The notes beneath the pieces are model-generated. The model was not told the origin of the DNA. It made no database searches and saw nothing but the letters and a program-made list of their open reading frames with translations. A stretch of 64,000 bases of DNA, taken from Thermosipho ferrireducens (GTDB lineage: Bacteria; Thermotogota; Thermotogae; Thermotogales; Fervidobacteriaceae). This document shows, one piece after another, positions 1 to 64,000 of this stretch. The stretch is taken from assembly GCF_017358165.1 (NCBI RefSeq), contig NZ_CP071446.1, positions 1,116,001 to 1,180,000 on the forward strand, given 5' to 3'. The position numbers were made by a program, and so were the translations under genes. Each line of letters begins with the position of its first letter. Within the stretch, counting starts at the first letter, position 1.

Positions 1-297
1 TTTATATTTGTTTTTTTCCTTGTACTATCTGTTTTAAACCATTTATATAGAATAGTACGAGAGGTTTACTCAGTTGATAACAGATTTCGAACACTTGTTC
101 TGGCGCTTGGTCACGACAGATTTGAATATGCTCTTTTTTCACTTAGAAGGGTGAGGAAAAGAATGTTTGCTACATTTTTTAAGTATTCAGTGATTGTATT
201 TGCTGCTTTTTCTATTTCACAGTCATTGCATCCTGAAGAAATAGGTGTTATATCACTAATTGTTGGGAGTTTATTAATAGTGCTTGGAATAGATTGA
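1..297 (+). CDS. C-terminal part of an unrecognised membrane protein
   Basis: The frame is open from the first base of the window to a TGA, giving the last 98 residues of a protein whose start lies outside. The fragment opens with a hydrophobic stretch rich in Phe, Val and Leu. A basic, charged middle follows (RIVREVYSVDNRF, then FSLRRVRKRMF), and two more hydrophobic segments end in ISLIVGSLLIVLGID. This pattern fits a multi-pass inner-membrane protein with a positive cytoplasmic loop. No family could be recognised. Its stop overlaps the proposed TTG start of the next gene, so the two are probably co-transcribed and translationally coupled. Confidence 0.6.
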   Translation, partial: FIFVFFLVLSVLNHLYRIVREVYSVDNRFRTLVLALGHDRFEYALFSLRRVRKRMFATFFKYSVIVFAAFSISQSLHPEEIGVISLIVGSLLIVLGID

Positions 298-1466
298 ATA
301 TAACAGGTATAAGGAGTGAACAGATTCTGCAGCCAAAAAAAACGATAAGCCTTGAGACTTTTATTTTTCTTGGAGTTTTGGTTTTTATATTTTTTTCAAT
401 TATAGATGTAATGGGAGCGGCCAATTTTTTCAAAACTTTGATGACTACAGCACATGATCTTTTGTTAAACACAGTATTTTTTATAATGGCGGTAGCTGTG
501 TTGACAGGTGCTTTTTCAGGACTGCTTTTTGAATTTGGAGTTTCTAATTTATTGGACTTTTTATTAAAACCCCTTATTAAACCTCTATACAACCTTCCAG
601 GAGTAGCCATTATGGGAATATTATCTACATATTTTTCAGATAATCCTGCGATTATAAGCCTTGCAAAAGATAAGAGGTTTATGAATAATTTTGAAAAATG
701 GCAGGAACCGCTTCTATGCAATCTTGGTACATCGTTTGGAATGGGATTAATAGTTTCGACGTTTATGATAGCCCAGGGTAACAAGATGAATATAAATCTT
801 GTTCCAGCGGTTATTATTGGTAATTTAGGAGCTGTTATAGGAAGTATAGTAAGCGTTAAAATATTTTCAATTTACACAAAAAGAAGGTTAGGAAGTTCTA
901 AAAAAACAAAGAAACTTATGCCTGAAAAGGTTTTTCGGGAAGTTAGACCAGGGACTTTTATGGAAAGATTTCTGGAAGCATTGTTAGATGGAGGTAAGAG
1001 TGGTGTTGAAATAGGAATAGGAATAATTCCTGGAGTTCTGGTTATAAGTACTTTCGTAATGATGATAACTTTTGGGCCAAAGAATCCACAGATCGGTTAT
1101 CAAGGGTTACCTTATGAAGGGATAGGTTTACTTCCATTTCTTGGAGAAAAGTTTTATATCATTTTAAAGGTGCTGTTTGGGTTTGAACACCCGGAACTTA
1201 TTGCTTTTCCTTTGACTTCTCTTGGCTCTACGGGAGCGGCTATGGCACTTATTCCGAAATTTATAGAGATGAAAATAGTATTTCCAAATGATATAGCAGT
1301 GTTTACTGCAATGGGAATGACATGGAGTGGATATTTAAGCACTCATGTTGCCATGATGGATGAGTTAGGTTATAGATATTTAACAGGAAAAGCTATTTTG
1401 TCGCATACAATAGGCGGGATTTCTGCTGGTATTTTTGCGCATTTTCTTTACATTTTGTTGTTTTAA
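294..1466 (+). CDS. Gate-domain (nucleoside-recognition-like) membrane protein, CD0519/CD1768 type
   Basis: A 390-residue polytopic membrane protein. Hydrophobic segments cover roughly residues 25-45, 55-85, 95-115, 145-170 and 175-195, with more in the C-terminal half. Loops such as 'YFSDNPAIISLAKDKRF' and 'GTSFGMGLIVSTFMIAQG' resemble the Gate/nucleoside-recognition superfamily, and the overall look is that of the uncharacterised CD0519/CD1768 membrane family. Transport is likely, but the substrate is unknown. The start is uncertain: the TTG overlapping the upstream stop is used here, but the best Shine-Dalgarno sequence (AAGGAG at 311-316) lies inside the frame, so initiation could be slightly further downstream at a non-ATG codon. 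Confidence 0.7.
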   Translation: MNITGIRSEQILQPKKTISLETFIFLGVLVFIFFSIIDVMGAANFFKTLMTTAHDLLLNTVFFIMAVAVLTGAFSGLLFEFGVSNLLDFLLKPLIKPLYNLPGVAIMGILSTYFSDNPAIISLAKDKRFMNNFEKWQEPLLCNLGTSFGMGLIVSTFMIAQGNKMNINLVPAVIIGNLGAVIGSIVSVKIFSIYTKRRLGSSKKTKKLMPEKVFREVRPGTFMERFLEALLDGGKSGVEIGIGIIPGVLVISTFVMMITFGPKNPQIGYQGLPYEGIGLLPFLGEKFYIILKVLFGFEHPELIAFPLTSLGSTGAAMALIPKFIEMKIVFPNDIAVFTAMGMTWSGYLSTHVAMMDELGYRYLTGKAILSHTIGGISAGIFAHFLYILLF

Positions 1467-1749
1467 CGCTATATTTTCACCAATTCAATGTATTAATTGT
1501 TTCTTTTTAATTTTAATACACGTTTTTTACCTTGTACCTTACATTTAGAATCCTCCTGGTAAGAAGAGCATTGATAACCTTTTCCTAATCTAACCTGCTT
1601 TTATTACATTCCCGTTTTGATTAGCATCTCATTTTAATGTTTTAAATATTGTAACACAATGATTCATTATTTTAAACTTCTGGATGTTTTATTGTAGCAT
1701 ATTATGGTTTATCATTGTTTTACGACTTGAGTGAAGGGAGTGAGAAAGT

Positions 1750-2928
1750 ATGGAAAAATATAAAGTTCACCAACGTCTGAAAAAATTAGCAGGTATTTAT
1801 GGAACACCGTTACTTGTAATGGACCTGGAAATTGTAAAGAGGAATTATGAGCTGTTGGTGAAAAGTGTGAAAAACAGCAAAGTCTATTACGCAGTGAAAG
1901 CTAATTCTCATAAAAAAATATTAACGCTCTTAAATAATTTAGGAAGTAATTTTGATGTTGCTTCACGGGGTGAAATAGAAAAACTTCTTTCAATAGGGGT
2001 TCTTCCTGAAAGAATGAGTTTTGGAAATACAATAAAAAAATCTTCAGACATAAAATTTGCTCATGATGTAGGAATAAAATTGTTTGCAGCAGATTCTGAA
2101 ATGGAGATAGAAAAAATAGCCCAAAACGCTCCAGGAGCTCAAGTGTATGTCAGGATAAGTACTAACGGTATGGAAAGTGATGCTGATTGGCCGTTAACCA
2201 GAAAATTTGGAACAAGTGTGGATCATGCGATAATGCTTGTTAAGTATGCAAAAAGTTTAGGATTGAATCCGGTAGGAGTAAGCTTTCATGTTGGTTCTCA
2301 AAGTTATAATCCTAACAACTGGAGAGTTGCAATAAGGGAAGTTTCAGTAATCTTTGAAGAGACAAAAAGAATGGGTATAAATCTTTCTATGGTAAATACG
2401 GGTGGAGGAATGCCTGTGAAATATTCTAAAAATATTCCTTCAATTGAGGAAATATCGGAGGTTATAAATCAGGCAGTTGAAGACTATTTAGAGGATAATA
2501 TTACCGTTATATTAGAACCTGGTAGATCAATGGTAGGTAACGCCGGTATTATGGTTTCATCGGTGATTTTACGTAGTAGAAAAGGAGAAGAAGAATGGGT
2601 TTATACTGATGCAGGAGTTTTTCATGGTTTAACAGAAACGATTCAAAATATACGATACGAAATATCGGTTATTGGCAAAGAAGATGATCCACTTAAAGAA
2701 TTCGTTTTAGCAGGTCCAACATGTGATAGTGTTGATGTTATGTATTATGATGCGATGCTCCCGGAGAGTGTAGCGCTTGATGATATACTCGTTATATATA
2801 ACACAGGGGCTTACACCACAGAGTATGGTACGACTTTTAACGGGATGGCCCCTCCGAGAGTAATGTTTGAAAAAGGATTGCTGATGGCGGATATAAAAAT
2901 GGCAGAAGAAAACATTCATGAAGGTTAA
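1750..2928 (+). CDS. Ornithine/lysine decarboxylase, PLP fold type III
   Basis: This 392-residue enzyme belongs to the Orn/DAP/Arg decarboxylase group 2 (alanine-racemase fold). K50 in 'YYAVKANSHKK' is the expected PLP-binding lysine. Other family motifs are present: 'HVGSQSYNPNNW', the phosphate-binding 'NTGGG', 'EPGR', and the catalytic-Cys segment 'GPTCDSVD' with C325. The Cys-Asp-Ser-x-Asp pattern is typical of ornithine/lysine decarboxylases rather than diaminopimelate decarboxylase. The expected product is putrescine or cadaverine, feeding polyamine synthesis. The ATG follows GAAGGGAGTGAGA at good spacing. No other polyamine gene is in the window, so the choice between ornithine and lysine is open. 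Confidence 0.88.
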   Translation: MEKYKVHQRLKKLAGIYGTPLLVMDLEIVKRNYELLVKSVKNSKVYYAVKANSHKKILTLLNNLGSNFDVASRGEIEKLLSIGVLPERMSFGNTIKKSSDIKFAHDVGIKLFAADSEMEIEKIAQNAPGAQVYVRISTNGMESDADWPLTRKFGTSVDHAIMLVKYAKSLGLNPVGVSFHVGSQSYNPNNWRVAIREVSVIFEETKRMGINLSMVNTGGGMPVKYSKNIPSIEEISEVINQAVEDYLEDNITVILEPGRSMVGNAGIMVSSVILRSRKGEEEWVYTDAGVFHGLTETIQNIRYEISVIGKEDDPLKEFVLAGPTCDSVDVMYYDAMLPESVALDDILVIYNTGAYTTEYGTTFNGMAPPRVMFEKGLLMADIKMAEENIHEG

Positions 2929-2930
2929 TC

Positions 2931-2960
2931 TTGAAAAAAGTTCACTGGTTATGTTATAAT
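2931..2960 (+). promoter_or_regulatory. Promoter of tRNA-Leu(CAG)
   Basis: TTGAAA (2931-2936) and TATAAT (2955-2960) are separated by 18 bp and lie 14 bp upstream of the mature tRNA 5' end. This is a near-consensus sigma-70 type promoter placed directly after the decarboxylase stop codon. Confidence 0.75.
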
Positions 2961-2974
2961 ATAAAACTGTGTTA

Positions 2975-3060
2975 GCCGAGGTGGCGGAATTGGCAGACGC
3001 GCATGACTCAGGATCATGTGGGCTTTGCCCGTGCGGGTTCAAATCCCGCCCTCGGCACCA
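2975..3060 (+). tRNA. tRNA-Leu (anticodon CAG)
   Basis: A complete class II tRNA with acceptor stem GCCGAGG/CCTCGGC and an encoded CCA. The anticodon arm is CATGA-CTCAGGA-TCATG, giving anticodon CAG (reads CUG). A long variable arm (GGGCTTTGCCC) and a T arm with GTTCAAAT follow. The acceptor and T arms are nearly identical to the tRNA-Leu(CAA) at 15.7 kb. Confidence 0.97.
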
Positions 3061-3065
3061 GGATT

Positions 3066-3088
3066 CCCGGATTTTTCCGGGGTTTTTT
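3066..3088 (+). terminator. Rho-independent terminator after tRNA-Leu(CAG)
   Basis: The stem CCCGGA/TCCGGG has a TTTT loop and is followed by G and six T. It lies 6 bp past the tRNA CCA. Its T-tract ends about 10 bp before the Shine-Dalgarno sequence of the next coding gene, so read-through may supply transcription of tagA and rsmG. Confidence 0.8.
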
Positions 3089-3115
3089 CTATATAGCAGG
3101 AGAAAGGTGGCAGTT

Positions 3116-3826
3116 GTGGACATTGTAAATTTTTCGAATCTTAAGTTGATGGTAGGAACTACGGAAGATATAAGAACTGCTATTGTAAAAAGTATTTGTG
3201 AAAACAGCAAAACGTTTGTGGTAACGTTGAATGCATCTATCCTTCTTAGAAGTCTTCATGATGCCTATTATCGCAATGTTATAAATCATGCTGGTTTTGT
3301 AATACCTGATGGTTCTGGCATTATATGGGCTTTGAGAAGAAACAGAAATATAAGTTCGGATAGGGTTACAGGAATTGATACAATGTTGTATCTTTGTAGA
3401 ATTTCAAAAAAGTATAATTGGTCGGTATATTTGTTAGGAGCCAGGCCTGATGTGGTTGAAGAAGCGGCTAACAGATTAATAAGAAGTGGTGTGAATGTTG
3501 TAGGATATCATCATGGATATTTTGAAGCAAATGGTCCAGTTGAAGAAATAGAAAGGTTGAAACCTGATTTGCTTTTTGTCGGGATGGGAGTTCCCAAACA
3601 AGAAGAATGGATTTTTAAAAATTATCACCTGCCGTTTAAACTTGCCATGGGTGTGGGTGGAAGTTTCGATGTTATTTCTGGTAAGAAAAAAAGGGCACCT
3701 ATAGTAATACAGAAAATGAGATTAGAATGGTTTTATAGATGGCTTCAATCTCCTATCAAAAAGCGTCATATCCCATTTGAAATATTGAAGTATAGTTTTC
3801 TTGTTTTAAGAGGTAAAGTAAGATGA
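3116..3826 (+). CDS. TagA/WecG/CpsF-family glycosyltransferase
   Basis: 236 residues, matching the usual length of the WecG/TagA/CpsF (GT26) family. Characteristic segments are 'IPDGSGIIWALRR', 'TGIDTM', 'YLLGARPDVVEEAA', 'LFVGMGVPKQEEW', 'MGVGGSFDVISG' and 'LEWFYRWLQSP'. Family members transfer N-acetylmannosamine to an undecaprenyl-diphosphate-GlcNAc carrier in surface polysaccharide or teichoic-acid linkage synthesis. This agrees with wecB, which makes UDP-ManNAc, at 53.6 kb. The GTG at 3116 is chosen because AAAGGTGG precedes it by 5 bp. A GTG 9 bp upstream is the alternative. The gene overlaps rsmG by four bases (ATGA). Confidence 0.87.
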   Translation: MDIVNFSNLKLMVGTTEDIRTAIVKSICENSKTFVVTLNASILLRSLHDAYYRNVINHAGFVIPDGSGIIWALRRNRNISSDRVTGIDTMLYLCRISKKYNWSVYLLGARPDVVEEAANRLIRSGVNVVGYHHGYFEANGPVEEIERLKPDLLFVGMGVPKQEEWIFKNYHLPFKLAMGVGGSFDVISGKKKRAPIVIQKMRLEWFYRWLQSPIKKRHIPFEILKYSFLVLRGKVR

Positions 3827-4458
3827 ATCAAAAAGTGCAAAATCTTATGAAAGAATATGTAAGTAAAATAATAAACGCCCCATTGAATCTCACCTCTCAT
3901 AAAGATCTTGAAATTGCATACCAGCTTTTAGCAGTCGATAGTATAAAACCTATAAAAGCAAGTGACATAGGAGAAGTTTTTTTGGATGTGGGAACTGGCG
4001 GAGGAGTTCCAGGGGTTTTTTTGCGAATGATTTTTGATGTACAGGGTGTACTGGTAGATTCATCTAAAAAAAAGATAAGTTATGTGGAAAGAATATGTAG
4101 AGAACTTAAAATTGATAGATTGGAATTTATAGGAGAACGTGTGGAAAATTTAAGGTCTTATAGAGAAAAATTTGATGCAGTAACTGCAAAAGCTGTTGCG
4201 GAATTAAGAATACTTTTAGAGCTTACAGCACCTTTTGCAAAAGTGGGAGGAAAATTATTATTATACAAAGGTCCTCGATGGAAGGAAGAATACAAGGTTT
4301 CTGAAAATGCTATGATACAACTTGGGATATCACTCGACGAGGTAAGGGAATATGAGATTTTAAATAAAAAAAGATTTTTGTTGGTTTTCGGAAAAAAATT
4401 CCCAGCGCCTGAAAAATATCCGAGAAAATATTCTCAAATTATCAAAAAACCTTTATGA
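3823..4458 (+). CDS. rsmG: 16S rRNA m7G527 methyltransferase RsmG (GidB)
   Basis: This 211-residue Rossmann methyltransferase carries the SAM-binding motif 'LDVGTGGGVPG' at residues 54-64, preceded by the family segment 'NLTSHKDLE'. Later motifs 'VDSSKKKISYVE' and 'AKAVAELRILLELTAPF' are typical of RsmG, which methylates N7 of a guanosine in the 530 loop of 16S rRNA. The ATG overlaps the tagA stop, and the rsmG stop overlaps an upstream in-frame ATG of mnmE. The rsmG-mnmE pairing is common in bacteria and supports the call. Confidence 0.93.
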   Translation: MNQKVQNLMKEYVSKIINAPLNLTSHKDLEIAYQLLAVDSIKPIKASDIGEVFLDVGTGGGVPGVFLRMIFDVQGVLVDSSKKKISYVERICRELKIDRLEFIGERVENLRSYREKFDAVTAKAVAELRILLELTAPFAKVGGKLLLYKGPRWKEEYKVSENAMIQLGISLDEVREYEILNKKRFLLVFGKKFPAPEKYPRKYSQIIKKPL

Positions 4459-4472
4459 AGGAGGATGTCTCT

Positions 4473-5807
4473 TTGGAAAGAGAAACCTTTGCGGCGATTT
4501 CATCACCTGTTGGTACAGGAGCAATTGGTGTTGTGAGAATAAATGGTCCAGAGAGTCACAAAATAGTTAAAAAGTTAATGAGTAAACGTATAGATGACAT
4601 TAAATACAGGATGGTTTACCATGTAGAACTTATTAGTGAAAATCAGATAATTGACGAGGTCAATTTAGTATTTTATAAAGCACCGAATTCTTTTACAGGG
4701 GATGACATGGTAGAAATATATTGCCATGGTGGAGTAATTGTGACAAGAAAAGTACTTGACGCTCTTATAAGAAATGGGGCGAGACTGGCGGAACGTGGAG
4801 AGTTTACAAGAAGGGCTTTTTTAAATGGGAAAATAAATTTAATTGAAGCGGAATCTATTTATCGAATAATTGAGGCGAAAAGCGAAAAGGCATTGAAAAT
4901 AGCAATGCAAAATTTAAAGGGAGCCTTAGGTAAAGAAATTGAAGAATTGAGAGAAGAATTACTAAATATTTTGGCAGAAATAGAGGTTTCGATAGATTAC
5001 CCGGATGATATAGAAATTGACGAGAATAAAATTTATATGAAGTTAGAAGCAGTTGCGATTAAAGTAAAGAAAAAAATACTGGAAGGGCGAAAAGGTCTAC
5101 ACTTGAGTACAGGAGTAGTTATGGCAATAGTAGGAAAACCAAACACAGGGAAATCTACACTGTTGAATAGATTATTATATGAGGATAGAGCTATTGTGAC
5201 GGATATACCTGGTACAACAAGAGATGTAATAAAAGGAGAAATAGATATTCGTGGCGTTCATTTTATTATAGCAGATACTGCCGGGATTAGAAAAACTGAA
5301 GATCCTATTGAAAAAATAGGTATTGAGCGTTCTATAAAAGAAATCCAGAAAGCGGATATTATACTATTCGTGTTGGATGCAACGACAGGTTTTACCAATG
5401 AAGATGAGTACATATACGAGAGGATAAAAAGTTATAATTATTTACCCGTCTGGAACAAAATAGATACGAACAATAACATAAAAGAGCTAGAAATTCCTCA
5501 TATAGAAATTAGTGCATTGACTGGCAAAGGAATCAGAGAACTTGAGAAAAAGATAGTAGAACGCGTGAAAGAGATTATAGAAAGCGGGGAAACCTCTCAT
5601 GTGATTACTTACCGGCAATATGAAGCTTTACAAAGAGCTTATAAATATCTTGATAATGCGTTGAAAGGGTTAAAAATTGGTCTGGAATTTGATGTAATTT
5701 CAATAGATATCAGAAAGTGCCTTGAAGAGTTTGATAAGTTAATAGGAAGAACTTTTTCAGACGATTTACTTAATACAATTTTTTCTAACTTTTGTGTTGG
5801 GAAATAA
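4473..5807 (+). CDS. mnmE: tRNA modification GTPase MnmE (TrmE)
   Basis: MnmE acts with MnmG to place the cmnm5 group on wobble uridine of certain tRNAs. All three parts are visible: an N-terminal formyl-THF-binding domain ('FAAISSPVGTGAIGVVRING'), a helical domain and an inserted GTPase domain. The GTPase has P-loop 'GKPNTGKST' from residue 221, 'IPGTTRD', 'DTAG' and 'NKID'. The C-terminus is 'FCVGK', matching the required FC(I/V)GK end. The TTG at 4473 is preferred because AAGGAGG (4458-4464) lies 8 bp upstream. An ATG at 4455 overlaps the rsmG stop but has no comparable ribosome site. MnmG is not in the window. Confidence 0.95.
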   Translation: MERETFAAISSPVGTGAIGVVRINGPESHKIVKKLMSKRIDDIKYRMVYHVELISENQIIDEVNLVFYKAPNSFTGDDMVEIYCHGGVIVTRKVLDALIRNGARLAERGEFTRRAFLNGKINLIEAESIYRIIEAKSEKALKIAMQNLKGALGKEIEELREELLNILAEIEVSIDYPDDIEIDENKIYMKLEAVAIKVKKKILEGRKGLHLSTGVVMAIVGKPNTGKSTLLNRLLYEDRAIVTDIPGTTRDVIKGEIDIRGVHFIIADTAGIRKTEDPIEKIGIERSIKEIQKADIILFVLDATTGFTNEDEYIYERIKSYNYLPVWNKIDTNNNIKELEIPHIEISALTGKGIRELEKKIVERVKEIIESGETSHVITYRQYEALQRAYKYLDNALKGLKIGLEFDVISIDIRKCLEEFDKLIGRTFSDDLLNTIFSNFCVGK

Positions 5808-5886
5808 AAAAACACGGGCCTTTTCTGGCCCGCACAAAGCTGTGGGGGGTGTATCTCAAGGGGGATAGGGGGGTTTCTCTACTTAT
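5806..5886 (-). ncRNA. Candidate C-rich small RNA ending at a terminator
   Basis: Read on the minus strand, GGGCC/GGCCC (5827-5831 with 5816-5820) forms a stem followed by GTGTTTTTTTATTT, a good rho-independent terminator in this direction only. Upstream lies a candidate promoter: TTGGTC (plus positions 5916-5921), 17 bp, then TTATAG (5893-5898). The RNA between would be about 80 nt with three cytosine runs of 6, 5 and 6. There is no open frame of note. The alternative is that the hairpin merely ends the transcript of the csoR operon about 240 bp upstream. Confidence 0.35.
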
Positions 5887-6072
5887 AGAATACTATAAGT
5901 TATGTTACAATGTTAGACCAATGAAAGTTTCTAACACGAACCGAATTTGTTAACATAAAGTGAAAAGGTCCTTTTTGTAAGAATAGCAAAAATCTCTTAT
6001 CCCTTTCTATTTCATTAGACTATGTGAAATATTGTTTAGTTCAAAAAAAGAATGTAGGTTTTATAAAATTTC

Positions 6073-6366
6073 TCACATGTGTTTTTCCATATATTCAATG
6101 GTTTTTTCAAGTTCTTCTAGTTTTGATTCTACAGTTTTTTCCTCACTCGCATTAATTGCCTCTTTGATGCAGGTTTCTATATGAGTTTTTAATACCTTGG
6201 TGTTGGCTTTTTTGAGTAAAGATATAACAGCAAGAATTTGCGTGGAGATGTCGATGCAATATCTATCATCCTCTATCATTCTTATAATAGCATCTATTTG
6301 TCCCTTGGCAGTTTTTAGATCTCGTACAGCTTTTTCATGCTTATGTAAATGCTTTTGTTTTTTCAC
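6073..6366 (-). CDS. CsoR-type metal-sensing repressor (DUF156)
   Basis: 97 residues, all helical in character. The Cu(I)-sensor ligand set is C37, H62 and C66 (YC-x24-H-x3-C), which fits CsoR rather than nickel RcnR or persulfide-sensing CstR. Family members are dimers or tetramers that leave the operator when metal binds. The GTG at 6366 is chosen because AGGTGAT precedes it and it lies 4 bp after the upstream stop; an ATG further up would overlap the previous gene by 29 bp. The copper effector is inferred from ligands. No copper exporter is adjacent, which is odd for a csoR gene. Confidence 0.85.
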   Translation of the reverse strand: MKKQKHLHKHEKAVRDLKTAKGQIDAIIRMIEDDRYCIDISTQILAVISLLKKANTKVLKTHIETCIKEAINASEEKTVESKLEELEKTIEYMEKHM

Positions 6367-6370
6367 AATA

Positions 6371-7045
6371 TCACCTACTCCCGGTATCTTTTGGTACAAG
6401 GCTTTTTATCCAGGAAACAAAATCTGGATAATTTCTTGTTTGAATAAATATTCTACCAGGTCCTACAAAATCACATACTAAACCTTCTCCGCCAAATAAA
6501 GTTGACTTAATTCCGCCGAAAGTTCTTACAGAATAGCTCATGGTTTCATCAAAAGCAACTATGTGACCGGTATCTACAGTTAATTTCTCACCTGCGTCTA
6601 ATGTTATAGTATATATTGCACCAAAAGAGGAAATAGCAGCTTTGCCAATTCCAGAAAGTTTGAGAAGGAAAAAACCTTCGCCGGCAAAAAAGCTTTTAAA
6701 GCCCCCAAATTTAGTATCAAGATCTATGGATACATCAGATGCCAAAAAAGATGTGGATTGTACTATCAATCCTCCGTTTAAAGAAACTACTTCTATATCC
6801 CCGGGAAGGCGTGGAGCAAAGGCTATTCTGGATTTTGATAAAGCACTGAATTTGTTTAAAAATAAGTGTTCGCCACCGAGCAGTGCTCTTTTTAAAGCTT
6901 TGAATATTCCACCTGTACTTGTCTCCACATTGACATTACCTGTCATGGAGACCAACGCACCAGTTTCTGCTAAAATACTCTCTCCAGGTGAAAGAGTTAC
7001 AAACAAAATACTATACGATCCTTTAAATTCAACATCAAATCGCAA
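6371..7045 (-). CDS. AIM24/TIGR00266-family protein
   Basis: A 224-residue, beta-rich protein with the repeating Gly-aromatic pattern of the AIM24/TIGR00266 family. Examples are 'GESILAETGALVSMTG', 'GGIFKALKRALLGGEHLFLNKF', 'GEGFFLLKLSGIGKAAISSFG' and 'GEGLVCDFVGPGRIFIQTRN'. The molecular role of bacterial members is not established. The TTG at 7045 follows AGGAGGTGAAATCA at ideal spacing; the GTG nine bases upstream lies inside that ribosome site. It is the first gene of a two-gene minus-strand operon with the CsoR regulator, so its expression may be metal-responsive (inference). Confidence 0.85.
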   Translation of the reverse strand: MRFDVEFKGSYSILFVTLSPGESILAETGALVSMTGNVNVETSTGGIFKALKRALLGGEHLFLNKFSALSKSRIAFAPRLPGDIEVVSLNGGLIVQSTSFLASDVSIDLDTKFGGFKSFFAGEGFFLLKLSGIGKAAISSFGAIYTITLDAGEKLTVDTGHIVAFDETMSYSVRTFGGIKSTLFGGEGLVCDFVGPGRIFIQTRNYPDFVSWIKSLVPKDTGSR

Positions 7046-7072
7046 TGATTTCACCTCCTTGGTATATTAATA

Positions 7073-7081
7073 AAATTCTAC
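7073..7081 (-). promoter_or_regulatory. Candidate extended -10 promoter of the AIM24-csoR operon
   Basis: On the minus strand TGGTAGAAT matches an extended -10 (TGnTAnAAT) about 30 bp before the start codon. A TTGTAA lies 15 bp further upstream, so the -35 match is imperfect. Confidence 0.45.
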
Positions 7082-7213
7082 CACAAAAAACTTTTTTACA
7101 ATTTTAAAGTAATTAACAACCTGTGAATTTTTTTAATTTTGAAATATTCGATGATTTTTTTTGATAATAATGAATGAACGTGTATTTTATTAAAAAATCA
7201 TGATTTATAGTAC

Positions 7214-7243
7214 TTGATTTGCTCATAGCAAAAATAATATTAT
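7214..7243 (+). promoter_or_regulatory. Candidate promoter of the LacI-type regulator and sugar operon
   Basis: TTGATT (7214-7219) and TATTAT (7238-7243) are 18 bp apart. The -10 touches the first base of the tandem palindrome that follows, so a bound repressor would block RNA polymerase. Confidence 0.5.
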
Positions 7244-7269
7244 GTAATCGATTACAGTAATCGATTACA
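7243..7269 (+). promoter_or_regulatory. Tandem LacI-family operator
   Basis: TGTAATCGATTACA (7243-7256) is a perfect 14-bp palindrome. Directly after it comes GTAATCGATTAC (7257-7268), a second perfect palindrome with the same core. The central CG step and AT-rich arms are typical of LacI/GalR operators. The sites lie between the promoter and the regulator start, which suggests autorepression and control of the downstream sugar operon. Confidence 0.85.
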
Positions 7270-7289
7270 TTTATCAGGAGATGATAACA

Positions 7290-8273
7290 ATGAAAATTAA
7301 GGATATAGCGAAATTAGCAGGTGTTTCTGTGGCTACAGTGTCAAGGGTCTTTAATGATCCAGAAAAGGTAAAGCCGGAAACCAGAAAGAAAGTTTTGAAA
7401 GTGGTGGAATCAGTTGGTTATAGTCCTCATGCAGTTGCAAAATTTTTAAGAACTAAAGAGACCGGGCTATACGCATTAACTGTTATGGGTACTGTGGAAG
7501 ATGTGTTTGAAGATACATATTCCACAAAATTTTTAAAAGGTGCTGTTGAGTATTTTTCAAAGCATGGAAAAAAGATAGTTATAGATGTATATTCTGGGGA
7601 GAATATTCTTGAATATTATAAATCCATTGTTAACAGTAAACTTTTTGAAGGAGTTATTCTTCTCGATATTGTAGATAATGATCCGCGTATAGATTATTTG
7701 AAAAGTACAAATTTCCCATTTGTATGTGTGGGTCAGAACAACAAAAACAATTTCATATATGTGGATACAGATAATGTTACAGGAGGTTTTTTGGCTGGAA
7801 AACATTTATATGAAATAGGATGTAAAAAGGTATTGTATATAGGTGGGTATGCGGAATTACCTTTTGAAAGATTAAGGCTTGCTGGTTTTAAAGATGCGTG
7901 TAAAAAATTTGGTATGAAATGTGAAATAGAATATGCAAATTTTAAGGAACAAATGGTGCATGACATAATCGAGAGATATATTTCAGATAATAGATTTCTA
8001 TTCCAGGGAATTTTTTGTGATTCTGACATAATGGCGTATACCGCATATATTTCCTTAAAAAATTATGGGATCGATGTTCCAGTTGTAGGATTTGATAATA
8101 TAAGGCTTTCGGAAATTGCTTCTATAACGACTATAGATCAGAATATAATGCTTGTTGGGTATAAAGTTGCTGAAAAACTCCACAAACTTTCTTTAGGAAA
8201 GGAGGTTAAATCGGAAATTGTACCTGTAAAACTTGTTATCAGAAATAATACCGCTGTTTTTCTCAACTTATAA
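7290..8273 (+). CDS. LacI/GalR-family transcriptional regulator
   Basis: 327 residues. The N-terminal helix-turn-helix and hinge region 'IKDIAKLAGVSVATVSRVFN' is the LacI signature. A periplasmic-binding-protein-like sensor domain follows, with 'GFDNIRLSEIASITTIDQN' near the C-terminus. The ATG at 7290 is 9 bp after AGGAG; an ATG at 7281 is too close. It probably represses its own promoter and the transport and phosphorylase genes behind it, released by a sugar or sugar phosphate (inference). The spacing to the binding-protein gene is only 15 bp. Confidence 0.93.
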   Translation: MKIKDIAKLAGVSVATVSRVFNDPEKVKPETRKKVLKVVESVGYSPHAVAKFLRTKETGLYALTVMGTVEDVFEDTYSTKFLKGAVEYFSKHGKKIVIDVYSGENILEYYKSIVNSKLFEGVILLDIVDNDPRIDYLKSTNFPFVCVGQNNKNNFIYVDTDNVTGGFLAGKHLYEIGCKKVLYIGGYAELPFERLRLAGFKDACKKFGMKCEIEYANFKEQMVHDIIERYISDNRFLFQGIFCDSDIMAYTAYISLKNYGIDVPVVGFDNIRLSEIASITTIDQNIMLVGYKVAEKLHKLSLGKEVKSEIVPVKLVIRNNTAVFLNL

Positions 8274-8288
8274 AAGGGAGGGATTTTT

Positions 8289-9503
8289 ATGAAAAAGGTG
8301 TTAGTTGTGATTTTTTCAGCGTTATTATTTGTAAGTCTGTTTGGTGTAGTTACTATTACCATTTCTGGTTGGCCTGGTAACCCAGTGGAAGAGGCAGCCA
8401 TTAAAGAGGCGGTGGATCTTTTCAATTCTACACACAGTGATATAAAAATAAATTGGGAGCCCATTCCTGGAGATTATAAGCAAACTCTTATGACAAGACT
8501 TTCTGGAGGAACCGGTCCTGATCTGTTTTATGTAGATGTTTATGTTTTTGAGGAACTTGCAAGGAAAAATGTGTTATTACCTCTTGATGCTTTTATAAGA
8601 AAAGATAAATTTGACCTTAACCAATTCTATTCCTCACTTATAAATGCATTTACTTACAATGGCCGAGTTTATGGAATTGCCAAAGATTTCTCCACTCTGG
8701 CAGTGTACTATAACAAAGAAATATTCGATAAGTATGGGGTACCATATCCAACAAGCAACGATACCTGGGATGACTTTTTGAATAAAGCTTTGATGTTAAA
8801 GAAAAAAGGTTTTGAAACACCGCTTGTGCTCGCTGCAGATTTCAATAGAGTCATTCCATTTATATTGAGCTTTGGTGGAAGATTAGTTAAAGATGATTTG
8901 TCAACAGCTCTTGGGGAACCTAAATCACGCAAAGGATTAAAATTCTACACTGACCTTGTTACAAAATACAAAGTAGCTGCTGAACCTTCTACTCTTGGAG
9001 TTGGTTGGATAGGGGAAGCGCTTGCAACAGAAAAAGTTGCACTTGGTATGTCGGGACCATGGACTTATGGTTATATGAAAGGTGCATATCCAGACACATT
9101 GAAAAAAATGGGAATAGTTGAAATGCCACGTGGCGAGAAAAAAGCAACGATGATTTACACAGTTTCATGGTCGATAAATAGGCAGACAAAGCATAAGGAA
9201 GAAGCCTGGGAAGTCTTAAAATTCCTCGTGACTAAAGGTCAGGAAATATTTGTCGAAAAAGCAGGTGTTTTAGCGTCAAACAAGAAAATAGCAGAAAAAG
9301 ATACAGATCCTATGAAACAACCATTCTACAAAGGTGCTGAATATGGACACCCGTGGAGAGTCCCAACAGTTACAGGTATATTCTCAATTGCCAATGATCA
9401 AATCAACAGTTTGTTAAAAGACGTCTTTGCCGGAAAAATAACAGTTGATAAAGCGATAAATACCATAGTTAAAAACTATAATAATTGGGTGCTTGGAGAG
9501 TAA
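8289..9503 (+). CDS. ABC transporter sugar-binding protein (family 1, MalE-like)
   Basis: 404 residues with a typical signal peptide (MKKVLVVIFSALLFVSLFG) and no lipobox cysteine, so it is a soluble periplasmic protein. Family 1 solute-binding features include 'LSGGTGPDLFYVDVYVFEELA', 'YGIAKDFSTLAVYYNKEIF' and 'WTYGYMKGAYPD'. The Shine-Dalgarno sequence GGGAGGG is strong. It is the first transport gene of the operon and is followed by a terminator-like hairpin, as is common where binding protein is needed in excess over permease. The phosphorylase in the operon suggests an alpha-linked glucose disaccharide as substrate. Confidence 0.93.
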   Translation: MKKVLVVIFSALLFVSLFGVVTITISGWPGNPVEEAAIKEAVDLFNSTHSDIKINWEPIPGDYKQTLMTRLSGGTGPDLFYVDVYVFEELARKNVLLPLDAFIRKDKFDLNQFYSSLINAFTYNGRVYGIAKDFSTLAVYYNKEIFDKYGVPYPTSNDTWDDFLNKALMLKKKGFETPLVLAADFNRVIPFILSFGGRLVKDDLSTALGEPKSRKGLKFYTDLVTKYKVAAEPSTLGVGWIGEALATEKVALGMSGPWTYGYMKGAYPDTLKKMGIVEMPRGEKKATMIYTVSWSINRQTKHKEEAWEVLKFLVTKGQEIFVEKAGVLASNKKIAEKDTDPMKQPFYKGAEYGHPWRVPTVTGIFSIANDQINSLLKDVFAGKITVDKAINTIVKNYNNWVLGE

Positions 9504-9512
9504 TATTGCTTA

Positions 9513-9540
9513 GAAAGTGGGGCCCTCCCCACTTTCTTTT
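9513..9540 (+). terminator. Intra-operon terminator or mRNA-stabilising hairpin
   Basis: A perfect 10-bp stem, GAAAGTGGGG/CCCCACTTTC, has a CCCT loop and is followed by TTTT. It sits between the binding protein and permease genes and would let only part of transcription continue, giving more binding protein than permease. Confidence 0.8.
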
Positions 9541-9563
9541 AATGAATGAGGGGGTATCAAAAA

Positions 9564-10724
9564 TTGAAATGGCGAACTAAAGAAGCATTATATGGATACA
9601 TATTTTCGTTACCTATGATTCTTGTTTTTTTGATTTTTCTGATATACCCTATAATAATGTCTGTATATTATAGTTTTACAAATTATCAACCTTTAGAAGC
9701 TCAGAAATTTAATTATACATTTGACCCGAAAGAAGCGATAGAATTTCATACTGGCTATTTTATAGAAGATGCACCATCTTTGGAAGAGTTAAAAAGTGTA
9801 TTTGATCCTGTGTCATTTGTTGAGGTTGATGTAGGGGTAAATCTTGACGAAAATCAAAAAGAAGCAATAAGAAAATACTTTAACGTTGATCTTCTTTTGA
9901 AAGATTTTATCGAGAATAAACTCGATATTGAAATAAAGATTTCTGATTTTATGAAACGTTATATGAGTAAAGAATCATCACTTTTTTCAAAATATATACC
10001 TGATTTTGTTGGGGTGAATAACTTTAAAAGACTTTTAAAAGATGATTTGTTTTGGACTTCACTCTGGAATACTATTTTATATACCATAATAGTTGTACCT
10101 GTGCAAACATTGCTGGCTGTAATTTTGGCCGTGGCAGCCAATCTAAAAATTCGTGGAGTTAATTTTTACAAATTGGTATTTTTCATTCCTTCGATAACAT
10201 CTTCGGCAGCAATATCTATGATTTTTCTTCTAATTTACTCAAAACCTGGTATATTGAATAGGTTACTTGTTACTTTGTCCGGTGGCAGATTTGTTCCAAT
10301 AGATTGGTTGAATGAGCCAAAAGTAGCTCTTTTTGCTATTATGATGATGAATATATGGACAACAGCAGGGTATTTTATGGTAACTTTTCTTGCAGGTCTT
10401 CAGGATATTCCCAGCTCAATATACGAAGCAGCGAGGATAGATGGTGCAAATGCCTGGAACACTTTCTGGAAAATTACTTTTCCGCTCTTGAGGCCTCAAA
10501 TTTTATTTGTTTCAATAATGGGAACCATAGGCTGTATGCAGGTTTTTGATCAAATTTATTTTCTTATAAAAAACTTAAGAAATATCACTATTTCATTTTA
10601 TATTTATAAAAATGCATTCGAGTATGGAAGAATGGGTTATGCTTCTGCACTGGCATTTGTGTTATTTGGAATAATATTGTTAATAACAATGGTTCAAAGA
10701 AAAGTGGTTAAAGAAGAATATTAA
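9564..10724 (+). CDS. ABC sugar transporter permease, MalF-like
   Basis: 386 residues, longer than the common ~290-residue sugar permease. An extra domain of about 120 residues is inserted after the first membrane segment ('PMILVFLIFLIYPIIMSVYYSF'), in the position of the periplasmic P2 loop of MalF. The permease core carries the EAA loop 'SSIYEAARIDGANAWNTF', which contacts the ATPase. The TTG at 9564 follows GAGGGGG by 9 bp; an ATG 18 bp upstream is too close to a ribosome site. No ATP-binding subunit lies nearby, so a shared MalK/MsmK-type ATPase elsewhere must serve this porter. Confidence 0.92.
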   Translation: MKWRTKEALYGYIFSLPMILVFLIFLIYPIIMSVYYSFTNYQPLEAQKFNYTFDPKEAIEFHTGYFIEDAPSLEELKSVFDPVSFVEVDVGVNLDENQKEAIRKYFNVDLLLKDFIENKLDIEIKISDFMKRYMSKESSLFSKYIPDFVGVNNFKRLLKDDLFWTSLWNTILYTIIVVPVQTLLAVILAVAANLKIRGVNFYKLVFFIPSITSSAAISMIFLLIYSKPGILNRLLVTLSGGRFVPIDWLNEPKVALFAIMMMNIWTTAGYFMVTFLAGLQDIPSSIYEAARIDGANAWNTFWKITFPLLRPQILFVSIMGTIGCMQVFDQIYFLIKNLRNITISFYIYKNAFEYGRMGYASALAFVLFGIILLITMVQRKVVKEEY

Positions 10725-10741
10725 ATCTGGAGTGTGAAACT

Positions 10742-11623
10742 ATGAAAAAGTGGACAATTGCTCGAATAATATCTTATATAGTTTTAATAGCTTATGTTGT
10801 AATATCTCTTTTCCCCTTTTTATGGGCATTTCTTGTTTCGCTTACGCCAATGACTTACGTGGATGAGAATGGTGAAACTCGTGGTGTAGATATTATGAAA
10901 TGGCCTCCTCAAATAAGATTGTTTCCACCAAAAGCATTTGGTGCTCCTTTGAGCTTTAAAAATTATGTAGAAATATTCAGAGTAGTACCTTTATATGGAA
11001 GATGGGTTCTGAATACCGTGATATATGCTTCTTTACTTACTTTAGGAAATTTAATACTTGATACGTTAGGAGGTTACGCTTTTGCTCGTTTGAGGTTTCC
11101 GTTAAAAAATATAATATTTACTTTGTTCCTTGCAACTATGATGGTTCCATTTCAGGTTACAATGATACCTTTGTATAATATGCTTGTGAAATATGGACTG
11201 ATCAATACCTATCGTGGATTGTTTTTGCCAAAACTAACCAACGTATTTGGTCTTTTCCTTATGAGACAATTCTTTTTAAATTTCCCAAAAGAACTGGAGG
11301 AAGCAGCAAGAATAGATGGAAGTTCCATACCAGGGATATTTTTTAAAATAGTTATTCCAAACGCAAAACCAGCAATTGCTGCATTGTCAATTTATACTTT
11401 TATGGGGGCATGGAATGAGTTTATGTGGCCACTTATAGTAACTTCGAGAAAAGAAATGTTTACTCTCACCATGGGATTGAACTTTTTCAGAGCAACTTAT
11501 TATACTTACTGGCAATACATGATGGCGGCTTCTCTTTTCATGACAGTTCCAATGTTAATAATATTTTTATCTTTCCAGAAGCAATTTATTGAAACGGGAA
11601 AAGCAATAGCCGTAAAAGGTTAA
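10742..11623 (+). CDS. ABC sugar transporter permease, MalG-like
   Basis: 293 residues with six predicted membrane segments. The EAA motif is 'PKELEEAARIDGSSIPGIFF', and the C-terminal end 'QFIETGKAIAVKG' is typical of MalG-type permeases. It forms the heterodimeric channel with the upstream MalF-like protein. An early periplasmic loop with 'TYVDENGETRGVDIMKWPP' fits the maltose/trehalose branch. The two permease genes are separated by 17 bp, with GGAGTG before the ATG. Confidence 0.93.
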   Translation: MKKWTIARIISYIVLIAYVVISLFPFLWAFLVSLTPMTYVDENGETRGVDIMKWPPQIRLFPPKAFGAPLSFKNYVEIFRVVPLYGRWVLNTVIYASLLTLGNLILDTLGGYAFARLRFPLKNIIFTLFLATMMVPFQVTMIPLYNMLVKYGLINTYRGLFLPKLTNVFGLFLMRQFFLNFPKELEEAARIDGSSIPGIFFKIVIPNAKPAIAALSIYTFMGAWNEFMWPLIVTSRKEMFTLTMGLNFFRATYYTYWQYMMAASLFMTVPMLIIFLSFQKQFIETGKAIAVKG

Positions 11624-11644
11624 ATTTTAGAAAGGAGGAGTTTG

Positions 11645-12298
11645 GTGGTTAAAGCCTGTATATTTGATCTTGATGGAGTTTTAGTTGACACTGCCAGATA
11701 CCACTATTTAGCATGGAAAAGACTGGCAAAAGAGATGGGATTCGATTTTACGGAGGAGGATAACGAAAGACTGAAGGGAGTCAGTAGAATGCGTTCTCTG
11801 GAAATCTTACTGGATATAGGGAAAATAAACGTCTCTGAAAAACAGAAATTAGAGCTTGCAGAAAGAAAAAATTCATGGTATGTTGAATATATTTCAAAAA
11901 TGAATGAGTCAGAGATTTTGCCAGGGGTAAATGACTTTTTAAATCTTTTAAGAAAAAGTGATATAAAAATTGCAGTGGCTTCAGCCAGTAAAAATGCAAA
12001 AATTATTATAGAAAAAACGGGATTGGGAAAATATTTAGATATTTTAGTTGATGGGACTCAAATTCAAAATGCAAAACCAGACCCTGAGATATTTTTAAAA
12101 GCAAGTCAACTATTAGGAGTAAAGCCTGAAAATTGTGTAGTGTTTGAAGATTCAATTGCTGGAATAAAAGCCGCGAAAGCCGCAGGTATGAAATGTATTG
12201 GTGTTGGTGATTCAGAAAAGCTCTGGATGGCGGATAAGGTGATACCGGATTTTCTTGGAGTGGATTTGAAAGTTCTGGATTTTGAGGGAGGAGTTTAA
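11645..12298 (+). CDS. pgmB: Beta-phosphoglucomutase
   Basis: A 217-residue HAD-superfamily enzyme. The N-terminus 'FDLDGVLVDTARYHYLAWK' is characteristic of beta-PGM: D8 is the nucleophile and D10 the general acid/base. Later motifs are 'VASASKN' (motif II Ser), 'QNAKPDPEIF' (motif III Lys) and 'VFEDSIAGIKAAKAAGM' (motif IV acids). It converts beta-glucose 1-phosphate to glucose 6-phosphate, exactly the product of an inverting GH65 phosphorylase, which is the next gene. The GTG at 11645 has AAAGGAGG six bases upstream; a TTG three bases earlier is possible. Its stop lies 2 bp before the GH65 start. Confidence 0.92.
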   Translation: MVKACIFDLDGVLVDTARYHYLAWKRLAKEMGFDFTEEDNERLKGVSRMRSLEILLDIGKINVSEKQKLELAERKNSWYVEYISKMNESEILPGVNDFLNLLRKSDIKIAVASASKNAKIIIEKTGLGKYLDILVDGTQIQNAKPDPEIFLKASQLLGVKPENCVVFEDSIAGIKAAKAAGMKCIGVGDSEKLWMADKVIPDFLGVDLKVLDFEGGV

Positions 12299-12300
12299 AG

Positions 12301-14574
12301 ATGTGGAAAATAGTTCAGGATAGTTATGATAGGGTAAAGAACAGAAATTATGAGACAATATTTACATTAGCAAATGGTTACAGAGGTTTTCGCGGTTACA
12401 ATGAGTTTTCGATGTTTAGAGACAAAGGAAATTATATAGCAGGTATATTTGATAAAAGTACAGCTCAGGTTCCTGAACTGGTTAATTTTCCTGATCCTCT
12501 GGAAGTTAATTTTTACTTAGATAATACAAAATTAAGTGTTGATGACCTGGAATTTAAGTATTTTACGAGAACACTTGATATGAAAAATTCAGTTCTTATT
12601 ACTGAGGTTGAATTTAAAATCTCTGAAAAAAAGCATATTAGAATAAAAGCTGAAAGGTTTGTTAGTAGAAATAACATACACCGTTATGGTGTGAGGTATA
12701 TAATTTCTGGAAACTTTGAGGGGAAATTGCTGGTAGAGAATGTTATTGATGGTCGTACGACTAACGGAACTTTTGATCCTATAAATAGAGTAAGACATTA
12801 CAATATAATTGAAAAAAGAAATATGTCACCAGGTTTACTGATGGTTTCAAAAACAAAGGACTCAGGAATAACTGTGGTAGAAGCGAATAATTTATTGATT
12901 TTTTCTAATAATGACAATGTTGCAAAGAACAGAAGATATGAGGAATTTGGAGACTATATAAGGGAGATTTATGAAGTTTTTATGATGCCTGGTAAAAATT
13001 ATATATGTATTAAGTACGGAGTAACTTATACAAGCAGGGAAATAGAGGATCCTGTAAAAGAAGCTTTAGTTGATTTGGAGGAATTTATTTTAGAGGGCTT
13101 TGATATAGAATTGGAACGCCATAAAGAAATTCAGAAAAAAATATGGGAAAAGATAAATGTGAAAATAGAAGGTGACGAATTAGCTGATAAAGCATTGAGA
13201 TTTAATTTATTTCACCTTGCATCATGTGGTAGTGAGTATGATGCAAAGGTAAGTATAGGTGCTAAAGGATTACACGGTGAAGGTTATAAAGGTCATGTGT
13301 TCTGGGATACTGAAACTTTTATGTTTCCATTTTTCCTTTATACTCAACCGTGTATAGCTAAAAATTTGTTGATGTATAGATACAATACCTTAGAAGGAGC
13401 AAGGGAAAATGCTTTTGAAAATGGATACAGTGGGGCACAATTTCCGTGGGAATCAGCAGAGGATGGTAGAGAAGTTACTCCAAAATGGGGATTGGATTAT
13501 TATGGTAATCATGTGAGAATATGGACAGGAGATGAAGAGTACCATATAAATTCAGATATAGCGGTGGCGATATTCGATTATTATAGAGCTACCGGTGATG
13601 AAGATTTTATGATAAATTACGGTATAGAGCTTTTAGCGGATACGGCTAAATTCTGGGCTTCTCGTGTAGAATACAATCAAAAGTTTGACAGGTATGAAAT
13701 AAACAGGGTAATAGGTCCAGACGAATTCCACGAACATGTTAATAACAATGTTTATACAAATTACCTTGCAAAATGGCATCTTAGTAAAGCTTATGAGTTT
13801 CTCAAATGGCTTGAGAAACGTTCCCCTGAAAAATTTGTAAAACTTATTACTGGATTAGGTATTTCAAAATCCGACATTAATGAATGGCTGGAAATTTCTA
13901 AGAAAATATACATTCCGAAAAGAGAAGATAGTAGTCTTATAGAACAATTTGAAGGGTACTTTAAATTGAAAGATTATGTAATCACAGAGTATGATGAAAA
14001 TGGAATGCCAAAATGGCCAAAAGGTGTAAATCTTTCAAAGTTGAATGAAACAAAATTAATAAAACAACCCGATGTGATTATGTTAATGCTTCTTTTGCAG
14101 GAGGAATTTACTCTTGAAGAAAAAAGGGTGAATTATGAATATTACGAGAAACGAACTATGCATAAATCATCCCTGAGTCCATCCATTTATTCGATTATGG
14201 GGATCAAAGTAGGAGATACACACAATGCATACAAATATTTTATGAAAACGGTACTTGTTGATCTTGAAAATAACCAGGGAAACACAGAGCTTGGATTACA
14301 TGCAGCTTCAGCAGGTGGAGCGTGGCAGGCGGCGGTGTTTGGTTTTGGAGGATTGAGTGTGGATAAAAATGGAATGTTGCATTTTGATCCGTGGTTACCA
14401 GAGCATTGGCAGAGCTTAAGTTATAAAATATTCTGGAAAGGATTGCAGATGGTAATAACAGTTAAAAAGGAAAAAATTATTATTACATATGGAAAAGAAA
14501 TAGAGGTTTTCGTAAAAGGACGAAAGGTGAGGATTTTACCCGCTTCTGAAAATGTTTTTCCACTGGAAAATTAA
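12301..14574 (+). CDS. GH65 disaccharide phosphorylase (trehalose/maltose/kojibiose type)
   Basis: 757 residues, the normal GH65 length. The protein has an N-terminal beta-sandwich ('ETIFTLANGYRGFRG'), an (alpha/alpha)6 barrel with 'GHVFWDTETFMFPFF', and a small C-terminal beta domain. The catalytic acid is E475 in 'VIGPDEFHEH', followed by 'VNNNVYTN'. 'KQPDVIMLMLLL' and 'GNTELGLHAASAGGAWQA' form the phosphate and glucose sites. The reaction is phosphorolysis of an alpha-glucosyl disaccharide to beta-glucose 1-phosphate plus glucose. The exact linkage cannot be read from these motifs. It ends the sugar operon, and an IS element begins 30 bp after its stop. Confidence 0.9.
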   Translation: MWKIVQDSYDRVKNRNYETIFTLANGYRGFRGYNEFSMFRDKGNYIAGIFDKSTAQVPELVNFPDPLEVNFYLDNTKLSVDDLEFKYFTRTLDMKNSVLITEVEFKISEKKHIRIKAERFVSRNNIHRYGVRYIISGNFEGKLLVENVIDGRTTNGTFDPINRVRHYNIIEKRNMSPGLLMVSKTKDSGITVVEANNLLIFSNNDNVAKNRRYEEFGDYIREIYEVFMMPGKNYICIKYGVTYTSREIEDPVKEALVDLEEFILEGFDIELERHKEIQKKIWEKINVKIEGDELADKALRFNLFHLASCGSEYDAKVSIGAKGLHGEGYKGHVFWDTETFMFPFFLYTQPCIAKNLLMYRYNTLEGARENAFENGYSGAQFPWESAEDGREVTPKWGLDYYGNHVRIWTGDEEYHINSDIAVAIFDYYRATGDEDFMINYGIELLADTAKFWASRVEYNQKFDRYEINRVIGPDEFHEHVNNNVYTNYLAKWHLSKAYEFLKWLEKRSPEKFVKLITGLGISKSDINEWLEISKKIYIPKREDSSLIEQFEGYFKLKDYVITEYDENGMPKWPKGVNLSKLNETKLIKQPDVIMLMLLLQEEFTLEEKRVNYEYYEKRTMHKSSLSPSIYSIMGIKVGDTHNAYKYFMKTVLVDLENNQGNTELGLHAASAGGAWQAAVFGFGGLSVDKNGMLHFDPWLPEHWQSLSYKIFWKGLQMVITVKKEKIIITYGKEIEVFVKGRKVRILPASENVFPLEN

Positions 14575-14594
14575 AAGAGGTTGTAAGAGATGTG

Positions 14595-14604
14595 TTGTGA
14601 ATGT
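14595..14604 (+). repeat. Left target-site duplication of the IS element
   Basis: TTGTGAATGT here is repeated exactly at 15670-15679, directly outside the other end of the element. A 10-bp duplication fits the IS4 group (about 10-13 bp) and shows that the insertion is intact and probably recent. Confidence 0.88.
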
Positions 14605-14702
14605 GGCCCTGTTTCAAAAATCGTATAAGAATAAGAAAAATGAACTTGAAATATACAATTTTTTTATGAATTTCATGTGAATTTATGTAATTTTATCTAA
14701 TT

Positions 14703-15599
14703 TTATCTAATTTTACATGGAATTATATAAAATTTGTATATTTTTATATGATTTTCTATGAAATTTGTAATATCATTCCACAACTGTGTAAAAAGAAAAA
14801 TATATGCCACATACAGGTTGTACAATAAAAACTTTATTAGTGCCTGTATCCTTGCCATGTCCTCTCTGTAGGCGTATACATATCCCCCAAGCTTTGTTTT
14901 TATGTTTCCAAATAGTCCTTCTATTTCGTTCCTTTCTTTGTATTCTTCATAATCTACTTCTTTCCTGCCTATTGCTCTTTTTCTTATTTTTATTACCTCT
15001 TTTATTCCTCTTTTTTTCAGATACTCCCTCAACCATTTAACATCGTACAGCTTGTCTGCTATGAATTTCTTTCCCTTGAGTTCTATCTTTTTCAATAGTT
15101 TTTTTAGAAGTTTTATTTCACTTGAATAAGCTTTTCCCACTTCCACATACTGAAAAAGTTTGTATTTTCCTTTTGTTAACACTACTTCACATCTAACGTG
15201 GTTCTTTATCTGTCGTACATATGTACCTCTCATCCAGTTCAAGGTAGTATGTTTCTTAAACCCTATTCCTGTACCGTCTACTATAATACTCTCTATCTCA
15301 CACTGAAGTGTGTTGTGTATGAAGTTTATAAGATGTTTTATAATCTCTTCTAATTGAAGAACCCTGTAATGAAAGTCCCTGAGTGATGGAACTTTGTTAA
15401 AGTACATTGTACCTATTTCTAATGTCTCTCTGAATGAAAGTCCCAACAGTTCTTTAAGAACTGCTAATGAAAGTATTAATACATCTGAATATTTCCTAGG
15501 CCTCCCCCTATTGGTAGATTTTTGGGGAAGTTGTGGTAAAATATTTTTGTAGAATTTTTGGATAAGTTTGAATATCTTCTTTATGTTTCTTCTTCTCAT
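14703..15599 (-). CDS. DDE transposase, IS4-like
   Basis: 298 residues. The catalytic aspartates are probably D108 ('IIVDGTG') and D182 ('FIADKLYD'). The C-terminal 'YKERNEIEGLFGNIK' matches the IS4-family Y-(2)-R-(3)-E-(6)-K signature exactly, as Y220, R223, E227 and K234, with E227 the third catalytic acid. A basic N-terminal region (RRRNIKK, RGRPRKYS) probably binds the inverted repeats. The frame is full length and undamaged. There is no good Shine-Dalgarno sequence directly before the ATG; the only GGGAG lies in a hairpin upstream, which probably keeps expression low. Confidence 0.9.
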   Translation of the reverse strand: MRRRNIKKIFKLIQKFYKNILPQLPQKSTNRGRPRKYSDVLILSLAVLKELLGLSFRETLEIGTMYFNKVPSLRDFHYRVLQLEEIIKHLINFIHNTLQCEIESIIVDGTGIGFKKHTTLNWMRGTYVRQIKNHVRCEVVLTKGKYKLFQYVEVGKAYSSEIKLLKKLLKKIELKGKKFIADKLYDVKWLREYLKKRGIKEVIKIRKRAIGRKEVDYEEYKERNEIEGLFGNIKTKLGGYVYAYREDMARIQALIKFLLYNLYVAYIFLFTQLWNDITNFIENHIKIYKFYIIPCKIR

Positions 15600-15628
15600 A
15601 GCAAGGGAGATTATAACATCTCCCTTGC
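15600..15628 (-). promoter_or_regulatory. Hairpin upstream of the transposase start
   Basis: On the minus strand GCAAGGGAGAT and ATCTCCCTTGC form an 11-bp stem around a short TTATA-containing loop, ending 1-2 bases before the ATG. The stem buries the nearby GGGAG. This resembles the protective structures that IS elements use against translation of read-through mRNA (inference). Confidence 0.6.
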
Positions 15629-15669
15629 TTTTTTTCTATACCTTTCCTTCCTATTTTTGAAACAGACCC

Positions 15670-15679
15670 TTGTGAATGT
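15670..15679 (+). repeat. Right target-site duplication of the IS element
   Basis: TTGTGAATGT, identical to the left copy. Its last T is also the first base of the TTGACC -35 box of the tRNA-Leu(CAA) promoter. Confidence 0.88.
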
Positions 15680-15707
15680 TGACCATGGAAATGCTTTATG
15701 TTAAAAT
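15679..15707 (+). promoter_or_regulatory. Promoter of tRNA-Leu(CAA)
   Basis: TTGACC (15679-15684) and TAAAAT (15702-15707) are separated by exactly 17 bp, 13 bp before the tRNA. The IS insertion begins right at its upstream edge and leaves it intact. Confidence 0.8.
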
Positions 15708-15720
15708 ATAAAGCGTGAAA

Positions 15721-15809
15721 GCCGAGGTGGCGGAATTGGGAGACGCGGTTGACTCAAAATCAACTGGGGTTGACGCCCCATGCGGGTTCGAGTCCCGCCC
15801 TCGGCACCA
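15721..15809 (+). tRNA. tRNA-Leu (anticodon CAA)
   Basis: A class II tRNA with acceptor stem GCCGAGG/CCTCGGC and encoded CCA. The anticodon arm GTTGA-CTCAAAA-TCAAC gives anticodon CAA (reads UUG). The long variable arm is GGGGTTGACGCCCC, and the T loop is TTCGAGT. Confidence 0.97.
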
Positions 15810-15813
15810 TATG

Positions 15814-15844
15814 AAAAAGGAGCCTTTAAAGGCTCCTTTTTTGT
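15814..15844 (+). terminator. Terminator after tRNA-Leu(CAA)
   Basis: AAAAAGGAGCC and GGCTCCTTTTTT form a strong stem with a TTTAAA loop, starting 5 bp after the CCA end. Confidence 0.9.
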
Positions 15845-16242
15845 TTGACTTTTTCGAGTCTTTATTCTGGAGGAATGTCTGGAAACTTCTACTAAGTTAG
15901 ACTTTTTGACTTGAGAATAAGTTCTATTTTTAAGTAATGTTGTTTAAAATACATCGTTAACAAGTTTGTAGCGTCTTTATTTTTTTCCTTATAAAGTCCT
16001 TTATTATTTATGTTTTTTGCTAAAAACTTCATTATCTTTCATTAACCATCTGATATCTTTTCTGACTTTTGTCATATTTTCTTTTTGCTTAAAAACGCAG
16101 AAAATTTTACTTATAAGAAATTGCGATGTCATTGAAATGTATATTTTTTGTGATATTCTTTATCCAAATAGTAATAAGAAGTGTTTTTTAATAAAAGCCT
16201 GAAAAGGAAGCTTAATTTTTGTCAGGGGTGTGGGGTGGTAGT
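15845..16242 (+). other. Intergenic AT-rich stretch, no gene seen
   Basis: About 400 bp between the tRNA terminator and the diguanylate cyclase remnant. It holds no convincing open frame, RNA structure or repeat. A TTGACT near 15913 could be part of a promoter, but no clear -10 partner was found. The final bases (GGGGTGTGGGGTGGTAGT) are the ribosome site of the next gene. Confidence 0.5.
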
Positions 16243-17722
16243 TTGAAAGCTTTTTATCTGCCATTAATTGCTTTAGGAGTGTTTATGGGAATATTCGGTC
16301 TGTATCATTACTTTGTTGCCAGACCAGAAGGTTTAGTGTTGGAGTTTGATAAAGATGTTCCAAGTTATTTTTTGTTTGATAAACCATCGATTGTAACTTA
16401 TCATGCAGTGTTTACAGAAAAAGATTACGATACTCTGGTTATTCCGAAAGTTTCTGGGAATATTTTAAAAATTTATTTGAATGATTTTCTTATATATGAA
16501 ATTGGAACAGAAACTTCAAATATATGGAATAGAGTATTGTTAGTGAAAGTTGATAGGAAAATGTTTAAAGAAAATAATCATTTAAAAGTTGAAATTTATG
16601 GGACATACGATGCCGGGATTCATCAAGATTTGTTTTTTTACCGATTATAAAAGCGCTTCGCGATATGCTTTTTTGAACAATTTGCTAAAAAAAGAAGATT
16701 TTTATCTTATTGCACTTGGTAGCTCTTTGATCTCTGGAGTTGTTATTATATTATTTGGAAAGAATATTTCAAAAAAGCAATATAAAAGGGCTTATTTGTA
16801 TTTTGGTATTTCTATTTTGCTTATATCAATATATCTTTTTGACTATCAGTTTAGATTAACTTCCGGGAATGTGGTGATGTTTTTAACTTTGAAAAAAATT
16901 TTCCTTTTGTCGAGTTATTTTTCTCTGTTTTTATATCTTATGGGAATTGAACAGTATGTTCTTGGATTTTTTAAATCAAAATGGCTTAATTTTGCAATTT
17001 TTCCAATCGCTTTTTTAATAGCAACTTCTCCAAACTTTTCTTATTATGTTAGGTTTTCTCAGATTGGTAATCTTTTTGTGTTATTTCTTATAATTTATAC
17101 GTTGATAGTAATTTTTGCATATAAAGTTGAACGACTTTACTTTTCGTTCACATTTTTAGCTCTTTGTGTCGCTGAAACGATTTTTGGTCTTTTATTTGAC
17201 ACTTTTACAGAGTACGATTTTTTGCTTGGTTATGGATTAATTACAGTATTTTTAGGTCTCTCTATAAAACTTACTCTTGATTATAAAAATATAATCCTTG
17301 AAAATCAGTATTTTTATGAAAAGTCTCTTACTGATCCTTTGACTGGAGCCTATAACAGGGAGATTTTTAACAGTTTGAACCCCGCCGGTTATTTTGTTTT
17401 AATTGATCTTGACAAATTTAAAGAATATAACGATAAGTTTGGGCATAAAAAGGGAGATGAGTTGCTAAAAGGATTTGTTAGTTTTATAAAAGGAAGAATA
17501 AGACAGGAGGATCTTATTATAAGGATAGGTGGAGATGAATTTGTTATAATTACCAACGCACATGAGCCTGAGAAATTTATTGAAAGATTGAGAAGGGATG
17601 TTTATAAAGAACTTGGGATTGGTTTTTCATATGGAATGTCAATATTTAATAACTTTTCAAAGGCGTACAAAGTAGCTGATAAAAAGTTGTATAACATGAA
17701 AAAGAATAAAAGTAAGCTGTAG
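16243..17722 (+). pseudogene. Membrane diguanylate cyclase (GGDEF) with a +1 frameshift in a T7 run
   Basis: The gene should encode one protein: a TM segment (AFYLPLIALGVFMGIFGLYHYF), an extracytoplasmic beta domain, seven or so membrane segments (a 7TMR-DISM-like layout) and a C-terminal GGDEF domain. The GGDEF domain has 'DPLTGAYNREIFNSL' and an intact active site 'RIGGDEFVIIT'. At 16633-16639 a run of seven T breaks the frame. The first part ends 'HQDLFFYRL' at a stop at 16650; the second frame continues 'FFTDYKSASRYAF'. With six T the protein would be continuous. This could be a real mutation, a sequencing error or slippage at the T run. The start is taken at TTG 16243 after GGGGTGG. Confidence 0.8.
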
Positions 17723-17743
17723 TTTCTTTTTTTGTAATGATTG

Positions 17744-17752
17744 TGGTATAAT
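17744..17752 (+). promoter_or_regulatory. Extended -10 promoter of the glp operon
   Basis: TGGTATAAT is a perfect extended -10 element (TGn plus TATAAT) about 45 bp before the leader terminator. No strong -35 box is present at 17 bp. Confidence 0.6.
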
Positions 17753-17796
17753 ATTATTGCTATGTGAATAGAACAGGCTTGGGAGACAATGGAGAA

Positions 17797-17833
17797 GCCA
17801 TATGCCAATGTGTATTGGCATATGGCTTTTTTT
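17797..17833 (+). terminator. Leader terminator (attenuator) of the glp operon
   Basis: A perfect 13-bp stem, GCCATATGCCAAT/ATTGGCATATGGC, has a GTGT loop and is followed by seven T. It lies between the promoter and the first glp gene, where it would stop transcription unless overridden. The operon's last gene encodes a GlpP-type antiterminator, which in Bacillus acts on such leader terminators with glycerol 3-phosphate. Confidence 0.85.
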
Positions 17834-17853
17834 ATCGTTTTGGAGGTGTTTAT

Positions 17854-19290
17854 ATGAAAATTTATATCATAGGTGCGGGTATTTCCGGGAGTCTTATTGC
17901 CCGGGAATTATCGAAATATGAAGTGGAAGTACATCTTATTGAAAAAAATCCTGATGTAGGTTGGGGTGTAACAAAGGCAAATTCTGCAATCATTCATGGA
18001 GGATACGATGATCCTCCAGGAACTGTGAGAGCGCAGTTTTCATCAATTGGGAATAAAATGTATGATCAACTTTCTAAGGAGCTGGACTTTGATTTTAAAA
18101 GAATAGGTTCATACGTAGTGGCATTTAATGAAAATGAAGTTTTATATTTGAAGGAGTTAAAAGAGCGTGGAAGAAAAAATGGTGTTACTAATCTTGAAAT
18201 TGTAGATGTAAAAGAGTTAAAGACTAAAGAACCTAATATTAATGAAAATGCTATTGCGGCTCTTTGGTGTCCAGACGCTGGCATAACAGAACCATGGGAA
18301 GTAGCTATTGCTGCGATAGAAAATGCCAGAAAAAACGGATTGATTCTTCATTTGTCTGAAAAGGTAGTTGATATAGTGGTAGAAAAGGGGAAAGTAAAGA
18401 GATTGGTAACTAATAAAGGAGAGTACAAGGCAGACATAGTAATAAATGCAGCAGGTTTGTTTGCAGATGAAATAGCCAGAATGGCAGGTGCAGAAGGCTT
18501 CAAAATATATCCAAGAAAGGGAGAATATATTTTACTTGACAAAAAGTTAAATGGATTGGTTAATTCAGTAATATTCCCTACTCCAACAAAGACTTCAAAA
18601 GGTGTTCTTGTTCTGCCAACGGTAGATGGAGGTATTCTGATAGGGCCTAACGCTGTTGATCTTCCAGTGGAAGAAAAGTCAAATCTTAGTACAACAAAAG
18701 AAGGCTTAACTGAGATTTATGGTAGGGCTAAACATCTTGTGCCTGGTATAGATCTTTCTTATACAATAAAAACATTTTCAGGTTTACGCCCGGAAAATAA
18801 TAGAAAAGATTTCATTATAGGAGCCACAAAAATCTGGGGATTTATAAATGTTGCCGGGATAAGATCCCCTGGGCTTACAGCAGCTCCTGCTTTTGCTAAG
18901 TACATAGTTGAAAAAATCTTTCCAGAAAATTTGAAAGTAAATCTTGTGAAAAAGAAAGAATTTAATCCGTATAGAAAAAGAATTCCAAACATGAGTTATT
19001 TCAATTTAGAAAAGTGGGATAAGTTGGTAAAGAAAGATCCTAAGTACGGTAAATTAGTATGTTTTTGTAATAATGTTACAGAAGGTGAAATTGTTGAAGC
19101 TATAAAAAGAGGAGCACGTACAGTTGATGGTGTTAAATTCAGAACGAGAGCCTCTTTTGGAAGGTGTCAGGGTGGTTTTTGTGGATTAAAAATAATAGAA
19201 ATTCTGGCAAGAGAATTGGGAATATCTGTGGAAGAGGTAAAGCAAAATTATAGAAACTCATGGATTATAGATGGCAAGGTGAGAATATGA
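17854..19290 (+). CDS. FAD-dependent glycerol-3-phosphate dehydrogenase-like oxidoreductase with BFD-like Fe-S domain
   Basis: 478 residues. The N-terminal Rossmann motif 'IIGAGISGSLIARELS' binds FAD. The DAO fold continues with 'VTKANSAIIHGGYD', 'INAAGLFADEIARMAG' and 'FSGLRPENNRKDFIIG'. A C-terminal BFD-like [2Fe-2S] domain has four cysteines ('VCFCNN' and 'FGRCQGGFCG'). This layout matches GlpA-type anaerobic glycerol-3-phosphate dehydrogenases, which oxidise glycerol 3-phosphate to dihydroxyacetone phosphate. The ATG at 17854 has TTGGAGGTG upstream; longer frames would cross the leader terminator. It overlaps the next gene by four bases. Confidence 0.87.
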   Translation: MKIYIIGAGISGSLIARELSKYEVEVHLIEKNPDVGWGVTKANSAIIHGGYDDPPGTVRAQFSSIGNKMYDQLSKELDFDFKRIGSYVVAFNENEVLYLKELKERGRKNGVTNLEIVDVKELKTKEPNINENAIAALWCPDAGITEPWEVAIAAIENARKNGLILHLSEKVVDIVVEKGKVKRLVTNKGEYKADIVINAAGLFADEIARMAGAEGFKIYPRKGEYILLDKKLNGLVNSVIFPTPTKTSKGVLVLPTVDGGILIGPNAVDLPVEEKSNLSTTKEGLTEIYGRAKHLVPGIDLSYTIKTFSGLRPENNRKDFIIGATKIWGFINVAGIRSPGLTAAPAFAKYIVEKIFPENLKVNLVKKKEFNPYRKRIPNMSYFNLEKWDKLVKKDPKYGKLVCFCNNVTEGEIVEAIKRGARTVDGVKFRTRASFGRCQGGFCGLKIIEILARELGISVEEVKQNYRNSWIIDGKVRI

Positions 19291-20519
19291 GAAAAGAAAA
19301 AGTAGATGTTTTGGTGATAGGTGGAGGCGCAGCTGGACTTGCTGCAGCTATTGAATCTGCAAATCATGGAGTTAAAACAATTTTACTTGAAAGGGAAAGA
19401 AAAACAGGAGGAGTGTTAAATCAATGTATTCATAACGGCTTTGGCCTTCATGTGTTTAAGCAGGAACTTACTGGACCAGAATTTATGGAATTACTCTGGG
19501 AGGAACTTTCTAAAACATCTGCTATTGTAAAAAGTGATAGCACTGTATTAAAAATAGCACCGGAAAGTAAAGAGGTTACAGTACTATCCCGGGAAGGGGT
19601 GGTTATTTATCAGGTAAAATCTCTTATAGTTTCTACAGGCGCCCGCGAAAGATCGTTAAATAATTTGGGAATACCAGGTGCTCGTGTGGCAGGGGTATTT
19701 ACTGCAGGTGTTGTTCAAAAAATGGTGAATATTTACAATAGATTACCAGGCCATAATGTATTGATAGTCGGTTCAGGAGATATAGGATTAATAATGGCGC
19801 GAAGATTAAAAATTGAGGGAATGAACGTTGTTGGTGTCGTGGAAATTATGCCAGAGCCTGGTGGTTTGATAAGAAATGTTGTTCAGTGTCTTGAAGATTT
19901 TGATATTCCTTTGTGGCTGAGTCATACTGTAACAGAAATTCACGGAACTGGCAGATTGGAAGGAGTTACTGTGGCAAAAGTTGATGGGGAACTTAAACCA
20001 ATTCTTGGAACGGAAAAATTTTTAAAAGTTGATACCCTTGTAACTTCTGTAGGTCTTATTCCACAAAATGGACTTATTGAGAACTTTGTAGAAATGGATC
20101 CAATCAATCGTGGCCCTGTAATTGATGATCTTATGAGAACAAGTGTAGAATGGATTTTTGCTGCCGGAAATAACGTTGCAGTTCATGATTTAGTTGATTT
20201 TGTTTATGAAGAAGGAAAAATTGCCGGGAAATATGCTGCACTTTATGCTCTTGGAGAAAAATTACCCGGGGTGAAGTATAACTTTAAACGCGGTAATAAT
20301 GTGGGAGTTATGCTGCCTCACAGGGTTACCGGCGAAATTCCATTTAAAATGTACATAAGGTCTAAAAAGATTTTGAAAAGTTGTGAAGTAAAATTCAACG
20401 GAAAGAGGTTCAGAATATTTAATTGGAAAATTAGACCAAGTGAAATGTTAGACTTACATTTGAATAAATTTGATGCTTTCTCGGAGACAACGAATGTGGA
20501 GGTGAATGAACTTGAGTAA
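19287..20519 (+). CDS. NAD(P)/FAD-dependent oxidoreductase, partner of the GlpA-like protein
   Basis: A 410-residue two-dinucleotide-binding oxidoreductase. The FAD motif is 'VLVIGGGAAGLAAAIESA', the NAD(P) motif 'VLIVGSGDIGLIMARRL', and a second FAD contact is 'GWIFAAGNN'-like ('WIFAAGNNVAVHDL'). A cysteine follows the FAD motif in 'LNQCIHNGFG'. By position and fold it resembles GlpB-like or Hcn-type subunits that pass electrons from the GlpA flavin. The exact acceptor is not visible. The ATG at 19287 overlaps the previous stop (ATGA), and the gene overlaps the DUF1667 start. Confidence 0.85.
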   Translation: MRKEKVDVLVIGGGAAGLAAAIESANHGVKTILLERERKTGGVLNQCIHNGFGLHVFKQELTGPEFMELLWEELSKTSAIVKSDSTVLKIAPESKEVTVLSREGVVIYQVKSLIVSTGARERSLNNLGIPGARVAGVFTAGVVQKMVNIYNRLPGHNVLIVGSGDIGLIMARRLKIEGMNVVGVVEIMPEPGGLIRNVVQCLEDFDIPLWLSHTVTEIHGTGRLEGVTVAKVDGELKPILGTEKFLKVDTLVTSVGLIPQNGLIENFVEMDPINRGPVIDDLMRTSVEWIFAAGNNVAVHDLVDFVYEEGKIAGKYAALYALGEKLPGVKYNFKRGNNVGVMLPHRVTGEIPFKMYIRSKKILKSCEVKFNGKRFRIFNWKIRPSEMLDLHLNKFDAFSETTNVEVNELE

Positions 20520-20946
20520 AAAAAAGATGATATGTATAATGTGTCCTATAGGTTGTGAATTAACTGTTTCAAAACAAGGAGAAAAAATAACGGTAGAAGG
20601 TAATAGATGTTTGAGAGGTAGAGAATATGGAATTAATGAAATGGTAAATCCCAGAAGGGTTTTAACCATGAGTGTTAAAGTTGAAAATGGGGAAATGGAC
20701 CTTGTATCTGTTAGAACTGATGCACCAATTCCTAAGAAACTTATTTATGATATTATAGAATATATAAAGAAACTTAAAGTTAAAGCTCCAGTAAAAAGGG
20801 GAGAGATTATTGTAAAAAATATTTTTAACACAGGTGTTAATTTAATTGCTACAAGAACTGTTGAAAAAACAAAGATGGGGGGAGAAGATGAAATACGTAC
20901 TTGCACTGGATCAGGGAACGACAAGCTCTCGGGCAATTGTGTTTGA
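20512..20946 (+). CDS. DUF1667 Cys-cluster protein with an unusual C-terminal extension
   Basis: 144 residues. Four N-terminal cysteines ('[10 protein letters not shown]', then '[10 protein letters not shown]') form a C-x2-C-x3-C-xn-C cluster, likely holding an Fe-S centre or zinc. Family members regularly sit with the two FAD oxidoreductases and glycerol kinase, so it is probably the small electron-transfer subunit of the same complex (inference). The family-like part ends near 'TRTVEKTK'. The last ~20 residues come from a frame overlapping glpK by 59 bp. One more G in the G6 run at 20877-20882 would create a TGA overlapping the glpK ATG, so an indel is suspected. The TTG at 20512 follows GGAGGTG. 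Confidence 0.82.
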
Positions 20947-22363
20947 TAGGAATGGGAAATGCGTTGACCTGTTGAATCAGGAGTTTAAACAGATATACCC
21001 ACGTCCTGGCTGGGTGGAACATGATCCGATGGATATTTTGAATTCCCAGCTATATGTGGCAAAAAGGCTTATAGAAAGGGTTGGCGTAGAAAATATAGCT
21101 GCTATTGGCATAACGAACCAGCGTGAGACTACTATACTCTGGGATAAACGAACAGGCAAACCGGTATACAATGCAATTGTCTGGCAGTGTAGAAGAACAG
21201 CTGAAATGTGTGATAGGTTGAAAGAAGCGGGCTATGAGAAAATTATAAGAGAAAAAACAGGGCTTGTAATTGACGCATATTTTTCTGCTACTAAAATAAA
21301 ATGGATTTTTGAGAATGTACATGGTGTTTATGAAGAGGCTAAGAAGGGTAATATTTTGTTTGGCACAGTTGACAGCTGGCTTATTTGGAATTTAACTGGT
21401 GGGAAAGTTCATGTAATAGATTATACAAATGCATCGAGAACAATGCTTTTCAATATAAAAACACTTACATGGGATGAAGAACTTCTTGAGATTTTTGGAA
21501 TACCACGTTCAATATTGCCAACTCCTGTACCATCAAGTTATGTGTATGGGACAACTGAATTTTTTGGTAAAGAGATTCCTGTTTCAGGTGATGCTGGAGA
21601 TCAACAGGCATCACTTTTCGGACAAATTTGTTATACTCCTGGAATGGTGAAAAACACGTATGGAACAGGTTGTTTTTTACTTATGAATACAGGAAATATT
21701 CCATACTTTTCCGAATCTGGGCTAATTACAACTATTGCGTGGGGTATGGATAATGAAATTACTTATGCATTGGAAGGTAGTATATTTATTGCTGGTGCAG
21801 CAATCCAGTGGTTGAGGGATAATCTTGGGTTAATAAACGATGCTTCGGAAACAGAGCAAATAGCGTTTTCAGTTCCTGATTCTGGTGGATTATACTTTGT
21901 TCCTGCTATGGTTGGACTTGGCGCACCATATTGGGATATGTATGCAAGGGGGCTCATGATAGGAATTACAAGGGGAACGACAAAAGAACATATTGTGAGA
22001 GCAGTACTTGAATCTATTGCATATCAAACAAGAGATGTTCTTGATGTTATGAGAAGTGAAACTAATATAGAATTGAAAACCTTGAGAGTTGACGGTGGGG
22101 CATCCAACAATAACTTTTTAATGCAATTTCAGGCAGACATTTTAGGTGTTCCTGTTGAGAGGCCAAAAGTTACTGAAACTACAGCACTTGGCGCGGCATA
22201 TCTTGCAGGGCTTGGAGTTGGTTTCTGGAATGATAAAGAAGAAATAGCCTGGGAACTTGATAAAAGATTTGAACCAGGAATTGATTCTAATCTCAGGGAT
22301 AGAATGTATAATAATTGGAAACGAGCTGTTAAACGATCTATGAGTTGGGTGGATGGTGAATAA
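20888..22363 (+). CDS. glpK: Glycerol kinase
   Basis: A 491-residue FGGY-family kinase. '[16 protein letters not shown]' is the N-terminal phosphate-binding motif. '[19 protein letters not shown]' and '[13 protein letters not shown]' are glycerol-kinase hallmarks. '[18 protein letters not shown]' and '[19 protein letters not shown]' are the FGGY signature regions. It phosphorylates glycerol to glycerol 3-phosphate, the substrate of the flavoenzymes upstream. The ATG is preceded by GGGGGGAGAAG. It overlaps the end of the DUF1667 gene by 59 bp, an unusually long overlap. No glycerol facilitator gene is in this operon. Confidence 0.97.
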
Positions 22364-22364
22364 A

Positions 22365-22919
22365 ATGCTCCATCCTTTCTCTTATCCGATAGTTCCGGCG
22401 ATTAGGGATTTGAAAATGATAAAACATCTGAAAAACACATCTGTAAGTTCAGTTTTCATTCTTGAAGGGGATATTTTTAAAATAAAAGAAGCTGTGGAGT
22501 TTTTAAAGGGAAATAAAAAGTTTGTGTTTATTCATATTGACCTTGTTCAGGGTATAGGAAAGGATTATGTTGGTGTAAAGCTTGTTAAAGAATTTGTCAA
22601 AGCAGATGGAATACTCACTACACGTTCGAATTTAATCGATTTTGGTAAAGAGTTGGGGCTTTTAACTGTTCAGAGAATATTTTTGATAGACTCAAAAGCA
22701 TTTGAGACAGGAATAGCTCAGGTGAAAAAACATAAATCTAATTTTGTAGAAGTTTTACCGGGATTAATACCAGAGTTTGTAAGTAAAGTGAAAGATAAAA
22801 TTTTGCAACCAATTGTTTGTGGTGGTTTAGTTCAGACAAAAGAGCAGGTTGAACTCATTCTAAAAGCTGGAGCCATTGGTGTCTCAACTTCAAAAAAAGA
22901 ATTGTGGAATATTTATTGA
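22365..22919 (+). CDS. glpP: GlpP-type glycerol-3-phosphate-responsive antiterminator
   Basis: 184 residues with the GlpP fold (TIM-barrel-like). Typical segments are 'PIVPAIRDL', 'SSVFILEGDIF', 'IHIDLVQGIGKDY', 'DGILTTRSNLI', 'QRIFLIDSKAFETG', 'VEVLPGLIPE' and 'QPIVCGGLVQTKEQV'. In Bacillus, GlpP with glycerol 3-phosphate binds glp leader mRNA and prevents termination. A matching leader terminator sits at the head of this operon, so the gene probably closes a feed-forward loop in cis. The start at ATG 22365 is just after the glpK stop; GTG 22356 or ATG 22353 are alternatives. Confidence 0.9.
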   Translation: MLHPFSYPIVPAIRDLKMIKHLKNTSVSSVFILEGDIFKIKEAVEFLKGNKKFVFIHIDLVQGIGKDYVGVKLVKEFVKADGILTTRSNLIDFGKELGLLTVQRIFLIDSKAFETGIAQVKKHKSNFVEVLPGLIPEFVSKVKDKILQPIVCGGLVQTKEQVELILKAGAIGVSTSKKELWNIY

Positions 22920-22927
22920 GGTCTTGC

Positions 22928-22956
22928 TTGACATTAAATTGATTTTAAGTTAAAAT
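22928..22956 (+). promoter_or_regulatory. Promoter of tRNA-Ser/tRNA-Arg
   Basis: Consensus TTGACA (22928-22933), a 17-bp spacer and TAAAAT (22951-22956), 21 bp before the tRNA. It is among the best promoters in the window. Confidence 0.85.
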
Positions 22957-22977
22957 CTATACGGTAAATGATTATCA

Positions 22978-23067
<90 letters not shown>

Positions 23068-23072
23068 GTTGC

Positions 23073-23095
23073 GGGGGACAGGTTCCCCCATTTTT
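23073..23095 (+). terminator. Hairpin with T-tract between tRNA-Ser and tRNA-Arg
   Basis: GGGGGA/TCCCCC with a five-base loop, followed by ATTTTT. It could end transcription in part or act as a processing spacer. No separate promoter for tRNA-Arg is visible in the short gap, so read-through is likely. Confidence 0.6.
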
Positions 23096-23103
23096 AAATG
23101 TAT

Positions 23104-23180
23104 GTGCCCGTAGCTCAACTGGATAGAGCGTCAGACTGCGGATCTGAAGGTTGGGAGTTCGAATCTCCCCGGGCACGCCA
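23104..23180 (+). tRNA. tRNA-Arg (anticodon GCG)
   Basis: A 77-nt tRNA with encoded CCA and fully paired arms: acceptor GTGCCCG/CGGGCAC, D stem GCTC/GAGC, anticodon stem TCAGA/TCTGA, T stem GGGAG/CTCCC. The anticodon loop CTGCGGA gives GCG, reading CGC and CGU. Most bacteria use ACG (modified to inosine) for this box, so the unmodified GCG form is notable. Confidence 0.95.
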
Positions 23181-23212
23181 TTAGGTGTATTTATAGAATA
23201 AAGATCTGACGA

Positions 23213-23243
23213 AAAACAAAGCCAAATTGGCTTTGTTTTTTTA
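23213..23243 (+). terminator. Terminator after the tRNA pair
   Basis: AAAACAAAGCCA and TGGCTTTGTTTT form a stem of about 12 bp with an AAT loop; the T-tract continues as TTT. It lies about 30 bp after the tRNA-Arg CCA. Confidence 0.88.
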
Positions 23244-23344
23244 TTTTTCATTGATTATAGGCTATTATGAGTGTTTAATTGGTTATCTTTTGTTCTTTGG
23301 GGATATATTTATTATTTATAGTTTTTTATTTTTTCTGTTTAATA

Positions 23345-23353
23345 TGATACAAT
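23345..23353 (+). promoter_or_regulatory. Extended -10 promoter of the alkaline phosphatase gene
   Basis: TGATACAAT (TGn plus TACAAT) about 40 bp before the ATG. The upstream stretch is T-rich with no clear -35 box. Confidence 0.5.
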
Positions 23354-23393
23354 AAAAGGCTATCCCATACTAAGAAAGTAGGAGGTGGTTCAC

Positions 23394-24710
23394 ATGAAAA
23401 AATATTTTAGTTTGATTCTTGTGTTATTTGTGTCTATTTTGGTGCTTGCTAATTTTGGAGTAAAAAACGTTATATATTTCATTGGAGATGGGATGGGGAT
23501 TAATCAGGTTCTTTTAGCAAGCTATATTGAGGGAAAAACTTTGAACATGATGAAAGCACCTTACATTGGTTTGATTACAACATATTCAGCTAATTCTCTG
23601 GTAACAGATTCTGCAGCAGCCGGGACTGCATTGGCGGCTGGATTTAAAACGAATAACGGGATGATAGGAATGCTACCCGATGGCACAGTCATTCCATCAC
23701 TTTTTGAAGTTGTTGCAAAATATGGAGTTAGAACAGGAATAATTTCTACTTCACGTGTCACACATGCTACTCCTGGTGCATTTTATGGTCATGTGAAAAG
23801 TCGACGAGATGAGAATACACTTGCAGAACAACTGGTAAACAGTGATTTATATTTAGTCATGGGCGGAGGCTGGAGAAACTTTGTAGCTACAGGTGGAAAA
23901 CGAAAAGATGGCAAGGATCTTATTGCACTTGCAAAGAAAAAAGGTTTTAATTACATTACAACCAGATCTGAACTCATGGAATACAACGGAGGTAGATTGT
24001 TAGCATTATTCTCTTCAAGTCATCTTTCCGCAGCGAGTGAGAGGGCGGGAGAACAGCCCATGTTGTATGAAATGGTTGAAAAGGCTCTTGAAATACTTTC
24101 AAAAGATGGGGAGCCATTCTTCTTAATGGTCGAGGGATCTCAAATAGATTGGGAAAGTCATGGAAATGATGCTTATGGAGTCTGGAAAGAGGTTATGGAG
24201 TTTGATAAGGCTATAGGTGTAGCTCTTAAGTTCCTGGAAACACATCCTGACACACTTATAGTTATCACTGCTGACCATGAAACAGGTGGGTTAGGTCTTT
24301 CTACAGGTGGTTATGCACTTTATGCAGATATGGTAAGAAAGTATCAAAAGACAGCAGATTGGATGGTTAGAAATTATGATGTTGAAAACAAAGAAGAATT
24401 TAAAGCAACTGTGAAGAAATTCTTTGGTATTGATTTAACAGAAAACGATATGGCAAGATTAAAAGAAGCGAAATATTCAAGTAATCCTTATATGCTTGGA
24501 AATACCCTTGGAAGGATATTGAGTGAGAAAGCACGGATAGGATGGACAACTTATGATCATACTGCTGCTCCAATTCCTGTGTTTGCATTTGGTGCAGGAG
24601 CAGAAAACTTTAAAGGTTTCATGGATAATACAGATATTCCAAGAATAATTGCAAAACTTGCTGGTTATTCTTTATCAAGAGAAACATTTGTTGTTGAATC
24701 AAGTAAATAA
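23394..24710 (+). CDS. Alkaline phosphatase (PhoA family), exported
   Basis: 438 residues with a signal peptide (MKKYFSLILVLFVSILVLA). The catalytic-site motifs are metal-binding D32 in 'YFIGDGMG', nucleophile S73 in 'TDSAAAGTALAAG', 'HATPGAFYGHVKSR', 'MVEGSQIDWESHGND' and 'ITADHETGGL'. A C-terminal 'WTTYDHTAAPIPVFAFG' supplies the last zinc ligand (His). It hydrolyses phosphate monoesters outside the cytoplasmic membrane, for phosphate scavenging. The ATG at 23394 follows AGGAGGTGG at 8 bp; an upstream GTG overlaps that ribosome site. It is a single-gene unit closed by a terminator. No Pho box could be identified with confidence. Confidence 0.94.
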   Translation: MKKYFSLILVLFVSILVLANFGVKNVIYFIGDGMGINQVLLASYIEGKTLNMMKAPYIGLITTYSANSLVTDSAAAGTALAAGFKTNNGMIGMLPDGTVIPSLFEVVAKYGVRTGIISTSRVTHATPGAFYGHVKSRRDENTLAEQLVNSDLYLVMGGGWRNFVATGGKRKDGKDLIALAKKKGFNYITTRSELMEYNGGRLLALFSSSHLSAASERAGEQPMLYEMVEKALEILSKDGEPFFLMVEGSQIDWESHGNDAYGVWKEVMEFDKAIGVALKFLETHPDTLIVITADHETGGLGLSTGGYALYADMVRKYQKTADWMVRNYDVENKEEFKATVKKFFGIDLTENDMARLKEAKYSSNPYMLGNTLGRILSEKARIGWTTYDHTAAPIPVFAFGAGAENFKGFMDNTDIPRIIAKLAGYSLSRETFVVESSK

Positions 24711-24748
24711 GTTAAGCATATATAATAATAATATAAAATAAAAGACAA

Positions 24749-24784
24749 AAGAGGGGAGAAACTATTCTTCCCTCTTCTTTTTTA
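24749..24784 (+). terminator. Terminator of the alkaline phosphatase gene
   Basis: The stem GAGGGGAGAA/TTCTTCCCTC (one G-T pair) has a short ACTA loop and is followed by TTCTTTTTT. Confidence 0.85.
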
Positions 24785-25125
24785 TCATATACGTTTCTTG
24801 CTATTTTGTTTGCTCATTTTATTTGTGGGGTGAAAAAGTTCTTTTAATACATTTAGTACAGAATATATAATTAAAATATATTAATAAATTTATTTATAAA
24901 GTTCAAAAGATTGTATATAATTCTATTGTTTGTATTTTAAGAAGTGTTAATTAACAATAAATTTGTTAGATAAATAGTTTTTTTGATAAGCTGATTTTTA
25001 TGAAATAAGGATCGATACTATAATGGTGTCATATACGATTATAATGTAAGATATGAGATTTATTTGATCTTCATTAAATCTGAATCATTTATTTTGAAGT
25101 TTCTTTTTATTAATCCAAAATTAAC
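24785..25125 (+). other. Intergenic AT-rich stretch, no gene seen
   Basis: About 340 bp, strongly AT-rich, with no open frame of note on either strand and no stable hairpin. It precedes the strong promoter of the Cys-rich/beta-helix pair, so upstream A/T tracts could act as an UP element or regulator-binding region. Nothing more specific is visible. Confidence 0.5.
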
Positions 25126-25156
25126 TTGACAATATTTTTTTTATTTTACCATAAAT
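25126..25156 (+). promoter_or_regulatory. Promoter of the Cys-rich/beta-helix pair, copy A
   Basis: Consensus TTGACA (25126-25131) lies in AT-rich DNA. The -10 is less exact: CATAAA at 25150-25155 gives an 18-bp spacer. The start codon is about 65 bp downstream. Confidence 0.55.
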
Positions 25157-25222
25157 ATGAATTTAGTTAATAATTATCTTTAAAACAAGAAAATGTTAAC
25201 ATTTTATTTGGGGGTGTTAGAA

Positions 25223-25474
25223 GTGAAAAGATATGCTTTTTGCTTTTTTATTTTTTTGCTTTTTATATTAAGTGGAGTTGGGTTTTCTGAAAAATTTTCT
25301 CTTTATAATTATTTGATAAATAGCAAAGTAAGTATTCTTAGAGAATGTGATGAAAGTTTAACAGAACCTGTTACATATGCTATTTGTGTAAGATATGAAG
25401 ATTCAGATGGATATTTAGATCAGAATTGTTTTGGAATTTGCACATCGTTCTGCGACACGATAAATAATTTCTGA
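25223..25474 (+). CDS. Exported Cys-rich protein, copy A, ending at an in-frame TGA
   Basis: As read to the first stop this is 83 residues. It has a hydrophobic N-terminal signal (RYAFCFFIFLLFILSGVGFS) and then 'SILRECDESLTEPVTYAIC', with cysteines spaced like a disulfide-rich domain. The homologue on the minus strand at 63.3-63.8 kb shares 'ILREC(D/N)ES(L/I)TEP' but runs on to a 'YPC' C-terminus. Here the same frame after the TGA still encodes that C-terminal half, so copy A looks interrupted by one nonsense codon or recoded. The GTG at 25223 follows GGGGGTG. It is the first gene of a pair with the beta-helix protein. Function is unknown. Confidence 0.65.
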   Translation: MKRYAFCFFIFLLFILSGVGFSEKFSLYNYLINSKVSILRECDESLTEPVTYAICVRYEDSDGYLDQNCFGICTSFCDTINNF

Positions 25475-25582
25475 GGAAAATTAGCCTGTAAGTCCAGCTG
25501 TCTGGGAGTTTGTTATAAACCTGAACGAAGATTATGTGTTGAGTATGATACTGTTACAGTATATCCATGTAGAGGAAACTAA
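25475..25582 (+). other. In-frame continuation of the Cys-rich protein after the TGA
   Basis: The frame runs 35 further codons to TAA, encoding 'GKLACKSSCLGVCYKPE' and ending 'YDTVTVYPCRGN'. This aligns with the minus-strand homologue ('GKIAYYACIASCHVACW' to 'ECKTIYPCNSNN'). The conserved cysteines and 'YPC' end show it was coding sequence until recently, or still is if the TGA is read through. Confidence 0.7.
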
Positions 25583-25595
25583 AGGGGGGAGATTT

Positions 25596-26510
25596 ATGGA
25601 AAATTTAAGAAGATGGTTGTTGCTTTTAATTGTATTTTTGATTACTGGTTTTACATTTTCTGAAACATTTATAGTTGAAAATGATCTTCAAAGAGTGATT
25701 AATACAGCAAAAGATGGGGATGTTTTAATATTAAATAATTCTTTTAGTGGAAAAATTGAAATTGTGGGTAAAAGATTGAAGATTGTTGGTAAAAATGAAT
25801 CTGTGGAATTATCTTTTGTCAGTAGAAATACAGAAAATATTTTTAACGAAAAACCTATAATATATTTGGAAGATGCAACGGTTACATTGGAAAATGTAAA
25901 GATAAATGCGTCGAACGTGGTTGGAATCGGAATTTTAAATTCTTCTGTTTATTTAAAAAATGTTACTATCGTATTGAGTAATGGTATAGGAATAGTTTCT
26001 GTTAGCGATGAGAAAAACGAAAGTTACGTGAAACTTGAAATGGTTGAAATTATGGCTAAAAAATACAAGAAAGTTTCAGGAAGAAATGTATCATTAATCT
26101 TCAATGGTGTAGGAGTTTTAGGTTCATATAACACAACTATTGTTGCAAATAATGTTGAGATTTTGGGAATGAAAAAGGGATTTATTTTAGAAAACACGGA
26201 GAGTTACATATTTAACTCCAGTTTTTCTGAAAATGAATTATGTTTAATAATTCTTTCTGGAAATCAAAACATAATAAATAACAAATTTGTGTTAAATGTT
26301 CAGGGCATTGTAGCAGCGAATGATTCTAAAGTTTCATTGGTAAATAATCATTTTGATGAGAATAATCAGGATATAGAATTGTTAACAGAAAGTTGTAATA
26401 GTTGTCCTAATACGAGAAAATTTACAGGGGTCTTAAAAGGTTATTCAAATGTTTCAGGCATCTTTAGCAATAAAACTAAATTTCCCGCTCATTTTTGGGA
26501 GGATATGTAA
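25596..26510 (+). CDS. Exported right-handed beta-helix protein, copy A, with CNSCP tail
   Basis: 304 residues with a signal peptide (LLLLIVFLITGFTFS). The mature start 'TFIVENDLQRVINTAKDGDV' is typical of pectin-lyase/NosD-like parallel beta-helix proteins. Repeats of about 20-25 residues follow, with alternating hydrophobics and many Asn ('NVKINASNVVGIGILNSSVYLKNV'). Near the C-terminus C267 and C270 form 'CNSCPNTRKFTGVLKGY', also found in the homologue at 62.3 kb ('CNSCPHSKQFIGNIEG'). No catalytic residues of polysaccharide lyases are evident, so binding or structure is as likely as catalysis. The ATG follows AAAGGGGGGAG. It lies 13 bp after the Cys-rich gene's final stop and is clearly co-transcribed. 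Confidence 0.82.
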   Translation: MENLRRWLLLLIVFLITGFTFSETFIVENDLQRVINTAKDGDVLILNNSFSGKIEIVGKRLKIVGKNESVELSFVSRNTENIFNEKPIIYLEDATVTLENVKINASNVVGIGILNSSVYLKNVTIVLSNGIGIVSVSDEKNESYVKLEMVEIMAKKYKKVSGRNVSLIFNGVGVLGSYNTTIVANNVEILGMKKGFILENTESYIFNSSFSENELCLIILSGNQNIINNKFVLNVQGIVAANDSKVSLVNNHFDENNQDIELLTESCNSCPNTRKFTGVLKGYSNVSGIFSNKTKFPAHFWEDM

Positions 26511-26557
26511 TGGATCAAATTTATGTTCAAAATGGGGAACGAAGTGGCGAAAGAGAT

Positions 26558-26803
26558 GTCATCATAATGAGTGCCAGCGACGAAGGATCTTATTTTACTA
26601 ATCTCGCCAACACTTGCCAACTTCGCTAATCGTGAGATTGCTCACCTTCCCACTTCTCAGAATGACTATTTTTTCTGTCATTCCGAACGTACGTGAGAAA
26701 TCTATTTTTTACCAGCTCTCGCTAATTTTGCTAACTCTCGCCAAAAACAAGATTCCTCACACTTCGGGTTCGGAATGACATAAGTAAGGGCCAACACTTG
26801 CCA
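26558..26803 (+). repeat. Mosaic of short direct and inverted repeats
   Basis: Four related units are visible: 26558-26590 (GTCAT to GAAGGATCT, forward), 26634-26666 (GAGATTGCTCAC to CAGAATGAC, inverted), 26677-26703 (GTCATTCCGAACG to GAGAAATCT, forward) and 26750-26779 (AGATTCCTCACAC to CGGAATGAC, inverted). An exact 14-bp direct repeat GCCAACACTTGCCA occurs at 26606 and 26790, with variants of CTCTCGCTAA and CTCGCCAA between. The region is less AT-rich than its surroundings and has no coding frame. The units resemble the widespread intergenic GTCATTCTGAGCG...GAAGGATCT repeats. Confidence 0.75.
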
Positions 26804-26865
26804 GATTCATATCCGTTTCCTTGATAGAGACGACAAGAATCAAAAATGTTTAAAGAATTCAAGTA

Positions 26866-26874
26866 TGTTATAAT
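26866..26874 (+). promoter_or_regulatory. Extended -10 promoter of the radical SAM gene
   Basis: TGTTATAAT (TGn plus TATAAT) 38 bp before the start codon, directly after the repeat mosaic. Confidence 0.6.
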
Positions 26875-26911
26875 TATAATTAAGAGAAAGATTTTAGGGT
26901 GGTGTTTTTTT

Positions 26912-27898
26912 ATGAAAAAAATGGCTACTTTTTTTGATGAAAAAGGTGATAAAGTTGTTTGTAATTTGTGTCCGAATCACTGTGTTTTGGGAGACAATGA
27001 AGTTGGAGTTTGTAAAGTCAGGTATAGTGAAGATGGCATTCTTTACACGAAAAATTACGGAGATATATCTTCAATAGCCATGGATCCAATAGAAAAAAAG
27101 CCTTTGTATCATTTCAAACCTGGAACAAAAATATTGTCTATAGGTACCTGGGGTTGTAATTTTAAATGTGGTTTTTGTCAAAATTGGGAAATTTCCCAGG
27201 AAAAACCACCAATTAAAGTTGTTACGCCACAGCAAATAGTTGATATAGCGGTTTCGAGGAATTCATCCGGGATAGCCTACACGTATAGTGAACCAATAGT
27301 GTGGTATGAGTTTGTTCTGGACACGTCCAGGTTGGCTGTAAAAAATGGGCTTTATAACGTTCTTATTACCAATGGTTATATAGAACTTGAACCACTTAAG
27401 TTGCTTATTCAGAATATTCATGCTATGAATATTGACTTGAAAGGTTCCAATAAAGATTTTTACAGAAAAGAGTGTGGAGGCGATTACGAATCTGTTTTGA
27501 AAGTAATAGAATATGCAATAAAATCTGGTGTCTGGGTTGAAGTAACTACTTTGGTTATTCCAGGTAAGAATGATAATGAAGAGGAGCTTATAAACGAATT
27601 CAAAGCTCTATCTGACATAAATAAAGATATACCTCTGCATCTTTCAAGGTACTTTCCTTCGTATAACTATGATATTTCTCCTACGTCTATTGAAAAGCTT
27701 GAGAGACTTTACGATGTCGCCAAGGAGTTTTTAAACTATGTTTATATTGGAAATATTTTTAATAAAAAGTATGAAACTACATATTGTCCAGAATGTCATT
27801 CGGAAATAATATCGCGAGAGGGGTACGATGTTCAAATCAAGAATTTAACAGAGGAGGGGAAATGCAGTATATGCGGCAGAAATATAGCGATAGTATAG
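26912..27898 (+). CDS. amrS: AmmeMemoRadiSam-type radical SAM enzyme (AmrS)
   Basis: A 328-residue radical SAM protein. The 4Fe-4S-SAM motif is C82-x3-C86-x2-C89 ('CNFKCGFC'). The N-terminal Cys region ('VCNLCPNHC', 'GVCKVR') and 'PLYHFKPGTKILSIGTWGC' are hallmarks of the AmrS/PflA-like group in which the AMMECR1 and Memo proteins are usual partners. A C-terminal Cys pair region ('YCPECHSEI', 'CSICGRN') is present. The substrate is unknown. Memo and AMMECR1 genes are not in the window. The ATG at 26912 follows AGGGTGGTG; a longer frame from 26846 would contain the promoter. It overlaps apbE by 37 bp. Confidence 0.88.
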   Translation: MKKMATFFDEKGDKVVCNLCPNHCVLGDNEVGVCKVRYSEDGILYTKNYGDISSIAMDPIEKKPLYHFKPGTKILSIGTWGCNFKCGFCQNWEISQEKPPIKVVTPQQIVDIAVSRNSSGIAYTYSEPIVWYEFVLDTSRLAVKNGLYNVLITNGYIELEPLKLLIQNIHAMNIDLKGSNKDFYRKECGGDYESVLKVIEYAIKSGVWVEVTTLVIPGKNDNEEELINEFKALSDINKDIPLHLSRYFPSYNYDISPTSIEKLERLYDVAKEFLNYVYIGNIFNKKYETTYCPECHSEIISREGYDVQIKNLTEEGKCSICGRNIAIV

Positions 27899-28938
27899 TT
27901 AGATTAACTCGTTTTTCATTGATTGCGTTGGTGGCAATAATCCTTGTAATTGCAGGGATAATAATGGTAATGTTTTTCAGGAATCCGAAAATGTACAGTG
28001 ATTTTGAAACATTTTCTTTAGGAACGTACGTTCATTTAAAGATTTCCACTAAAGCGAATCCTTCTATAATTGCCAGAGAAATTTTTGCAGAAATGGATAG
28101 AATAACGGATAAATTTAATCCATATAAAGAAGGAAGTGTTTTGTATAATCTTAACCACAGTAATGATTGGTTTGAGGTTGATGATGAGACATTTGCTTTA
28201 ATTGATCTGGCATTAAGATACGCAAAAATTAGTGAAGGGACATTTGATCCAGCACTTGGAAGGTTAATAAGTTTATGGGGATTTTCAGACTTTACAGAGA
28301 AAAAAGCGGAGGGTACAGATTTTTTAATTCCAGATGAAGAGGAACTTGAAAAAGCGTTGGGAATGTCGGGTTATAAGAAAATAGAATTGGATTATAACAG
28401 AAGAGCAGTTAAAACAAATGGAGCGTGGATTGATCTTGGTGGAATTGCGAAAGGTTACGCACTTGAAAGAGCATATCAAATAGCTAAATCTGCCGATCCA
28501 AAGACGACTGGTTTTATAGAAGCGGGCGGTGACATAAGAATACTGGGGCCAAAATTTGGGAACGACTATTGGATAATTGGTATTAGGAATCCAAGAGGTG
28601 ACGCAAATGAGAGTATAGATTATATATACGTTAAGAGCGGTGCTATTGCAACAAGTGGTGATTATGAGAGATTTTTTATAAAAGACGGTGTGAGATATCA
28701 TCACATTATTAATCCAAAAAGCGGAAAACCTGCAAAGTATGCTATAAGTGCTACTGTTATCTCTGATGATGCTATTAAAGCAGATGCTTTTTCGACAGCG
28801 GCATTTGTATTGGGGACAAAAGATTGGATTTTTACCCGTACGGTGTTTCCTAAGAATAATACGGAAGTGTTTCTGGTGGCGCCTAATAAAGCTATTTATA
28901 AAACAGATGGATTTGAAAGGTATGAAAAAGTTTACTAA
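27862..28938 (+). CDS. apbE: FAD:protein FMN transferase (ApbE)
   Basis: 358 residues. An N-terminal membrane anchor (FSLIALVAIILVIAGIIMVMFF) carries an extracytoplasmic ApbE domain. Motifs are 'MDRITDKFNPYKEGS', 'YAKISEGTFDPALG', 'IDLGGIAKGYALERA', 'FIEAGGDIRILG' and the metal-binding 'ADAFSTAAFVLG'. ApbE covalently attaches FMN to threonine in proteins such as RnfG/NqrC subunits, usually outside the membrane. Such targets are not in this window. The ATG at 27862 lies four bases after GAGGAGGGGAA, inside the end of amrS, so the two are co-translated. Confidence 0.93.
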   Translation: MQYMRQKYSDSIVRLTRFSLIALVAIILVIAGIIMVMFFRNPKMYSDFETFSLGTYVHLKISTKANPSIIAREIFAEMDRITDKFNPYKEGSVLYNLNHSNDWFEVDDETFALIDLALRYAKISEGTFDPALGRLISLWGFSDFTEKKAEGTDFLIPDEEELEKALGMSGYKKIELDYNRRAVKTNGAWIDLGGIAKGYALERAYQIAKSADPKTTGFIEAGGDIRILGPKFGNDYWIIGIRNPRGDANESIDYIYVKSGAIATSGDYERFFIKDGVRYHHIINPKSGKPAKYAISATVISDDAIKADAFSTAAFVLGTKDWIFTRTVFPKNNTEVFLVAPNKAIYKTDGFERYEKVY

Positions 28939-28954
28939 AAGGAGGTATATGTAA

Positions 28955-29302
28955 GTGAAAAAGTTAAAGAGTTTTGGTGGGAAAAATCTGGGAGGAAGAA
29001 CAAAGCAGTTGAATCAGCTTCAAAAGATTCAGGAGGAAGTTCAGGAAAGAATGAAAAAGGTCGAGGAAAGTTTCTCGCAAATAGAGCTTGAAGTTACAGT
29101 TGGTGGAGGAGCAGTTAAGATAATAGCTACGGCTGATAGAAAAATAAAAGAATTAAACATAGATGATGATCTTTACGAGGACAAAGATATGATGAAAGAT
29201 CTTTTAATTGCTGCGGTTAATGAACTTATGGAAAAGATAGAACAAAAAAGAGAGGAAGAACTTGCAAAAGTAACCCAGGAACTTTTGCCATTTGGTATGT
29301 AA
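28955..29302 (+). CDS. YbaB/EbfC-family nucleoid-associated protein
   Basis: 115 residues. The core '[20 protein letters not shown]', then '[23 protein letters not shown]' and a C-terminal helix ('[27 protein letters not shown]'), match the YbaB/EbfC family. These form a tweezer-shaped dimer that binds DNA. An extra N-terminal tail ([16 protein letters not shown]) is Gly/Lys-rich and may add DNA contacts. The GTG start follows AAAGGAGG. It lies between apbE and a rhomboid gene on the same strand; no recR or dnaX neighbour is present, unlike in many bacteria. Confidence 0.87.
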
Positions 29303-29319
29303 CAGTAAGAGGTGTAAAG

Positions 29320-30000
29320 ATGACAAGATATACTTACTATTATTTAATTCTTGTAAATGTTCTTGTTCTATTTTTTATGGAAATAACGAAATTTTTTATA
29401 AGCAACGAAGTACTCATTTATATGCTTTATGGCGCTCAATATGGACCAGTTGTTTCGAGTGGAGAATGGTACAGGATAGCAACTGCTATGTTTGTTCACG
29501 GTGGATTTATACATATAGCGTTTAACATGTACGCGCTATTTTACCTTGGAAGGATAGTTGAGAGTGTTTATGGAACAGATAAATTTCTGAACTTTTATTT
29601 TATAACAGGACTTGTTGGTAACCTTGCAACTCACTTATTTTATTATGATTCATTTTCAGTTGGTGCAAGTGGAGCAATATTTGGCCTTGTGGGAGTGTTG
29701 TTTGCTGCTGGTTTTAGAAAAGATACTCCATATATGCTTAAACCATTGACGGGAACTGCGTTGTTACCTATTGTAATTGTGAATCTTGTACTTGGTTTCA
29801 TGCCAGGAACGAATATAAATAATGCTGCTCATATAGGTGGTTTTTTAAGCGGAATGCTTTTGGGATATTTGGTGCCAATATACGGTTATTCTATCAAATT
29901 TAATCGATTGTGGAAAATATCAAAATGGGGATTAGTGGGTTTTGAAGTATTGGCCTTCGTACTTTTATTGATTACTGATTTAAAAAACTGGTTAAGATAG
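29320..30000 (+). CDS. Rhomboid-family intramembrane serine protease
   Basis: 226 residues with about six membrane segments. The catalytic dyad is S117 in 'VGASGAIFGLVG' and H171 in 'NNAAHIGGFLSGMLLG'. The oxyanion-side 'HGGFIHIAFNMYALFYLG' is also typical. It cleaves membrane-spanning substrates within the bilayer; the substrates are unknown. The ATG follows AAGAGGTGTAAAG, 17 bp after the ybaB stop. A residual C-terminal segment (LVGFEVLAFVLLLITDL) may be an added seventh helix. Confidence 0.93.
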   Translation: MTRYTYYYLILVNVLVLFFMEITKFFISNEVLIYMLYGAQYGPVVSSGEWYRIATAMFVHGGFIHIAFNMYALFYLGRIVESVYGTDKFLNFYFITGLVGNLATHLFYYDSFSVGASGAIFGLVGVLFAAGFRKDTPYMLKPLTGTALLPIVIVNLVLGFMPGTNINNAAHIGGFLSGMLLGYLVPIYGYSIKFNRLWKISKWGLVGFEVLAFVLLLITDLKNWLR

Positions 30001-30015
30001 GAGGGGAGGGGAATT

Positions 30016-31098
30016 TTGAAAAAATTTTTTGTGTTTTTTTTGTTGTTTTATACCTTTTTAGTGTGGGGCAATATGTTAGTTTTATTTCATGATAGTGGGA
30101 TTTATATTTCCACTGTAAGTAACGGTTATGAGATACCTGAAAACTGGGAGCCGTTAACCGTTGATGCTCAAAGGTGGTTTATTGAAACAAAAGAATATAA
30201 TATGAAATTTGTGCTGGCGACAGTTGATGATTTATCCGGGATTGTAACGGTGGATGATGGTTATTATGTCGATTCTGATGGGAATAAGTATGCTTTCATT
30301 GACGGTAATCTTTTTGGGAAGGTTTATCGTCAGGAGAGTAGTAAAAGATATTTATTATTCGACTCTAAAATAGCTACGGCAACTTTTAAAGTTCCATCAT
30401 TATTTGAGATTTATTATGTTTTAAAAAATGATGAATTGTTTCAGTTTTTTAGAGTGAAAAGTGATGTGGACGAAGCGTTTGTTGTTGCTGTTTTATCACC
30501 GGCTGGTGGCTATATTAAGCAAAGAAGCTATGCGATGATGAGTGAAGGAATTAATAGTCTTGGTAAAAAGATTTATATTTTAGGCGAACTTGATGGATTG
30601 AAAAATGGAATGAATATTTTAAGAAAGACATTGAAAATAGAACGCGAAGATTATAATTTCGTGTATTTAAACTTTAAAAGTTCAACAAACTCCTGGATAC
30701 CAGCCCAGCGTATAATTAGACTGAAAACACCAGAACAACTTCCACGGGGAAGAATTGTTGTATGGTCACCTGTAAATGGATATACACTTCCTCTGGATGA
30801 AGTTTATTTGCCAGATGTTGAAAGTGAGACAGAAATAAATCTTGGTTCTTCCTGGGAAGGCTGGTATAAATGGCAACTTGAAAAATTGTTAAAGTACAGC
30901 CAAAGAACCATGGTAAAAGGTACGCTATTTATAAAAGGAAAGGGTAAGTTTTTAATAAAAATTTCTGGTAATAATATTAAAGATTTAAAGACCAATGCTA
31001 ACATATTATCCGTAGCTGGAGACTATGCGCTTTTGCAGGTGAATTTAAAGGGTTACGCTAAAATTAATCTGGAATTTAGCGTGGAACATTATTATTGA
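30016..31098 (+). CDS. Exported protein of unknown function
   Basis: 360 residues with a clear signal peptide (KKFFVFFLLFYTFLVWG). The mature part is rich in aromatic residues and beta-strand patterns, with no cysteines that suggest metal binding. Segments include 'ENWEPLTVDAQRWF' early and 'LNLGSSWEGWYKWQLEKLL'-like 'INLGSSWEGWYKWQLEKL' late. No family was recognised; a periplasmic beta-sandwich or outer-envelope protein is plausible. The TTG start follows GAGGGGAGGGG. It is last in the plus-strand run beginning at amrS and ends 2 bp from the convergent fliI stop, with no terminator visible between them. Confidence 0.7.
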   Translation: MKKFFVFFLLFYTFLVWGNMLVLFHDSGIYISTVSNGYEIPENWEPLTVDAQRWFIETKEYNMKFVLATVDDLSGIVTVDDGYYVDSDGNKYAFIDGNLFGKVYRQESSKRYLLFDSKIATATFKVPSLFEIYYVLKNDELFQFFRVKSDVDEAFVVAVLSPAGGYIKQRSYAMMSEGINSLGKKIYILGELDGLKNGMNILRKTLKIEREDYNFVYLNFKSSTNSWIPAQRIIRLKTPEQLPRGRIVVWSPVNGYTLPLDEVYLPDVESETEINLGSSWEGWYKWQLEKLLKYSQRTMVKGTLFIKGKGKFLIKISGNNIKDLKTNANILSVAGDYALLQVNLKGYAKINLEFSVEHYY

Positions 31099-31100
31099 AT

Positions 31101-32423
31101 TTAAGATAAAGCTTTTTTTGCAAGAGAGATGAGATATTCTACTGTATCATTATATGATATTCTTTCTTCTATTGCTTGTTTTAGAAATCGGTTAATTTCT
31201 GGCATCATTTCTATTGATTTATCGATTTTTGGGTTGGTTCCTTTTTTGTAAGCCCCAACGTCTATTAGATCTTTAGCGTCATAGTAAGTTGCCATAAGAT
31301 CTTTAAGTGTCATTGCAGCATTGATATGCTCAGTGCTAACTATATCTTTCATAAGCCTGCTTACACTCATTAATACATCTATTGCTGGATAGTGAGCCAT
31401 TTCAGCAAGTTTTCTTGAAAGTATTATGTGTCCGTCCACTATTCCTCGAACTGTGTCTGATATAGGTTCGTTGAAGTCGTCCGCTTCTACCAGTACAGTG
31501 TAGATTCCCGTAATGCTTCCTTTATCGGAATTGCCAGCACGTTCTAATATTTTTGGAAGTCCGGCAAACACACTTGGAGTGTATCCTCTTGTTGTTGGTG
31601 GTTCGCCTGTAGCCAGGCCGATTTCTCTTTGTGCTATAGCCCATCTGGTGAGTGAGTCGACCATAAGTAGTACGTTATAACCTTTGTCTCTAAAATATTC
31701 TGCTATAGCAGTAGCTGTTAGAAGAGCTTTAACTCTTAAAAGTGCTGGTTGATCTGAAGTTGAGACGACGACTACTGATCTTTTTAAACCTTCTTCTTTA
31801 AGATCTTTTTCAATAAATTCACGGACCTCTCTACCGCGTTCTCCTATAAGCGATATAACGTTGATATCAGCAGATGTATTTCTGGCTATCATACCCAGAA
31901 GTGTGCTTTTCCCAACGCCACTTCCAGCAAATATTCCGATTCTTTGTCCAAGGCCAAGTGTGATAAATCCATCAATTGCACGTACCCCTACAGAAAGTGG
32001 TTTAGAAATTCTTTTTCTTATTAAAGGGTTGGGGGCTTCTCGAACTATTGGAACTTTCTCTTTTGTGTATATACTTTTCCCATCCAGCGGCCTGCCAATA
32101 GCGTCAATAACTCTTCCAAGTAATTCTTCAGAAACTTTGACATTTAATGTCTCTCCTGTTCTAAGAATTTGACATCCTCGTTTTAATCCGGAAATATCTT
32201 CTAAAGGCATCAAAATAACTCCGTTATCCTTAAATCCAACTACTTCTGCGTAAAATTTTTTGTTGTCAGTTACTATTTTGCAAATTTCTCCCAAGAACGC
32301 ATCTGGCCCTTTTGATTCAATTGTCAAACCTATTATTTTATTAACAGCTCCAATTGTTGAATATGGATTAAACTCTGCCAATGTTTGTTTTAGAAGTTCC
32401 ATTCTTTTCAAGAGTTTATTCAT
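31101..32423 (-). CDS. fliI: Flagellar export ATPase FliI
   Basis: A 440-residue F1-beta-like ATPase. The P-loop 'GIFAGSGVGKSTL' is at 164-176, followed by 'SLIGERGREVREFIE', 'LLMVDSLTRWAIAQREIGL', 'GEPPTTRGYTPSVFAGLP' and 'DTVRGIVDGHIILSRKLAE', the standard FliI/YscN series. It energises export of flagellar subunits with FliH as negative regulator. The gene overlaps fliH by eight bases on the same strand. No other flagellar genes are here, so this is a detached fragment of the flagellar regulon. Confidence 0.95.
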   Translation of the reverse strand: MNKLLKRMELLKQTLAEFNPYSTIGAVNKIIGLTIESKGPDAFLGEICKIVTDNKKFYAEVVGFKDNGVILMPLEDISGLKRGCQILRTGETLNVKVSEELLGRVIDAIGRPLDGKSIYTKEKVPIVREAPNPLIRKRISKPLSVGVRAIDGFITLGLGQRIGIFAGSGVGKSTLLGMIARNTSADINVISLIGERGREVREFIEKDLKEEGLKRSVVVVSTSDQPALLRVKALLTATAIAEYFRDKGYNVLLMVDSLTRWAIAQREIGLATGEPPTTRGYTPSVFAGLPKILERAGNSDKGSITGIYTVLVEADDFNEPISDTVRGIVDGHIILSRKLAEMAHYPAIDVLMSVSRLMKDIVSTEHINAAMTLKDLMATYYDAKDLIDVGAYKKGTNPKIDKSIEMMPEINRFLKQAIEERISYNDTVEYLISLAKKALS

Positions 32424-33099
32424 TCTTAAGCACCTCTTCTATCATTTCCTGCAATAGTTTTTTCTGGAAGCTTAGTGATGTATTTATAATACCGGACTCT
32501 GTTTCGACTATAACTCCATTATCTACCTGTGTACTTTCAATTATTTCTATACCTTTATCTTTTATTGAGGATAACAAATCTTCAGGGAGAATTTTTATAT
32601 CTTCTGGATTAAGAAATATTTTTACCTTGTTCATTGCGATTATGTGATCTAATATTTTTCGCAATTTGCGTTCAGTTACACTGGAATCAATTTGTGTTTC
32701 AAGAAACTTGAAAATAACAAGCTCAATAATTTCTTTTAAACTTTTAATTATTGTTTCTATATTTTCATTTAATTTGTTTTCGTATTCTTTGGTTATGTTG
32801 TCAATCTGAGTTTTTAATTGTTTTATAAAAGTTTCTTTTTCGTTTTCTTTGCTTGCTATAATTTCATCTGCGGTGTTACGCGCATTGTTTAAAATTTCAT
32901 TTGACTTTTTTTCGGCATCTTTTATAATTTTCATAGCTTCCTGTTGAGCCGACAAAATAATTTCGTTAGCTTTTTCCTGCGCTTTCTGAATTATTTTTTC
33001 GAATTCTTTTTCTTCTTTTTCTTCTTTGGTTTTCAATGTATTTTTTGTATTAATAATTTCGGGTACGTCTAAATATACAAATCTTTTTTTTATTATCAT
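32416..33099 (-). CDS. fliH: FliH-like flagellar export ATPase regulator
   Basis: 227 residues. The long, strongly charged N-terminal half (EEKEEKEFEKIIQKAQEKA, then 'ARNTADEIIASKENEKETF') is predicted as continuous helix and coiled coil. The C-terminal part 'KILPEDLLSSIKDKGIEIIE' with 'VDNGVIVETESGIINTSL' matches the FliH/HrpE/V-ATPase subunit E C-terminal fold. FliH dimers bind the FliI N-terminus. Position directly before fliI with overlap supports the call, as FliH is too variable to identify on sequence alone. The ATG follows AGAAGGTG. Confidence 0.85.
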   Translation of the reverse strand: MIIKKRFVYLDVPEIINTKNTLKTKEEKEEKEFEKIIQKAQEKANEIILSAQQEAMKIIKDAEKKSNEILNNARNTADEIIASKENEKETFIKQLKTQIDNITKEYENKLNENIETIIKSLKEIIELVIFKFLETQIDSSVTERKLRKILDHIIAMNKVKIFLNPEDIKILPEDLLSSIKDKGIEIIESTQVDNGVIVETESGIINTSLSFQKKLLQEMIEEVLKNE

Positions 33100-33124
33100 T
33101 TTTTCACCTTCTAAATATTATAGA

Positions 33125-33159
33125 TGAAAAAACGCTGGCTGTTTTTACAGCAGCCAGCG
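33125..33159 (-). terminator. Terminator of ackA
   Basis: On the minus strand CGCTGGCTG and CAGCCAGCG form a 9-bp stem with loop CTGTAAAAA, followed by six T. It separates ackA from fliH, so the flagellar genes need their own promoter or read-through. Confidence 0.88.
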
Positions 33160-33174
33160 AAACTGAAATAATTT

Positions 33175-34395
33175 TTAATATTCTAATTGTTTTAGACCTT
33201 TTTCCACTATTTCTTTTGTATCTCTTGCAATCATCAGCTCTTCGTTAGTTGGAACTACAAGAACAGAAACTTTCGAATCTTGTGTTGATATTATTCTTTC
33301 TTCACCTTTTATGTTATTTTTTTCTTTATCGATTTTTATTCCAAGATATCCAAGGTAATTTTCACAAATTTCTTCGCGAGTTATAGGAGAATTCTCTCCT
33401 ACCCCTGCTGTAAATACTATTGCATCAACGCCATTCATAGCAGCAGCGTAAGCTCCTATGTATTTTGCTATTCTGTATTCGTATATGTCTAATACTAATC
33501 TACAAACGGGATCATTTTCAAGAGCTTTGTCTTCAATGTCTCTCATATCAGAACTAAATTGCTTTGTTAGACCATATACTCCACTTTTCTTATTAAGAAG
33601 AGTGTATACTTCTTCAGATGTTAATCCTTCTTTTTCCATTAAAAATGTGACAATGGAAGGATCTAAATCTCCGGAACGAGTTCCCATTACTAAACCTTCA
33701 AGAGGAGTGAAACCCATGGATGTATCCACGCTTTTTCCATTTTTCACTGCAGCAATGGAAGCGCCATTGCCCAGGTGAACTGTTATAATTTTTGCTTTTG
33801 AATAGTCTAATCCGAGTATTTCGGCTGCTCTTCTTGAAACATATCTATGACTTGTTCCATGGAATCCATAACGTCTGACTTTATATTTTTCGTAATATTC
33901 ATATGGTATTGCATAAAGAAAGGCTTTCTCCGGCATTTTTGCGTGAAATGCTGTGTCAAATACTCCTACATTTGGAACCTCAGGGAGTAATTTCATAATT
34001 GCTTTTATGCCCATTAAGTTTGGTGGATTGTGTAGGGGAGCAAGGTAAGAAAATTCTTCTATTGCATTGATAACTTCTTCATCGATTAAAACAGAACCGA
34101 CAAATTTTTCTCCACCATGTACTACTCTATGTCCAACAGCATCAATTTCAGTGTAATCTTTTATGGCTCCGACTTTTTCATCTTTAAGAAGCTCTAGCAC
34201 ATATTTTAGAGCTTCCTCATGATTGGGCATAGGTTTTTCGAAAATAAATTTTTCACCAGATTTTTTGTGAACAATTCTACTCCCAGGAATTCCTATACGT
34301 TCTGCTAAACCCTTACAGAGAACCTTTTCACCATCCATATCTAAAAGCTGATATTTTATTGAGGAGCTACCACTGTTTACAACTAATATTTTCAT
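33175..34395 (-). CDS. ackA: Acetate kinase
   Basis: 406 residues. The signature motifs are 'ILVVNSGSSSIKYQLLD' at the N-terminus, 'AVGHRVVHGGEKF', 'FDTAFHAKMPEKA', 'RYGFHGTSHRYVS', 'TVHLGNGASIAAVKNGKSVDTSMG' and 'VFTAGVGENSP'. It interconverts acetyl phosphate plus ADP and acetate plus ATP, the energy-conserving step of acetate fermentation. No phosphotransacetylase gene is adjacent. The ATG follows AAAGGAGG. It lies 28 bp after fba on the same strand, so the two are likely co-transcribed. Confidence 0.97.
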   Translation of the reverse strand: MKILVVNSGSSSIKYQLLDMDGEKVLCKGLAERIGIPGSRIVHKKSGEKFIFEKPMPNHEEALKYVLELLKDEKVGAIKDYTEIDAVGHRVVHGGEKFVGSVLIDEEVINAIEEFSYLAPLHNPPNLMGIKAIMKLLPEVPNVGVFDTAFHAKMPEKAFLYAIPYEYYEKYKVRRYGFHGTSHRYVSRRAAEILGLDYSKAKIITVHLGNGASIAAVKNGKSVDTSMGFTPLEGLVMGTRSGDLDPSIVTFLMEKEGLTSEEVYTLLNKKSGVYGLTKQFSSDMRDIEDKALENDPVCRLVLDIYEYRIAKYIGAYAAAMNGVDAIVFTAGVGENSPITREEICENYLGYLGIKIDKEKNNIKGEERIISTQDSKVSVLVVPTNEELMIARDTKEIVEKGLKQLEY

Positions 34396-34423
34396 GTTTT
34401 TTCCTCCTTTTTTATTTTATAAA

Positions 34424-35359
34424 TTAGGCTTTTCCAGCAGCCCCTAAGAATTCTAATCTGTCCATTACAACTTCTTTTACAAAGTTCATTCCTTCTTTAA
34501 AATATTTTCTTGGATCAAATTCTTTAGGATTTTCTTTTAGATGTTTTCTTAAACCGGCAACAAATGCAATTCTTAAATCGGTATCGGTGTTAACTTTATT
34601 TATTCCAAGTTTGACGCATTTTTTAATCTCTTCTGCTGGTACACCTTTTGCTCCCCCAAGATTCGCTTCAAATTCTTCTGCGAGTTTTACATACTTTTCA
34701 GGAACGCTTGAAGCTCCATGCAAAACAAGTGGAATTCCTGTCAATTCTTTAACTCTTTTGAGCCTTTCAAAGTCAAGTTTTGCTTCTCCTTTAAATTTGA
34801 AGGCTCCATGACTTGTTCCTATAGCAGGAGCAAGAAAGTCCACACCTGTTTCTTCTACAAATATCTTTGCTTCTTCAGGATCAATTAGTACATTTTTCTC
34901 AGCTGAGACATTATCTTCTATACCTGCGAGTTGACCTAACTCAGCTTCTACGGATATACCCGATGCGTGTGCCCACTTAACAACTTCTTTGGTTATTTTT
35001 AAGTTTTCTTTGAAAGGTTCATGAGAGGCATCTATCATAACAGAAGAATATCCTGCTCGTATAGCTGCAGCTATGAATTCCATGTGCTTGCCGTGGTCAA
35101 GATGTAGAGCTATTGGAATATTAACGGTTTCAGCAAACTCTCTAACCATTTTGACGAATAATCTGGCACCTCTGTAGATATCACCGTTGCCAGCATATTT
35201 TATAGCTCCTTCACTGGTTTCAATAATTACGGGAGCATTTTTTTCAACTGCACCTTCAATGATTTTCATAAGAAACTCTAAATTATTAATATTGAAGGCT
35301 GGAACAGCGTAAAACTCTTTACTTGCTTTGTTCAAAATTTCCTTTGTGCTAACGTACAT
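34424..35359 (-). CDS. fba: Class II fructose-1,6-bisphosphate aldolase
   Basis: 311 residues. The zinc ligands lie in 'IALHLDHGKHME' (catalytic region with the first His), 'SVEAELGQLAGIEDN', 'GTSHGAFKF' and 'VLHGASSVPEKYV'; 'GINKVNTDTDLR' binds phosphate. It splits fructose 1,6-bisphosphate into two triose phosphates in glycolysis. The ATG at 35359 is chosen because AAGGAGGGG precedes it; a longer frame upstream lacks a ribosome site. Transcription with ackA joins a glycolytic enzyme to the acetate branch. RNase P RNA lies upstream on the same strand. Confidence 0.95.
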   Translation of the reverse strand: MYVSTKEILNKASKEFYAVPAFNINNLEFLMKIIEGAVEKNAPVIIETSEGAIKYAGNGDIYRGARLFVKMVREFAETVNIPIALHLDHGKHMEFIAAAIRAGYSSVMIDASHEPFKENLKITKEVVKWAHASGISVEAELGQLAGIEDNVSAEKNVLIDPEEAKIFVEETGVDFLAPAIGTSHGAFKFKGEAKLDFERLKRVKELTGIPLVLHGASSVPEKYVKLAEEFEANLGGAKGVPAEEIKKCVKLGINKVNTDTDLRIAFVAGLRKHLKENPKEFDPRKYFKEGMNFVKEVVMDRLEFLGAAGKA

Positions 35360-35431
35360 AAAAGCATCCCCTCCTTCTTTATGTAAATAACTTTCTCTCA
35401 CCTGTATTATAACATGAGATACAAAAAAAGA

Positions 35432-35773
35432 GAGTGGAGCGATAAGCCGGATTCTGTTTTGTAGGGCATCTATCTAAGAGATCCGTTACCGAGTCTCTTA
35501 AGCAGCCTACCCGGGATATAGGCGGAGCCACCCAATCCCTGCTTGGCCTTGCTCCGGATAGGGGTTGCCAAGCGCATGGATTGCTCCATGCCTGGTGAGC
35601 TCTTACCTCACCTTTCCACCCTTACCTGCTCTTTAAGCAGGTGGTTTCCGTTTCTATGGCCCTTTCCGAGGATCACTCCTCCCGGAAGTTATCCGGTATC
35701 CTGCCCACGGAGTCCGGACTTTCCTCGACTATCTGTTTTTTAATTCAGATAGCCGCGCCCTACCGCTCCACTC
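35432..35773 (-). ncRNA. rnpB: RNase P RNA, bacterial type A
   Basis: The 5' GAGTGGAGCG and 3' CGCTCCACTC ends pair as helix P1. The universal P4 strands are visible: GAGGAAAGTCCGGAC near the 5' end and ACAGAATCCGGCTTA near the 3' end. Helical arms such as CTATCTG/CAGATAG, CCTGCTTAAAGAGCAGG and AAGAGACTC/GAGATCTCTT-type pairings fit the type A core. The RNA is about 342 nt. It is the catalytic subunit that matures tRNA 5' ends. It runs on the minus strand just upstream of fba and diverges from the ftsA cluster. End positions are exact to a few bases only. Confidence 0.95.
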
Positions 35774-35819
35774 TCAACTGCAACTTTGATGTATTTTGTG
35801 TTAAAATATATGTGTTGTA

Positions 35820-35828
35820 TGGTAAAAT
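35820..35828 (+). promoter_or_regulatory. Extended -10 promoter of the division cluster
   Basis: TGGTAAAAT (TGn plus TAAAAT) 25 bp before the first gene of the FtsQ-like/ftsA/ftsZ group, in the short divergent gap with rnpB. Confidence 0.5.
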
Positions 35829-35853
35829 ATTCTCAAATTTAAAATGGTGATAT

Positions 35854-36324
35854 ATGAAAAAGTATGTATTTTTGATTGTAATAATTTTTTTTATATTATC
35901 TTTAAATTTTGTTTTCGAGTTTAAAAAATACAATGTTAGAATAGAATCCGCAAGACCATTTTGTATTTTACCATATAATGGGAAATCGTGGATAGTTGAC
36001 AGTAATGGAAAAATTATTGACGTTATGGCTTTTCCTCAATATGATAAGTTATTCGTTCTTAGAATCCCTCAGGAAGATTTGAATTTGGTTACAGGAAGGA
36101 TTAATGAAAAGTATTTACAATTGTTACCAGAGAGTGTGCCGGAATTTATTTTTGAAGTTGATTTTGTTAACAGCAGGCTTATTTTGTTGAATAGTGCAGT
36201 TGTATATTTTTCAAATTCATATAAACTCCGCGAATATATAGAAAGTTTAAAACTTTTATACCATTATACAGAAAGTGGTTCTCATTATTATATCAAAAAT
36301 AATAAACTTATTAAAGTGAGGTGA
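35854..36324 (+). CDS. Short single-pass membrane protein, FtsQ/DivIB-like by position
   Basis: 156 residues. The single N-terminal membrane segment (YVFLIVIIFFILSLNFVF) is followed directly by a beta-rich extracytoplasmic part. 'SWIVDSNGKIIDVMAFPQYDKLFVLRI' resembles the start of the FtsQ/DivIB beta domain, where a tryptophan or Val-Asp precedes a short Gly turn. The POTRA domain normally between them seems absent, and the protein is about 100 residues shorter than typical FtsQ. Position right before ftsA and ftsZ (6 bp to ftsA) is where ftsQ usually sits. The call is inferred from context plus weak resemblance. Confidence 0.55.
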   Translation: MKKYVFLIVIIFFILSLNFVFEFKKYNVRIESARPFCILPYNGKSWIVDSNGKIIDVMAFPQYDKLFVLRIPQEDLNLVTGRINEKYLQLLPESVPEFIFEVDFVNSRLILLNSAVVYFSNSYKLREYIESLKLLYHYTESGSHYYIKNNKLIKVR

Positions 36325-36330
36325 ATAACC

Positions 36331-37596
36331 ATGAGCAAGTGGAACCCTATAATATCTATTGATATTGGAAACGATACTTTGAAAGGAATAGTTGTGAACA
36401 ATAGACAGGATGGTAAAGAAGTTGTTGCATATTCTGTGGTAAAATCCCGGGGAATAGAATTGGGCGATATTAAAGATGTTGTAGCGTTAAATGATTCAAT
36501 GAATGTACTTTTAGATAATTTAGAAGAACAAGTAGGTAAGGTTTTAAAAGGCGATTTCGTAGTTTCTTCGAGTTGCGGGAATTACGAGTTAAAAGACGTG
36601 AAAAGAGAAATGATTTTGTCTGAAGATGACGCTATACTTGTAAATGAAAGGCATTTAGAGGATTTAAAAAGCAATTTACTTGCGGATATAGTAGGTGATA
36701 ACAATATAGTATTTCATATTTATACAAAAAGATACATTATAGATGAAAGAAAAATAGTGTTTAATCCTGTAGACATGTATGCAAGTAAAGTAGGAGCAGT
36801 CTTTTCGATAATTTTGGGAGATAGTATTCACAGAAGTATTGTTGATTACGCAACAAGAGAAACTATCGGGGATGCAGAGTATTATATTTCCCCTGTTTCA
36901 GAAGCTGAAGCTGTGTTAACTAACATGGAAAAAGATAGAGGGGTTATGCATATAGATCTTGGTCATTTTAGTACTGTAGTAACAGTCTTTTTGAACGGGG
37001 CTCCTGTGATGCTTGTGAGGGTTCCTGTTGCTATAAGGCAGGTGATTTTAGATATTGCTCGTGTTTTAAGGACTTCTATTTACGAAGCTGAAAGGCTTTT
37101 AAAAATACATGGAATAGCTGTTTTTAATTCAATTGAACCTGCATTAATAGAATACAAAGCTCTTGATGGACGTACGAGCTTGGAAACGGATAAAATAAGG
37201 TTAGCACGAATAATCCACGCGCGTTTAAGAGAAGTATTTATGAAAGTTAGGAGAGTTTATAGAGAGGCTGTCATTACTTTTGAAGAGTTTAAAGATCTTG
37301 GAATACCTGGAGGTGTGGTATTATCAGGCGGAGGAGCAAATATCCCGCGTGTTACAGATGTAGCCGCAGATATATTAAAGTGCCCTGTTAGAGTAGGAGG
37401 ATTAGCTTTTATAGAAGATTATTTTATAGAAGAAAATGAAAACGTGCTGGTAGATCCTATTTTTGCAGCGGCTTTTGGAAATATCATTAGTTATGAGAAA
37501 TCTGAAGGAAAGTTACAATACACAGGATATAAAAAGACTGGCAATAGTTTAAGCCTTTCTGAAAAGATTGCAAGTTTATTCAGAAAATTATTTTAA
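36331..37596 (+). CDS. ftsA: Cell division protein FtsA
   Basis: A 421-residue actin-fold ATPase. 'ISIDIGNDTLKGIVV' (phosphate 1), 'GVMHIDLGHFSTVVTVFLNG' (phosphate 2) and 'GIPGGVVLSGGGANIP' (adenosine motif) are in order. The C-terminal 'SEKIASLFRKLF' is amphipathic and basic and should tether FtsA, and through it FtsZ, to the membrane. The 1C region typical of FtsA follows the first lobe. It lies 12 bp before ftsZ. Both this gene and the FtsQ-like gene have good ribosome sites. Confidence 0.92.
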   Translation: MSKWNPIISIDIGNDTLKGIVVNNRQDGKEVVAYSVVKSRGIELGDIKDVVALNDSMNVLLDNLEEQVGKVLKGDFVVSSSCGNYELKDVKREMILSEDDAILVNERHLEDLKSNLLADIVGDNNIVFHIYTKRYIIDERKIVFNPVDMYASKVGAVFSIILGDSIHRSIVDYATRETIGDAEYYISPVSEAEAVLTNMEKDRGVMHIDLGHFSTVVTVFLNGAPVMLVRVPVAIRQVILDIARVLRTSIYEAERLLKIHGIAVFNSIEPALIEYKALDGRTSLETDKIRLARIIHARLREVFMKVRRVYREAVITFEEFKDLGIPGGVVLSGGGANIPRVTDVAADILKCPVRVGGLAFIEDYFIEENENVLVDPIFAAAFGNIISYEKSEGKLQYTGYKKTGNSLSLSEKIASLFRKLF

Positions 37597-37608
37597 GGAG
37601 GAATGGTT

Positions 37609-38664
37609 ATGGCTTTTAATATAAGAATAGAAAACGAAAGTGTGAAAAAGTTGCCGGTTATAAAAGTTATAGGGGTTGGCGGTGCTGGATGTAATGCTGT
37701 AAACAGAATGGTGGAGACAGGCATAAAAGATGTGACTTTTGTTGCAGTGAATACAGATGCTCAGGTTTTAGAAATTAACAAAGCTGATGAGATTGTACAG
37801 ATTGGAGAAAAACTAACTAAAGGATTAGGTGCAGGGGGAAATCCCAAAATTGGTGAGGAAGCAGCCCTTGAGGACAAAAAAAAGCTGGAGGAACTTCTTC
37901 ATGGAACAGATATGCTGTTTATAACAGCTGGTTTTGGTGGTGGAACTGGAACAGGTGCAGCGCCGGTTATTGCTGAAATTGCGAAGAATCTTGGGATTCT
38001 TACCGTTGCGATAATTACAACTCCTTTCTTTTTTGAAGGTACACCACGTTGGAAAGCTGCAATGGAAGGGATTAAAAAGATTCATGGCAAAGTTGATACT
38101 TTAATAAAAATTAGTAACAATAAACTTTTGGAGGAGCTTTCAGCTGATACGCCTCTGGTGAATGCATTTGCAAGAGCGGATGAAACGCTTCATCAAGGAA
38201 TTAAAGGAATATCGGAGTTAATAACAAAGCGTGGATATATTAACCTTGATTTCGCAGACATTGAGTCTGTTATGAGGGGAGCAGGAGCAGCTATGCTTGG
38301 TATAGGTATTGGGAAGGGTAGTAAAAGAGCTCTTGAAGCTGCCCGTGGAGCCATGGAAAGCAGACTTATAGAACATCCTGTGGAAAATGCAAAGTCACTT
38401 ATTTTGAACATTACTGCTCCTAAGACGTTTAAACTTCATGAAATGCAGGAAGCAGCTATGATAATAAGACAATCATGCAGTGAAGATGCTGACATGAAAT
38501 TTGGTGTAATAATTGATGAAGAAGTTCCTGAAGATGAAATAAGGGTTACTTTAATAGCTACAGGATTTGATCAGGAGGAAGATTTCTTATTTTCCGAGGA
38601 TGATATCCCTGCCCTATTCAAATTCGGGCTGGAGGTAATGGGTGATGACGGAAAAGAAATATAA
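37609..38664 (+). CDS. ftsZ: Cell division protein FtsZ
   Basis: A 351-residue tubulin-like GTPase. 'VIGVGGAGCNAVNRM' binds nucleotide at the N-terminus; 'FGGGTGTGAAPVIAEIAK' is the tubulin signature and 'NADAQ'-type 'NTDAQVLEI' the base contact. The T7 loop region 'NLDFADIESVM' carries the catalytic acids. The C-terminal conserved peptide is present as 'DIPALFKFGLE' but is followed by about ten more residues, and the linker is very short. The ATG at 37609 is seven bases after AAGGAGG; an ATG six bases upstream is too close. It overlaps pilB by 20 bp. Confidence 0.96.
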   Translation: MAFNIRIENESVKKLPVIKVIGVGGAGCNAVNRMVETGIKDVTFVAVNTDAQVLEINKADEIVQIGEKLTKGLGAGGNPKIGEEAALEDKKKLEELLHGTDMLFITAGFGGGTGTGAAPVIAEIAKNLGILTVAIITTPFFFEGTPRWKAAMEGIKKIHGKVDTLIKISNNKLLEELSADTPLVNAFARADETLHQGIKGISELITKRGYINLDFADIESVMRGAGAAMLGIGIGKGSKRALEAARGAMESRLIEHPVENAKSLILNITAPKTFKLHEMQEAAMIIRQSCSEDADMKFGVIIDEEVPEDEIRVTLIATGFDQEEDFLFSEDDIPALFKFGLEVMGDDGKEI

Positions 38665-40345
38665 ACGTCTAGGAGACATTTTGATAGAAAAAGGAATAAT
38701 AACAGAGCTGGATTTGAAAAAGGCTCTGGAGATTCAGCGGGAAACAAAAAAACCCATTGGACAGGTGCTGGTGGAGTTAGGTTATTGTACCTGGGAGCAG
38801 TTGACTAAGGCACTTGCAGAGCAGTATAATGTAAATTTTTATTCAAAAATCCCAGAAATTGATTCTTCTTTGAGAAATAAGTTTAAAAAAGAATTAATGG
38901 AAGAGTTGAGATTTTTACCTGTAAAAGAAGATGAGAAAAAAATTACGATTGTCACGGACAATGTATATAATATACCATTGATAAAAAGAAGGTTAAAATT
39001 TTTTCTCAACAAAGATGTGGAAATTTATCTTATAGCTCCTGACCTTTTCGAAGAAATGAAAATGATTTTTTCCTCCAGCGCAGGGTTGAATCTTGAAGTT
39101 GATAATATCATTTACAATATTTCTGAAGAGGAAAGCGAAGAAGCAATTGAAGAGGAGCCATCACATGAGGATACTCCTATAGTTCGTCTTGTGAATAATA
39201 TAATAGAACATGCTATTGAACTTGATGCAAGTGATGTTCATATAGAACCAACTTCAAGAAAGGTTATTATAAGGTATAGAATAGACGGTGTACTGAAAAG
39301 AGTTACAGAGTATCCAAAAATAAGTCATAATTCGGTTATCACAAGAATAAAGATTCTTTCAAAACTTGATATTACCGAAAGAAGGTTACCTCAGGATGGG
39401 AAGTTTTTTATTAAAAAGGAAGGAGAACAGTACGATTTTAGAGTCTCTACAATGCCGTCTGTTCACGGCGAAAAAATTGTCATGAGAATATTAAAGGTTT
39501 CTCATTCTAAAAGGCGGTTGGAAGATTCCGGGTATACTAAATACAATTTTGTTAGAATTCAAAAACTAATAGAACATCCTCATGGGATAATCCTTGTGAC
39601 TGGACCAACTGGAAGCGGAAAAAGTACTACGCTTGTTGGTATAATTAATACTTTAAATCACGAAGGAGTTAATATAATTACAGCTGAAGATCCTGTTGAA
39701 TATACAATTGAAGGAATTACGCAGTGCCAGGTTAATCCTGAAATTGGATTGACCTTTGCGCGTTATCTTAGGGCCTTTTTGAGACAGGATCCTGATATAA
39801 TAATGGTTGGAGAAATAAGAGACAGAGAAACTGCTCAATTAGCAGTAGAAGCATCATTAACCGGGCATTTAGTGTTGTCGACATTGCACACAAACACCGC
39901 TGTTGGTGCTATTGACAGACTTATAAATATGGGAATTGATCCGTCGCTTATAAGTGCCTCTTTAATAGGGGTAATTGGGCAGCGACTTGTAAGAAAAGTG
40001 TGTAAAGACTGTGCTGTTAAAAAGGTGTTGCCTGAAGAATATGAAAATTTAGCAAAAAAACTCTACCCGGAAAAGGAAACTGTTCAATATATAGGGAATG
40101 GTTGTCAGGTTTGTAATAATACAGGTTATAAAGGAAGAACAGCAATAGCAGAGGTTTTAATGGTAGATGATGAAATTAGAAAAGCTATAAATCAAAAGGC
40201 ATCTACATCTGAGTTAACGCGAGTTGCCCGTAAAAATGGCATGAGAACATTATTTGAGGATGGTTTTTTAAAAGTGCTTAGCGGAGAAACAACGTTAGAA
40301 GAAGTGTTAAGGATAGCAGGGGGATATAATGCAGAACAATTATAA
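38645..40345 (+). CDS. Type IV pilus/type II secretion assembly ATPase, PilB/GspE
   Basis: 566 residues. The N-terminal MshEN domain 'RLGDILIEKGIITELDLKKAL' can bind c-di-GMP in many PilB proteins. The ATPase core has Walker A 'GPTGSGKSTT', the Asp box 'ITAEDPVEYTIEGI', Walker B 'PDIIMVGEIRDRETA' and the His box 'TGHLVLSTLHTN'. A tetracysteine zinc site ('VCKDC' and 'CQVCNNTG') is intact. It powers pilus extension or secretion; other pilus genes are absent from the window. The ATG at 38645 lies nine bases after GGAGG; GTG 38642 is possible. The gene begins inside ftsZ. Confidence 0.93.
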   Translation: MTEKKYKRLGDILIEKGIITELDLKKALEIQRETKKPIGQVLVELGYCTWEQLTKALAEQYNVNFYSKIPEIDSSLRNKFKKELMEELRFLPVKEDEKKITIVTDNVYNIPLIKRRLKFFLNKDVEIYLIAPDLFEEMKMIFSSSAGLNLEVDNIIYNISEEESEEAIEEEPSHEDTPIVRLVNNIIEHAIELDASDVHIEPTSRKVIIRYRIDGVLKRVTEYPKISHNSVITRIKILSKLDITERRLPQDGKFFIKKEGEQYDFRVSTMPSVHGEKIVMRILKVSHSKRRLEDSGYTKYNFVRIQKLIEHPHGIILVTGPTGSGKSTTLVGIINTLNHEGVNIITAEDPVEYTIEGITQCQVNPEIGLTFARYLRAFLRQDPDIIMVGEIRDRETAQLAVEASLTGHLVLSTLHTNTAVGAIDRLINMGIDPSLISASLIGVIGQRLVRKVCKDCAVKKVLPEEYENLAKKLYPEKETVQYIGNGCQVCNNTGYKGRTAIAEVLMVDDEIRKAINQKASTSELTRVARKNGMRTLFEDGFLKVLSGETTLEEVLRIAGGYNAEQL

Positions 40346-41501
40346 TAAATTAAGGGAAGAGAAAGAAAAAAAATTAAAGGAAGAAATAAATGCATATAGG
40401 CGAAGAAGTGTGTACTATCTATTTATAAATATTTTTATAGTTGTGATTCTGGTGTTTGTAGTTATGAAATTTAGAGCACCAATTTCTACTACTTCACAAA
40501 TAGTTGATGGGTACCAGTTTATTATAAAAACTTCTCAGGAGTATTATTCTGATGAGCAAATTAAGGCAAGAGTTTATATTATCAATACAAGGAATAGAAA
40601 TAGAAAATTTGTTTTAAATTATTTTAAATTTTCGATTGAACGAAAAGACGGACAAAGTATTTACAATTTTGATTATAATTCTCAGATATCTTCAGAAATA
40701 GAAGCTTTAAAAAGTCGGTTAGTTTTTGAACTTGAGAGAGAAGCGTACCTTTCAAGACTCAAGTCGGGTGAATATTTAATTAAAGCGGAAGCGTTAATAA
40801 ATGGGAAAAAGCTCTCAACGACAAACTATTTTGTTGTTAAAGAGGAAGTAACATATACGTTGCAGGTGGATCCATTTTATGTTGTTAATGAAGAATTTCT
40901 TCCAAAATTGGTGGTGCGTAATAGAACTTCAAGTCCAACAGATTTACGAGTCAAAAGTATAGTATGGAAAATAGAAAAATCAGATGTAGGAAAAGTTATT
41001 TTTGTTAATAAGCAGGAAAAGGAAAATACCTATTCTATAAATTCTGGTGAAGTTTTGATTTTTGAACCTGAAAAAACTTTTGTTGTAAAAAGCAAAGGAA
41101 TATATAATGTAAAAACTGTTTTGACAGTCAATGATATAGTAAAAAGTAGTGCTATTGGAATAAGAGTAATAGATTTTCCAGAAAGAACTTATAAGAATAT
41201 TCAGGCCAATGTGTATTCCGATGAACTTCTTTTAGCGAAGAAAAAAGTTACGCTCCATGTGTCACTTACTAATAAGTCATCAAAGGAACGTTTTTTAAAA
41301 TTTTCTTCCCTATCGCTTCTTATTCCCGAGATAAATTATAATTATGAAATTTCTAATTCTAAAGTTTACATACCGCCTTCTGGAAGTGAAATAGCTTTAA
41401 CGGTTCCCGTGTTTTTTCCAAAGGGTGGAAAATATACTTTTGTAATTCAACTTGTGGGTCAGGAACGTAAAACTTTTTCATATGAGGTAGAAATTCCATG
41501 A
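40329..41501 (+). CDS. Membrane-anchored protein with beta-sandwich repeats, unknown function
   Basis: 390 residues. A basic helical N-terminus (KLREEKEKKLKEEINAYRRR) faces the cytoplasm, then one membrane segment (YYLFINIFIVVILVFVV). The extracytoplasmic part looks like three beta-sandwich modules; phrases such as 'QIKARVYIINTRNRNRKFVLNYF' and 'KKVTLHVSLTNKSSKERFLKF' recall BsuPI/intracellular-proteinase-inhibitor or Ig-like folds. It starts 17 bp inside pilB, so a link to pilus or envelope assembly is possible, but this is only context. No enzyme motif was seen. Confidence 0.75.
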   Translation: MQNNYNKLREEKEKKLKEEINAYRRRSVYYLFINIFIVVILVFVVMKFRAPISTTSQIVDGYQFIIKTSQEYYSDEQIKARVYIINTRNRNRKFVLNYFKFSIERKDGQSIYNFDYNSQISSEIEALKSRLVFELEREAYLSRLKSGEYLIKAEALINGKKLSTTNYFVVKEEVTYTLQVDPFYVVNEEFLPKLVVRNRTSSPTDLRVKSIVWKIEKSDVGKVIFVNKQEKENTYSINSGEVLIFEPEKTFVVKSKGIYNVKTVLTVNDIVKSSAIGIRVIDFPERTYKNIQANVYSDELLLAKKKVTLHVSLTNKSSKERFLKFSSLSLLIPEINYNYEISNSKVYIPPSGSEIALTVPVFFPKGGKYTFVIQLVGQERKTFSYEVEIP

Positions 41502-41507
41502 TATAAT
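41499..41507 (+). promoter_or_regulatory. Extended -10 promoter before frr
   Basis: TGATATAAT (TGn plus TATAAT) overlaps the stop of the previous gene and lies 48 bp before frr. Confidence 0.5.
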
Positions 41508-41555
41508 ATTCACTGTATAAAAAATGAAATTAAAATTGTTAGGAGGTGTGTTTGA

Positions 41556-42113
41556 ATGAAGCCTGTTTTCATCAAACAGACAGAAGAAAAAATGAAAAAA
41601 AGCGTAAATGCAATTGAGGAAGAGTTGAAAAGATTAAGAACAGGCAGGCCTTCACCTGCAGTTTTAGAGGAAATAAAGATTGATTATTATGGAGTACCTA
41701 CGCCTGTTAATCAGGTGGCAACTATAAGTGTTACAGAAGATAGGGCGCTTGTAATAAAACCGTGGGAAAGAAATATATTGAATAATATAGAAAAAGCTAT
41801 TCAGGCCAGTGATCTCGGTTTGAATCCCATAAATGATGGGAATGTAATAAGGTTGATATTTCCGACACCCACTACAGAACAAAGGGAAAAATGGGTGAAG
41901 AAAAGTAAAGAAATAGTTGAGCAGGGGAAAATAGCTATTAGAAATATAAGGAGAGATGTTTTAAAAGAATTAAAAGAAATGAAAAAAAATGGTGAAATGT
42001 CAGAAGACGATGAAAAAAGGTATGAAAAGGAAGTACAATCTCTGACTGATAAGTACATAAAAGAGCTGGATAGTTTGTTTGAAAAAAAGGAAAAGGAGAT
42101 CATGGAATTTTGA
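41556..42113 (+). CDS. frr: Ribosome recycling factor
   Basis: 185 residues, the standard RRF length. '[27 protein letters not shown]' spans the end of helix one and the conserved 'YYG' region. '[21 protein letters not shown]' is the family signature of domain II, followed by long helices ending '[12 protein letters not shown]'. With EF-G it splits post-termination ribosomes. The ATG follows AGGAGGTG. It overlaps uppS by four bases. A pyrH or tsf neighbour is absent, but the frr-uppS-cdsA order is the common bacterial one. Confidence 0.97.
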
Positions 42114-42790
42114 GTTTGACACACATAGCTTTCATAATGGACGGTAATGGACGCTGGGCGCGAAAGCGTCATAAACCGCGTGTTGAAGGACACCTCAGAG
42201 GAGCTTATAAAATAGAAGAGGTCGTTCAGTGGTGCGCTGAAAGGAATGTAAAGTATACCACATTTTTTGCATTTTCAACTGAAAATTGGAAAAGGCCTAA
42301 AAGTGAAGTAGATTTTATTTTTAACCTTTTGATAAATAAAATCTCCGAATTTTACGAGCGAATGAACAAACAGGGAGTCAGGTTGATTTTTACAGGACGA
42401 GTTAAAGAGATAAGTACCAGAGTTTATAAAATCTGTAAAGAATACGAGGAAAAAACCAGAAATAATAGCAGAATAATAGTGAATATGGCACTGAATTATG
42501 GTGGAAAAGCGGAAATAGTGGATGCTGTGAAAAAAATTATTGAAAAGGGAATTAAGGAAGTAGATGAAAAAAGTTTTAGGAATTTTTTGTATGCTCCTGA
42601 AATCCCAGATCCAGATTTGATTATTAGAACATCTGGCGAAATGAGATTAAGTAACTTTTTAATATGGCAAGCTGCATACAGTGAACTTTATTTTACAGAC
42701 GTTTATTGGCCGGATTTTTCCGAGGCAGATTTAGATGAGGCTATAAAAGATTTCAATGCTCGTCAAAGACGTTTTGGGGGGATAAAGTGA
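42110..42790 (+). CDS. uppS: Isoprenyl (undecaprenyl diphosphate) synthase
   Basis: 226 residues of cis-prenyltransferase. The catalytic Asp sits in '[17 protein letters not shown]', followed by 'GH' and the family segments '[18 protein letters not shown]' and '[16 protein letters not shown]'; '[18 protein letters not shown]' and '[13 protein letters not shown]' close the active site. It makes the C55 lipid carrier for peptidoglycan and surface polysaccharides. The TTG at 42110 overlaps the frr stop and lies 11 bases after AAGGAG; a TTG six bases later is possible. It overlaps cdsA by four bases. Confidence 0.95.
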
Positions 42791-43593
42791 GTGAGACAAA
42801 AGTAAGAGTCATAAGTGCCTTAATAATTGCGCCATTTGTAGTTGCGTGTTTTGTAGCTTATAATAGCCTGGTTGGACTGGTAGCTTCTATAGTGTTTTTG
42901 TCAAGCTCTGAACTATTTTTTTCTACGTTAAAAAAATACAGAAAAATGGGAACACTATTTTTTTATATTGCTATAGTTACATCATATCCTGTGTTGTATG
43001 GGATAGTTTTTAAAGACAGACCTCTTGAGTTACTCAGTGTTTTATTTATAACAGGAATAACTGGTACTTTATATTCTGTTAGAAGACTTGATAGGGTTCT
43101 CGAACATTATTTGATGTTTGCTCTGGCATTAATTTATATATCATTTAATTTGTCTTTTTTTATACCAATGTATGCAAAACATGGAGCTGCGTTGGCACTT
43201 TTAACACTTACGTTAAGCTGGGCGTTTGATTCTTTTGCATACTTTACTGGTGTGAACTTTGGAAAACACAAGATATCAAAAGTTTATAGTCCTAACAAAA
43301 GTATTGAAGGTGTTATTGGAGGAATTTTTGGAACTGTTTTATACTCATTTATTTATCTCTGGATTGCCAATATTTTTGTTTCTGAAAACATACCACTCTG
43401 GTATTCTTTACCGTTTGGAATTATCACGGGCTTTTTTGATACGTTTGGAGATTTGTTTGAATCTTCCATAAAGAGAGTGTATAGCGTAAAACATATGGGT
43501 AGTATAATGCCAGGTCATGGAGGAATGTTAGACAGAATAGATGGTTTATTATTTGTTGTTCCAATAATTTATATTTTCTTAGAATACTTCTAA
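42787..43593 (+). CDS. cdsA: Phosphatidate cytidylyltransferase
   Basis: 268 residues with about eight membrane helices. The C-terminal signature is present: 'LSWAFDSFAYFTGVNFGKHKIS', then 'YSPNKSIEGVIGGIFG', and the catalytic 'DTFGDLFESSIKRVYSVKHMGSIMPGHGGMLDRIDG' region with its conserved Asp residues. It activates phosphatidic acid with CTP to CDP-diacylglycerol for phospholipid synthesis, working downstream of PlsY (55.7 kb). The GTG overlaps the uppS stop. AlaS follows after 22 bp. Confidence 0.94.
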   Translation: MSETKVRVISALIIAPFVVACFVAYNSLVGLVASIVFLSSSELFFSTLKKYRKMGTLFFYIAIVTSYPVLYGIVFKDRPLELLSVLFITGITGTLYSVRRLDRVLEHYLMFALALIYISFNLSFFIPMYAKHGAALALLTLTLSWAFDSFAYFTGVNFGKHKISKVYSPNKSIEGVIGGIFGTVLYSFIYLWIANIFVSENIPLWYSLPFGIITGFFDTFGDLFESSIKRVYSVKHMGSIMPGHGGMLDRIDGLLFVVPIIYIFLEYF

Positions 43594-43615
43594 TTGTCTC
43601 AGGAGGTGCTGAAGT

Positions 43616-46210
43616 TTGAAATATATGGAATCTTCGGAAATAAGGAGAACATTTCTTGAGTTTTTTGAGAAAAAAGGGCATAAAATATTACCAAGCGCAT
43701 CGTTGGTACCTAATGATCCTCAACTTCTTTTTACTGTGGCTGGAATGGTTCCATTTAAACCTATATTTTGGGGAAAGGTAAAACCTGTTTATCGTAGGGT
43801 AGCGACATGTCAAAAATGTATAAGGACCACAGACATAGAAAATGTTGGAAAAACTCCAAGGCATCATACATTCTTTGAAATGCTTGGAAATTTTTCATTT
43901 GGAGATTATTTTAAGGAAAAGGCTATTGAATGGGCCTGGGAATTTGTAACTCAAATTTTGGAAGTTCCTGAGGATAAACTCTGGATTTCTGTCTATGAAG
44001 AAGATGAAGAAGCTTATAAAATCTGGAGTGGGCTGGGAATACCTGAATATAAAATTGTAAAAATGGGAAAAGAGGATAATTTCTGGGGACCTGTGGGGCC
44101 AACAGGCCCCTGTGGCCCTGATACGGAGATATTTTATGATACTGGTATAGAAGTTCCAACCATTGACGGAAAATCCCCGACGCCTGCCAATACAGAAGGT
44201 CGTTTTGTTGAGATATGGAATCTGGTATTTACAGAATTTTATCAGGATGAAAGTGGGAAACTGCATCCATTGGAAAAAAAGAACATAGATACCGGTGCAG
44301 GATTAGAAAGAATAGCTGCCATGATGCAGGGAGTTTATTATAATTTTGATACAGATTTATTTGAACCGATTATCAAAAGGATAGAAGAAGTTTTAGGGGT
44401 AAAATATAAAGATTTAAAAAAGACAGATGTTTCTATAAGAGTAATAGCAGATCATGTGCGGGCTGTGACCTTCCTGATAGCCGATGGAGTGTTGCCTTCA
44501 AATGAAGGAAGAGGTTATGTGCTGAGAAGAATATTGAGAAGAGCGTTAAGGCATGGAGCACTGCTGAATTCAAAAGAACCATTTTTATATAAAGTTGTTG
44601 ACGCTGTGGTTGAGAAAATGGGTAGCATTTATCCACAGATAAAGAAAAGGGCGAGTTTCATAAAGGAAATAACTCTGGGAGAAGAAGAAAGATTTTTAAA
44701 GAATTTAAGCAGGGGTTTAGAACTCGTTGAGAAAATAGCTCACGAAAATAATCTTTACATAAGCGGCGAAAATGCATTTAAACTTTATGATACATATGGA
44801 TTTCCAATTGATATTCTTAAAGACATAGCTGAAGAGAATGGGTACGAGCTTGATGAAGAAGGTTTTGAAAAATATATGTCTGAACAGAGAGAACGTGCGC
44901 GTGCCGCTCTCGGGAATGTGGAATTTTCTAAGAAGACCGATTATGAAAATTTAAATGTAAAGACAGAATTTGTCGGGTACGAGAAAATGTATAGCACTTC
45001 AAAAGTGCTATCAATAAAAAAAGGCAACAATTTTGTCGAACATATAGAGAATTCAGAAGGGGAAATAGTGTTATCTGTAACCCCTTTTTATCCTGAAAAG
45101 GGTGGACAGGTTGCAGATACAGGTGTAATAAAAGGACCAGCTGGTGAAATGGAAGTAGTCCATGTGTATTCCCCTGTTGAAGGAGTAATAGTTCATAAAG
45201 GCTATGTGAGCGGAAGAATTTTAGTAAACGACATGGTTGAAGCCAAAGTAGATACGGAAAAACGTAAATACACAATGAAGAATCACACAGCAACTCACAT
45301 CTTGCATGCGGCTTTAAGAAAATTGCTTGGAGAACATGTAAAACAGGCTGGATCTTTAGTTGAACCCAGGAGACTTAGATTTGATTTTACACATTATAAA
45401 GCGCTTTCAAAAGAGGAGATTGTAAAAATAGAGAATCTGGTGAATGATGTTATTATGCGGGCTATTCCTGTTGTTGTTGAGGAAAAAGCGTATAGTGAAG
45501 CAGTTAGAGAAGGAGCTGTAGCGTTGTTTGAAGAGAAGTATGGAGATGTTGTAAGAGTAGTGAAAGTAGGAGAATTTAGTGAAGAACTATGTGGAGGTAC
45601 GCACGTTCATAATACCGGAGAAATAGGTCTTTTCAAGATTGTATCCGAGAGTTCGGTAAGTGCTGGAGTCAGGAGAATAGAAGCCATAACAGGTATGAAC
45701 TTTTTGGAAAAGTATAGAGAACTGACAAAAATAGTTGATTCTGTTAAAGATGAGTTGGAAGTTTCAGAAAATGATATGATAGATAAAATTCAAAAATATA
45801 AGGAAGAAATTAAAAAATTAAAGAATGAGATTAAACAGTTGCGTTCTAAAAATATTAACTTTGATGAAATCTTTAAAAACTCAAAAAATATCAATAAAAT
45901 AAAATTCGTTACAGCAGTTTTTGAAGGAATGGATAGTAATGTACTAAGAGAAGTTGCTGATAAATTGATAGACAAAGGATTGGATCTTGTTGCGTTATTT
46001 AACGTGGTTAGTGAAGATAAGATTTTAATAGTTGTTAAGAGGAAGAAAGGTGTAGAAAATTTGCATTCTGGAAATATAGCAAAAGAGCTTGCCAGGATAT
46101 TAGGTGGAGGCGGAGGTGGACGTCCAGATTTCGCTCAGGCGGGTGGTAAGTTGAAAAATAAATTGCCTGAAGCGATTGAAAGGCTTGAAAGTTTAATAAA
46201 GGAGTGTTGA
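43616..46210 (+). CDS. alaS: Alanyl-tRNA synthetase
   Basis: 864 residues, full length. The class II core at the N-terminus includes '[17 protein letters not shown]' (motif 1) and '[18 protein letters not shown]'. The editing domain has zinc ligands in '[12 protein letters not shown]' and '[13 protein letters not shown]'. The C-Ala region ends with the Gly-rich '[16 protein letters not shown]'. It charges tRNA-Ala and clears mischarged Ser or Gly. The TTG start follows AGGAGGTG by seven bases. It is followed by mreB after 4 bp. Confidence 0.97.
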
Positions 46211-46214
46211 GTGT

Positions 46215-47231
46215 ATGATTTTTAAAAGACAGGATCTGGGAATAGATTTAGGTACGGCGAATACGTTAGTTTATGTGAAAGGTAAAGGAATAGTTGTAAA
46301 TGAACCATCTGTAGTGGCGATAAATGTCGAAACTGAGGAAGTTATAAAAGTGGGGGAAGAAGCAAAGAGAATGCTCGGGAAAACCCCGGCATATATTAAA
46401 GCCATTCGTCCGTTAAAAGATGGTGTTATAGCAGATTACAATATTGCCCTGGCAATGCTCAATTATTTTATAAATAGGGCTCAAAATGGTTTTTCGTTGT
46501 TCAGACCAATGGTGGTTGTAGGCGTTCCTGTTGGTATAACAGAGGTAGAAAGCAGAGCTATTTTAGAAGCAGGGAACGAAGCAGGAGCAAAGCGTGTATT
46601 TTTAATAGAAGAACCTATGGCTACGGCAATTGGGGCAAATCTTAATGTTGAAGAACCTTCTGGAAATATGGTAATTGATATTGGTGGAGGAACCACGGAA
46701 ATAGCTGTTATATCTCTTGGAAGCCTTGTGACGTGGACTTCCATCAGGTTAGCTGGAGATGAATTGGATGAGTCAATAGTTCAGTATGTTCGCGAAATAT
46801 ACAGGGTTATTATAGGAGAAAGAACTGCAGAACGTGTGAAAATGGAAATAGGGAACGTTTACCCTGACAAAGAATATGATGAACTTGAGACATATATAAC
46901 AGGGATTGACCTTTCAACGGGGCTTCCTAAAAAATTAATATTAAAAGGCGGAGAAATCAGGGAAGCTTTGAAGCCCATTGTTATGCAAATTATAGATGCA
47001 ACAAAGTCTACCATAGAAAAAACTCCTCCAGAACTTGTTGCGGATATTACTGAAAAAGGAATAGTTGTAGCAGGTGGTGGTTCTCTCTTGAGAGGAATAA
47101 CTAAGTTAATTTCTAAAGAAACTGGTATAGATGCTATAAGGGCTGATGAACCTATGACATGCGTTGCGCGTGGAGCTGGTATGGTATTAGATAAGCTTGA
47201 TATACTTTCGCGATTAAGGAGGAACGAATGA
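46215..47231 (+). CDS. mreB: Rod shape-determining protein MreB
   Basis: A 338-residue bacterial actin. '[19 protein letters not shown]' (phosphate 1), '[17 protein letters not shown]' (phosphate 2) and '[14 protein letters not shown]' (adenosine) are all present, with '[13 protein letters not shown]' and 'FINRAQ'. It forms membrane-bound filaments that steer lateral wall synthesis. The ATG is 4 bp after the alaS stop. The next gene overlaps by four bases and is the likely MreC partner. Confidence 0.96.
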
Positions 47232-47863
47232 AATCAGAAATATTGGTCTTTTCTATATTGATGCTTCTATTTCTGTTTTTTTTCAATCTAATTTTTGAGA
47301 ACTATCCTGCGGAGTTCGTTTATAATATTTATCGGGAATTTTCGTACCCTTTGTTTTATTTTAGAAAAACAGTAAATGAATTTTTTGATAGTAAAAACTA
47401 CGTGTATAATATAACACTTTTTGGGGATTCTTTAACCACTCACGATATTATAAGCGAAGATGCAGAAGGTTTCTATTTGTATAAAGTTGAGACAAGAGGG
47501 TTAGTGTTTACAATAGATGGAAGTTTTGTGGGATTTGTGAGAGAGACAGGAAAATATGCGTATTTTAAAAAATGGTGGTATGATTCTTTCAGAGTAACGG
47601 TAGTGGCTGAAGAAAAGTTGGAAATAGAAGCTTTTTACAATAGGGGAAACTTAATTATAGAAGATAACATAAAAGTAAATAATGCAAATGTCTATTTATC
47701 TAAATTTTTACCTTATGGAAGACTTTTGGCTGCTAATGAGATAAGAATCGGAAGGGTAGTCAGTGGAAAATTTTATCCAGATATTCCTGAGATTGGTATA
47801 AAAACTAAATTGGTTGTTGTTGAGGATTATTTGAAGGGGGGAAATTCCAATGGCGGCTTATGA
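47228..47863 (+). CDS. MreC-like protein, short and diverged
   Basis: 211 residues. One N-terminal membrane segment ([19 protein letters not shown]) is followed by a short helical stretch instead of MreC's usual long coiled coil. A beta-rich part comes next, with '[19 protein letters not shown]' (where MreC has its 'GLVG.V' turns) and a final '[21 protein letters not shown]' strand region. Position directly after mreB with a four-base overlap is where mreC belongs. It is shorter than typical MreC (~270-300). No mreD-like multi-pass gene follows. The call rests mainly on position. Confidence 0.6.
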
Positions 47864-48443
47864 GAAAATGAGCAAAGAAGAACTTATTAAGAAGCTAAGG
47901 GAACTTGAGGATGAGAATACAGCTTTAAAGAATAGGCAAAACGAGCTCGAGTCGCTTTTGTACGAATATTCGGAGATAGTTAAAAGGCAGTTTGAATCTT
48001 TCGATAGTTTTATAAAAGACATTGGTACAAAACGAATGATTGATCCGCTTACCAGGGTATACTCTCGCGAACATATTTATAAGTTAATAAATTACTATCA
48101 TCAAAAGGCTTTTGAGGAAAATTTTGAATATTCGTTAATAACTGTAAAGGCGTTAAGTTTTGGCGAAAGTAAAGAATTAGAAAAAGAGCATACCCTTATT
48201 TTAATAGGGAAAGTTTTAAGAGAAGCTGTAAGGGTACCACTCGACAGTATAGGACGATATAATGAAAATACTTTTATAGTTCTTCTTACTGAAATCACAC
48301 GTGAAGATGCTATAAAAGTTAAAGAACGAATAGCAAAACTTTTAGAGCTTAAAATTCCTGAGCTTAAATTTGAAATAAAATTAGCTTCATATCCTTCTGA
48401 TTCTACTAATTTAGAAGAGCTAATTGATATGGTTAAGGACTGA
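47850..48443 (+). CDS. Degenerate GGDEF-domain protein with coiled-coil N-terminus
   Basis: 197 residues. A coiled coil (ELIKKLRELEDENTALKNRQNELESLL) leads into a GGDEF-like domain opening with 'MIDPLTRVYSREHIYKLI', the usual DxLT entry. The active-site loop GG(D/E)EF is replaced by 'GRYNENTFIVLL', so the metal- and GTP-binding residues are lost. It cannot be expected to make c-di-GMP and may act as a sensor or scaffold. It has no membrane segment. It overlaps the MreC-like gene by 14 bp and precedes murA by 6 bp, so it probably has an envelope-linked role (inference). Confidence 0.8.
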   Translation: MAAYEKMSKEELIKKLRELEDENTALKNRQNELESLLYEYSEIVKRQFESFDSFIKDIGTKRMIDPLTRVYSREHIYKLINYYHQKAFEENFEYSLITVKALSFGESKELEKEHTLILIGKVLREAVRVPLDSIGRYNENTFIVLLTEITREDAIKVKERIAKLLELKIPELKFEIKLASYPSDSTNLEELIDMVKD

Positions 48444-48449
48444 GATAAC

Positions 48450-49700
48450 ATGGGATACTTTTTAGTTAAAAAATCTACCTTAGAGGGAACAGTTAAGATC
48501 TCCGGTGCTAAAAATTCTGCACTTCCCATTCTGGCAGCATCTTTGTTAACGGATGAACAGGTTGTATTAAAAAATATTCCCGACCTTGCCGATGTGCAAA
48601 CCATGTTTTGTATTCTCAGAGAAGCGGGGAAAAAAGTTGTTTTTGAAAATAACACAGTAACCATAAGTGGCCAGGTGAAAAATGGAGAAATTTCTTACGA
48701 ACTTGTTAGGAGAATGAGAGCTTCTTTTAATGTATTGGGGCCACTTGCATCTGTTTTGGGAAGCGCAAAAGTTGCATTGCCAGGGGGATGTGCTATAGGT
48801 GTTAGACCAGTAGATTTTCATATAAAAGGTCTGGAAAGATTAGGGTTTGTTATAGAAATAGAACACGGTGAAATATGTGCGAAATTTGAAAAAAAAGAAA
48901 GAGAAGTGACTTATTTTCTGCCATTTCCAAGTGTTGGGGCCACAGAGCATATTATGACAACCGCTGTTTTACTTAATGGGATTACAATTATAGAAAATGC
49001 TGCTATGGAACCGGAAATAGTAGATCTTCAGGATTTTCTAAATAAAATGGGAGGAAAAGTTAAAGGTGCAGGGTCTAACAGGATAGAGATAGAGGGTGTT
49101 TCTTCGTTAAAAGGGGTAGAATATACCATAATTCCAGACAGAATAGAGGCAGGAACATATGCAATAGCATTAGCTGCGACTGGAGGCTCAGGCTTTGTTG
49201 AGAACATTGTTCCAGAACATCTTGAAACACTGTGGGAGATTTTGAAGCAAACCGGTACGACAGTAAAAAAATTTAAAGATAAGATATTTATAAAAGCACC
49301 TGAAAAAAAATATTCAGCAAAAATTAATGTTTTACCATATCCCGGTTTTCCCACAGACCTTCAACCTCAAATAATGGTTTACCTGTCCACAGCCTCTGGC
49401 GTGAGTACAATAACAGAAAATGTATTTAAAAATAGATTTTTGCATGTAGATGAACTAAGAAGGATGGGAGCTGATATATATTTATCAGATGGAACAGCGA
49501 TTATAAATGGAGTAAAAAGTTTAAGTGGAGCCAAAGTGGAAGGAACGGATTTGAGAGCAAGCGCTGCGCTTTTGATAGCAGGATTTATGGCAAATGGCTA
49601 TACTGAGATACATAATGATTTTCATATTTTACGTGGTTATGAAAGAGTTGTGGATAAATTTAGAAAATTAAATGGAATAATTGAGCATGTAGAAAGATAA
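48450..49700 (+). CDS. murA: UDP-N-acetylglucosamine 1-carboxyvinyltransferase MurA
   Basis: A 416-residue inside-out barrel enzyme. '[16 protein letters not shown]' holds the Lys-Asn pair (K21, N22). '[15 protein letters not shown]' holds the fosfomycin-target C114. '[17 protein letters not shown]' and '[14 protein letters not shown]' complete the active site, and '[15 protein letters not shown]' is near the end. It transfers enolpyruvate to UDP-GlcNAc, the first committed step of peptidoglycan. The gene sits after the shape genes in the same run. The ATG lies 6 bp after the previous stop. Confidence 0.96.
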
Positions 49701-49718
49701 CTGAGGAGGGCAAACAAT

Positions 49719-51506
49719 TTGGAGAGAAAACTTTTTCTCTTTTTTATAGACGTTGTCGTAACATTAATTGCAGGAATATTTGCTTTGTTTGTAAGATTTG
49801 GTTTTGATTTTTTGGAGATGGGTAAGTATAATGAGTCAGTTTATATTTATGTTGCTATTGCTTCTGCGGTGTATATAATTAATGGTAACTATTCAATAAT
49901 ATGGCGTTATGCCAGTCCCAAGGATTTTTTGTTGGTTTTCCGGGGGTCATTTATAGCGTATCTATCGGCACTTGCCTTTTTTTATATATATAGGGATATT
50001 GTTTTGCCGCGTTCTGTTGGAATGATAACTTTTTTGGGGTCTTACGTCTTACTTATAACTGCTCGATTGTTTTATCAGTTTTTTGTCCATATTTCGAAAA
50101 GAAGTGAAAAGAAAATAGTGGTAATTGGTGCCGGTGACGCTGGAGTTATGATAACCAATGAGTTGCACAGAACGGGGACGGGAAGAGTAGTTGCTTTTGT
50201 CGATGATTCCAGATCAAAAATAGGAAGACGAATACTTGGAATAAAAGTAGATGGACCAATAAATAAAGTAATGGATGTTGTGCATCTCTATGACGCAGAT
50301 GAAGTGCTTATTGCTATTCCCTCTGCAACTGGTGATCAGATAAGAAAAATATTAAAATATTTAAATCTTGACAAAGTTAAGGTGAAGATTTTGCCAAGAG
50401 TTGAAGAATTATTAAAAGATAGAGTGGAGTTAAAAGATATAAGGGATCTTTCTCTGGAAGATATTATTGGAAGAGAGTCTGTTAAAGTTGATCTTGAAAC
50501 AATTTCAAGATACATAAGAGATAAGGTAGTTTTGGTAACTGGTGCCGGTGGAAGTATTGGAAGTGAACTTTGTAGGCAAATAGCTAAACAAATGCCAAAA
50601 CGATTAATTTTATTAGGGCGTGGAGAAAATAGCATATATGAAATTAATGAGGAACTGGCAGAATCATTTCCAGATTTACATATAGATAGAGTTATAGGAG
50701 ATGTTGAGAATGAAGAATGGATGAAAACCGTTTTTAAAAGATATAGCCCAGAAATAGTTTTTCACGCTGCTGCTCACAAGCATGTTCCTTTAATGGAAGA
50801 AAATCCATATGAAGCCATACGTGTAAACGTGTTTGGAACAATTAATCTTGTGAAAAATGCCTGCGAGTTTAATGTAGAAAGGTTTATATTTATTTCAACT
50901 GACAAGGCTGTTAATCCCACATCATTTATGGGACTTAGTAAAAGGATAGCGGAGCTTTATGTTCTTTCTAATACTAAGGAATGTGTTACTAAATTTGCTG
51001 TGGTAAGGTTTGGGAATGTTATAGGAAGCCGGGGAAGTGTACTCTGGAAATTCAAAAAGCAGATAGAGCAAAATAAGCCGATTACAATAACAGATCCAAG
51101 AATGAAAAGATATTTTATGAGTATCCCGGAAGCTGTTTCACTTGTTCTGGAAGCAGGAGCGTATACTTATGAACGGAGTTTGTATGTGTTAAATATGGGC
51201 GAGCAAATTTCAGTTGAGCAGGTGGCACGTACACTTGCAAAATTAATGGGTAAAAGTGAAGTAGAAATAATATATACGGGTAAAAGACCAGGTGAAAAGC
51301 TTTATGAAGAATTGTTTTACGAATACGAAATACCAGTAGAAACATATCATAGTAAAATCTGGAGGGTTAAGGAATCTCCAATTTTTTCACGAGATGAAAT
51401 AGAATTTATGGCGAAAAAAATTTTAGAACATTTACAAAAATGGGAGATAAATGAGGCTTTGAAAATTGCCAAAAAAATTATTCCAGAACTTAATATTGAG
51501 AGATAA
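49719..51506 (+). CDS. CapD/WbpM-like nucleotide-sugar dehydratase/epimerase
   Basis: 595 residues. Four N-terminal membrane helices are followed by a first Rossmann-like domain ('KIVVIGAGDAGVMITNEL') and a second SDR domain ('VLVTGAGGSIGSELCRQIA', 'HAAAHKHVPLMEENPYEA', 'STDKAVNPTSFMGLSKRIAE'). The usual SMK-type triad of this family is in the last segment. Members convert UDP-GlcNAc to a 4-keto-6-deoxy sugar, the first step of many bacterial surface glycans. The TTG start follows GAGGAGGG. It joins WecB and TagA-like genes in a surface polysaccharide theme. Confidence 0.9.
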   Translation: MERKLFLFFIDVVVTLIAGIFALFVRFGFDFLEMGKYNESVYIYVAIASAVYIINGNYSIIWRYASPKDFLLVFRGSFIAYLSALAFFYIYRDIVLPRSVGMITFLGSYVLLITARLFYQFFVHISKRSEKKIVVIGAGDAGVMITNELHRTGTGRVVAFVDDSRSKIGRRILGIKVDGPINKVMDVVHLYDADEVLIAIPSATGDQIRKILKYLNLDKVKVKILPRVEELLKDRVELKDIRDLSLEDIIGRESVKVDLETISRYIRDKVVLVTGAGGSIGSELCRQIAKQMPKRLILLGRGENSIYEINEELAESFPDLHIDRVIGDVENEEWMKTVFKRYSPEIVFHAAAHKHVPLMEENPYEAIRVNVFGTINLVKNACEFNVERFIFISTDKAVNPTSFMGLSKRIAELYVLSNTKECVTKFAVVRFGNVIGSRGSVLWKFKKQIEQNKPITITDPRMKRYFMSIPEAVSLVLEAGAYTYERSLYVLNMGEQISVEQVARTLAKLMGKSEVEIIYTGKRPGEKLYEELFYEYEIPVETYHSKIWRVKESPIFSRDEIEFMAKKILEHLQKWEINEALKIAKKIIPELNIER

Positions 51507-51527
51507 AAGGTTTGGAAGGAGGATTTC

Positions 51528-52058
51528 ATGAAATTTATAGAGAGTTTTATAATGAAGTATGTAAAAAGAGATAAAAAAGAATATTTAAAAAAAGTTGTTA
51601 CTAAACTTTCGGAGTTTTTAGAAAATGGTGTGAAATGTGTTATTCAACCTAATGAAAATTATGGACGGTTAAGATTAGAAATTTATGAGGACGAACATGA
51701 CAACGATCTGGTTTATTTTTCAGGATTGGCTCTGCCGGAAGAACCAATGGAATGGATTTTTGATACATCAGAATATAGAACTTTTTCAGAAAAATTAAGC
51801 CTTTCAAAATCGCTGATAACTAATGTAGAATTGGCAGAAATTCCAGAGAATGAAATTTTAACTGTAAGAAGACTTATTTTAAAAAATGATACAGCATACG
51901 TTATTGTAGATAAGGAAAACACCAGGAATATGAATAACAGAGAAATTGCAGTTGAAATATTAAATTATTTATTGAAGAACGAGTTTTTAGTTGAGGAATT
52001 CTCAATAGAAAATTATGAAATAGAGATAGAAGCGGAATTAACGGATTTTTTTCAGTAG
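51528..52058 (+). CDS. Unrecognised soluble protein
   Basis: 176 residues, acidic overall, with no signal or membrane segment. Predicted helices at the N-terminus (FIESFIMKYVKRDKKEYLKKVV) are followed by a mixed alpha/beta part. Features such as 'YGRLRLEIYEDEHDND' and 'LRKNDTAYVIVDKENTR'-like 'LILKNDTAYVIVDKEN' show alternating strands. No family or motif was recognised. The ATG follows TGGAAGGAGG. It lies between the CapD-like gene and a small membrane gene and is probably co-transcribed with both. Confidence 0.75.
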   Translation: MKFIESFIMKYVKRDKKEYLKKVVTKLSEFLENGVKCVIQPNENYGRLRLEIYEDEHDNDLVYFSGLALPEEPMEWIFDTSEYRTFSEKLSLSKSLITNVELAEIPENEILTVRRLILKNDTAYVIVDKENTRNMNNREIAVEILNYLLKNEFLVEEFSIENYEIEIEAELTDFFQ

Positions 52059-52075
52059 AGGAGGTGTTTATTGCA

Positions 52076-52357
52076 ATGTTTGGGGGATTACTTATTGCGG
52101 CTGGTATTTTGTTAATTCTTGCGGTATTTTTTTCTTTAACTTCTCCGTTCTGGATATTCATAGGATTTCTCATCACAGCTGCTGGCCTTGGAATGATGAT
52201 AAAGAAATTTCCATCAGGTATAGGGGCTACTATAGTTGGAATAATAGTAATTCTTACAGCTTTTGAATTTATCAATATAGGATTCTGGGAGTTTATATTA
52301 GTATTAATTGGCGCTGGATTAATAGAAGGCGGAATAAAAGTGTTAATTTCTTCATGA
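52076..52357 (+). CDS. Small membrane protein
   Basis: 93 residues with three hydrophobic segments, each with Gly-rich helices (GGLLIAAGILLILAVFF, FWIFIGFLITAAGLGMMI, ATIVGIIVILTAFEFI). The pattern resembles small DUF-type membrane proteins; the molecular role is unknown. The ATG at 52076 follows AGGAGGTG at about 10 bp; the GTG 12 bases upstream lies within that site. It is the last gene before a gap of about 180 bp. Confidence 0.75.
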   Translation: MFGGLLIAAGILLILAVFFSLTSPFWIFIGFLITAAGLGMMIKKFPSGIGATIVGIIVILTAFEFINIGFWEFILVLIGAGLIEGGIKVLISS

Positions 52358-52464
52358 TAAGCTATTTTTTATATGTCTTTAAGTATAAACACCTTTTGTG
52401 AATTTAAGATACCAATAGAATATTTCAATAGAACCATGGTCATGTTTTAATGGTTCAAATATTT

Positions 52465-52494
52465 TTGTATAAATTTCATATCATCAGATATGAT
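52465..52494 (+). promoter_or_regulatory. Candidate promoter of the MFS-wecB group
   Basis: TTGTAT (52465-52470), an 18-bp spacer and TATGAT (52489-52494). The inverted repeat TATCAT-CAGAT-ATGATA overlaps the -10, so it may be a regulator site. Confidence 0.45.
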
Positions 52495-52535
52495 ACAGTT
52501 TGGTTATGATAAAATTATTTTGAGGTGATTTAATT

Positions 52536-53651
52536 TTGGAAAAAATTTTTACATATACAAGCATACTTATTATTTCTATTGTTATTAATACACTTGCTCC
52601 GCTTATGTCAACTTTGCAGGAGTCACTTAATATATCTATTGCTACTTCTTCATGGATACCAGTTGTCAGTCTCTTTGGAACAACTGTTTTTTCTTTGATA
52701 ATTTCTGTTCTAATGTCTCGAATAGGAGTAAAAACTGCAAATAATCTGGGATTTGCATTTATTTTAAGTGGTTCAGTTCTTTTTTTTGTATCGAAAACAA
52801 TTTCTCTGGTTTTAATTTCTGTTTTTCTTATTGGTTCGGGAACTGCTTTATTATTCACTTCACTTACTACTTTACTTGCTCACACAAAAAATCCTAAATA
52901 TGGGTTAACTCATGCCTTTTTTGGTATGGGAGGGATTTTAGCTCCCCTTTTTGTAAGAGAAATCATTTCTAAAAATATAGAGTACAATAATTTATATCTA
53001 ATATATGCTTTTGCAGTTGCTATTTTTATAGTCTGGAACATTTTTTCAAAGTTTCCAGAAACAAGATATGAAAAACTAAATTTTTTTGAGATCCGTACGA
53101 TTCTAAAAAAGCCAATAGTTTATATTACTATAATCTCGCTATTATTGTATTCTGGAAGTGAGATAGGTGTAATAACGTGGGCTGGTAATCTTTTTCTACA
53201 TTTTGGTATTAGTAAAGTTGTGGCCGCATCAGCTATAAGTATTTTCTGGATAACTTATACAATATCGCGAATGTTTAGTGATTTTTTAGGGGAAGTGTTG
53301 GGAGAAAAATTTCTCATTTATGTTGTAACCATAACTTCTTCAATAACTGTTTTTCTAATTATTGTATTTAAAGATTATCACATTTTTTGGGTGCTTGGAG
53401 CCATAATGGGACCTATTTTTCCAACAATTCAGAAATATGCTAATATGAGACTTGGAGGGCGTGAAGTAGGACTTTTGAATGGGTTAACGTATGCGTTTAC
53501 AGGTATAGGAGCAATGTTAATTTCGGGAATAATGGGAGCCATTTCGAATTTCGATATTTCCTTAATGTATTTAATACCGGCTTTGGGTTTATTTTTGGTT
53601 TTTATAATGCAACTTTTTGAATTAAAACAATCAAAGCAAGGAGGGAATTGA
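52536..53651 (+). CDS. MFS transporter
   Basis: 371 residues with about eleven to twelve membrane helices. Motif A-like loops are 'VLMSRIGVKTANNLG' and 'ISRMFSDFLGEVLGEKF'; the final half contains 'GAIMGPIFPTIQKYANMRLG'. It resembles the sugar-transporter-like FucP/Gls branch, but the substrate is unclear. The TTG start follows GAGGTGATTT. It lies one base before wecB, so the two are translated together. An exporter or sugar permease linked to surface polysaccharide building blocks is one possibility. Confidence 0.82.
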   Translation: MEKIFTYTSILIISIVINTLAPLMSTLQESLNISIATSSWIPVVSLFGTTVFSLIISVLMSRIGVKTANNLGFAFILSGSVLFFVSKTISLVLISVFLIGSGTALLFTSLTTLLAHTKNPKYGLTHAFFGMGGILAPLFVREIISKNIEYNNLYLIYAFAVAIFIVWNIFSKFPETRYEKLNFFEIRTILKKPIVYITIISLLLYSGSEIGVITWAGNLFLHFGISKVVAASAISIFWITYTISRMFSDFLGEVLGEKFLIYVVTITSSITVFLIIVFKDYHIFWVLGAIMGPIFPTIQKYANMRLGGREVGLLNGLTYAFTGIGAMLISGIMGAISNFDISLMYLIPALGLFLVFIMQLFELKQSKQGGN

Positions 53652-53652
53652 T

Positions 53653-54720
53653 TTGAAAATAGGAATAATATTTGGTACGCGTCCAGAGGTTATCAAAGTA
53701 GCTCCGGTGTATATGAAAGCTTTAGAAATGGGGTTAGAAGTAAGGGCAATAGCAACAGCTCAGCATAGACAGATGATGGATATGATGCTTAAAGTTTTTA
53801 ATATAACACCTGACTATGATATGAACATAATGACACAAAATCAGTCTCTGAATACCGTAGCAGCCAAGGTTATAACTTATTTGGATGAGTATATTACAAA
53901 AGAAAAATTTGACTGGATTTTTGTACAGGGTGATACTACCACTGCAATGGCATCTGCGATTGCTGCATTTCATAGAGGTGCCAAAGTTGGGCATATTGAG
54001 GCTGGCTTGAGAAGCGGTGATTTATACGACCCGTTTCCCGAGGAAATGAATAGACAGGTAATTGATCGTGTTGCTGAGTTAATGTTTGCTCCAACTGAAA
54101 TTTCTGCCTATAATCTTGAAAGTGAAGGGTTTTCAAAAGAGAGAATTAAAATTACAGGCAACACGGTGGTAGATGCATTAAATTTTATTTCAGAAAAGTT
54201 TGACCTTGATAAGGCAAGAGAAAAGGTAATAGATGTTAGAGACTACGTTCTTGTCACACTACATAGAAGGGAAAACTGGGGAACAAAAATGGCTGCTATT
54301 CTTGAAGGGATCAAAAGATTTTCTTTAGAGTATAATATCCCCATAGTATTTCCTGTACATTTAAATCCAAAAGTTCGCGAGGTTGTAAATCCAATATTGA
54401 AAGAATATAAAAATGCCATATTACTTGAACCAGTGGATTATATTACATTTTTGTCTCTTTTAAAGGGAGCAAAAATTGTAGCTTCTGATAGCGGAGGGGT
54501 TCAAGAGGAAGCTCCAAGCTTTTCAAAATACGTGGTAGTTTGTAGAAATACTACTGAAAGGCCGGAGCTAATCCAGAGTGGTTTTGGAACACTTGCTGGG
54601 ACAACAGCAGAAAGTGTTTATAAAGCGCTTGTAAATGGTGTTAGTGTTAATTTGACCAATCTAAAAAATCCCTTTGGAGATGGTAATGCGGCAGGAAAAA
54701 TATTAAATGCTATAATATAA
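53653..54720 (+). CDS. wecB: UDP-N-acetylglucosamine 2-epimerase
   Basis: 355 residues with a GT-B-like fold. 'GIIFGTRPEVIKVAPV' is the N-terminal signature, with 'TAQHRQMMD', 'VQGDTTTAMASAIAAF', 'HIEAGLRSGDLYDPFPEEMNR' and 'VASDSGGVQEEAPSF' downstream. It converts UDP-GlcNAc to UDP-ManNAc, the donor used by TagA/WecG-type transferases such as the one at 3.1 kb. The TTG follows AAGGAGGG. The gene begins one base after the MFS stop. Confidence 0.96.
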   Translation: MKIGIIFGTRPEVIKVAPVYMKALEMGLEVRAIATAQHRQMMDMMLKVFNITPDYDMNIMTQNQSLNTVAAKVITYLDEYITKEKFDWIFVQGDTTTAMASAIAAFHRGAKVGHIEAGLRSGDLYDPFPEEMNRQVIDRVAELMFAPTEISAYNLESEGFSKERIKITGNTVVDALNFISEKFDLDKAREKVIDVRDYVLVTLHRRENWGTKMAAILEGIKRFSLEYNIPIVFPVHLNPKVREVVNPILKEYKNAILLEPVDYITFLSLLKGAKIVASDSGGVQEEAPSFSKYVVVCRNTTERPELIQSGFGTLAGTTAESVYKALVNGVSVNLTNLKNPFGDGNAAGKILNAII

Positions 54721-54737
54721 CTTGTAGGGGGGAAAAT

Positions 54738-55724
54738 ATGAGCATAGGTGATGAAAAATTTATAGTAATTTTTGCTGCAGTGGTAATAACCTTATTAGGA
54801 ATTTTTTTGTTGATACCTAAAGAAAAATCGTTAGACTTTAATGGTGTTGTTGTAAGAAAAATTCCTGGTAATTCGATAGTAGTAGAGAAGGATTTAACAG
54901 CAGGAGATAGAATAAAACAATTGTATGAAAAAGATCAGTTATTTGTTTTTGAGGGAACTTTTATAGCAAATGTTAAACAAGAAAATCAAGCCTGGCAACA
55001 GGCAGGTAATAAAGCAAGAGAAGAGCTCGCCACTTTTTTAGGCGCTGAAATAAAGAGTAATAGTAAACTTACAGAAGAATTAGGAAAGTTTTTTAATAAC
55101 AGTTCTTACAGTCAGGGTGTAAATGTTGTTGTAAACAATTACGTTGCCAGTTCAAAAATAATTGCGAAATGGAAAATTCCTCAGGGAAGGAATATTTTTG
55201 AATATCATGTGCTTGTTTATTATGATCCGGAGTTTTTTGAAAATACAATCCAGGATTTTATCAAAAGTGAGGAAAAACGAGAAAAGAATATCCAATACTC
55301 ATTATCTGAGGGGGTTCGGAAAAGTCTTTTAGATTACAATGTGTTTTTGAGATATGTGTTTGAACCAAATTTTAGAGATTTCATCATGTATTTATTTACT
55401 TTTAATGATGGAAAGTTTATATACTTTAAAAAATTAGAAAAGCAGGATACTGATACTGCTTTGTTTAGAAAAATTCGCGAATCCGTTGAAAAAGAATCAA
55501 TTGATGTCTTTAGGTTAATTGTTAAAGATGGAAAAGTTGTTTATTACGACTCCAAAACTAAGAGTTTCAATGAAAAATTTGGAAAAGAAATTGCAAAAAT
55601 TTATGCTAACCAATTAATTGAAAAAGTTCCTCGGTTTGGTTATGGAATGTATAATTTAGCATTTTTCAGAATAAATCTTCATAGGAAAATTTATGTGCTT
55701 GTATTAATAAAACCAGTGAGATAA
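54738..55724 (+). CDS. Single-pass membrane protein with LPP20-like domain
   Basis: 328 residues. One membrane segment near the N-terminus (FIVIFAAVVITLLGIFLLI) precedes a mixed alpha/beta extracytoplasmic part. 'AWQQAGNKAREELATFLGAEI' resembles the LPP20 domain found in lipoproteins and flagellar/envelope proteins. There is no lipobox. The function is unknown. The ATG follows GTAGGGGGG. It lies between wecB and plsY. Confidence 0.7.
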   Translation: MSIGDEKFIVIFAAVVITLLGIFLLIPKEKSLDFNGVVVRKIPGNSIVVEKDLTAGDRIKQLYEKDQLFVFEGTFIANVKQENQAWQQAGNKAREELATFLGAEIKSNSKLTEELGKFFNNSSYSQGVNVVVNNYVASSKIIAKWKIPQGRNIFEYHVLVYYDPEFFENTIQDFIKSEEKREKNIQYSLSEGVRKSLLDYNVFLRYVFEPNFRDFIMYLFTFNDGKFIYFKKLEKQDTDTALFRKIRESVEKESIDVFRLIVKDGKVVYYDSKTKSFNEKFGKEIAKIYANQLIEKVPRFGYGMYNLAFFRINLHRKIYVLVLIKPVR

Positions 55725-55749
55725 ATTAATTTTAATATGGAGGTGCAAC

Positions 55750-56355
55750 GTGAAAGCTCTTATAATATCAGCAATAATAGGATATCTAATTGGTGGAATT
55801 CCTTTTAGTTTTATAATAGCCAGATTGAAAGGAATAGATATAAGGAAAGTTGGAAGTGGTAATGTTGGTGGAACAAATGTTTTAAGAAGCGCTGGAGCTC
55901 TGGCAGGTGCATTTGCGTTTGCACTGGACATATTAAAAGGCGTTTTGGCAGTTTTTATCGTGAGAAAATATGGGATAAATTTTCAAATTATCGCAGGAAT
56001 TTTCGCTGTTATAGGGCACTGCTTTCCAGTATATCTAAAGTTTAAAGGTGGAAAAGGTGTTGCGACAACTTTTGGAGTTTTTCTTGGGATTTATTATTTA
56101 TCGGGTTTGATTTTCTTTATTTTCTGGATTATAACGGTGATTTTTACAAAGTACGTTTCTCTTTCTTCTATAATAGGACTTCTGGCTGGAAGCGTGTTTG
56201 CGCTGATAATGGGAAAAAGTTATTGGATTGTATTTTTAGCATTAGCGTTGTTTTCTATTTTACGACATAAAGACAATATTCAGAGGCTCATTAGTGGTAA
56301 TGAAAGAAAAACTGATGTGGTGAAATATTTTCTTGGGAAGAAAGGAAGAAAATAG
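55750..56355 (+). CDS. plsY: Acyl-phosphate:glycerol-3-phosphate acyltransferase
   Basis: 201 residues with five membrane helices. The N-terminal motif 'GYLIGGIPFSFIIA' leads to 'IRKVGSGNVGGTNVLRSAG', and a glycine-rich loop 'KFKGGKGVATTFGVF' holds the catalytic region. It uses acyl phosphate to acylate glycerol 3-phosphate, the first step of phospholipid synthesis, upstream of CdsA. The GTG follows GGAGGTG. It is closely followed by the beta-propeller gene (2 bp). Confidence 0.95.
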   Translation: MKALIISAIIGYLIGGIPFSFIIARLKGIDIRKVGSGNVGGTNVLRSAGALAGAFAFALDILKGVLAVFIVRKYGINFQIIAGIFAVIGHCFPVYLKFKGGKGVATTFGVFLGIYYLSGLIFFIFWIITVIFTKYVSLSSIIGLLAGSVFALIMGKSYWIVFLALALFSILRHKDNIQRLISGNERKTDVVKYFLGKKGRK

Positions 56356-56357
56356 TA

Positions 56358-57863
56358 ATGAAAGAAAAATTAATAGTGTTAGTTCTTGGTTTGATTCTGA
56401 TTGGTACTTCAGTTTTTGGGTTGCTTACTGAAGAACAGAGTCGCAAATTTTTAAGCGAAGCTATAAATCTCTGGAAGGAACGGCAATACGAGAGTGCTGA
56501 TAAAAAAATGCTGGATGCTCTAACTGGAAGTATCAACGCTGTTGAAATTCCATGGTATTGGTACTTTCAGTCAAAATTGGATGTTTACGTTGGTCAGGTG
56601 GATAAAGCTATAGAGAATTTAAAAACCATACTTACAATAACAAATTCAAAGGAGATTTCTGAACTTTTAAAAAAAATAAAAAAGTTCAGAATCCCTGAAA
56701 ACTCTATTTCGAAAAACTTTAAAATTAAGTTCATTGATTCTTTTTCTGGGGTTGTTAATGGCAAAGAATACTTCTATTCTATTACATCAATAGCTATTTT
56801 TGGCGATAAAATATACTTAACAGATTATGAAAATAAAAGAATAATTATTTTGAAAGATAGAGTGCTCTGGAAAATTATAAAAACAAATTATAAGCCAAAG
56901 TATATAACCATAGATAGTTATGGAAGAGTGTATGTCCTTTCTGATAACTCCCTTTTTAATTTGAATACTGATAAACCTATCTTAGAAAATTTAGCATCTC
57001 CAATAATTGCAGGAGTGGATAGAGCAGACAGAATTGTTATGGTTGATATGAACGGAATAATAATCTATGATCACGGAAAACTTATTAGAAAAGAGCTAAA
57101 ACAACCATTTATACCTCTTGATGCGGATATAAATTACAAAAATCTTTACATACTCGATGGATTTAACAATAGAATAGTTCTTTTTGATATTTATACATTA
57201 GATTATGTAAAGGAAATTCCATTAAACAAAAATGTTTGGTCCTTTGAGGTTTCGCCAGATGGGGAAATAATTTATCTGGAAGGTAACACTCTGATTGCTG
57301 GTAATACTAAATTTAGTTTAAAAAGCTCTCCTATGTTTATAGAGTACTTTTATCCGCATTTATTTGTAATTGATTGGAAGGCAGATAAAATAACATGGTA
57401 TTTACTTAAAGATGAGAAGCCTATCTTTATAAATATCGATAATTTTAAGACCACAGAATCCACTTTAACTGCTCAGATAAGGATAGAAGACTATTATGGA
57501 GATAGTATACATCTTGCTAAAGATTTTATAACTACTTTCGAGCAAGATGTAAGAGAATTTGCTTCTGTTACGTATGAAACTTTAGACGCATCGATAGTGA
57601 ATCTGAAAAAAGATAGCGGAATCGAGGTTATAACAGAAAGATTTTTAGGCAGAATTGTAAATGGTAACACAAAACTCTGGATATACACAGGAGGTTCACC
57701 ACTTTTTACAAAAAAGAAAGGAAAACTTGTATGGAAAATTACGTATGAGTATGCAAGACCTACTCTTTTCCCTTTAATGCGTTTTACTGTTCAGGTAAAC
57801 ATTGTAGATGAGATCTACTCTGATACAATAATTTTTACAGAGGGTGAAATAAATGGATCATAG
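56358..57863 (+). CDS. Exported protein with helical repeat and beta-propeller domain
   Basis: 501 residues with a signal peptide (KLIVLVLGLILIGTSVFG). The first ~100 mature residues are helical and TPR-like ('LWKERQYESADKKML', 'GQVDKAIENLKTIL'). The middle contains NHL/6-bladed-propeller-like repeats, for example 'FGDKIYLTDYENKRIIIL' and 'YKNLYILDGFNNRIVLFDI'. The last part is a von-Willebrand-free beta region. No catalytic site was seen. It overlaps the TPR gene by 11 bp, so the pair probably works together, perhaps in an envelope complex (inference). Confidence 0.78.
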   Translation: MKEKLIVLVLGLILIGTSVFGLLTEEQSRKFLSEAINLWKERQYESADKKMLDALTGSINAVEIPWYWYFQSKLDVYVGQVDKAIENLKTILTITNSKEISELLKKIKKFRIPENSISKNFKIKFIDSFSGVVNGKEYFYSITSIAIFGDKIYLTDYENKRIIILKDRVLWKIIKTNYKPKYITIDSYGRVYVLSDNSLFNLNTDKPILENLASPIIAGVDRADRIVMVDMNGIIIYDHGKLIRKELKQPFIPLDADINYKNLYILDGFNNRIVLFDIYTLDYVKEIPLNKNVWSFEVSPDGEIIYLEGNTLIAGNTKFSLKSSPMFIEYFYPHLFVIDWKADKITWYLLKDEKPIFINIDNFKTTESTLTAQIRIEDYYGDSIHLAKDFITTFEQDVREFASVTYETLDASIVNLKKDSGIEVITERFLGRIVNGNTKLWIYTGGSPLFTKKKGKLVWKITYEYARPTLFPLMRFTVQVNIVDEIYSDTIIFTEGEINGS

Positions 57864-58284
57864 TGTAATGAATGAATTTTTGAAGGCGATTGAATTTACA
57901 AAACTTGGAGAATATGAAAAAGCTATAGAGATTTATCAGCAATTAGCAGCTAAAAATATACCTGAAGCTTACAATAACCTCGGGAATATTTATAGAAAAA
58001 AGGGTCTTATTGGAAAAGCTGTTGAGATGTACAAAAAAGCAATAAATATAAATCCAGAATTTCCCGAGGCGTTTTTCAACATGGGGTGTGCGTTAATGGA
58101 AATTGACAAATACGATGAGGCTATAATGGCTCTTGAAAAATCTCAGAAGCTTGGATTGCATTCTTTTGATTTGGATGTACAACTTGCCTTGTGTTATATT
58201 GCAACGGGAAAGCAAAAGAAAGCTCAAGAAAAACTTTCCGATAAAAATGTTGAAAATGAAGTGAAAAAGTATTTGAAAGAATGA
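57853..58284 (+). CDS. TPR-repeat protein
   Basis: 143 residues made up of about three to four tetratricopeptide repeats ('AIEIYQQLAAKNIPEAYNNLGNIY', split across motif positions; 'AVEMYKKAININPEFPEAFFNMG'; 'EAIMALEKSQKLG'). There is no signal peptide, so it is cytoplasmic. TPR arrays bind other proteins. It overlaps the end of the beta-propeller gene. The ATG follows GAGGGTGAAATAA. Confidence 0.85.
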   Translation: MDHSVMNEFLKAIEFTKLGEYEKAIEIYQQLAAKNIPEAYNNLGNIYRKKGLIGKAVEMYKKAININPEFPEAFFNMGCALMEIDKYDEAIMALEKSQKLGLHSFDLDVQLALCYIATGKQKKAQEKLSDKNVENEVKKYLKE

Positions 58285-58299
58285 TGGGAGGGGGAACCT

Positions 58300-58983
58300 G
58301 TGAATGTTTCAGAAAGTTTAAATGTAAGCGATTTGCTGACTTATCTTAAACCTCTTGTAGATTACTGGTTTTATACACTTCCAGTAGCGTTCTTTTTATG
58401 GGTCGCTGCAAATTATGTTGAGAAGTTTGCTATCGCATTGATAGGATTCATTGCAGGAATAAATTTTATTTTCCCGTTTTTAATGGAAAAATTTCCGCAG
58501 CTTGATCAATGGCTTACAACCGATGTTTCAAAGCAAGTTGCTATGGTTATATTAGGTATTCTGGTAGCTGCTATTATTTATGCTTTATATAGAGCATTTG
58601 TTTTCATAGCTGGATTTTTAATACTTGGAATCATAGGATATTATGTAATAGATTTCGTTGTAAGATATTTCAGTATAAGTTTTCCAGCTGAGTCCGGGTA
58701 TTTTATTTTTGGTGGAGCTATTCTTTTTGGAATAATTGGAGGTTTTTTTGCTGCCAGGAAAAGCACAGAAATAGTAAGCATTCTTTCGATAATTGTAGGA
58801 TCTGCTGTTATAAGTAGTACAATTATAGCTGTAATAATTAAATACATTATCAAGTCAGAGGACTTTGAAAAGACGTTTTCTCAACCCGTTTATTCAAGCA
58901 TTTTTGTGGGACTTTTGCTTGTTTTTATAATCCTTGGATTTGTAATAAATTTTGGAAAAAGAAAAGGCAAAGAACGGGGGTGA
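58300..58983 (+). CDS. Multi-pass membrane protein, TMEM198/DUF4203-like
   Basis: 227 residues with about six or seven hydrophobic segments, many Gly-rich. Sequence such as 'VAMVILGILVAAIIYALYRAF', 'FIFGGAILFGIIGGFFAARKS' and 'SIFVGLLLVFIILGFVI' resembles DUF4203/TMEM198-type proteins. No functional residue was identified. A charged C-terminus (NFGKRKGKERG) is cytoplasmic. The GTG follows GGGAGGGGG. It ends just before pheT. Confidence 0.72.
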   Translation: MNVSESLNVSDLLTYLKPLVDYWFYTLPVAFFLWVAANYVEKFAIALIGFIAGINFIFPFLMEKFPQLDQWLTTDVSKQVAMVILGILVAAIIYALYRAFVFIAGFLILGIIGYYVIDFVVRYFSISFPAESGYFIFGGAILFGIIGGFFAARKSTEIVSILSIIVGSAVISSTIIAVIIKYIIKSEDFEKTFSQPVYSSIFVGLLLVFIILGFVINFGKRKGKERG

Positions 58984-58989
58984 ACAGAT

Positions 58990-61359
58990 TTGAAAGTACC
59001 TGTGGAATGGTTGAAAGATTTTGTAACGACTAACAAAAGTGTTAGTGAAATTGCTGAAAGATTAAGCCTTAGCGGAAACAATGTAGAACAAATAATTAAA
59101 CCTTTTCCCCTTTCAGGACCGATATTGGCAGGAAAAATAATAAACATACAGAAACATCCAGATGCGGATAAATTAGTTGTTTGTGAGGTAGAAATTGGGA
59201 ATGAAAAAAGAAATATAATTACAGGGGATTTAACGGTAAAAGTGAATGATATTATACCTGTGGCATTGGATGGGGCAATTCTTGCAAATGGGATGAAAAT
59301 TGAACGCAGAAAGATGCGAGGGGTTATTTCGGAAGGTATGATGTGTTCCCTGGAAGAATTAGGTCTTGAAGAAAAATCAGAAAGTGTTTATAGGTTTGAA
59401 GATCAGGTGCCAGTTGGAACTGATGTTGTTAAATATTTGAAGCTGGACGATGAGACATTGGATATTGAAATAACTCCCAATAGGCCTGATTGTTTGAGTA
59501 TTATTGGGATAGCTCGCGAGCTTTCTGCGCTGTTTAATATACCTCTTTCTGTTCCAGAAAATAATTATGAAAAAATGGGAAAGTGTGATGTAAGTGTAAC
59601 TATTGAAAGTGAAGGATGCTGGAGATATGTTGCTCGTGTTGTGAGGAATGTCAAAATCGGGGAGAGCCCATTATGGCTTAAAAGAAGATTAATATCAGCG
59701 GGAATTAGACCAATCAACAATATAGTTGATATAACGAATTATGTTATGTTAGAAACAGGTCATCCAGTTCACGCTTTTGATCTAAATATGGTTGGAAATA
59801 AAATTATTGTCAGAAATGCTAAAAAAGGTGAAAAGATTTTGCTTCTTGATGAAAAAGAATATGAAATGAAGGGTGGAGAAATTTTAATAACAAATGGTGA
59901 AAAGATTTTAGCACTTGGTGGCATAATGGGAGGAGAACTGACAGGAGTTAAAGAAACTACAACTGATTTGCTTTTAGAAGTGGCTATGTTTGATCCTGTT
60001 CAGATTAGAAAAGCTGCAAAACAACATGGGTTGATGACCGAATCATCATACAGATTCGAACGAGGCGTTGATCCTGATGATGCGTTGTTTGTAATGGAAA
60101 GGTTATCGACGTTGATTTATGAAATAGCTGGTGGTGTTTCCTCAGAAGTTCTTGATGTTTATTCAAAAAGAGTGGAGCCAGGAAAAATAATTTTCCAGAA
60201 ACAATTAATAGAGAATGTAATTGGTGTTCAAATTCCAGAAGATATTTCAAAAGCGATATTACAAAATCTTGGTTTTAAGGTTTTAGATAGAGATGAAAAA
60301 ACATGGGAAATTTGTGTGCCAACCTTTAGATATTTTGATATAGAAAGACCTATAGACATAGTTGAAGAAGTTGGAAGAATTTATGGTTACGACAGTGTTG
60401 AAAGCACACCGTTCCGGGTGTTAGTAGGGAAAGGTGGACGAACACGAGAACAAAGATTAAGATCAAAACTCAGGGAATTGATGGTGTCCCAGGGATTCAG
60501 TGAGGCTATCACTTTATCTTTTATATCTGAAAAAATTCATAAATGCTGGGGAATATCGAAAAATAGTGTACCACTTTTAAATCCAATAAATGAAGATATG
60601 AACATTATGAGGCCAACTCTTCTTTATGGATTGATGGAATCACTTTCGTATAATTATAAAAGACAAAACAGAGATGTTAAAATCTTTGAAATAGGGAACG
60701 TGTTTATTGGCGCAAAAGAACAACCAGAAAATGTTGAAAAAATAGCTGGGGTAGCCGTGGGAAGAATTAATAAATATGATTATACAGATAATAGAAAATT
60801 TAACTTTTACATTTTCAAAGGTATTTTAGATAACATTTCAAAATCTTTCGGGGTTAAATTTTCTTATGAAGATACAGAAATAGAAGGTTTTGTACCAACG
60901 CAAGTTGCAGCTGTAATTCTAAATGGTAAAAGAATAGGTTTCATTGGTATGTTGGAGCCAGATTTTGTAAACAAAGTTTATGATGTAAAAGATGAGGTAT
61001 TTGTGTTTGAACTTAGTACTAAAGAGCTTTATGAAAATTATATAGAGGTTCCAGAATATAAGGCAAGTGTGATATACCCAGGTATTAGAAGAGATATAGC
61101 ATTTCTTATTCCATCAAACTTTAAAGCTGGAATTTTAGTTGAAGAATTTGAAAAATCGAAAATTGTTGAAGAAGCTGGAATAGCGGATATATATAAAGGC
61201 AAAGGAATCCCTGAAGGATTTACAAGTGTAACATTTTATGCTGTTTTTAGATCACAGGATAAAACCTTAAATGATGAAGAAGTTAATAAGGAATGGGAAA
61301 ATATTAAACAAAATATTATTAACAAGTATCCAGTGAAAGTTCGATTTGAGGGGGCATGA
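58990..61359 (+). CDS. pheT: Phenylalanyl-tRNA synthetase beta subunit
   Basis: A 789-residue protein, the full length for PheT. An N-terminal OB-fold tRNA-binding domain ('[21 protein letters not shown]') is followed by the B3/B4 editing region ('[20 protein letters not shown]'), the catalytic-like core ('[19 protein letters not shown]', 'EIGNVF') and a C-terminal anticodon-binding domain ('[13 protein letters not shown]'). It pairs with PheS, whose gene is not in this window. The TTG start follows GGGGTGAACAG. Era begins just after the stop. Confidence 0.96.
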
Positions 61360-61360
61360 G

Positions 61361-62260
61361 ATGGAATCAGGTTTTGTGGCACTTTCAGGAAAACCAAATG
61401 TTGGAAAATCTTCCCTTGTAAACGCAATTCTGGGAAGGAAAATATTGATAGTTTCTGATAAACCCCAGACGACAAGGAATAGAATAAATGTTATATATAC
61501 AGATGATAATTCGCAGATAGTGTTTGTGGATACTCCTGGTATCCACAAACCTCTTTATCGATTGGGAGAATATATGGTTAAAGCAGCGGTAACAGCTTTA
61601 AAAGGTGTTGATATAGTGCTGGTTGTGGTGGACGCAAAAGATGGCATAAAGAAACCGGAAAAGTTTGTGTTTGAATATGTAAATAAATCTGGAACAAAAG
61701 CTATAGGAGTTATAAACAAAATTGATCTTGTAAGCAAGACAAGATTGCTGGAGTTATCAAGGGTAGTTGAAAAAGAACTTGAAAACTGTATAGGTGTTAT
61801 AAAGACATCTGCTGTCACTGGAGAAGGCATAAAAGAACTTTTAGATGTGATAAAAAATCATCTCTCTGAGGGGCCACAATTTTATCCGGAAGATATGGTG
61901 ATTGATAGACCATTTGCATTTATGGCTTCAGAAATTGTTCGAGAGAAAATATTTCAATACACGTATGAGGAAGTCCCCCATTCCACTGCTGTGATTGTTG
62001 AAGAGATAAAAGAACGCGAAAATAATGTAATTTACATAAGGGCAAACATATATGTGGATAGAAATAGTCAGAAAGGAATAATCATAGGTCATAAAGGCTC
62101 AATGATTAAAAAAATAGGCCAGGACGCAAGAAAAGAACTGGAATTTCTTACAAATCAAAAAATTTATCTTGATTTACATGTCAAAGTAAAAAGAAACTGG
62201 AGAGATAAAGACTTTATTATTTTAAATGAAATAGGAATGAGAGACGATATAAATCAATAA
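61361..62260 (+). CDS. era: GTPase Era
   Basis: 299 residues. The GTPase motifs are '[14 protein letters not shown]' (G1), 'QTTRN' (G2), '[15 protein letters not shown]' (G3) and 'NKIDL' (G4). The C-terminal KH domain has '[21 protein letters not shown]', which binds the 16S rRNA 3' end during 30S assembly. The ATG follows GAGGGGGC two bases after the pheT stop. It is the last gene of the long plus-strand run and is followed by a bidirectional terminator. Confidence 0.96.
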
Positions 62261-62279
62261 TTAAAAATGTAAAAATAGC

Positions 62280-62303
62280 TTGGTTTCAAAGTATAGAAAC
62301 CAA
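62280..62303 (+). terminator. Bidirectional terminator between era and the convergent beta-helix gene
   Basis: TTGGTTTC/GAAACCAA is an 8-bp stem with loop AAAGTATA. A T-rich tract follows on the plus strand (TGTTTTTTATTT), and on the minus strand ATTTTTACATTTTT follows. Confidence 0.75.
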
Positions 62304-62316
62304 ACTAAAATGTTTT

Positions 62317-63267
62317 TTATTTACCTATGAAATAATCTGGTAAATCAAAGTTTTCTGGTAAAATGACGAATTCATCTTTTGAATAATTAAATATTCCTTC
62401 TATATTCCCGATAAATTGTTTCGAGTGTGGACAACTATTACATATTCTTTGGAGTATAAAAATGTCTATATTATTTTCAATAAAAGAGTTGTATAAAAAT
62501 TCAGATTTTGACTTTCCCATCAGTATTATACCCCTGTCTATCGTTTGAAACGTGTTAGATACAATCAAATAATTTCCATCTGATAAAACTAATCCAACAA
62601 TATTGTTGGAAAATTTCGAGTTACTTATTATAGTTTTTTTATTCATAGCTGAAATTCCTACCTGTAAATAAGAAAAATGAGATTTATAAACATCAAGTCG
62701 AGTTTTTCCTTTTGTGATTATTCCTCTGTTATTAAATAATGTAATTTGTTGAGATGAATTAACTGGTTTAGTTTTCTTTGCTCCATTTATACGAACGTTA
62801 AAAATTACAACTGAATTATGAATCTTTGTCGCACTGTCAGTTGAATCTGTGAAAATACCAATAGAATTTTCTCCTAAAACTATTTCCATGTTTTTTAAAA
62901 TAACTGTTGAGTCTATTGCTATAATGGCTGTTGTGTTTGTTGCAAATATTGATAAATCATTAAATTCGACTCTGGAATTCTCTATAAATATATTTGGATA
63001 TTTTATAGAATAGGATTTTAATGGCTTGGTTTTAATCCAAACATTTGGGGACTCGCCTACTATTTTTAAATTTTTGTTTATTATCTTTAAGTTTTCTTTA
63101 TAAACACCTTCTTTTATATGAATTATATCACCATTACTTGCTTTGTTGATCGCTTTCTGAATACTTTCTATATATCCAATGCTTTTTCCAACAATAAACG
63201 TTGTGTTTTGAGCTATACTAACCATCGAAATAATTAACCAACCTAAAATTATTAATATTTTTTTCAT
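62317..63267 (-). CDS. Exported right-handed beta-helix protein, copy B, with CNSCP tail
   Basis: 316 residues with a signal peptide (KILIILGWLIISMVSIAQ). The opening 'SIQKAINKASNGDIIHIKEG' and following repeats ('NLKIINKNLKIVGESPN', 'NNIVGLVLSDGNYLIVSN') are pectin-lyase-like parallel beta-helix. C276 and C279 form 'CNSCPHSKQFIGNIEG', matching copy A's tail ('CNSCPNTRKFTGVLKG') although the helix body is diverged. The copies differ throughout, so this is an old duplication or separate acquisition, not a recent copy. It is the second gene of a minus-strand pair with the Cys-rich protein. Confidence 0.82.
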   Translation of the reverse strand: MKKILIILGWLIISMVSIAQNTTFIVGKSIGYIESIQKAINKASNGDIIHIKEGVYKENLKIINKNLKIVGESPNVWIKTKPLKSYSIKYPNIFIENSRVEFNDLSIFATNTTAIIAIDSTVILKNMEIVLGENSIGIFTDSTDSATKIHNSVVIFNVRINGAKKTKPVNSSQQITLFNNRGIITKGKTRLDVYKSHFSYLQVGISAMNKKTIISNSKFSNNIVGLVLSDGNYLIVSNTFQTIDRGIILMGKSKSEFLYNSFIENNIDIFILQRICNSCPHSKQFIGNIEGIFNYSKDEFVILPENFDLPDYFIGK

Positions 63268-63335
63268 TTAAACCCTTCCTCTGTTTGTATAATACATTAA
63301 TTGGCTAATTTAAACACCAAAAAGAATCATAGATT

Positions 63336-63752
63336 TCAATTATTGCTATTACAGGGATAAATTGTTTTACATTCTATTTTAAAACATTGATAATTTCCTG
63401 GAACCCAACAAGCTACATGACAAGAAGCTATGCATGCATAATATGCTATCTTCCCTTTAATCCTTGCAATCTCACAACCTGTAGTACAATGAGCCATACA
63501 TGTTGTGTCCATATGCCCGGGTATATATCTCTTTTCAGTACATATACATTGCTTTAATGGTTCAGTAATAGATTCATTGCATTCTCTTAAAATATTCGGC
63601 GGACTTTGATTATATTCTGTCAAGAGTAAAACAGATGTTTCTGATTTTTCAAAAAAAGTAACACTTTCATTCAAAACTGTGAGGTTTCCATAAGTTATTA
63701 TTACAAGAAAATTCATATATAAAACAAATATCATTTTTACAGATGCCTTCAT
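63336..63752 (-). CDS. Exported Cys-rich protein, copy B (intact)
   Basis: 138 residues with a signal-like N-terminus (KMIFVLYMNFLVIITYG). The mature part has twelve cysteines, in clusters 'ILRECNESITEP', 'QCIC', 'TTCMAHCTTGC', 'YYACIASCHVACW', 'QCFKIEC' and 'YPC'. The 'ILREC(D/N)ES(L/I)TEP' and 'IYPC' parts are shared with the interrupted copy A at 25.2 kb. No known Cys-rich family was recognised, and the even cysteine count fits disulfide bonds in a secreted protein. The ATG follows AAGGGATATTT. It precedes the beta-helix gene by 68 bp on the minus strand. Confidence 0.75.
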   Translation of the reverse strand: MKASVKMIFVLYMNFLVIITYGNLTVLNESVTFFEKSETSVLLLTEYNQSPPNILRECNESITEPLKQCICTEKRYIPGHMDTTCMAHCTTGCEIARIKGKIAYYACIASCHVACWVPGNYQCFKIECKTIYPCNSNN

Positions 63753-63942
63753 AAATATCCCTTGCTTGATGTTATTTTAATAAAGCTACAATACTTTAAA
63801 AGGAGATATTTGATTCATGTGTATTTTATCATTTATATAATCACATTATCAAAACGAATAGGTTAATTATTTGTTAATCTCGCGTAGAACGATAGATATG
63901 AAAAATAGTTTAGAACCTATTTCATAGAAATCACTGAAAACC

Positions 63943-64000
63943 GTGCTTGTTTCAAAATAGGTAGAAGAAGGCATAGAAAAAAGCAAGGAAGATGATATAA
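63943..64000 (+). mobile_element. Start of a second, diverged copy of the IS4-like element (truncated by the window)
   Basis: The sequence TTGTTTCAAAATAGG to AGCAAGGAAGATGATATAA matches, with several small changes, the transposase-side terminus of the element at 15.6 kb read inward (CTGTTTCAAAAATAGG to AGCAAGGGAGATGTTATAA). Both the inverted repeat and the start of the 5' hairpin are recognisable. Transposition genes, if any, lie beyond the window on the plus strand. Confidence 0.7.

What the first reader, a model, noticed from the sequence alone, without database searches (positions are those of the whole stretch)
25472..25474. In-frame TGA inside the Cys-rich protein of copy A
The frame after this TGA still encodes the conserved second half, ending 'YPC', as in the intact copy B. 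The TGA aligns roughly with a lysine in copy B, not a cysteine, so selenocysteine is unlikely. It may be a fresh nonsense mutation, a sequencing error or a read-through site. If read through, two product lengths would be made.
Basis: seen in the sequence. Interest (0 to 1): 0.5.

Follow-up and report, generated by a model that had tools for sequence, protein, structure and literature searches.

The report
Nonsense mutation in small secreted protein
A heat-loving bacterium carries a recent-looking stop codon in the middle of one of its two copies of a small, cysteine-rich, probably secreted protein gene; its closest relatives have a tryptophan there, so this is most likely an ordinary loss-of-function mutation, though the little-known protein family it hits is worth a look.

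Summary
The TGA at 25472-25474 is real and in frame, codon 84 of a 119-codon gene (25223-25582); its 35 downstream codons are open and conserved. In the two nearest orthologues the aligned codon is TGG, Trp. Synonymous changes dominate after the TGA (17.5 of 22.8 sites, against 8.5 of 82.2 nonsynonymous), so the gene was under protein-level selection until recently, or still is. No sign of UGA recoding: RF2 present, one ordinary tRNA-Trp, no UCA tRNA, UGA ends 21 of 59 long ORFs. Best reading: a recent Trp-to-stop allele. The stop falls in the loop between two predicted cysteine-bearing helices, so the short product lacks half the motif. The family (13 copies in 11 of 103 phylum genomes) is alpha-hairpinin-like and lies beside a beta-helix gene in 12 of 13 copies. 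Four of 13 copies look broken, at different places, while the partner genes found have no internal stop: a hint of a dispensable or costly gene, on a small sample.

The parts
25223..25582 (+). Cys-rich gene, copy A, interrupted by TGA; GTG start with GGGGGTG 25210-25216 upstream and a signal-peptide-like N terminus (both by eye), TAA 25580-25582
   Evidence: family profile match E 2.6e-40 with 1 TGA inside
25472..25474 (+). in-frame TGA; aligned codon is TGG (Trp) in the orthologues of G008 and G010
25427..25513 (+). six-cysteine motif C-x3-C-x3-C-x11-C-x3-C-x3-C; the TGA lies in the x11 loop
   Evidence: helices predicted for the same stretch of copy B
25475..25579 (+). 35 conserved codons downstream of the TGA (second helix stretch, VYPC end)
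25596..26510 (+). partner gene A, open: right-handed beta-helix protein with signal-peptide-like N terminus and its own GGGGGG ribosome site (by eye)
   Evidence: searched from 25578, start ATG 25596 by eye
63336..63752 (-). copy B of the Cys-rich gene, open, 138 aa
62317..63267 (-). partner gene B, beta-helix protein, open, 316 aa
24749..24776 (+). terminator-like hairpin between the alkaline phosphatase gene and copy A
   Evidence: 2 terminator-like sites found, 0.6 expected in shuffles; the other, 25493-25506, is a weak 5-pair stem inside the gene after the TGA

Best explanation
The TGA is a recent nonsense mutation (one G-to-A transition in a Trp codon) in one of two paralogous copies of a small, probably exported protein gene. 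Translation stops after 83 codons. The product keeps the signal-peptide-like N terminus, the first strand and the first cysteine helix, but lacks the second helix whose three cysteines would staple to the first, so it should not fold and is probably degraded (inferred). The partner gene has its own ribosome site and can still be expressed (inferred). Copy B is only about 40% identical and may or may not cover the loss. Shown: the stop, the aligned Trp codon, constraint on both sides of the stop, an ordinary UGA-decoding apparatus. Inferred: loss of function, recency, the disulfide pattern, export.
For: Aligned codon TGG in both closest orthologues. Downstream 35 codons: Sd 17.5 of 22.8, Nd 8.5 of 82.2, at least as constrained as the mature part upstream (12.3 of 27.8 and 16.7 of 116.2); no second stop or frameshift. 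A rough Poisson bound puts the neutral share of the A-G010 divergence at no more than 0 to 0.37, depending on the assumed dS and earlier omega. RF2 over the family cut-off. One tRNA-Trp, anticodon CCA; no UCA anticodon at the 46 tRNA places; its anticodon stem has 5 pairs and it has G24 and A9 (read by eye), so none of the features that PMC13092985 (passages) names as favouring UGA reading. UGA ends 21 of 59 non-overlapping ORFs of 100 aa or more in the window. Other copies are broken independently: G008 by a 1-nt insertion just after the signal-peptide stretch, G051 by a frameshift there, G100 by a frameshift at the RECDES motif.
Against: Selection downstream of the stop is also what a still read-through gene would show. 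The genome is a finished single contig (1,982,543 bases), but no reads were seen, so a base error is not excluded. No second strain of this species was available, so whether the TGA is fixed is unknown.
Confidence: 0.72

Rival explanations
1. Leaky UGA: near-cognate tRNA-Trp reads the TGA at low level, so a little full-length protein is made and selection still acts on the second half.
For: Trp is the aligned residue, and misreading of UGA by tRNA-Trp(CCA) is a usual leak (recalled). Downstream constraint. PMC7918605 (abstract and Results part 1 of 2 read) reports many in-frame stops in bacterial genes with dN/dS below 1.
Against: No feature favouring read-through: ordinary RF2 and tRNA-Trp, folding after the stop weaker than shuffles, and the same four bases UGAG end 9 of the 21 UGA-terminated ORFs here. 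[quoted passage not shown]
Confidence: 0.13
2. Base-calling or assembly error at one position.
For: A single transition in an otherwise open frame; no reads available to check.
Against: Finished one-contig genome, completeness 99.97%; a substitution, not a homopolymer indel; the same family is broken in two other one-contig genomes, G008 and G100, so a real loss is unsurprising.
Confidence: 0.13
3. Dedicated recoding of UGA (selenocysteine, or genome-wide UGA read as Trp).
For: Only the in-frame UGA itself.
Against: No UCA-anticodon tRNA at the 46 tRNA places. The tRNA-Sec model does ring in this genome, 2 places over its cut-off, but ARAGORN reads those two as tRNA-Ser(tga) and tRNA-Leu(taa), and the same search rings in all 14 control genomes, over the cut-off in 5. 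RF2 present; UGA a common stop; aligned residue not Cys in any of 9 rows. SelA, SelB and SelD were not searched for.
Confidence: 0.02

Closest known systems
In-frame stop codons in otherwise constrained bacterial genes (Belinky et al. 2021, PMC7918605; abstract and Results part 1 of 2 read)
   Same: One nonsense codon, conserved reading after it, more synonymous than nonsynonymous change
   Different: Here a single genome carries it; persistence across strains could not be tested
Plant alpha-hairpinins of the six-cysteine type, e.g. nigellin-1.1 (PDB 2nb2); antimicrobial helix-loop-helix peptides (PMC11591084, passages only)
   Same: C-x3-C-x3-C-loop-C-x3-C-x3-C spacing; the one PDB profile match up to E 10, E 0.0094 over 33 residues; predicted helical hairpin; a weak Foldseek hit to a vicilin leader peptide (E 6.8) and a weak VIA hit to the Ara h 1 leader (Z 2.8)
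   Different: Bacterial and longer, with strands on both sides of the hairpin and further conserved cysteines; the match may be convergent or driven by cysteines; YfdX proteins, which are not alpha-hairpinins, score as well (Z 2.9); no activity known
Right-handed beta-helix / NosD-like proteins (PF13229, TIGR04247), for the partner
   Same: Weak matches below cut-off (partner A to PF13229 E 2.6e-5; partner B to TIGR04247 E 2.3e-12); the model of partner A resembles an adhesin and polysaccharide lyases (best E 8.8e-5)
   Different: Identity 16% or less in the 50 rows listed; no catalytic residues were tested

Membership tests
Pseudogene by nonsense mutation | in-frame stop where orthologues have a sense codon | tested here: met
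   TGA against TGG in G008 and G010
Pseudogene by nonsense mutation | relaxed selection after the stop arose | tested here: inconclusive
   downstream still strongly constrained; allows only a recent stop
Pseudogene by nonsense mutation | no full-length protein made | not testable with these tools
   needs proteomics
Selenoprotein / UGA recoding | tRNA with anticodon UCA | tested here: not met
   none at the 46 tRNA places
Selenoprotein / UGA recoding | Cys in homologues at this position | tested here: not met
   9-row alignment: Trp in 3, Ile in 2, Tyr in 1, Ala in 1, gap in 2; none Cys
Selenoprotein / UGA recoding | SelA, SelB and SelD proteins | not tested
   no search made
Six-cysteine alpha-hairpinin | twin C-x3-C-x3-C motifs with a short loop | tested here: met
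   12 of 12 full rows, copy A only across its stop; the 13th copy, G100, has Ala at both middle positions
Six-cysteine alpha-hairpinin | disulfide-stapled antiparallel helix pair | tested here: inconclusive
   two helices predicted, pLDDT 87-93 by blocks there, but pTM 0.39; paired loss of the middle Cys in G100 fits stapling; bonds not seen
Six-cysteine alpha-hairpinin | common descent with the plant peptides | tested here: inconclusive
   profile E 0.0094; no Pfam family of note for 9 rows (only DUF3756, 2 rows, best E 0.27)

The most novel reading that the evidence does not exclude
The family is an undescribed two-gene cassette of Thermotogota that moves between genomic places: a secreted alpha-hairpinin-like peptide that is toxic or costly, plus a secreted beta-helix protein that protects from it or carries it. 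Lineages repeatedly break the peptide gene (stop here, frameshifts in G008, G051 and G100) and keep the partner, as with orphan immunity genes.
Probability: 0.12. Interest if true: 0.62.

Novelty: new member of a known kind. Interest (0 to 1): 0.33.

Why it matters
As a stop codon it is ordinary. What could matter is the gene it hits: a small, probably secreted six-cysteine protein of thermophilic Thermotogota with the cysteine spacing of plant antimicrobial hairpins, travelling with a beta-helix partner. If repeated independent breakage of one gene but not the other holds in a larger sample, its cost or function becomes directly testable.

Tried and rejected
Selenocysteine: rejected (Trp in the nearest orthologues, no UCA tRNA; the two tRNA-Sec matches over cut-off are Ser and Leu tRNAs). 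UGA read as Trp genome-wide: rejected on RF2, tRNA-Trp and UGA as a common stop, without a genome-wide survey of conserved Trp codons. Reinitiation or a split gene: no ATG, GTG or TTG in frame between the TGA and the natural stop (by eye). Structured read-through signal: four overlapping stretches folded, z-scores 0.57 to 1.53, weaker than shuffles. Relatives in viral contigs: 9 pattern matches, none a relative. Wider spread: genome contigs gave 4 loci, all titled as Thermotogota MAGs, but that scan used one motif and missed genomes that the genome search found. Phase variation: no repeat tract was noticed at the breaks shown, and the TGA is a substitution.

Synteny: six places compared (copies A and B of this genome, G008, G010, G004, G100) at E 1e-5. 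Apart from the cassette itself the only shared neighbours were three genes common to G008 and G010 (on the other side of the cassette in each) and one 37% match between an ABC-ATPase near copy B and a gene near G100's copy. The other six copies' flanks were not compared this way.

Fold searches of the Cys-rich model: Foldseek gave 2 matches up to E 10, none at 0.001; VIA aligned 7 chains, 3 with Z 2 or more, two of them YfdX. Breakage statistics: Fisher 4 of 13 against 0 of 12, p 0.096, not significant; by codon length 0.0076, or 0.022 for the three broken copies that have a partner; these tests were chosen after seeing the data. Against the 'partner kept' idea: G043's partner is shorter and lacks the C-x-x-C end, G011's partner has lost both those cysteines, and G051 C70 has no partner. 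A fragmentary match in G058 (E 6.9e-4, 1 TGA and 1 TAA inside) was not found by the profile search at E 0.01 and is not counted. Beta-helix hits in G045, G057, G051 C111 and G048 had no recognisable Cys-rich gene upstream.

Papers: search for Thermosipho + pseudogene + cysteine-rich found 0, hairpinin + Thermotog 0, Thermosipho melanesiensis + bacteriocin 1, a RiPP survey whose single passage names another locus tag, Tmel_0409, that I did not place. Listings only.

Full report
What is there. The window is bases 1116001-1180000 of a one-contig 1,982,543-base genome whose genus holds only this species among the genomes held; relatives are Thermotogota by the titles. At 25223-25582 lies a 119-codon reading frame with a GTG start, a signal-peptide-like N terminus (by eye; no signal-peptide program was run) and 11 cysteines, interrupted at codon 84 by TGA (25472-25474). 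It is followed by an open gene for a beta-helix protein (25596-26510). A second, open pair, copy B, lies on the minus strand at 63752-62317.

What aligns with the stop. Copy B is about 40% identical. Searches of 81 genomes and of the 103 phylum genomes held gave, in the second, 13 copies in 11 genomes. In the two nearest, G008 (1,915,238 bases, the size I recall for Thermosipho melanesiensis BI429) and G010 (a Thermosipho MAG by its title), the codon is TGG. The simplest history is Trp to stop by one transition. Over 9 rows the position is Trp in 3, Ile in 2, Tyr in 1, Ala in 1 and a gap in 2, so Trp itself is not needed across the family.

Selection. Against G010 the 35 codons after the TGA show 17.5 synonymous differences on 22.8 sites and 8.5 nonsynonymous on 82.2; the mature part before it shows 12.3 on 27.8 and 16.7 on 116.2. 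The second half was thus selected as protein for most of the divergence. A rough Poisson bound allows neutral evolution over at most 0 to 37% of the divergence, depending on assumptions. This is what a recent stop, or a stop that is still read through, would leave.

Decoding. RF2 is present. The 46 tRNA places (150 of 173 candidates were scored) include one tRNA-Trp with anticodon CCA and none with UCA. Its anticodon stem has five pairs and it carries G24 and A9 (read by eye), so it lacks the features that PMC13092985 (passages) links to UGA reading. UGA ends 21 of 59 mechanically chosen, non-overlapping ORFs of at least 100 codons in the window, 9 of them in the context UGAG as here. Folding after the stop is weaker than shuffles in the four stretches tried. 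No in-frame ATG, GTG or TTG follows the TGA before the natural stop (by eye).

The protein. The 12 rows scanned hold C-x3-C-x3-C, a loop of 8 to 14 residues, and C-x3-C-x3-C (three rows, L011, L012 and L024, have a further cysteine, so their loop can be counted in two ways). A model of copy B shows strand, helix, helix, strand over residues 66-131, with pLDDT 83-93 by blocks up to residue 130, though pTM is 0.39. The one PDB profile match, E 0.0094, is nigellin-1.1, a six-cysteine plant alpha-hairpinin (PMC11591084 legend). The weak fold hits include two seed leader peptides, 7uv3 and 7lxk, which I recall as alpha-hairpinin relatives, but also YfdX proteins at equal or higher Z. In G100 both middle cysteines are Ala, as expected if they pair. 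The TGA lies in the loop between the helices, so the short product would hold one helix whose three staple cysteines lack partners. The likeness to alpha-hairpinins is a lead, not membership.

The cassette. In 12 of the 13 copies a beta-helix gene directly follows the Cys-rich gene; G051 C70 lacks it. In the six places compared the flanks differ, save for three genes common to G008 and G010 and one 37% ABC-ATPase match. In G043 an ABC exporter-like gene follows the pair, and in G051 ABC-type genes lie within a few kb (both by eye). Four of 13 Cys-rich genes look broken: copy A by a stop, G008 by a 1-nt insertion after the signal-peptide stretch, G051 by a frameshift in the same region (a MAG, so assembly error is possible), G100 by a frameshift at the RECDES motif. 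The 15 beta-helix matches have no internal stop, nor has G100's, though G043's is shorter. The contrast is not significant by gene (p 0.096) and modest by length (0.0076, or 0.022 for the paired copies), and was looked for after the fact. Between G008 and G010 the Cys-rich gene has 6 nonsynonymous and 1 synonymous changes while the partner keeps omega 0.25, which fits relaxation in G008; seven changes are few, and the last 35 codons are identical.

Verdict. An ordinary, probably recent nonsense allele, in a gene family for which the two searches made found no paper and which may be lost repeatedly. Read-through and base error remain open at low odds.

Noticed in passing
window 26678-26781: A dispersed repeat with inverted ends (TCATTCCGAA...TTCGGAATGAC) sits after partner gene A; 63 matches in this genome at E 0.001, itself included, with only 40 of 161 candidates scored. 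It looks like a small non-coding mobile or palindromic repeat.
   Followed up: partly
L052:7600-7976 (G008): The orthologue in this one-contig genome is itself broken by one extra base after the signal-peptide stretch.
   Followed up: yes
L055:5430-6600 (G100): Cys-rich gene frameshifted at the RECDES motif; both middle cysteines of the twin motifs are Ala, a paired loss.
   Followed up: yes
L054 (G011), partner gene: The C-x-x-C near the partner's C terminus has lost both cysteines together (DYDSYQ), which suggests that they bond to each other.
   Followed up: no
L036:1631-3418 and L038:3078-4591: ABC exporter-like genes (by eye) near the Cys-rich gene in two MAGs of different families.
   Followed up: no
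L057, L058, L060: Three lone beta-helix relatives each follow a gene that looks like an MscS-type channel (by eye).
   Followed up: no
window 52058-52535: A 478-base gap without an ORF of 100 aa or more, content not examined.
   Followed up: no
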